Shown: one piece after another, positions 1 through 30,229 of the stretch
Layout: the number at the start of each line of letters is the position of its first letter
Numbering within the stretch: the first letter of the stretch is position 1
Source of the DNA: Ectocarpus siliculosus
Taxonomy: Eukaryota > Sar > Phaeophyceae > Ectocarpales > Ectocarpaceae
Reading direction: 5' to 3'
Assembly: GCA_000310025.1 (NCBI GenBank)
Contig: FN648785.1
Span: forward strand, 79,178 to 109,406
DNA length: 30,229 nt
Translations under genes and position numbers: made by a program
The notes under the pieces: generated by a model
What the model was told of the DNA's origin: nothing
Seen by the model: the letters and a program-made list of their open reading frames with translations, nothing else
The model's database searches: none

Positions 1-1
1 T

Positions 2-1141
2 CAGCAGGTTCAGGACCTGGGACAGGCAGGACGGGACTTTGTTACCGACGTCTTGGCATGCAGCTTCGTCGAGCACTCAGTTGCGTCTTCGTCTAGAAGG
101 ACTTACACGTCAGGCTTCAACTCTTGGTGCACGTTTCGCAGGCTGACGGAGAAGCCCAAGTTCCTAGGGCAACGTGCCGGGGACCTTCATGTGTGGGAGT
201 TGATAGACTTCGTAGCCTGGTGTTTCGAGTCTGAGGGTAATCTAGCGAGTACAATATCCGGAAAACTCACGGCTGTACAACATTTTCATAGGCTGGAAGC
301 TTCTGTCGAGCTAGACTTGTCGTCTCCGATGTTGAAATGTGCGCTAAGGGGGATTGCGAGGAACCACGTGGCTGTGGGGACGGTACGCCGTGTGCGCCTG
401 CCTGTGTCTTGGCGTATGCTGCTGGACGGGGAAAGCGCAAGCCAGAACTGGGGGGAAGGGGGCAGAGTGATGTGGCTGTGTCTGTGCTTGTCCTATCTCT
501 TTATCACACGGTCTGATGAGGTGTTCGCGAATGATGCGGGCAGGGTGCATGAGGCACACTGTCTTACGAGGGCGGACGTAGCATTGTTTGCTGGCGAGAC
601 GCAATTAGTCTTTAGTCACTATCGTAGAGCAGACCGTGTCGAAATGAGGTTTAGAGGGCACAAGGCCGATCAAGAGCAGAAAGGAAACATACGGGTTCGT
701 ACGCGAGACGAAGTCACCGGACCGCAGTCAGGTGTGAGAGCACGCGGCGGCGCGGTGGCTCTTGTGGTGGAGCTGTTATCGTGTCATGCGACGTTCCCTG
801 ACTCCGCACCGTTGGCTTCGTACCGCAGTGGAAGAGCAGTGAGAGTAGTGAGGTATACTGCTGCCCTCCGTGCACTCAGAGAAGTGGTAGCGAAGTCGGG
901 GCGTAACCCCCAGGAGTACGCGTTGCACTCGTTGCGAATTGGAGGCGCGACGGCTCTTGCATCGGGCGGAGACATCGCAGAACGAGTGATTCAGAGAGAA
1001 GGGAAGTGGAGGTCGGATGCATACAAGCCGTACGCGCTAAACAATGTAGAGGATTCGCGGCGAGTGTCACGGAAACTTACAGACGGCAGTAGGATCGTAT
1101 CGAGACAGCCGGGGGAGGGGACCGTCTGGGGGAACGGATAG
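2..1141 (+). CDS. Tyrosine recombinase (DIRS/Ngaro-type integrase), 5' partial
   Basis: The frame is open to the left edge, so the true start is probably outside the window; the first candidate start is a TTG at 53. Numbered from 53, the catalytic signature of tyrosine recombinases can be read: Arg153 in ITRSDEV (box A), His292 and Arg295 in HSLRIGGAT (box B), Trp319 in GKWRSDAYKPY, and the nucleophile Tyr327 eight residues after that Trp. The N-terminal part (SRRTYTSGFNSW) resembles the DNA-binding core domain of such enzymes. In the DIRS group this enzyme inserts a circular cDNA without a target duplication. The frame has no internal stop and all catalytic residues are present, so the domain looks intact. 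It is the last gene before the split repeat. Confidence 0.8.
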   Translation, partial: QQVQDLGQAGRDFVTDVLACSFVEHSVASSSRRTYTSGFNSWCTFRRLTEKPKFLGQRAGDLHVWELIDFVAWCFESEGNLASTISGKLTAVQHFHRLEASVELDLSSPMLKCALRGIARNHVAVGTVRRVRLPVSWRMLLDGESASQNWGEGGRVMWLCLCLSYLFITRSDEVFANDAGRVHEAHCLTRADVALFAGETQLVFSHYRRADRVEMRFRGHKADQEQKGNIRVRTRDEVTGPQSGVRARGGAVALVVELLSCHATFPDSAPLASYRSGRAVRVVRYTAALRALREVVAKSGRNPQEYALHSLRIGGATALASGGDIAERVIQREGKWRSDAYKPYALNNVEDSRRVSRKLTDGSRIVSRQPGEGTVWGNG

Positions 1142-1182
1142 TTGAGTTATTCGGTAGTCGTCCAGAAACTGACCTCGATGTG

Positions 1183-1423
1183 GGTGTTGTAGAATGGTGT
1201 GTACCATTTGAGGACTTGGTCAGTTTTGGGACTCCTGCGTTTGCAGTCGTAGTCCCCCGGCTAGTATTTGTGGGGAGAGAGATGGATTTGTAAGAGTTGA
1301 CGCCGGCCTTTGCAGCTAACGCGGCCGGAGAGACGATGAGCGTTTCGTGCGTCTCTCTCCCCAACACGTAGCCTAGAAACCGAAGAAATAATGAAGCAAT
1401 TCGAAAGAAAACAAAATAAAAGG
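1183..1423 (+). repeat. B1 copy of split direct repeat (241 bp)
   Basis: Matches 1752-1992 at a constant offset of 569 bp with no difference that I could see. It starts GGTGTTGTAG and ends AAAATAAAAGG. It begins 41 bp after the recombinase stop. In Ngaro/PAT elements B1 lies just 3' of the last gene. Read backwards, both copies encode the same spurious peptide, so the open frames there are not genes. Confidence 0.85.
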
Positions 1424-1751
1424 AAGGTTTGTTCGTCGAAGCAGATAGAATAAACTGGTGTTTATTTTGTAACAGTCGAATTAGAATTTGGCTTCATTTT
1501 CTACCGGAAACCCAGGGTCACGGTGTTTGGAATTATTAGTCTATAGTTGGGGGTGTCATTCCGTGATCGAGTCCACGCAGGGGCTGTAGCAAAGTCGGGT
1601 AACGTGTGACAGCTACAGAGCGCGTGAAGCAACGGAAGGACAGCAGCAGCCGCCTAACGCAGTAGCGGCGGCAGTTTAGAAAATCCCGCCCTCCCATCCC
1701 TTTTCTTTCGAAGGTGGGGGCATAAGTTCGGGAATATTCGGTATCTAGTCA
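1424..1751 (+). repeat. Putative A2 segment between the two B repeats
   Basis: 328 bp of non-coding sequence lies between the identical B copies. If the split-direct-repeat reading is right, this is A2 and an equal sequence (A1) should stand at the 5' end of the element, left of the window. Nothing inside the window matches it. Confidence 0.45.
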
Positions 1752-1992
1752 GGTGTTGTAGAATGGTGTGTACCATTTGAGGACTTGGTCAGTTTTGGGA
1801 CTCCTGCGTTTGCAGTCGTAGTCCCCCGGCTAGTATTTGTGGGGAGAGAGATGGATTTGTAAGAGTTGACGCCGGCCTTTGCAGCTAACGCGGCCGGAGA
1901 GACGATGAGCGTTTCGTGCGTCTCTCTCCCCAACACGTAGCCTAGAAACCGAAGAAATAATGAAGCAATTCGAAAGAAAACAAAATAAAAGG
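1752..1992 (+). repeat. B2 copy of split direct repeat (241 bp)
   Basis: Same sequence as 1183-1423. The match stops after AAAATAAAAGG at 1992, which gives the likely 3' end of the retroelement. The sequence that follows (GGAATTTTTTC) has no counterpart after the first copy. Confidence 0.85.
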
Positions 1993-2439
1993 GGAATTTT
2001 TTCTGGCCTGTTACTTTTCCGCCGTTCGCTCGTTGTTTTTTTCTTGTGTGTTCGATCGGGATACGAACGCAGTTCACGAAACTCGATGTTGCCTGTCCGG
2101 TATACCATGCGCATCTCAGTAACTAACCGCGTAGGTTGAGCCATGATGAGGCTTATTGCACGATGAAATACTGAGGATGGTGTGGCATTCCGTTGTCGTC
2201 TCACTTTGAGGAATGGTGATCCGCAGGGCACTGCGGTCACACCAATTTGATTGATGATGTTCGGAATTATTTTGCCTGAAATCAGGGAGGGCTGATGAAT
2301 GACGCCTTTTTCCGTGATAGATGGCTACCAGCGTCTCTCATATTAGCAGGTACCAGCAGGCTGGTTGATGAACTGTTTGTGATTGATATGCTGCTTCGAT
2401 CGTCCTCTGATGTGTAGGCTGAGAGGGGGCACCCTCCCC
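1993..2439. other. No recognisable feature
   Basis: Apparently non-coding sequence downstream of the recombinase element. The open frames on the minus strand start inside B2 and run out into this stretch, so they are chance. A short CAGGGAGGG motif at 2284-2292 resembles the Copia polypurine tract seen at 3095 and 8749, but nothing else supports an LTR here. Confidence 0.4.
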
Positions 2440-2885
2440 TAACATGTGGTTGATTGCCCTTTTATATTATCTTTCATTGATGTACAGACCGAGGGGGGCA
2501 CCCCTCACTGTCATGTGATCGACAATGGTGATCGGGGTTGGTTGCAGACGCGCCCCGTTGCTAACAGCAGCTGGATACAGGAGTAGGGATCCTGTTGCTG
2601 GGAGGGAGTTACTTGTGAAGGAGTAGCAAAAAATGTCTAGGTCCAGTGTCTCTCGAAGCGGGGTACCGTTGTGGTTGAGATACTGCTTGATCTTCCTCTT
2701 GGTTGATCGCCCTCTATAAAAATGTCATTTAGCGATGTAGCGTTAGTTAGGTTTTACGTTTTTCCGCTGCAATTTGGCATTGGTGCTTGTGGCCTTAGGC
2801 GCGCCGCGGTGCTGTCGATACAGTAGGGATCATGTTGGCTGGGAGGGGACTACTTGAAAAGGGGTAGTACAAATGCCTGACAGTT
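2440..2885. repeat. Two degenerate tandem copies, about 250 bp each
   Basis: The stretch starting near 2446 (TGGTTGATTGCCC, then an A/T-rich run, then TTGATGTA) recurs about 254 bp later near 2700 (TTGGTTGATCGCCC). The later part, with ACAGGAGTAGGGATCCTGTTG and a GGGAGGG-TACTTG stretch at 2565-2640, recurs at 2811-2880 as ACAGTAGGGATCATGTTGG. The copies differ at many positions and no frame is open through both. It looks like an old duplication in non-coding repeat sequence. Confidence 0.5.
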
Positions 2886-2959
2886 GTAGCCGTCCGTGTA
2901 GGTTTGCAACTTTGTGACTGCTGTCTTGATTGTGTTGACAGTTCAATCAGCAGGATGAC

Positions 2960-3411
2960 CCCCCGTGGGGGCGGAGGGTTTTGATCCGGTGGCCGGGTTT
3001 CCCTTCGTTTGTTTTATTTTTGTTTCTTTTTGGAGTTTTCTATGAGTACCCTGAGCGCTTTGGTTTTGAGAGCATTCGTTATGATGTACAGAATCAGGGA
3101 GGGTGTTCGTGAGGTGGATTATGCCATCCTTACGAAGGCTACTGCGGTAGTACTCATGTGTGGTTTTGAGCTATGCAGGTGCGCAAGTGCGTGACCGTCC
3201 ATCGGTCATTTGGATCTTCGGGGTATCTCCGGTAGTAGGATCTTTGGCAAGTTGTCGCGCATTCCTTGCTGTCATGTATTCCGAGTTCCGAATGCGTCTT
3301 GCGACTGTTGCTCGCGTGCCTCGGTGTTTGTGATGCACCTGGGTGCCCACTCTCTTCCGTTGCTTGTGTCTACGAGGACGACCAATAAAACGACTTTACC
3401 ATCTCTTCACA
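2960..3411 (+). mobile_element. Possible relic of a related Copia 3' end (leader, polypurine tract, LTR)
   Basis: Around 2975-3012 the sequence GAGGGTTTTGATCCGG then GCCGGGTTTCCCTTCG resembles the 3' non-coding part of the complete Copia at 8637-8672. At 3091-3110 the string GAATCAGGGAGGGTGTTCGT almost repeats the polypurine tract plus LTR start of that Copia (GAACCAGGGAGGGTGTTCGT at 8745). The LTR body that follows does not match, so it would be a diverged relative. The end near 3411 (TTCACA) is a guess. No coding remnant is visible. Confidence 0.3.
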
Positions 3412-3637
3412 TTGTCAAACGGGACAGCCGTGCTCATCCAGCAGCACTCGGCTTGGGGCCAATCAACAGAGGAACAAAAAGGGGACCACACACGCCACAA
3501 CCACTACCGTAGCGACGGACACATTTACAATACAGAACGAAAAAAAACAAAAAGGGCCACCCGAGACAGCAAAGGCACGTCATCTTTCATGGGGGTTTGG
3601 TCTAATGGCGCAGTGATGGGGGGGGCGGGGATTAGTC
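3412..3637 (-). other. Flank of the Copia insertion, probably LINE 3' region
   Basis: This stretch borders the Copia target site at 3638. With the Copia removed it joins the LINE remnant at 9018-10045, read on the minus strand, just after that LINE's stop codon. It is therefore likely LINE 3' untranslated sequence or the host DNA beyond it. No frame or hairpin of note was seen. There is an A-rich run near 3538-3561. Confidence 0.35.
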
Positions 3638-3642
3638 AAGCA
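3638..3642. repeat. Target-site duplication AAGCA, left copy (Copia)
   Basis: AAGCA directly precedes the TG that starts the left LTR and occurs again directly after the CA that ends the right LTR (9013-9017). Confidence 0.9.
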
Positions 3643-3895
3643 TGTTCGTGGGTCTACGGACATGGTTTGGATATGTTAGCCGTACGTACAAGTGTGACGC
3701 AGATGGTGTAGAACCTTTTAGGTAGGGGTACGGTGATGATGCACCGGGTCCCCTTTTGTTGTGTGCAGCAGCCCTGCTGCCACTCCTCCTCTCTGAGCAC
3801 GACAGCGCCCTGGGTACGGGCGTTGCCTCACCGTCTGAAGTTAATACACTACACAAACAATACCCAATTATTACGCGGAGTACGGCCGACAAACA
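3643..3895 (+). repeat. 5' LTR of the Copia element (253 bp)
   Basis: Begins TGTTCGTGGG and ends CCGACAAACA. Pairs with 8758-9012 at an offset of 5115-5117. It should carry the promoter for the element, but no convincing TATA box was picked out. Confidence 0.92.
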
Positions 3896-3943
3896 CTCTA
3901 GAGTTTAGATTGATTGTCCCTCGAGGGATAGCCGCATCGGGTC

Positions 3944-5803
3944 ATGTCTGCGTCGGACAGCGGTTCCGTCGCAGGGCTGGGGGAAGAGACCTCAGCCAGG
4001 CAACAGCAACACGCCGAGGATCCGGCGATTGCGAGGCTGGAGGGCCAGTTATCGCAGCTGATGAGCGTAGTGATGGAGTTGAAGAGGAAGGAGCCTGGTG
4101 ACGCCGTGGCGGGCGATGCCAGTAGGGGCGGCGGTGCTGCCGTCCCAAGCCAGAGAGAGGCTCTGCCGCCTGGGGGCGGCGGGGGCGTTTTCCCGGGAAA
4201 CGGCCCGTGATGGGCGAAATCACCCGCGGGAAAGCAGCTGGGACAACATACCGGGAGCGAGTCCTGGGGTTCCAGCGAGAGTGACGACTGGCTGGGCAGG
4301 TAGATCGGGAGCGAATCCTGTGGGGCCAGCCGGAATGAGCCCGGGCGTAGGACCGGACCGCGGGGAAGCGAGGGGGTTAAACCCCCAAGGTGAGCAAACC
4401 GCAATTCGAGGGGCCGGAGCATTTTTTGATGGGTACAGCAGTAGTAGCCAAAAACGTGTTACGGTCAATGCACCGCGTCTCGAAGGGGAGAGTCGCGGCC
4501 ACGGGTACGACTCGTGGAGGAAGGCCCTTATTCAAGCCGCAAAAACCGTAGGCTTGGACGGGCAGCTTATCGGCAACGCCGAGAAGCACGCACCCGTCGG
4601 TGACCCAAACAGGCCTAGCTCGGAGCTGTATAGCTTGGGCTACACAAGTGATGAGGTTCAGAGGGGCCTCCAGGCGTTCCACTTTGTGACTACAGCCATC
4701 GTCCGAGAAGCCGACAAGGCAATCGTGAATAAATGCGAGACCGCAAAGGAGATCCTTGCGGAGCTCGACAAAGTACACAACCCGGAGTCGCAGGGCTCGA
4801 AACAAGCTCTCATGAAGAAGATGTTTCGATTCACGATCCCCGCACACAGCAACAGCAACGCTGTCGAGCATCTATACACGCTCGAGCTGCTGTACTCACG
4901 ACTGCGGGAAAAAGGGCTCAACGCTGACACACCCTTTGTTCTCGCACACTTTGTCGATGCCCTTCCACCCGAGTACCAACAAGCCAAATTCTTGTTGGAG
5001 ACGGCTACAAACCTGGACCGGGGCGAGATAATCAGGGTAGTCAGTACCGTGCACGCGAGCCTCCCGGAGGGGAGGAGGGCCACGAAGGGCCAGCGGAAGG
5101 CGGAGCATGCTTTCCTCGCGAGCGACGGTGGCAACAGGGGCGGAGCGCCCGGCCGCAGCAGCGGCGGCCACAGCAAGGGCGGCGGCGGCGGTGGCAGCCA
5201 GAAGGGGAAAGGGGGTGGTCGCAAGGGCGGAGGTGGTGGCAACAGCGGCGGAGGCGGCGGCGGTGCAGGTAGCATGCACGGCCGCTGCTTCCGGTGCGGA
5301 GAGAAGGGTCACCAGGCGGCCGCCTGTACCAAGCCGGAGCCCCTGCGATGCGAGAAATGCCTGGGCTACGGACACGACAAGAGCAAGTGCTCGTCCGAGC
5401 AGGCGGTGCTCGCGGTGGAGCTGCCGGTCTTGGACGCCACCGCACTGGACGTGGCAGAGGAGGCGCTAGTGGTCCGTGACTTCACAGGCGAGTGGAACAG
5501 AGTCGTTGATCGAGGGGGTGTAGAGCAGGCCAGGCAGGAAAGGTTTGTGGCCGATACCGGCGCAACCAACCACATGTTCCCGAGCGCTAACGCGTTCGAA
5601 AACTACCATGAGTGCGATCGACGTTTGAGTGTCGCCGCAGGGAAGCAAGCCTTCGCCATAGTAGGCTACGGCGACGTGAGGGTGACCATCGGTTCTCGCG
5701 TTGGGACCACAGACCTGCTGTTGAAACGGGTCGCTCATGTGCCGGAGCTGAATTACAACCTCGTGTCCCTCACAGCCCTTTTGAAGCAAACCAAGGGGCC
5801 GCT
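3944..5803 (+). pseudogene. Copia Gag and protease, one frameshift
   Basis: Gag starts with ATG at 3944 (MSASDSGSV...) and passes into another frame in the G-rich run at about 4160-4205, where the first frame stops at 4210. From there one frame continues to about 5800. Gag forms the particle and packages RNA. The body (EHLYTLELLYSRLREKGL... and ALPPEYQQAKFLLE) is typical of Copia Gag. A glycine-rich linker at 5120-5270 leads to two CX2CX4HX4C zinc knuckles (first Cys codons at 5286 and 5349). The protease follows with the catalytic Asp codon at 5553 in VADTGATNHM and the later VPELNYNLVSL stretch. The frame is lost at about 5800-5808 before integrase. Both shifts look like indel damage, because no slippery site with a pseudoknot was evident. 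Confidence 0.85.
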
Positions 5804-7235
5804 TAGCCCGCAGACGAGCGTGAGTTGGAGGTGTTCGTTGGTGGGGGGGAGTCGGTGTACTTCCCTCTATGGGGGGACCTGTTCGTTCAGACTGGTCACC
5901 GCATAGACTCGGGTAGGGAACTAGCCTGTGCCATAATTGCTCCTGGTAACGCGAAAGCGAACCGCACCCCCGTTGACATCAACGACTTCCACTGCGCGCA
6001 CGGCCACTCCCACGAGGTGCTGCTGAAGAACACGGCGAAGCAGCAAGGGGTGACGCTGGTGGGTCAGCTCCGGGAGTGCATGGGGTGCTCGACGGCAAAG
6101 GGGCTATCCAAGCCCATCCCCAACAGGACGTCAACCCGAGCAGTTAAGAAACTGCAGAGAGTGTTCGTGGATTTGAGTGGGAAGGCAAGGGTGCAGAGCT
6201 TGGGGGGGAAGTGGTACACTCTCATTGTAAGGGATGACTGCACGAGGTGGAACCGCGTCTACTTCTTGAAAAACAAGTCAGACGCTGCAGAGGCATTCGA
6301 GAGATACCTAGCGGAAAACAGGGCAGACGGAGCCCCATCCGAGGTCATGGTCGTGCGGTCTGACAACGGAGGAGAGTTTTTCGAGGGAGAGTTCGGAAAG
6401 CTGTGCCGCAAGTATTGCATCAAGCAGGAGTTCACCCCCGCATACAGCCCAGAATACAACGGTGTAGCTGAGAGAGCACTGGGACTGATAAAGGATGCAG
6501 CACTAGCCGCCCGCATACAAGCGCCGATTCTTTACCCCGAAGCACCAAGCTACCCCTCCCTTTGGGCCGAAGCCACAGCTTGGGCATGCAACGCCCTGAA
6601 CTGCACCTCCACCACATCCAACCCGGACAAGAAATCGCCGTACGAAATGTGGCACGGGCACCCACCTCCCCCAGAGGCGACGTACCCGTTCCTCAAACCC
6701 GCCGTATACAAGGTCAAGCGCACGCACAAGTCAGAGCCGAAAGCAAAAAAGTGTTTTTACCTCGGCCCTGGAATCAACACAAACCGTGATTGCGTGCGCA
6801 TCCTGAACGAAAAACGCCAAGCGATCACCACTCGCAACTTCACCTGGCAATCTGTGCCCGCCGCCCCGACCGCGCACCCCCAGCCGCTGCCTCCCATTGC
6901 AGAGGAGGACGAGGAGCTCACGACTGGGGAGCACGAGGGCGGAGGGGGTGCGTCATGCCACGGTGGAGGGAGGGCGGAGGGAGAACCTGAGGATGGAGGT
7001 TTCCACCTTGACACGACGGCAAACCCGGGGCCCGCGGAGCCGCCCCCGCGCGATGCGCCGGCGGCGCCGCCGGCCGCGCCCCAGGAGTCGGGTGCGGGCG
7101 ACGCTGGCGATGGCGCCCCCTCGAGCAGGGAGGGCGCGAGCGTCGCCCCATCTACCACGTCGACCGGGATGGCCGATGTGGGCGGCGGCGAGGACGACCG
7201 CCGCAGCAGCAGCAGCAGCAGCAGCAGCAGCACGC
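5804..7235 (+). pseudogene. Copia integrase plus linker
   Basis: The frame that is open from 5804 starts with ADERELEVFVGGGE; a stop in the same frame at 5801-5803 shows that it must be entered by frameshift. The zinc-binding HHCC motif is visible (HCAHGH and ECMGC, about 5995-6100). The catalytic triad is present. Counting from 5825, Asp116 lies in VDLSG, Asp180 in RSDNGGEF and Glu216 in NGVAERA, giving the expected D-X35-E spacing. Integrase inserts the cDNA; the 5-bp AAGCA duplication records one such event. After the integrase core (to about 6850) comes a long acidic, proline- and serine-rich linker that runs into the CAG repeat, where this frame leaves the true path. Confidence 0.85.
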
Positions 7236-7262
7236 GGTGGCGGCAGCAGCAGCAGCAGCAGC

Positions 7263-7296
<34 letters not shown>

Positions 7297-7320
7297 GTGG
7301 CGGCAGCGACAGCGGCAGCG
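7203..7320 (+). repeat. CAG/AGC microsatellite inside the Copia polyprotein
   Basis: Interrupted runs of CAG triplets (7203-7230, 7244-7260, 7265-7292) are separated by GGTGGCGG-type breaks. The upstream frame reads Ser then Gln. The frame that continues into RNase H reads Gly and Ser. The switch of frame falls at about 7228-7242, inside the repeat. Repeat slippage is the likely cause of this frameshift. Confidence 0.8.
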
Positions 7321-8447
7321 ACACGGATATTCCGGCGCTCCGCGGGCCCGAGGAACGGAGGCTCGCCCGCTTTGGCGAGCCGGCCGAACTCACCAGCCGC
7401 CGACTCAGGGAGAACCCTCGCCGGAACACGAGGTACGAGTCGTCAACGAGTGCCGAAGGTCTGCTCGCCCGCCATGCATCGGCGGCCGGGCTGCCCACCC
7501 TGCCCATCACCAGCACGGAGGAGTACACCCACTGGATGCTCGCGTGTGTGGTCGACGTGGTGGAAGGGCTAGAGGCGAGGGCGGTGCAAGCGCTGCTGTG
7601 CGAGCGCGCGGAGGAGGCCAACATCGCGCGCCAAGAGGCAGAGGACTTCCTGCTGGGAGCGGAGGACCTCGTGCTCAACTCTCCAGACGCCTTCGTGAGG
7701 GCCCTGGCGTCGACCGAGCTGAGTACAGAATCCCCCATAGGACCGAAGCGAGATGACGAAAGTGGAGGGGAGTGGCCGGTGAGGGAGGCCATCGGCAGCA
7801 TGATGTGGGTGTCGACGTTCTCGCGCCCGGACATCTCGTTCGCTGTGCGTGCGGTAGCGCGCCACGCCCACGCCCCTGCCGAGAGGCACTGGAAGGCGAT
7901 ACGGAAGATCCTCGCCTACCTCAAAGAGACGAGGGACCTCGGGATCACCTATAAACGGGGATCGGGGCTGGGGCTGGCGGTGTACGTGGACGCTAGCTAC
8001 GCCGACGCTGAGGATAGACGTTCGGTGTCAGGGCTGGCAACAACGGTTGGAGGAACCGTCATCAGCCACGGTAGCAAGACGCAAGCTATCGTATCTTTGT
8101 CGTCTACGGAGGCAGAGTACATTGCTGCCGGAGAGGGTGTGAAAGAAGCTTTGTTTGCGCGTGCAGTGCTTTCGTTTATTGCCCCAGAGACCAGCGGCGG
8201 TAGCATTCAGGTCCTTGAGGACAATCAGGGGGCCATGGCTTTGGTGCAGAACCCCCTTAGCTCAGCGCGTAGCAAGCACATCGACGTGCGGTACCACTTC
8301 ATTCGTGGATTGTTTAGGTCGGGTGACGTCTCGATCAAGTTTGTGTCGACGTCGGAGCAACATGCAGACATGCTCACCAAGGCTCTTAGCAAGAGCAACC
8401 TGCAGTACCACCGGAAAAAGCTGATGAATTTGCCGGAGCTTCTGTAG
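7236..8447 (+). pseudogene. Copia C-terminal part: reverse-transcriptase thumb remnant and RNase H, core RT deleted
   Basis: The frame runs from the serine repeat to a TAG at 8445-8447. The part up to about 7715 (ending SPDAFVRALAS) normally comes just before reverse transcriptase. The next recognisable part (PVREAIGSMMWVSTFSRPDISFAV, from about 7779) normally comes at the end of reverse transcriptase. Copia has some 230-250 residues between these, including the YVDD active site; only about 20 are here, so the polymerase core is deleted near 7717-7745. RNase H looks intact, with acidic residues in YVDASY, STEAEYIAA, EDNQGA and ADMLTKAL. The element is therefore non-autonomous. The missing length is an estimate from the family. 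Confidence 0.85.
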
Positions 8448-8750
8448 GATTTTCTAGCGCTTGGGGAAGGTCATGTATACCATGCGGGGAAAGATGCATT
8501 ACTGTCGCGGGCTGTGTCCCAATGGCAGGAGTAGGAGGCTTGCCTCGCATTCTTGTCTTCGCCTTGGCCTTCCTGATAAGTGCGGCCGTTGTGATCCGCT
8601 GTGATAGCAATGGTTTGTGTTGGATGGGATTTATTTTCGAGGGGTTTTGCCCGGGCGCCGGGTTTCCCCTCGACCACCGTATTGGCATTTTATTGATGTA
8701 TCCGGGGTGTTTTTGCCCCACTGATGGTTAGTCACTTGCGTGAAGAACCA
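8448..8750 (+). other. 3' untranslated part of the Copia element
   Basis: Non-coding sequence between the polyprotein stop and the purine tract. It contains a GC-rich hairpin-like stretch at about 8643-8665 (GCCCGGGCGCCGGG). Parts resemble 2975-3110, which suggests an older relative there. Confidence 0.6.
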
Positions 8751-8757
8751 GGGAGGG
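8751..8757 (+). other. Polypurine tract of the Copia element
   Basis: GGGAGGG directly before the TG of the right LTR. This is where plus-strand DNA synthesis is primed in LTR elements. Confidence 0.8.
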
Positions 8758-9012
8758 TGTTCGTGGGTCTACGGACATGGTTTGGATATGTTAGCCGTAC
8801 GTACAAGTGTGACGCAGATGGTGTAGAACCTTTTAGGTAGGGGTACGGTGATGATGCACCGGGGCCCCCTTTTTGTTGTGTGCAGCAGCCCTGCTGCCAC
8901 TCCTCCTCTCTGAGCACGACAGCGCCCTGGGTACGGGCGTTGCCTCACCGTCTGAAGTTAATACACTACACAAACAATACCCGATAAGTACGCGGAGTAC
9001 GGCCGACAAACA
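8758..9012 (+). repeat. 3' LTR of the Copia element (255 bp)
   Basis: Same ends as the left LTR (TGTTCGTGGG, CCGACAAACA). It differs by a substitution and two one-base insertions at about 8864-8877 and by three substitutions at about 8983-8988. Confidence 0.92.
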
Positions 9013-9017
9013 AAGCA
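9013..9017. repeat. Target-site duplication AAGCA, right copy (Copia)
   Basis: Directly follows the right LTR and matches 3638-3642. Confidence 0.9.
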
Positions 9018-9023
9018 AGGGGT

Positions 9024-10045
9024 TCAATCCGGCACATGTCGCGCCACTCGGTCCGCCTCTTCTCGTTTTCCTTCTTCCCTCGCCGTCTCGTCCGTCTGCT
9101 GCCCCCCTCCCGCGCCGTTAGTAGTTGCCATGTCCGTGCTGCTACCGGGCTTGTTGTTCCGTTTGAGCGCTCGTTGCCGGCTAGTGTCCTCTTCATCCTT
9201 GTGCCAGGTCATGAACCTCTTAGCTCCCTGCAGTACCCCAGTATGCTACGGTACACCCCGCTCCACCTTCGCTGCTTCCATCCAAGCTGTTTGCGGAACC
9301 CCGAAGATACATGGCTTGGTGTCCGTAGATCCGTGCTCTGCCTCGAACGCCTTGAGGTCATCCTTCGGGCACATCTGCCAGTTTCGCTCCGGTTTCACCC
9401 TGCCGACCCACCCCCTCCACCCCCAGCTCGCCAAGCATCAACCGTTTCGGGAGTCGTCCGTCTGACTGCCTTCCCAATGCTCCCGCCAACAGCAGGCGCC
9501 GTTGCCGAACAGTGGCTTCCGCCCTCTGGCACCCTACCCTATTCGGGGTCTGGGCGTAGGAAAGCTGCCGGTAGGTGCCCTCCGTAGGTATCGGATAACT
9601 CGCAGGACCAGCGGTGATGTATCGACCGCAACAGTCGGTAGTGTTCGCGACGTGGAGCCCATGTCATGCAACCGGTGTGCCTCTATCACCTCCGCCTGAA
9701 GCAGGCGAGTCTTATGGTGCTCTCGGCGTGCCGAAGATCTCCCAGCCTTATCTCTTGACGCACGCCCACGTTGTTCTGTTCCCATAGATTACCTCCCGGG
9801 TGAGGTCGCCATATTTGTTGACGAGGCCACCTAGATACCAGAACTCAGCAGTCTGGACGTACCTGGATATTTGACTATTATTTATGTAGGGCGGCGCCGT
9901 GAATCGAGTAAAAACAGGTGTATGCGTACATGAGACGTGAACGAGCATCGTTACCGTTCGTGGTTTGGCCTGTTTTTGACGTCTAGTTTGCTCTGGTGTG
10001 TTGTTTGTTTGTTGTTTTTCTCGGCGAGGCCAGATGACCAACCTT
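9024..10045 (-). pseudogene. LINE (non-LTR retrotransposon) reverse-transcriptase C-terminal remnant
   Basis: Read on the minus strand, pieces occur in the order found at the C-terminal end of LINE polymerases: EFWYLGGLVNKYGDLTREV (about 9870-9760), TRLLQAEVIEA and LRVIRYLRR (about 9710-9560), RRLLLAGALGRQSDGRLPK (about 9505-9450), DDLKAFEAEHGST (about 9360-9320), then RFMTWHKDEEDTSRQR (about 9215-9165) and a stop at 9024. Several frame changes and an in-frame TAG at 9246-9248 separate them, so it is a pseudogene. The polymerase active site would lie further 5' and is not found right of 10045, so the copy is 5'-truncated. The Copia lies just past its stop codon. Confidence 0.72.
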
Positions 10046-10947
10046 CATGAAATTGGAATCTTGTCGGGCATGGCAAAACTCTCTGACAAGGGAGCAAGCA
10101 TCACCTTCACAGCCGGGACGATCCTTCGAGCAAGGCATCACCAGAAAACCACTACCGTACATAGTAAAAAATGCTCTTCATGAGAGATTGATGTGCACAC
10201 GGCTTCTCTAACGCTGTTTTTCGCTCAGGCACAGGAAAAAAACAGAGATATTTCCCAAAGCCAGATCACAACTCTGCAGAGTGATCAGACTGAGTACAGC
10301 GTTTCAACACAACGATTCTAGTCTAGGCCTCATATGTTACCGCTCGACACAGGGCCGTTTAAGGTGTGAGCACACGCAGAAATCAAGCTTTCTCCTCCCC
10401 TTGGCGTGCACCGGATCCTCTACTCATTTGCAGCAAACAGAGGAAAGGCAGCTTCACAAGTGTCTCAATTTCTCCTGTGCGCTCATCATCCGGATGTGTA
10501 ACGACATGGGTAGTGCGTATGCCTTCGGCGTCAAGAGATAACGTTGTTGGTCGTGGACATGTACCATACATCCACAATGTGGTCACCTAAAACACGGGCT
10601 TCGAACAATATATTTTCCTGTCTAGTAACAACCTTGTTAGAGTCTCGAGCCTTGCCATCGCGCCACTTCAATGGGAACAAACAAATTACCCCCCCCAACT
10701 TCTTCATGGTGCTACTTCGAAGACTGTGATGTAGTGGCCGCTTCATCATTGCCGCCATCGTCACCTTCAGCGGTGAGACAACAACGCCCGCGTTCCTGCC
10801 AGCCTTGATAGACTTCAGGCAGCTGGAGAACCCGAAAGGCAACGCAATCTGTTTCAGAAAGAGATGCGCACGTTCACATCTGAAACAAATTTTAAATATG
10901 CATGAAGCAGGTTTTGGAGTGCGTTAAGAAATGCCCGGAACATAATC

Positions 10948-11466
10948 TTGTCAGATCGAGAGGTTGGAGTAGCATCAGCTGGGTCCACAGCGGTTGCTTC
11001 GTTCTTTATCTGCAAGCTCGATACGGGAATGCAGGGACAAATCCGAAACACTCCACTGCATCAACGTGCGTTCTACAGTGGATTTGCACGATACCCTCTA
11101 TTCACGCATGTGACTCTTGGAACCCTGGACATTTTGGGGTATTCAGGACACATCTCTCTTTTGTCGACCCACCTCAGTCAGGCAGAGTGTCATGAAATTG
11201 TTGGTCGTAGGCGCTATGTCCGCGATTTGATCCGTCTGCATGAAGGGGCCGCCATGAACAGTTCAGAGCAGCTACCTGTTGAGGGATACGGTTTGCATGC
11301 ATCAATCGCCCACCTCGGAAATCACGTGGTGCGCATTGTCGTTCTCATTCAACGCGGCACTAGAGAGCTGGAGAATCTCCTTTTGCATTGGGTCTACGTG
11401 CAGTGCGCACGTGTGGCAGCCATAGGTAATTCCCTGTTTCTATTCCACTCTGTCTGCGCGATTTAA
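10948..11466 (+). CDS. Hypothetical open frame (172 aa), possible exon
   Basis: Unrecognised. This is the longest uninterrupted frame in the 10-14.6 kb region, starting with ATG at 10948 and ending in TAA. Composition is mixed, with short hydrophobic patches (HVVRIVVLIQR, LLLHWVYVQC) but no clear membrane helix, signal peptide or motif. The minus strand here is full of stops, which slightly favours this strand. Chance is still a fair explanation for 172 codons. Confidence 0.25.
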   Translation: MSDREVGVASAGSTAVASFFICKLDTGMQGQIRNTPLHQRAFYSGFARYPLFTHVTLGTLDILGYSGHISLLSTHLSQAECHEIVGRRRYVRDLIRLHEGAAMNSSEQLPVEGYGLHASIAHLGNHVVRIVVLIQRGTRELENLLLHWVYVQCARVAAIGNSLFLFHSVCAI

Positions 11467-12300
11467 GGAGTCCAAGCTTGTACCTGCGCTCGGGCGGTGC
11501 TCATCTCTACAATTATCTATCTAGTTTGCTGCCCCATTATCCTTTCCCCCGTGTGGTACGTCTTAAGTGAAACGCGAGTACGTGAATATCTACTATACTG
11601 CGACACAGTCAAAGGCATCTAGCGTATAGAATACGACGAGGCATAGGGAGGCAATGTTCTGCCTCTTCCGGCCTGGGATAGATGGTGCAAGGTGCATTTA
11701 TTGCTTGGTTTGGGGTGGTACAAAGAGGCAGGCCACGATCGTGCCTACCCTGAACCACCCATGGCTATACAGACGAGATTCACCGCCCTTTGGGTACGAC
11801 TTGGGCCAGAGATTGCGCATATTCTGCGTATTGGGCCTGACCCATAGCTGCCCAACGTGAATACTCCTACCAACCAACCAGTGAAACTCGCCTCCACTTT
11901 CCGCCTTAAAACCCATATTTTCTGTTCACGATGATACGGCTCCAAAATAATTGTACCTTCACCAGTTGCTCCGATCATTGTAGTGCCACGTGGGCAACAC
12001 GCAGGTGGCAACATTTTGACAGCCAGCAGATCTTCCTTGAGGAACTACCCAACCGTTTCAGCGGTAGACGTGTTGAGGGAAGTCAAATATTTGCTAAGGC
12101 AGCTGTGTCCGTATCGCCACAAAGCTTTCTCTCTGAATCATCGACAAAGGTAGTGTTTTCCGCTCTCTATACCGGTGCTGTGTCCTTCGTTCCCAAACGT
12201 AGACCGAGGGGAAGTTCTGGTGTGGAGCGACAAGGGCATTCTTCTATAATAACAAGAACGACGAGTAATCACAACATTTTTGTACGCCCCAGTCAACTAG

Positions 12301-12780
12301 TCAACCAAACATAGCTCCGTACCCTGGAAGGACCATGCCTGTTGTATATACCACATCGTCATTTTGCACCTGGTTGTTGCCGGGGAAAGCGGCGAGCACG
12401 GCGAGGACGACAACGGCAGTTGTGGTGGTATACCCCAAGACGACAGCGACAGTGCACACAATACTTCGGGCCACCAGTCGGCGGTAAACCGCTCGACCCG
12501 ACTGGGTACTGCCTTGGGATATCATGATGAGCTTCACGAACATCGCCAGTAGAAGCGTCAACTGAAATGGAACGTACGATAGGCACACGGGGGGGACACT
12601 AAAAAGCAACCGAGGCGCAGCAATAAAGAACCTCTGGTTCGAGTTGCCGACGAGGATAAGATCGAGTGCATCACCAAAGGGACTTTGTTCACTCAAGAAC
12701 AGATTTTTCGCCAAGTGATTGGGCAAGTGCTGTGCGTGTCTATGGGAAGGTGCCCCCGTGAGAGAGATGGGGCTAAACAC
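12301..12780 (-). CDS. Hypothetical membrane-protein-like open frame (159 aa), possible exon
   Basis: Unrecognised. Two strongly hydrophobic stretches are visible: residues about 75-105 (PVCLSYVPFQLTLLLAMFVK) and about 125-150 (SIVCTVAVVLGY and AVVVLAVLAAF). They are separated by a short basic loop (GRAVYRRLVARS), as in a two-helix part of a multi-span protein. No family signature is seen. A plus-strand hydrophobic stretch at 13097-13212 could belong to a different gene, so strand assignment is uncertain. Confidence 0.25.
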   Translation of the reverse strand: MFSPISLTGAPSHRHAQHLPNHLAKNLFLSEQSPFGDALDLILVGNSNQRFFIAAPRLLFSVPPVCLSYVPFQLTLLLAMFVKLIMISQGSTQSGRAVYRRLVARSIVCTVAVVLGYTTTTAVVVLAVLAAFPGNNQVQNDDVVYTTGMVLPGYGAMFG

Positions 12781-13325
12781 TCCTGTGAATGCTCTCCACT
12801 AGCCGTCACCGCCTCCTCCATTAGCCCTACTTCGCTGTTCCCGATTTCGCACGTACCGTTAAACTAAGGAAAGTCGGCGACTGAAAATGTTCGGTCAACA
12901 CCGAGTAAGGACACCCAGCCATCATGTGGGTTGACATGGGAAGCAGTATCACGCACCCAAACCTCGGGCACACCCACAGGTCAAGAGATACTTCTAGGTC
13001 AGGCGGGCATTGAGATTGCACTGGCTGTTCCCTGAACAAATCCTTATCAGAGAGGGCATGCTATAATAGCGCCCTATCACTCTACAGCTCGCAACATTTG
13101 TTTTCTACAAGCCCACCTGGATGACCAGCATCATGTTGTTGTTGGTCATGAACCCCATCGTATCTGAAATCGTCGTGGCCTCACTCTCAGCTGCAGATCC
13201 AGCGAGACAAAACGTTCCCTGATAGATAGACAAGTAAGTGTCTCGTCGTCAGATCCGAAAGAAGCTATGGATTGAATCATATTGACTCCGACTGGATGTT
13301 GTTCTAAAAGCGTGGGTTTTACCTG

Positions 13326-13916
13326 TTGATTGTCACCTCTTCTTTTGCCACTCCAGGAACAACGATTGCAACTATGACGGTAATCGTCGGCCTGCGGAAA
13401 GCACGAATCGAAGGAAGAGGCAGTTTCGTTGCGATGTGTTCCCGATGGTCAGACTCTCGTGGTTCAACAATTGAACGAGTTTCAAACGGTGAACGCAGCG
13501 GCCCAGCTACACATGCGCACAGCCGATGGTGCTCAAACCTTTCACGGGGAAACTGTGGCACAGAAAACGAATCCGGCACGGTCGTTGCATCTCTGCGTGC
13601 TACGGCGTTCTCTTCAAGTCAACCACTATCTCAGTGTCGTAAATGTCCTCTTCCGTACAACATGTACTCACAGGTATCCCCAGGCGTAGAAGCGCGAGCA
13701 CCACGTGATGCATTTTTCCCATGCAGCAAGGTTCCTGTTGCCATTGGTGACACGTGCTTTTCAAGGAGAAACAACACCAGGCTCGCCTGTGGTCGAACAA
13801 AATCGACGTCAGGCGAGACCATCTGCTTCATCATATTGCACACCGCGGTTGCTTTTCACTCTACACCGACTCTGCTTTTTGTCGAAACATATTGCTCTAA
13901 CCTGAACGTAACCTAG
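13326..13916 (+). CDS. Hypothetical open frame (196 aa), possible exon region
   Basis: Unrecognised, serine- and arginine-rich, with no motif. A second plus-strand frame at 13429-13689 (QQLNEFQTVNAAAQLHMRT...) overlaps it and looks at least as protein-like. A CCACTCCAG acceptor-like site near 13359 could open an exon here. I cannot decide which frame, if any, is used. Confidence 0.18.
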   Translation: MIVTSSFATPGTTIATMTVIVGLRKARIEGRGSFVAMCSRWSDSRGSTIERVSNGERSGPATHAHSRWCSNLSRGNCGTENESGTVVASLRATAFSSSQPLSQCRKCPLPYNMYSQVSPGVEARAPRDAFFPCSKVPVAIGDTCFSRRNNTRLACGRTKSTSGETICFIILHTAVAFHSTPTLLFVETYCSNLNVT

Positions 13917-14645
13917 AGGGAGTGCAGCACCGTTTCATACAAACATGGTCATACGGAAATAGACGGCATCCTAGTCGTCAACAATCCCCTAACAATGCAT
14001 TCAGCTTACATCGTAGAGCAGGGCTGTGGTAATCATGGCTCGTGTGTAGTAACCAGGCACGAAGCATCCGAAGCGGGATGCATGTACTTGAAGCATCCGG
14101 CACTCGCGTACACAACGAACATGAAGTGCATCCTCAAAAGCCTTTTGTGAAGAGTTCTAGCACCCCGCGACAGAAGGAAAGGAGGACGAACGGAGAAATG
14201 TTCTCGTTAACAGCATTCGAAAGCAATTGGTGTGCCGTTCGAAAAGAACGAGATCACGAGGCGAAACGTACGAGTGCAGCCTTGTTGGTAATTCTGTAGC
14301 TCTTTTCCAAAGCAAACACGTTGAATCGTACTTGTAGCAATGCCAAGTGGATGGTACGGAGTGTTCCCGTGGAATGAGGTAGAGCGGAATACCGGGTAAT
14401 TTCGTGCTAGACACCCCTGTTGTAATGGCGTCACCCCCTCACCGGGAAATGTGTGTGAGAGTTGAGACGAGATGAATCACACCAACTTTCTCCTCGGCGC
14501 GAAACCGCCGAGTTGCCGACACCCTATTGAACAAACGTCTACGCGACAAGCTATCCCCAGTTCCCATCATCCTAACACACGTCTATCTCGCTTCCCAGGA
14601 TTGTTATGCCGTTCCCGTTGAATCTCTTTTCTTGTATCAAATTGT

Positions 14646-14895
14646 CTATCCAGCCATTAGTACACAGCCTCCTATTTTCAACTTGTAGATTCTGTCTACG
14701 GTTGCTTCGGACGACAGAATAGGCGCGAGCCGACCGGCGGCAGCCATAGCATTGACTAATAGGTCCGACCAGGTGCCTGTGAGAGTCAAGGCGCTCGAAG
14801 CGAAGGATGTATGGTAAACTTCACGGGGGTCCAGGCATGGGGCGTCCGGAGCCGAACTGGCCGAAGTGCCTTCCAAGCGTAGGCCGCAAAAAACA
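14646..14895 (-). CDS. Hypothetical terminal exon or open frame next to the foldback element
   Basis: The frame on the minus strand begins within the foldback end (14930) and continues into the flank to a TAG at 14646. The part outside the element is an ordinary-looking sequence of about 80 residues (DAPCLDPREVYHTSFASS, then TLTGTWSDLLVNAMAAAGRL). It is preceded by a T-rich stretch that could be the end of an intron. No family is recognised. The first residues come from the transposon and are not part of any host exon. Confidence 0.22.
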
Positions 14896-14900
14896 AATGA

Positions 14901-14909
14901 AATAAGAAA
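14901..14909. repeat. Target-site duplication of the foldback element, left copy
   Basis: AATAAGAAA directly precedes the left arm. AATAAGAAT directly follows the right arm at 18683-18691, so 8 of 9 bases match. Nine-base duplications are typical of Mutator-like and foldback elements. Confidence 0.7.
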
Positions 14910-15225
14910 CGGCAATGCTATTTGCTCCACCGGTGGAGTAAGTTCTCATTTGCTCCGCCAGCCAGAACTCCACCCCACGGAGCTCCAATCGACCTCAAAC
15001 CAATTGCATCGTGAAGGTATGGACTACAGCTATCTGCCATGCTACTTAACAAGCTAAATCCGACCGGTGGCTGCAGAGATATACTGACAAAGGGGTTCCG
15101 CAGCATGTCATGTCAGGAAGCAGTAATCGTCTCGAACCTCCGTCCACACCGCTCCAATTGACCTCAAATATTTTGCATCGTGTCAGCACGGTCCATGCCG
15201 TTCTTCCAAGCTATCGGACACTCAC

Positions 15226-15232
15226 ATCCGAT
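15226..15232. repeat. SINE target-site duplication ATCCGAT, left copy
   Basis: ATCCGAT precedes the SINE head and is repeated after its A-rich tail at 15624-15630. Confidence 0.85.
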
Positions 15233-15623
15233 CGCCCCGGTGGTCTAGTTGGTATCCTCGAAACCTTCTAGAGGTCAGGTCAGGGGTTCGAATCCCGGCG
15301 CAAGCGAGTTTTCTTGCAAAGTGAGTTTTTCTCTCGCTTCCGCTTCTGGCCTAGTGGATAGCGCCAGTTCGTGTGTACACAAAGGGAAGAGAGTGCTGAA
15401 CTCTTCTCGCATTAAATCGAAGGCAAAGTACCGCAGGAGGGGAGGGTAGAGAGGGGCTCTTCTGTGTGACCACGGGTTGGAGTAAACGGCACTAGTGCTG
15501 TAAGAAGGTGTCCATTGGCGAGTTGTCATTTTTTGATAAGGAAAAAAGAAAAAGACAGCCCCAACGAAGAACCGTAAGAAATGGCCTGAGCGCTGATTTG
15601 AAGTGAAGACAAACAAAAAAAAT
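15233..15623 (+). mobile_element. tRNA-derived SINE (391 bp)
   Basis: The head CGCCCCGGTGGTCTAGTTGG carries an RNA polymerase III A box (TGGTCTAGTTGG, 15241-15252) and a perfect B box (GGTTCGAATCC, 15285-15295), at tRNA-like spacing. A second A-box-like motif (TGGCCTAGTGGA, 15347-15358) suggests a dimeric head. The 3' end is A-rich (AAACAAAAAAAAT). The 7-bp duplication ATCCGAT flanks it exactly. The opposite arm of the foldback (near 18355) lacks the whole segment, which confirms insertion. It has no protein and would need LINE machinery to move; which LINE is not shown. A mature tRNA is unlikely because T-stem and anticodon-stem pairing are imperfect and no acceptor stem closes. Confidence 0.88.
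15241..15295 (+). promoter_or_regulatory. Internal RNA polymerase III promoter (A and B boxes) of the SINE
   Basis: A box TGGTCTAGTTGG at 15241 and B box GGTTCGAATCC at 15285, matching the tRNA consensus boxes. Confidence 0.75.
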
Positions 15624-15630
15624 ATCCGAT
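15624..15630. repeat. SINE target-site duplication ATCCGAT, right copy
   Basis: Follows the A-rich tail directly and matches 15226-15232. Confidence 0.85.
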
Positions 15631-15789
15631 ATCTTCCCGCAGACATACGCTCAACCGAGGGGGTTCCGCAGCATCCAGGGGGGGGGGTAGCTGGCAATAG
15701 TCCCGCTATACCTCCCGTCACATAGCTGAACCGCGCCTAACTCGGCCCGCATCGTGTTGTCACGGCTCACAGCTATCATTCAAGCCATC

Positions 15790-16741
15790 CTCCACCCCAA
15801 TCGGACCAGTGGGTGCAGAGAAACACCCCCACGCGGGGGCTCAGGGACTCAAGGGCCGGTGGAGCAGATAGGCTGTTGGATGTACTCACAGCATCAACAG
15901 ATTATTGCGAGCAAGAATTTCCCGAGCAGATGGAGCGGGGAGTTTGGGGGTTCAATGGTTGCTATGGATTAGATTTGGTGGTACCAACTTTATCACATAT
16001 TGCAGGTTTGAGGGTATGGGTGTCTACAACGGAATTTGTGTGCGTGGCTTGTGGTTCCTCACTTCCTTTTTTCTGTGTATAATCAAGTCCGTTTTCCGGT
16101 TCTCACGCCAACCCCGGCTTCCACGCCCATACTCCGGCTATCACGCCAACCCGGCTTCCACGCCTTCAGGACTCCCACGTCCCTACATATACCTTTACAT
16201 CAGGGCTTCCACGCCACCCGGCTTCCACGCCACAACTATATTATACACGAGCTTCCACGCTCCACCACGTAGAAGGGCTTTCACGCCCGCGGATAGTTTC
16301 TTCATTTTGACCGTTGGCAGTACCCAGCTGCTGGCACCTTTTGTTTCCCACTACGGGACCCCGCGCCGAGGCACCCACGCACAAAGCTACTCAACACGCT
16401 AGCGTCATACAAGCCACCGGACACCCCAATGGGGCCAGTGGGTGCAGGGAAACGCCCACCCATGGGGACGCAGAGACTCAAGGGCCGGTGGAGCAGATAA
16501 GTTTAACTGCTCCACCAGGCCAAACTCTATCTTCCAGGTGCTGTTTGTCTTACGAAGACTTTAATTGTGTTGGCCCGGCCCACAACTATCATACAAGCCA
16601 TCGGACACCCCAATCGGACCTGTGGGTGCAGAGAAACGCCAAGCCCCGGGGGCTCAGCGGCTTAAGGGCCGGTGGAGCTTAACTGCCCCACCAGGCCAAA
16701 CTCTATCTACACCGGGCGCTGATCGTCGTACGAAGACTGTG
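15790..16741 (+). repeat. 184-bp tandem units, left arm (three, one interrupted)
   Basis: The landmark CCAGTGGGTGCAG (CCTGTGG in the third) starts at 15806, 16435 and 16619. The last two are 184 bp apart. The first interval equals 106 bp plus the 523-bp insertion. Each unit includes GGGCCGGTGGAGC and GCCAAACTCTATCT. Confidence 0.8.
15874..16396. mobile_element. Solo-LTR-like insertion (523 bp) in the left arm
   Basis: This segment is absent from the right arm. It begins TGTTGGATG and ends CTACTCAACA, so its ends form the short inverted repeat TGTTG...CAACA expected of an LTR. Its last 278 bp (16119-16396) recur inverted at 29952-30229, diverging at the same terminal TGTTG. No matching duplication flanks it (TAGGC on the left, CGCTA on the right), and about 78 bp of the adjoining 184-bp unit are missing. 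A deletion or recombination therefore followed insertion. It contains an array of GGCTTCCACGCC-like 12-mers. Confidence 0.6.
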
Positions 16742-17001
16742 ACAGGATAGGGGCACCCCCTGGATATGGGAAGTTTTTTCAAACGGGCTCCCCTCCGGGC
16801 TAACGGGCACTCCTCCCCACCCACCCCGACTAACGGTCACCCCCCCAATAACGCCCCCCTCCTGGTGGTTTGGGGCACTCCCCCTCAGCTATAACGGCAC
16901 TCTCCGTCAACAACGGCCACCCCATCTCCATTGTCGGTACTCCTCTCTGCTCACGGACACCTCTTGGTGCCGTGTTCGGACGGTGCAGTGCTCTGTATGT
17001 A
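16742..17001. repeat. C-rich degenerate short repeats, left of the foldback centre
   Basis: Irregular repeats of about 25-35 bp with an ACGG-CACTCC core (CTAACGGGCACTCC, CTAACGGTCACCC, ATAACGGCACTCTCC, CAACGGCCACCCC). They occur only on the left side of the centre, so this part breaks the symmetry of the two arms. Confidence 0.6.
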
Positions 17002-17422
17002 GTATACACTGTGTTTCCTGGACACTTAGAATGTTAAATCTGATCACATACACTGTGTTTGTTGATCAGATACGCTAAACACTGTATTCCCTGAGCAGAT
17101 TCACTGTATTCCCTCATCAGATACACCGTATTCCCTCGCTCGTTTAACTGTATTCCATAATCAAATACATTGTATTCCCTGGTCAGGATCACTGTATTTC
17201 CTTATCCGATACACAGTGCTCGTCGTACTTTTTACTGTATTATTATTGTGTTCCCTCATCAGATACACCGTATTGCCTCGTTCGTTTCACTGTATTCCCT
17301 CATCAAATACACTGTATTCCCTGGTCACGATCCCCGTATTCCCTCTTCAAGTACACTATACCGTATTTCTTGTATTTTTCACTGCATTCCCTAATCATAT
17401 TCAATGTATTCCTCATCAGATG
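17002..17422 (+). repeat. 22-bp minisatellite, forward block
   Basis: Degenerate head-to-tail copies of CACTGTATTCCCTCATCAGATA, with variants such as CTGAGCAGATT and TCATCAAATA. No coding frame is maintained. Confidence 0.85.
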
Positions 17423-17429
17423 TGCACGC

Positions 17430-17740
17430 CGTGGAATGCAGTGAATTTGATTAAGGAATACAGTGTATCTGATGAGGGAGCATAATGAATCTGCTCTGGG
17501 AATACAGTTTGTCCTGACGAGGAAATACCGTGTAACTGCCCTGGGAATACAGCGTATCTGATCAGAGAATACAGTGTATATCTGACAAGGGAATACGGCG
17601 ATTCTGATCAGGGAATGAAGTGAATCTGATAAGGGAAACATTGTATGTGATGAGGGAGTCCAGTGAATCTGCTCAGGGAATACAGTGTATCTGACGAGGG
17701 AATACAGTGAATGTGACTAAAGGATACAGTAAATGTGAGG
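17430..17740 (-). repeat. 22-bp minisatellite, inverted block
   Basis: Copies of TATCTGATGAGGGAATACAGTG, the reverse complement of the forward block. The orientation changes around GTGCACGCCGTGG (17421-17433), which is the fold point of the element. Confidence 0.85.
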
Positions 17741-17754
17741 AGGAAATGGCTCAG

Positions 17755-18245
17755 AGGCCACATATTCTGCTCCACCGGCCTTTGGGCGATGAGTCCCCAT
17801 GGGTGGGTGTTTCTCTGCACCCACTGGTTCGATCGGGGTGTCCGGTGGCTTGTATGATAGTTGTGAGCCGGGGCAACACAATACAAGTCTTCGTAAGGCA
17901 AACAGCGCCCGGTAGATAGAGTTTGGCCTGGTGGAGCAATTAAGCTTATCTGCTCCACTGGCCCTTGCCTCACTGAACCCGCGTGGGTGGGTTTTTCCCT
18001 GCACCCACTGGTTCGATCGGGGTGTCCGATGGCTTGTATGATAGCTGTGAGCCGGGGCAACACAAGGCAGGTCTTTGTAAGACAAACAGCGCCCGGTTGA
18101 TAGACTTTGGCCTGGTGGAGCAGTTAAGCCTATCTGCTCCACCGGCCCCTGAGTCCCTGAGCCCCCGCGTGGGGGTGTTTCTCTGCGCCCACTGGTCCGA
18201 TTGGGGTGGAGGATGGCTTGAATGATAGCCGTGAGCCGTGCTAAC
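17755..18245 (-). repeat. 184-bp tandem units, right arm (three)
   Basis: The landmark CCACTGG starts at 17821, 18005 and 18189, exactly 184 bp apart each time. Units are inverted relative to the left arm. All three are uninterrupted here. Confidence 0.88.
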
Positions 18246-18682
18246 ACGATGCGGGCCGAGTTAGGCATGGTTCAGCTGTGTGACGGGAGGTATAGCGGGA
18301 GTATTGCCAGTCACCCCCCCCTAGATGCTTCGGAACCCCCTCGGTTGAGCATATGTCTGCGGAAAGATATTGGATGTGAGTGTCCGATAGCTTGGAAGAA
18401 CGGCATGGACCGTGCAGACACGACGCAAAAGATTTGAGGTCAATTGGAGCGGTGTGGACGGAGGTTCGAGACGATTACTGCTTCCTGACATGCTGCGGGA
18501 CCCCCTTTTTCAGTATATCTCTGCAGCCACGGGTCAGATTTAGCTTGTTAGTAGCATTGCAGATAGCTGCAGTCCATACCTACACGATGCAATTGGTTTG
18601 AGATCGATTCGAGCTCTGTGGGAGTTCTGCCTGGTGGAGCAAATAAGAACTTACTCCACCGGTGGAGCAAATAGCATTGCCG
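18128..18682 (-). repeat. Right arm, outer unique part
   Basis: Reverse complement of the left outer arm. At about 18355 it runs straight through the site where the left arm carries the SINE (ATATTGGATGTGAGTG), so it preserves the pre-insertion sequence. Confidence 0.85.
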
Positions 18683-18691
18683 AATAAGAAT
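18683..18691. repeat. Target-site duplication of the foldback element, right copy
   Basis: AATAAGAAT directly after the right arm; compare AATAAGAAA at 14901-14909. Confidence 0.7.
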
Positions 18692-19130
18692 ACGTTCGTG
18701 GTCCCGTGTGCCGTCTGGATTCTCGCAGCGGAAAATAGGGAGGGGGTGCTTTGTACGTCGGGGTGATACGGGGGGCCGAGGAGTTCTTGGTCGCCTGGCT
18801 CAAGGGCGCAAAGGTCAGAGGGAATTAGTAAGCGGATTAACCGAACAACACAGGAGCTCGGCAGCCGGTACATATTTGTCAGAAAAATGAGCAAATCGAC
18901 ACAGATTCATTTGTTTTTTTGACATAATGGTACGCACAGGCATATCGACACACATGCCCGGGCCGGCCTCGGGCTGGCGGGTATTGTGTGTCATATCGCA
19001 TGCCGTTTCCAATCATCTCTCATGAATGGCTCGATGGTATCCATCCGTGACACCTCAACTCGGGCGAGGAGGAGTCCTCCTCCTCGATGCATTCATCCAT
19101 GAAACATCTTCTACCCACGGCAATCACCGG
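18692..19130. other. No recognisable feature (a short hairpin near 19060)
   Basis: Flank of the foldback element. A GA-rich/CT-rich inverted repeat (GAGGAGGA-GTCC-TCCTCCTC, 19059-19078) could form an eight-pair hairpin. On the minus strand a frame (ALEPGDQELLGPPYHP) runs towards the foldback and might be an exon interrupted by it, but this cannot be settled. Confidence 0.35.
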
Positions 19131-19170
19131 TGGCCGTAGACCAGCCAATCATCGCTAAGATTTTTGTGCA

Positions 19171-19572
19171 TTGCAGGCGAACCATGAGAGGTTCGAGGTT
19201 TCGTGGTTCCCGGATGTGTTTTTCGCGGCAGGTTGGTGGGGCTTGGGGGATCCGCAGAATTGCGCGCCGAAAAATCGTCGAGATTGCTCGGAGTTGTCGG
19301 GGGCAGGCGAACACGTTGTCGGGGACGTGCCGCCGAATGGAGACGACCCTAAAAACAAATCGGCGCTTCGCACCGAGACAGTCCAGGTTTCGGGGCTGCG
19401 CCGGCAGCTCCGACAATTTTATTTACCTTGCGCCGTTGGCAGTGGACTGCACAATGCTCCGCGGTACGATGATGACTTTTTGATGGCGTCCGCGCACCGG
19501 GTGGGCTTGTCTATTGACCTGAGAACCTTCAAATGGATGCCGTCTGTGCGTGTGTTTGGGGGCGCCAAGTAA
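19171..19572 (+). CDS. Hypothetical open frame (133 aa), possible terminal exon
   Basis: Unrecognised. The frame ends in TAA at 19572 and is preceded by TTTTTGTGCATTGCAG, which looks like a splice acceptor, so an exon starting at 19177 is possible. The sequence is rich in Asp, Gly and Trp (VSWFPDVFFAAGWWGLGD) with no motif that I know. The minus strand is also open over much of it, so the strand is unsure. Confidence 0.27.
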   Translation: MQANHERFEVSWFPDVFFAAGWWGLGDPQNCAPKNRRDCSELSGAGEHVVGDVPPNGDDPKNKSALRTETVQVSGLRRQLRQFYLPCAVGSGLHNAPRYDDDFLMASAHRVGLSIDLRTFKWMPSVRVFGGAK

Positions 19573-19729
19573 CCTGCATCATCACCCATTAAGCGCTAAT
19601 GATGCAAGCGGTTGCATGCTGTCCTTGGGAGGCGTAGCTCGTCCTACGTTTTCGAGCATTGCTGGCATGAATGACCTACCAGCGACTGTACATGCACAAG
19701 GTGATGCCATACCATTGTTTCAGTACTAA

Positions 19730-20394
19730 CCTGACTTTCGAACAGCCGGCGCCCGCGGGTGCTTGCTGTTGTGGCGAGCCGCTCGTGATGCCCCCCGATC
19801 CCCCCAGTGACCTCGCTGACAGCACATGCACAGCTCGGGTAACCCGGGAATCAGCAGACACCGCATCGAGCGCCAATAACATGCGCACACGCGTCAAGGT
19901 CAATCCCACAGCAAAGGCCGCACCTACCTGTCATCCTTGTGGAGCACTTTCGCCTCCCATCAAACGCCCTAAACCAGCCGTGTTATGCTACGTACAACTG
20001 CTGTGGCGCCGCTCGTGTGCAGATCGACTGTGCCGACATCAGTCTGATCGTAGCCGCTTGCGAAAGCTGCAACCATACTTCCAGTAGTAACCTTCGCACG
20101 GTTTTTGCACTCAGGAAACATACACCTTTCGTAGCTGAGTACAGTTCGTGCGTAGACCTTACTCCTCGGGGCTGGGAACAGTGTGGGCAAGGTGGAAGGA
20201 GCAGGGCGCTTACCTGGATCACGTGTCTCTCCCATGATGGTATCCACTCTTACGGTATCTGGCAAACAATGTAGCAGCTGCTTGCTGACGACCGTCGTGC
20301 CGAAGTCGACCGTCATTTTCTCACCAACGGCCAACACGGTAATCACCCGTTCGCTCATCATGTTGACATGCATAGTGAGGCATGTGATAGACAT
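19730..20394 (-). CDS. Possible multi-exon host gene, first exons only
   Basis: An ATG at 20394 opens MSITCLTMHVNMMSERV... and reaches GATCCAG|GTAAGC, a good splice donor, at about 20213. Two further donor-like sites lie downstream on the same strand: GACAG|GTAGGT near 19929 and GTCAG|GTTAGT near 19730. Between them a frame reads VTRAVHVLSARSLGG. The 141-aa frame that ignores the donor runs on to 19969. No family is recognised and acceptors were not pinned down. The donors are seen directly; the gene is inference. Confidence 0.25.
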
Positions 20395-20438
20395 GTTGTT
20401 AGCGGGTTGACGGGTGATATATGCACTTTAACAGGCTT

Positions 20439-20443
20439 TATTA
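20439..20443. repeat. Possible target-site duplication TATTA, left copy
   Basis: TATTA before TAGGGTATCCAC; the same five bases follow GTGGATTCCCTC at 21378-21382. Low-complexity A/T bases make chance possible. Confidence 0.4.
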
Positions 20444-21377
20444 TAGGGTATCCACTATGGATTGACGCGGAATTTTGACCTTTGAGGATTGACGCCAACA
20501 TAAAGTGACGGTTGAGGGTTTTGACGGGAAAAAAATCGCACCGCGTGTGCCCGTTGACACGTGAGAGGTGAAAAAAAAAAAATGGTGGAGGTAGAGTTCA
20601 AGGTTGGTTCGGGCTGCCACCCAGGGTCGACATTCCGAAGCGAAGACTCACACCCCCAGGCTCCCAGGAGAATAGGTGTACCCCTTCGCCTCATCCCGCC
20701 GACCTTCCCTCCTTTGCCGCGGCGACTTTTCCCAGGCGTCAAACTGCGACTTCCCAGGCGTCAAACTGCCGTTCGTTGCTGATGAGTAAGGCAGCTGCTC
20801 GCTGCACTGCTGCTGCTGTGTATATACCGATGTCACTGCGGCAGCAGAGCACCGAACCCCGTGAGGGGGCGGGCGAAATGCACCTACTGACTGGCAAAGC
20901 CCGTGCACCCTCCCTTACTCCTCTCCATGTGCTCCCTTCGAGGGCGAGACTCCCCCAATCACTCCCCTGCCTATGCCCGTTTTTGCTGCTGAAAGCCCGT
21001 GCGCAATCGCGACGGCGCATCTACCGAACGCGCGCGCCGAACACGCGCGTCTGGCCACTTGGCCGCCGTGAGAACTGCCGAGACGCGTGGGTGCAGGACC
21101 GCTAGGAGCAATCAGTATAGGCATGGCCAATGTGTTCGCTGCTGACCGCGCACAGCAGACCGCAGCAGAGCAAGCGTGTGTGAGCCACAGTCTGGCGATG
21201 TTTGAAGCGTCAATCTTTTCGCGTCGGTTTAAGTTTGGGTGAAATTTAATTTTGACGCTTCCTCACAAAAATTTCGCCGTCAGAGTTTGCCCCCAAAAAA
21301 GCGGCGCAACCTCTTCACGTCAAAACTTCCTGAAATGTCAATCTTTCACGTCATTTCAACAACACGTGGATTCCCTC
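20444..21377. mobile_element. Candidate non-autonomous DNA transposon with TTGACG-rich ends
   Basis: The left end TAGGGTATCCAC and the right end, read inward as GAGGGAATCCAC, match at 10 of 12 bases, with TATTA on both outer sides. Behind each end is a cluster of TTGACG/TGACG motifs. On the left they are near 20462, 20488, 20504 and 20522. On the right they are near 21211, 21252, 21284, 21319 and 21352, mostly in inverted orientation. Two 20-bp copies around CAGGCGTCAAACTGC lie at 20734-20768. There is no transposase. Subterminal motif arrays are usual transposase-binding sites. The superfamily is not identified, and the short imperfect ends keep this tentative. Confidence 0.42.
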
Positions 21378-21382
21378 TATTA

Positions 21383-21859
21383 ACTTTCATCCACGTTGGG
21401 GGTGTTTAATAAACACCGGTGGTTGTTGACAACGTTCGTGAGAACGTGTCGCGAAGGGACAAGTTGAAGTTTTCCTCTTCTTCGTAGATGCGGCATATCC
21501 GCCGCCTCTTCGATCACTCTAGAGGGCAAAAAGGGAAGTGTTCGATACTTCGATTCCTGAATATAGCCCCCAGACCCCTAGCGCTGTAACCATCGAACAG
21601 TCACGGCCCATTATAGTATTTTGTGTAGATTCTGCGCGCAGCCGCCATAACATCCCCCCAGCACTACGCGTATCAAGCGAAGATGCTAACGGAATGCCGG
21701 CTAGACGCCCAGAATCAAACACCTCCGAGCTGCGCTCGACCTTCCAAAGCTGCTCTTGATTCCATCCAGCTGTTCTTGATATTATCTTTAATTTTTATCC
21801 AGCTGCTCTTGAAAGGGTCCTTAACATCACTTGAGGCGTGACACCAAGCTCGTAGACCC
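21383..21859. other. Unassigned; possibly 3' non-coding or LTR sequence of the gypsy element
   Basis: Lies just 3' of the gypsy pol stop on the minus strand. A 17-bp palindrome GGTGTTTAATAAACACC sits at 21401-21417. Three copies of a CAGCTGCTCTTGA-like motif occur at about 21748-21812. Read on the minus strand, TGTCACGCCTC at about 21842 could be an LTR start, but no partner LTR is in the window. No coding sequence is seen. Confidence 0.3.
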
Positions 21860-22275
21860 TTATTGAGAAGATGACGCCTTGTAAAGGTCGGCTTTCGTCT
21901 TTCCTCTATTTATCTCGCGTCGACTAAGCTCCTCCCAATCTCCATCCTGATATCGTACTTTCCAATACGGTTCCCTTAAGTCATAAAACACTCCCGTCTG
22001 CTCACTAACTTGCCCTCCCCCATCAGTGAACGACTGTCTTACCTTGGTACCCACCGGAAAATCCTTAAGCGCTTGTTCACGAGAGGCTGCATCTTGGTCT
22101 TCTTTGCTCGGATATTCAGGAGGTCTAGGTCGACACGTGTCATCATGATATTCTTCCCAGAGTGCGTGAAATACATCTAACTGAAGAGAGGTAAAGCTAT
22201 TGTAAGCCTCTTCCTCATTCATCCACTCTGACTCACGACCGTCCTGATACCGGCCACGATATTCCCAACACCAAA
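21860..22275 (-). pseudogene. Gypsy pol C-terminal domain (3' half after the insertion)
   Basis: The frame enters from the insertion point as CWEYRGRYQDGRESEWMNEE. It ends with a compact domain (PVGTKVRQSF, then PYWKVRYQDGDWEELSRREI) and a stop at 21860. Gypsy integrases of this kind often end in a small SH3/Tudor- or chromo-like fold that helps target integration, and the V-R-Y-x-D-G-D-W-E-E-L pattern fits such a fold. An ATG inside at 22222 is not a real start. It was continuous with 26811-26887 and upstream before the other element inserted. Confidence 0.65.
22271..22275. repeat. Target-site duplication CCAAA, left copy (gag-only element)
   Basis: CCAAA directly before the LTR start at 22276; repeated at 26811-26815 directly after the other LTR. 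Confidence 0.9.
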
Positions 22276-22516
22276 TGTTTGGGGTGTCGGCGCGTGTACT
22301 ATGTTATCACGCGCGCGGGCTCTTGTCGAGAGCGTGCTGCACAAAGGAGTGACTCAAGTTCCTAGATTATTAGAGAGTTTAACGAGTGACAGACGTGAGC
22401 AAGAAGAGGCAAAGCCTGCTGCACCAAGTCTGTCTATCATACCCATATCTATCTCATCTGCGTAACCCCCTCGGAGATCTCGGATAATTGTATCCTGCCG
22501 TGTACACACACAAACA
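22276..22516 (-). repeat. 3' LTR of the gag-only element (241 bp)
   Basis: Starts TGTTTGGGGT and ends CACACAAACA on the plus strand. Identical in length to 26570-26810, offset 4294, with three substitutions (at about 22313, 22337 and 22364). Confidence 0.92.
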
Positions 22517-22528
22517 GCCCCCCTACTC
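22517..22528 (-). other. Polypurine tract of the gag-only element
   Basis: Minus-strand GAGTAGGGGGGC directly before the 3' LTR. Confidence 0.65.
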
Positions 22529-23125
22529 GGTACGAGATACGATCTACGAGATCCTCCGTACATAACGCCAGGTAAAACGGCAACAAATCTAAAAACCATT
22601 CATCTTTCGTATCGACAAATAAATCATCTCAACTCCCGGATCTATCGAATATTCAAGTTTCAGGTTACTACTCCTCCTACGACTATGGAACTTCACTAAG
22701 AGTCTTAACAAGCACCCCTCTCGGGAAAATGTCGTCACCACATTCTCAAGTAGTCAAACACAAAGATTTATCCTTGGAAGATTACTCAGCAAAGATCAAC
22801 ATTACATCAGAGCCACGTCATAAAGACTCTGGACGGACAACTCTGGCAAAACGCGTCAACAAATACCTCGAACAAAACCCTCGCACAAAACTGTGTTTCA
22901 ACTCATTGACCAATTTGAACTAAGCTTCGGAAGCACATAGGCCTCAACCATGTCTTACCAAAATATGTCAAATCCTTCCTCCAATACATCGTTCAGAACA
23001 GTCATCAATACCTAATACATGCGGCACAATTAGACAAACGTAAAAAACCCGGCGTTCAAAGACGCCAGAGGAAACTTTCGCCGATTATTATGCCGTTTCT
23101 CAAACATCCAGACATGGACTTCTTG
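22529..23125. other. Non-coding 3' region of the gag-only element
   Basis: A/T-richer than the rest. Short plus-strand frames (22729-22923 and an ATG-less one from about 22924 to 23208) look faintly protein-like but have no motif and run against the element's direction. No gene is called. Confidence 0.4.
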
Positions 23126-23250
23126 ACAGCCCCCCTGCTGCATCATCGCCCAAAACATAAAAGTTTAACAGCCCCCCTGCTGTATCATCTCCCAAAACAC
23201 AAACGCTAACAGCCCCCCTGCTGCAACAACTCTCGGATCCAAACAACGAG
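23126..23250 (-). repeat. Three 41-42-bp tandem repeats with polypurine-tract-like cores
   Basis: Units begin ACAGCCCCCCTGCTG at 23126, 23168 and 23209. On the element's own strand each reads CAGCAGGGGGGCTGT, very like the polypurine tract and LTR start of the element (GTAGGGGGGCTGT). Confidence 0.75.
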
Positions 23251-23260
23251 AAATCAAACG

Positions 23261-23462
23261 AATATCATGAAGTTACCTCCGAACTCCGCGGGAAAAACGC
23301 GGAATCGCGAATAAACAAGAAATAAATGAATTTCTTATCCTAGCAACGAGGAATCAGACAAGTATCATGAAGTTGCCTCAAACTCCGCAGGTAAACGCGG
23401 AATCGCAAACAAACAAGAATTGAGGGCTTCTCCTCATTTTCCGCAGGTAAAACGCGGAAAAC
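23261..23462. repeat. Two or three copies of an approximately 104-bp repeat with GC-rich hairpins
   Basis: AATATCATGAAGTTACCTCCG (about 23261) recurs as AGTATCATGAAGTTGCCTC about 104 bp later. Each is followed by a CCGC-(7-8)-CGCGG inverted repeat (CCGCGGGAAAAACGCGG, CCGCAGGTAAACGCGG). A third CCGCAGGTAAAACGCGG occurs at about 23441. Confidence 0.6.
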
Positions 23463-23851
23463 GTGAACAAAATGAACAATCAAACCCGAACGTCCGCTAG
23501 AACTCTGCTTGTACTGCGGCGAAGATCATGGCATCTCAGCATCACATTCATCCCCCCCCGTGATTTTCGACAGCAGTGCTAGCAGTGACCCAACAACATC
23601 AACTGCACCATTCGGCGCGGTGAAGTCCTAGACTATGCACACCATATCCTTGACAAATGAAAAACACGTGTACCACAGACCATAAACACCACTTTCGTTC
23701 GTGCGCATCGCAACACAGCAGCCCACGTCGACGCAGTTCTCAAACTCATATCTTTCAACAAACAAAATCGACCCAGAAAATAGAAAGCCAAATGAACATA
23801 ATTCTCACGAACGTGCCTGAATCGCGCGTAGACTCATGGTGCAACCACCGG
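23463..23851. other. No recognisable gene; downstream of gag
   Basis: Sequence between the gag stop and the 3' repeat blocks. A plus-strand stretch ELCLYCGEDHG at about 23500-23535 vaguely resembles a zinc knuckle but is not supported. Confidence 0.35.
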
Positions 23852-26014
23852 TCATCTCGCACGGTAGCTCCCGAACACGTAGCCTCTCAATTCATGCCGC
23901 ACCCTTCCAGCCACGATCGAATGCCCAGCCCTGGCATTACCCCCCATCGTCCCGCACCACGCAGATACCATTGTACACGGTCGGATGGGCGCCGGGATGC
24001 CCCGCACCCGCACCCGCACCCGTAGACAACGCCACGAAGCTGCCGTCGCCGCTGCCGCCGTTGCTGTTGCCGCCTTCGCCGCCATTGTCCAACCAACAGC
24101 CATCCTCATCGCACGCGTCCTCCGCTTCTTGCGCTGCTCGTGCCGGTGTAGCTGCCGATGTGGGCACTGCGATCGCCCCCCCAGTTGATACGGCGGGGGT
24201 ATCTGGCCGCAGGTCGACGAAACCTCCAGTGCCACCGTTCCTGCAGCTGACGGCGTCCCGGCCGTTCCCCCCATCGACGAGTGGGGGAAAACACCAATAC
24301 CTGTCGTCGTCCCCACCGTTGTTTCCGCTGCTGAAGCCACGCCTGCTGACGACACAAGTGGTGGGCCCGGCTGCATATGCAGTGCCGGTTTCTTGGCCGC
24401 CAATTCCCCCCATTGCCTCCGTATGTCAGCAAGCTCTTCTTTCATGCTTTCGAGTTCATCCGTCGCCGGTGCCGCCGCCGGTGGCACCACTGATACCGTC
24501 GCTTCAACAGCAAGTGCCTGCTCCCCGGCCGTTCCCCCTGCCGCCGCCGCGGGGAAGACTCTGTTGCCGGGGGTCCCCGCTCTCGCCGCCGTTGCTGCCT
24601 CCGATGCCGCCGCTCCAGCCGCGAGTGCCTGCGCCGCGGCCGTTCCCCCCGCCACCGTAGCGGGGAAACCACCACCACCGGTCGCCGCTCCCACAGCAGT
24701 TGCTGTGCCCCATGCCACCGCTCCATCTGCAAAGGGGAGGAGCGACTCCGGCTGACGCCTGTGCCTGTGCCTCCTCCAGCGTCGTCGCTTCCGCTGCTGG
24801 TACGGCATAGTGTCGTTGCCACTCGCGTTGAGACCCTCTCCATCACCGACATGCACGTGCTGTTGCATGCGGCCGGTTGTGCAACACATGCGGCGCCGAT
24901 GACCATACTCACCGCAGGCAGTGCAGTGGCCTTCAAAGCGTCGTGGCGCATTGCAGTCGCCGAGTGAGTGTCCATGCCTCCCGCACCTCACGCACTGATG
25001 AACGGCACCCATCGGAGCGCCTGGCGGCGGAGCTGACTCCTCTTGCGGGTACACGGCGTTGCGCCCACAGTCATAGAGCCCCCCAGATCCCCACGTCGGG
25101 AAATTAGGAGGTGGGTAGTGTACAGGTGGTGGTTGTGGATGAACCCACTGTTGTTGCTGCTGCTGCTGCTGCCGCCGCCGTTGTTTCCCCTTCTGACCGA
25201 CGCCACCATGACCGCACCCCAAACCACCGACCGCCTTCGATTTGCCCAATCCCTTGATCTCGACGTTGTTAGCGTATGCCGTGCGAACAACTTTTTCCAC
25301 TTTCGCTCGGGGAATGGTGCGTTCGACATCGTACTCGGGCGAAAGCTGGCGAACAATGATGTGGACGATTTCCCGCTCGGATTTTTCAATGCCGACAGCT
25401 CGCATGATGTTGATGATGCCATCAACTCTGGCAAAGAAAAGCTTCGGGTTCTCGCCAGGGGACATCTCAACTGCCTCCAACCGTCGCACAAGCAATGTCT
25501 TCTCGGCGTCGAAAGTAGGCAAAACCCATTCGCGGATCACCCTCCACGCCTCAGGGACGCAGTCGCGAGCAGCCAACCGTTCTTCAATGTCCGTGCCGCA
25601 GGTTGCTTCCAACAGATATCCCCACGCCCGCTTGTGTGCCGTAACGAGCGCCGCACCATGAACCCGGTTCAGATATATGCAATCCAAACAGCTGATGACA
25701 GGAACATAGCCAGTGGGATAGGTGTCTTCAAGCGTCTGCTCCAAACCCTCGCTAGCCAGGAAAATCCGCAATCTCCGCAGCCAGTTCACGGCCTTCGCCG
25801 AATCTTTCGGGATTTTGGGCGGTATGCGACTGCTGCTGTAGCCGCTCAACGCACAATTTCCGTCATTCATCATGCTCACCCGTTGTGTACCGAGACCAGC
25901 TCCAGCAGCTGCCCAGGTAGACGTTCTCCCGGCAGCCATTACTCTTGCCGGTGCATCATTCTTCTCCGATAGATGCCCATATTCCCTCTCCGTCATGTCC
26001 TTCTCCCTCGCCAT
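23852..26014 (-). CDS. Gag polyprotein of the gag-only element (720 aa)
   Basis: ATG at 26014, stop at 23852. Residues about 60-255 form a Copia-type Gag body (DSAKAVNWLRRLRIFL, then PKLFFARVDGIINIMRAVG and IIVRQLSPEYDVERTI), which builds particles and binds RNA. A glutamine run follows. Two zinc knuckles of CX2CX4HX4C type lie at about 24958-25000 (CVRCGRHGHSLGDC) and 24890-24930 (CTACGEYGHRRRMC). The rest is low complexity, with diverged internal repeats around GG-TA-QALA-G (near 24257, 24525 and 24637). A short coiled-coil-like stretch (ELESMKEELADIRRQ) lies between repeats. The last 100 residues turn Arg/Ala-rich, while another frame there is Gly/Asp-rich, so a late frameshift is possible. 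There is no protease motif. Confidence 0.82.
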   Translation of the reverse strand: MAREKDMTEREYGHLSEKNDAPARVMAAGRTSTWAAAGAGLGTQRVSMMNDGNCALSGYSSSRIPPKIPKDSAKAVNWLRRLRIFLASEGLEQTLEDTYPTGYVPVISCLDCIYLNRVHGAALVTAHKRAWGYLLEATCGTDIEERLAARDCVPEAWRVIREWVLPTFDAEKTLLVRRLEAVEMSPGENPKLFFARVDGIINIMRAVGIEKSEREIVHIIVRQLSPEYDVERTIPRAKVEKVVRTAYANNVEIKGLGKSKAVGGLGCGHGGVGQKGKQRRRQQQQQQQQWVHPQPPPVHYPPPNFPTWGSGGLYDCGRNAVYPQEESAPPPGAPMGAVHQCVRCGRHGHSLGDCNAPRRFEGHCTACGEYGHRRRMCCTTGRMQQHVHVGDGEGLNASGNDTMPYQQRKRRRWRRHRHRRQPESLLPFADGAVAWGTATAVGAATGGGGFPATVAGGTAAAQALAAGAAASEAATAARAGTPGNRVFPAAAAGGTAGEQALAVEATVSVVPPAAAPATDELESMKEELADIRRQWGELAAKKPALHMQPGPPLVSSAGVASAAETTVGTTTGIGVFPHSSMGGTAGTPSAAGTVALEVSSTCGQIPPPYQLGGRSQCPHRQLHRHEQRKKRRTRAMRMAVGWTMAAKAATATAAAATAASWRCLRVRVRVRGIPAPIRPCTMVSAWCGTMGGNARAGHSIVAGRVRHELRGYVFGSYRAR

Positions 26015-26107
26015 CTCTTCTCTTCCTCCGCCAAATTACGCCGCAAAACAAAAATTATACGCGGCACAATGTGTCTCCTACTTGCCTACTGCTGTATTGT
26101 TTTGTAG
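26015..26107 (-). other. Leader just upstream of the gag start
   Basis: Non-coding leader between the 70-bp repeats and the gag ATG. Nothing specific was seen. Confidence 0.5.
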
Positions 26108-26517
26108 CTGGATCTCCTTGACGCGCGCTGGCAATAACCGCCCGGCTGCTGCTGCCCTTGTGTTCCAAATGCTTACCCTGGATCTCCTTGGCACGCGCAG
26201 GCAAAAACCGCCCTGCAGCTACTGCCCTTGTATTCCAAACCCTGTTCCCTGGATCTCCTTGACGAGCGCGAGCAAAAACCGCCCTGCTGCTGCTGTCCTT
26301 GTATTCCAAATGCTTACCCTGGATCTCCTTGGCACGCGCGGGCAAAAACCGCCCTGCAGCTGCTGCCCTTGTATTCCAAATGCTTACCCTGGATCTCCTT
26401 GGCACGCGCAGGCAAAAACCGCCCTGCAGCTACTGCCCTTGTATTCCAAACCCTGTTCCCTGGATCTCCTTGACGAGCGCAAGCAAACACCGCCCTGCTG
26501 CTGTCCTTGTATTCCGG
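26108..26517 (-). repeat. Six 70-71-bp tandem repeats in the leader of the gag-only element
   Basis: CTGGATCTCCTTG starts copies at 26108, 26178, 26249, 26319, 26389 and 26460 (the last about 58 bp). Two subtypes occur. One has GGCACGCGC after the start; the other has GACGAGCGC or GACGCGCGC, and its join from the previous copy is usually AAACCCTGTTCC rather than AAATGCTTACC. Because 70 and 71 are not multiples of three, no frame is kept, so the open frames here are not genes. Confidence 0.88.
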
Positions 26518-26569
26518 TGCCTACCTCCCGAACCTTTCCCTACCGACGTCAGCTGACTCCACGATATCG
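26518..26569 (-). other. Primer-binding-site region of the gag-only element
   Basis: Read on the minus strand, the 5' LTR is followed by CGATATCGTGGAGTCAGC. A TGG occurs only eight bases in, so a standard tRNA primer site directly at the LTR edge is not evident; a displaced site beginning TGGAGTCAGC is possible. Confidence 0.3.
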
Positions 26570-26810
26570 TGTTTGGGGTGTCGGCGCGTGTACTATGTTA
26601 TCACGCTCGCGGGCTCTTGTCGAGAGCGTGTTGCACAAAGGAGTGACTCAAGTTCCTTGATTATTAGAGAGTTTAACGAGTGACAGACGTGAGCAAGAAG
26701 AGGCAAAGCCTGCTGCACCAAGTCTGTCTATCATACCCATATCTATCTCATCTGCGTAACCCCCTCGGAGATCTCGGATAATTGTATCCTGCCGTGTACA
26801 CACACAAACA
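26570..26810 (-). repeat. 5' LTR of the gag-only element (241 bp)
   Basis: Pairs with 22276-22516. It is the 5' LTR because gag lies on the minus strand. Confidence 0.92.
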
Positions 26811-26815
26811 CCAAA
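26811..26815. repeat. Target-site duplication CCAAA, right copy (gag-only element)
   Basis: CCAAA directly after the LTR; matches 22271-22275. Confidence 0.9.
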
Positions 26816-27815
26816 CCCGATCGTTCTTCCATAAGACCCGGCGATCTAGCAAGGTGAAGAGAGGGCAGGCAGCCACGGACACATCAGTTAAACCCAAGTC
26901 CGCGCCGCAGCATCACTTCGGATCGTAACAGGTACGCCAAAAGTCAGCATTAACTCCAACAGTTTCTTGCTCACCTCTAGCGCCTCCTTCGAAGGTAAAG
27001 GATAACCGAAAATAAATTTACTAGCTCTGTTTACAACCACCAGCAAATACCGATTTCCTGCCGCCGATACCTGATGAAGATCCTGAATGTCCATCTCCAA
27101 CCCTTCCCAAGGATTCAAAAACCTAGCGGGAAGCATGTGTACCTTCCTGCTCATGGCTCTTTTCCGTCGGCGACATCCACCAGATAGGACATACTCACGA
27201 ACATCCCGTTTTAATGTCGCCCAACTAAATTTCGCCGTGGCAAGCAAGGTAGTTCGTGCTACCCCCGGATGTCCATAAGTAGTGTGGATCAAAGACATAA
27301 CTCTCGATACTAACGAACGGGGAATAGCTAGTGTAGGTTCCGCCCCTTTAGAACAATGCCATAATGTGCCCTCATCATCAGTGATAAAATCTCCAATGGC
27401 TGTTCCGTCAGGTGATAGCTGTGACTTCAAGAAAGGATCAGCCCGTTGTTGATTCAAGATGAACGCAGAATCCTTAAGCAACCGCAGGGTCTCGCCTACC
27501 AACGAAGATTTGCATTCAACCGTATTCAGAGGAGGGGAAATCGTGGGAGACGCAGGTATCGGTTGAGACATGGGTTCCGGAAAGATTGGAGAAGATACAG
27601 GTTCTTGGGTGGTAGTCTCCATCTTCTCCTCCTCTCCTGCTGGTGAAGATTGAATAAACTTAGGCGCAGGTTGAATACTCTCGACCACTCTTGTTCTCCT
27701 AGTAGCGCTCCGGGTTACTGCAGGGGTGACTTCTAAAGCGGCCAACCCTTCGGTAATACAATCTAACGAGTTCTCAAGTTCCCGAAAGAACCCTTGCAAC
27801 TTCAAGCCCAAGAGA
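26816..27815 (-). pseudogene. Gypsy integrase, broken
   Basis: After a proline-rich linker (APKFIQSSPAGEEEK, about 27665-27540) the zinc-binding part appears (LIHTTYGHPGVART, about 27293-27250). Its second metal-binding Cys pair is degraded to GGCRRRKRA. The catalytic core follows, with the first Asp in GLEMDIQDL (about 27090) and the second in TIRSDAA (about 26915). The frame then stops at 26888, and the shifted frame continues as ADLGLTDVSV to the insertion point. The third catalytic residue (Glu, normally 35 or more residues on) is missing, so there is a loss as well as a frameshift near 26895. The integrase is inactive. Confidence 0.75.
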
Positions 27816-28680
27816 ACCTCCCTCATCAGCGGTGGAAGGGAATTGTTAGACAATATATTAGCGGCTGCTCCCCGGCTAAGAGCTCTCGGGATAACAAAAT
27901 CACGTTTCGACGTAAGAATCTGCTTAAAGTCCTCCGACTCTAACTCAACCGCTTCTTTGATATTACCAGAATCCGCTTTATTAACTTGATAATCTCCAGG
28001 CAGAGGTATCGTTCCCATTATATGACTCCTTGAGATTGCCAGGGTGGGTTCCCCAAAAGAAAAAATGTGGCGTTCTCATTTTTTCCTCTCTAAAAAGTAA
28101 GTTCCAGATTTGTTCGAGAACTCACCTAAAGAAGGAGTCGCTCCACCCGATCTCTCGACGATTTTTTTCCAAGCCCTCAGCCTTTCTCTTGATCTAGGAA
28201 ACCTACCTCTCTTAACCAATGAAATGTAAGTTCTTCTCCGTCCCGATGGAATATTTACTTGAAGAGCTCTCACATCCACTGACTCCACATAGTATGCGTG
28301 AGACGCAGTCGGGTATATTTCTTGTGTCCATGTTCTAGAAGCCATAAACGGACCTGCGCATTCAATTACTAATATCTCAGCTGTCGTCCTCAACAACGTG
28401 TCCATGATTAACCTGACTTGATTCATATCACATCCTTTTCCCACGTTGCATACAACCACCTCCGGGTGAACCTCTTGCAAAAGTTGAGTGCACAGCGGTT
28501 CTCCTGGAAATGATCGTATCAACCTAGGACGTCCATCACCTGGATTAAATCTTGCACACTCTAAGCCTCTCCAGTCTGCTTCTCTAGCAACCTTCACGTC
28601 TAGAATGCCTTCTGCGGCTAGGATATTACCTCCGCCCCCGCAGCAGAGCACGACCGCGAAAGGTTGATATTCAAAGAGGT
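27815..28680 (-). pseudogene. Cytosine-C5 DNA-methyltransferase-like domain inside the gypsy polyprotein
   Basis: Between RNase H and integrase lies a domain that follows the C5-methyltransferase motif order. Motif I, which binds the methyl donor, reads AVVLCCGGGGNILAAEGI (28660-28607). The motif IV region is HPEVVVCNVGKGCDMN, where Cys (codon 28432-28430) takes the place of the catalytic Cys but the usual PCQ is replaced. Motif VI is ILVIECAG with the conserved Glu (28363). Motif VIII is PSGRRRTYISLV (about 28250-28220). Motif IX-like is EPTLAISRSHI (28051-28019). Motif X-like is AAANILSNNSLPPLM (about 27868-27824). One in-frame TGA at 28078-28076 interrupts it between VIII and IX, in the same frame. 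Such enzymes methylate cytosine. Captured methyltransferases are known in a few retrotransposons of algae and dinoflagellates. The assignment is by motif reading only; activity is doubtful. Confidence 0.58.
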
Positions 28681-28929
28681 GTGGCGGTGATCGATATGAC
28701 TCATCGAGCAACTGAGCATCTATCATGTCTGTCTCCAATAACGCCGCAATAGTTGTTGTATTTGTCAACGACTGATCGTTTGCTGACCCGTCCTGATACG
28801 AGATGTCTTCCACCCCTAAATCCTTCAATAAAATGTCATCCAAAACCGGACCCTGAGGACCCCTGAACGAAAGCTTGGTAGATGAATCATCCGGAAAATG
28901 GGCATCAATATCCTTAGTAGGCATATCAA

Positions 28930-29264
28930 AACGTGGTAATCGAGACAGCGCATCAGGCAAATGATGACTCCGCCCTTCTCGCCACTGAACATCCATATCG
29001 TACTCCATCAATCGAAGAGCCCAACGATAAAGTTTTGGCGATAAGTGCTGGCTTTTGAACAACCATGTTAGTTAGTGCTGAACAGTCAGTGACTAAGGTG
29101 AATCTTCGACCCCATAAATAGTGTCGAAAATGTTCAACTGCCCATAACACATCTGCCGCTTCTCTTTCTGTTGGGGATCGACGGGAGTCCGTCCGAGTCC
29201 ACCGATGACTAGCAAAAGCGATGACGCGTTCAATACTATCTTGAATTGTGTGTGTATCGAATAC
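28930..29264 (-). pseudogene. Gypsy RNase H, 5'-truncated and frameshifted
   Basis: The minus-strand frame after a TGA at 29267-29265 reads VIAFASHRWTRTDSRRSPTE and continues with EREAADVLWAVEHFRHYLW and FTLVTDCSALTN, the RNase H typical of Ty3/gypsy. A one-base insertion at about 29063-29068 shifts the frame, and the other frame carries on with LSPKLYRWALRLMEYD and DALSRLP. Reverse transcriptase should come directly before, but no trace of it is found to the right of 29267, so the copy is truncated there. Confidence 0.8.
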
Positions 29265-29267
29265 TCA

Positions 29268-29951
29268 ACGGCTGTAACCTAACGTGTGTGTTACTTCAAC
29301 GTCTACTTCGCAGTAATAGTTCACTGCAGTCCTACTGGAATCATCCTTGTACTAACCCACAGCTGCCCTTATCTGTCATTCGGGGCCAGATCGCCCTACT
29401 TGAAAGCCGGTAAGAAGAGCGGTTCACCGGAAGAAGCTAATGTCGTTCACGATGCTTGTACAACCATGTTATTCAAAATGTATTTTCGGCGCTCCCCAAA
29501 ATAAATCTACTGAAAATGTTTCGGGTGGAATTTTTGGCGCTGAAATGTTTGTATATCTTGCGTTCAGCTAGACACCTCCTTCATATATGTCACTCGTTCT
29601 GTCTTCTCAACGATACATCACTACCTCGTTACCCGTACAGTTTGCTCAGTTGACCCCTCCAAACTGCTGTGTCCTTGGCCCCCTGTAACCTGCTCGCTTT
29701 CAACGATAGCTGATGATTGATGATCCATGGAAAGCTGCCCGGTGTAACACGAATTTTTTAGTTGTCTTCCGACACTATTTTTGTATCCGCCGCTGTGTCC
29801 GACCGACTCTAGTAGGCTCTCTTCTCTTCCTCCTCCTGACAGTCGGAGTCCGCTTTATCCCGCTGATATAAGCTGCCCTGATTTTGACCCCCTAGAAAGT
29901 CGCGCCATCGCTGGAGTTAGATCCAATCCCCCCAAAAGCGCGCATTCAATC
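29268..29951. other. No recognisable feature
   Basis: Sequence between the truncated gypsy element and the LTR-like repeat. Short frames only, with no motif and no repeat match within the window. It may be host DNA or the internal part of the element bordered by the LTR at 29952. Confidence 0.35.
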
Positions 29952-30229
29952 TGTTGAGTAGCTTTGTGCGTGGGTGCCTCGGCGCGGGGTCCCGTAGTGG
30001 GAAACAAAAGGTGCCAGCAGCTGGGTACTGCCAACGGTCAAAATGTAGAAACTATCCGCGGGCGTGAAAGCCCTTCTACGTGGTGGAGCGTGGAAGCTCG
30101 TGTATAATATAGTTGTGGCGTGGAAGCCGGGTGGCGTGGTAGCCCTGATGTAAAGGTATATGTAGGGACGTGGGAGTCCTGAAGGCCTGGAAGCCGGGTT
30201 GGCGTGATAACCGGAGTATGGGCGTGGAA
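29952..30229 (-). repeat. Inverted second copy of the 523-bp LTR-like sequence (cut by window end)
   Basis: Reverse complement of 16119-16396 over all 278 bases available, with only a handful of substitutions. It begins TGTTGAGTAG at 29952, where similarity to the other copy stops sharply, as at an LTR edge. The right part lies outside the window. It could be a solo LTR or one LTR of an element extending either way. Confidence 0.75.

Follow-up and report, generated by a model that had tools for sequence, protein, structure and literature searches.

Retrotransposons that carry DNA methyltransferases are known from few lineages, with cases described in Symbiodinium and Klebsormidium (PMC5890265), and they are thought to methylate their own DNA. 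A stretch of 30,229 nucleotides of Ectocarpus siliculosus DNA (hereafter the window; positions 79178-109406 of its contig, G000:C241) raises the question of whether a brown alga harbors an element of this kind and, if so, whether the methyltransferase is still an enzyme. A sequence-only reading had placed a domain resembling C5-cytosine methyltransferases between the RNase H and the integrase of a Ty3/gypsy polyprotein, with an altered motif IV. In a literature search covering mainly openly available papers, no brown-algal retrotransposon was reported to carry a domain resembling C5-methyltransferases. The genome searched comprised 189.5 Mb in 492 contigs.

Layout of the element

All features of the element lie on the minus strand. 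An open reading frame (28079-29071) begins within the last part of RNase H; past a TGA at 28076-28078 the same frame runs to the integrase (26891-28075). The RT/RNase H end of pol (28931-29246) is divided between two frames by a frameshift near 29070: tblastn with the pol of an intact relative, locus L033, gave 98% identity over 29246-29070 and 91% from 29071. Homology to L033 ends at 29247, and RT proper is thus absent from the window copy. On the other side, the H2C2 zinc-binding domain of the integrase is found at 27182-27325 (Pfam PF17921, E 3.8e-9), followed by the integrase core (rve) at 26912-27100 (PF00665, E 7.9e-4, 20.1 bits, under the cut-off of 32.6). The core is shortened by a deletion of around 720 nt at 26905/26906, visible as a gap in the comparison with L033.

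The C5-methyltransferase-fold domain sits between these two regions. Alignments and the fold of relatives assign it to 27785-28681, and its first part is 92-93% identical to L033; the boundaries proposed earlier (27815-28680) were therefore correct to about 30 bases, and the position between the end of RNase H (around 28931) and H2C2 was also right. The motifs named in the first reading follow one another in order, joined by a motif II-like one: motif I (AVVLCCGGGGN) at 28625-28657, a motif II-like stretch recognized by motif reading at 28544-28585, the motif IV position (PEVVVCNVGKGCD) at 28427-28465, motif VI (ILVIECAG) at 28352-28375, a motif VIII-like stretch (VNIPSGRRRTYISLVKRG) at 28205-28258, which hmmsearch aligns to EhMeth and HhaI, and a region at 27803-27949 with IX-like (27887-27949) and X-like (27803-27871) parts. 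The TGA is the sole stop within the domain, and loci L033 and L036 are open across its whole extent.

The rest of the copy is damaged too. A copia-like LTR element of around 4.5 kb (22276-26810, also on the minus strand) splits it; this insertion has 241-bp LTRs (22276-22516 and 26570-26810) that are 99% identical, a target site duplication (CCAAA) and a gag-type ORF at 23852-26035 (PF14223, E 2.2e-4, below the cut-off), and it is similar to gag-only Copia families reported from Ectocarpus. With LTRs so similar and a 5-bp duplication, the insertion is young. Beyond it, pol continues with its C-terminal end and the sequence after it (21375-22275, 95% DNA identity to L033), and a further L033-related piece is found at 20123-20443; altogether, the pieces of the window copy are 93-95% identical in DNA to L033. 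With RT missing, a frameshift, a deletion in the integrase and the copia-like insertion, the gypsy copy in the window is a dead fragment.

Elsewhere in the window, nested inverted repeats occupy 14910-18682, 22-bp tandem units form several blocks at 17061-17752, and a 278-bp inverted pair (16119-16396 and 29952-30229, 99% identical) is separated by 13.5 kb, its second arm touching the window end.

Relatives in the genome and in other sources

With the window ORF as query, 113 matches were obtained in the genome, many of them to the RNase H end alone. When the domain itself was the query, 87 matches were obtained with that of L036 and 50 with the window piece; united, merged within 3 kb and typed from both searches, they define 51 loci of the same genome that match the domain. 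In three of these the domain lies inside a long open pol frame (1943 codons in L033, 1807 in L036 and 1649 in L042), and the same frames contain the Ty3/gypsy order of RT, RNase H and integrase (RVT_1, RT_RNaseH, H2C2, rve). The best PDB match of the RT-RNase H part is Ty3. The intact relatives that had been called for keep the domain order and lack the PCQ motif. No repeat pair that might represent flanking LTRs was found in 9.5 kb around L033 or 9.0 kb around L042, and the window copy is truncated.

Outside this genome, eight proteins contain at least the first part of the domain (P0003-P0008, P0010 and P0011, with P0003 incomplete), and a ninth, P0009, from a source named Ectocarpus sp. CCAP 1310/34, carries its second half. 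The family is divided into the window type, W, and types designated P: the L033 domain (W) is 33-36% identical to those of the L036 type (P14) and the L042 type (P21). Recurrence, homologues and fold rule out that the motifs arose by chance.

Two side observations concern the copies. A number of related copies, located on different contigs, contain exactly one TGA in the gag/protease part (about 33-758 of the query), which may reflect stop read-through or shared decay. In addition, some matches lie within very long open frames (G000:C3:3913787, 10887 aa; C489:435177, 6365 aa; C1:2738065, 6330 aa).

Fold of the domain

A plain Pfam search of the window piece, proposed earlier as a check on the domain, gave no PF00145 match at E ≤ 1. 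This negative result is overruled by family-level comparison and structure, which confirm the C5-methyltransferase ancestry. Even among relatives, profile similarity is low: four of nine members match PF00145, none reaching the curated cut-off of 22 bits (best E 0.0092; 13.2 bits for P0009), and W members match a reference C5 profile weakly (E 0.089 for L033 and 0.18 for P0010, in a database of 13). Not one of the 51 domain loci was listed when the whole genome was searched with PF00145, which shows that surveys made with this profile overlook such domains. A further profile, built with full-length rows, produced 233 matches in the PDB; the 60 listed are RT and integrase, so this search has no bearing on the domain.

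Structure prediction on the domains of relatives yielded a clear C5-methyltransferase fold, with a Rossmann-type core followed, in the standard order, by a C-terminal target-recognition and motif IX-X part. For a P type the whole fold was predicted, and its alignment to known structures covers residues 2-302, that is, up to the last residue of the model. The AF2 model of L033, based on nine alignment rows, has a pLDDT of 55 and is good only in the core, which KsgA, Erm and CbiT structures match as well.

The identity of the nearest enzyme bears on function. The best Foldseek E-values belong to DNMT2 chains with both models, and the domain adjoins RNase H; one might therefore propose an RNA-directed domain of the DNMT2 kind, whose substrate or binding partner would be the tRNA primer or the RNA of the element. 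In VIA-align, however, HhaI, HaeIII (Z 22.5) and DNMT2 (21.8) lie within one Z unit of each other in the comparison with the P-type model, which is a tie, and the fold matches of DNMT2, HhaI, HaeIII and DNMT1 fall within 1.5 Z. Furthermore, the CFTxxY signature of DNMT2 did not turn up when sequences of relatives were inspected, and W types do not have the cysteine found in the GNAC motif of P types. We consider an RNA-directed domain highly improbable.

Other affiliations were discarded. Matches to Seadornavirus VP8 (PF25645, E 0.017-0.13, below the cut-off) sit within the methyltransferase core and were taken as chance. An adenine (Dam-type) methyltransferase was rejected, as the matches listed for the full model are C5 enzymes. 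As for virus relatives, a scan of viral_contigs produced 33 pattern matches, none of them a relative by tblastn, and BFVD matches reflect the fold only.

Catalytic residues

Motifs were compared in 26 rows (the window, 17 of 20 loci and eight outside proteins), with ten reference enzymes as a control; L034, L035 and L051 gave no row, the latter being out of frame there. The search pattern for motif IV was written for the altered motif, so that it would miss a canonical GGPPC, and it also required the motif VI Glu; conservation of this Glu was therefore taken from alignments, and visual inspection was added for the eight outside proteins.

The Pro-Cys of motif IV is absent from all 26 rows and present in 10/10 references, which bears out the earlier remark that PCQ had been replaced. 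The two subfamilies differ in what they have instead. P rows read GNAC or nearly so, with the cysteine present in 19 of 21 (Asp in L043 and Tyr in L046), and profile alignment sets this residue on the catalytic Cys. In the five W rows this place is occupied by CNVGKG (window), CNVEKG (L033), ANLEKG (P0003), CNIAKG (P0010) and GDASRK (P0011); in the window and L033 another Cys follows a few residues further (KGC). From the E/D that precedes motif IV to the Glu of motif VI, most P rows have a spacing of 41 (L049 has 37), P0011 has one of 40, and the window, L033 and P0010 have one of 33, compared with 45-55 in the references. In the remaining motifs, GxGG of motif I is kept across the family alignments and the motif VI Glu is retained, while the Asn of ENV appears in only one (L041) of the 25 rows with motif VI and is lost in the window. 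In motif VIII, the Gln of QxRxR has become Ser or Thr in 24/24 rows, and the last Arg stands in 23 of them (Lys in P0011); the window copy likewise keeps the Arg and has lost the Gln.

With no Cys where P types have one and with a shortened loop, we read the W type as catalytically dead. P types may perhaps have lost catalysis as well, but since their GNAC Cys is so frequent and aligns with the catalytic position, they may still be active. In the sequence-only reading, it was suggested that the domain might, for example, bind without catalysis. For the window subfamily this is the better-supported view as far as catalysis goes; binding would be a further step, suggested by the fold.

A rival explanation is that the domain still functions as a methyltransferase despite its unusual motif IV, with Ala-Cys in place of Pro-Cys, and methylates the cDNA of its own element as proposed for Symbiodinium and Klebsormidium, the window type being a degenerate side branch. 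The whole fold predicted for a P type and the residues that persist (GNAC Cys, last motif VIII Arg, GxGG, motif VI Glu) would suit such an enzyme, and CG methylation in yeast has been obtained with other DNMTs from retrotransposons (PMC5890265). Loss of Pro-Cys, of most ENV Asn residues (24/25) and of the QxRxR Gln argues against it, as does the state of the genome described below, and we regard it as unlikely.

Methylation context of the genome

PF00145 found two exons of one intron-split gene in the genome (G000:C2:8124750-8127041; L001 and L002), with PPCQ and TFTKGY motifs, which we take to be DNMT2-like; the searches were six-frame and exon by exon, and might not pick up a DNMT whose exons are small. 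A recent host donor of the domain was sought in vain, this gene being the only one detected by PF00145.

A mutational footprint of 5-methylcytosine was not found either in CpG content or in C/T differences among element copies. The window has a CpG observed/expected ratio of 0.94. In the comparison of the window with L033, C to T differences are equally common at CpG (5/188) and elsewhere (24/804). Groups of 3, 11, 4 and 8 sequences, which did not include L035, L044, L052 and unfetched loci, gave 3, 55, 3 and 28 well-aligned pairs; among them, C/T differences are enriched at CpG by no more than 1.6-fold, and in the group with the highest value transversions show as much enrichment. This absence of CpG decay and published data in which 5mC is negligible in Ectocarpus (PMC12477816, PMC11244446) both speak against an active enzyme. 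The genome is also rich in NADAR domains, with at least 150 scored matches of 230 candidates, and PMC12477816 describes the same of a Gypsy lineage in Ectocarpus.

Descent and constraint

In a tree of RT-RNase H without outgroup, one branch (100/99) splits domain carriers from non-carriers. When Ty3, a long branch, was added as outgroup, the domain-less clade fell beside the W clade, so that two changes are needed. Hence, both an old gain followed by loss and a single gain with a misplaced root remain compatible with the trees. The domain tree shows the same W, P21 and P14 groups as pol, and the domain has therefore been inherited with pol.

In domain-less sisters, as seen in L023, L024, L029 and L065, RNase H and integrase are joined by a linker alone. 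Nearly identical copies occur among the domain-less elements. Because these multiplied, the domain is not essential for transposition. Codon-position ratios place the constraint on the domain between that on the linker and that on RT and integrase. Among close pairs, dN/dS (NG86) was 0.26-0.59 in the domain over six pairs, 0.05-0.41 in RT, 0.17-0.53 in RNase H, 0.06-0.45 in integrase and 0.39-1.13 in the linker; these ranges overlap, some pairs have frameshift edges, and saturated pairs yielded no value. Constraint on the domain thus appears moderate.

These data admit the explanation that the domain is a passenger, a folded relic kept by the continuous pol frame as a spacer between RNase H and integrase. 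It evolves faster than RT and integrase, its dN/dS range overlaps that of the linker, and elements with a linker alone have multiplied. However, subfamilies that are only 33-36% identical, and copies from different sources, still share the motifs, and to judge from the same sisters a mere spacer could do without such a fold. A passenger is, in our opinion, quite unlikely.

Comparison with known elements

The closest described counterpart is KnitGypsy-Dnmt3 of Klebsormidium nitens (de Mendoza et al. 2018, PMC5890265), which is also an LTR Gypsy element with a C5-methyltransferase domain inside Pol and several copies. Its domain is, however, Dnmt3-related, with conserved key residues and Ka/Ks < 0.2, and the host has 5mC (PMC5890265). 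In contrast, the window family has lost catalytic residues, stays below the PF00145 cut-off and shows no 5mC footprint; the two are set apart by description. SymbioLINE-Dnmt and SymbioDIRS-Dnmt3 of Symbiodinium are likewise retrotransposons with C5-methyltransferase domains in many copies, but they have LINE and DIRS backbones and conserved key residues, and the host genome is mostly CG-methylated (PMC5890265). The idea that the window element represents a separate lineage fits its probable host, its divergence and its loss of catalytic residues, the Klebsormidium and dinoflagellate elements being compared by description only. A later survey mentions LTR Copia and DIRS elements that carry DNMT3, as well as early-branching brown algae that have DNMT1 (PMC12344493).

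Within Ectocarpus, Gypsy-10_Ec32 (Dinatale et al. 2025, PMC12477816) combines a Gypsy backbone with a C-terminal Tudor domain. The elements studied here show a weak match to PF21743 (PTM/DIR17-Tudor) at the C-terminus of pol, with E ≤ 0.1 in seven of the eight pol proteins scanned (L033, L036, P0005, P0006, P0007, P0009 and P0011, not L042), all below the cut-off (best E 9.2e-5), and domain-less sister elements share the same pol C-terminus. By description, Gypsy-10_Ec32 and the present elements may belong to the same lineage. A difference is that the accessible part of that paper mentions no C5-methyltransferase-like domain in Gypsy elements; it does mention a methyltransferase of the N4/N6 type, in a Sola1 DNA transposon (PMC12477816).

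Interpretation

The explanation we favor, with a probability of roughly 0.6, is that the window holds a dead Ty3/gypsy copy whose extra domain is a captured C5-methyltransferase turned into a non-catalytic Pol module. The polyprotein is ordered as protease, RT, RNase H, C5-methyltransferase-fold domain, integrase and Tudor-like C-terminus. An active cytosine methyltransferase would have been captured, most simply once, before the W and P subfamilies split; catalysis would then have been lost fully in W and perhaps in P, with retention of a fold able to bind nucleic acid.

The logic may be similar to that of DNMT3L, a C5-methyltransferase paralogue without catalysis that acts as a cellular regulator of active DNMT3 enzymes. 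By analogy, the window domain would keep the fold for a non-catalytic role, with the differences that it is part of a polyprotein and that a single DNMT2-like gene was found in its genome. Such a module might keep cDNA, primer or target nucleic acid, or else a chromatin partner, close to the integrase, and together with the Tudor-like end it would aid complex assembly or target choice. A bolder version, which we hold tentatively and at somewhat less than even odds, is that an algal retrotransposon lineage has kept a captured cytosine methyltransferase through two deep subfamilies and in several sources, as a dead Pol module that binds nucleic acid or chromatin beside a Tudor-like reader, in hosts without 5-methylcytosine. 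It would be the retroelement counterpart of DNMT3L, perhaps guiding the integrase.

Here the fold appears to have outlasted its chemistry, in a genome without a footprint of DNA methylation. With this family one can ask cleanly whether a retroelement can make use of a methyltransferase fold that does not methylate and, likewise, what an additional domain does when placed between RNase H and integrase.
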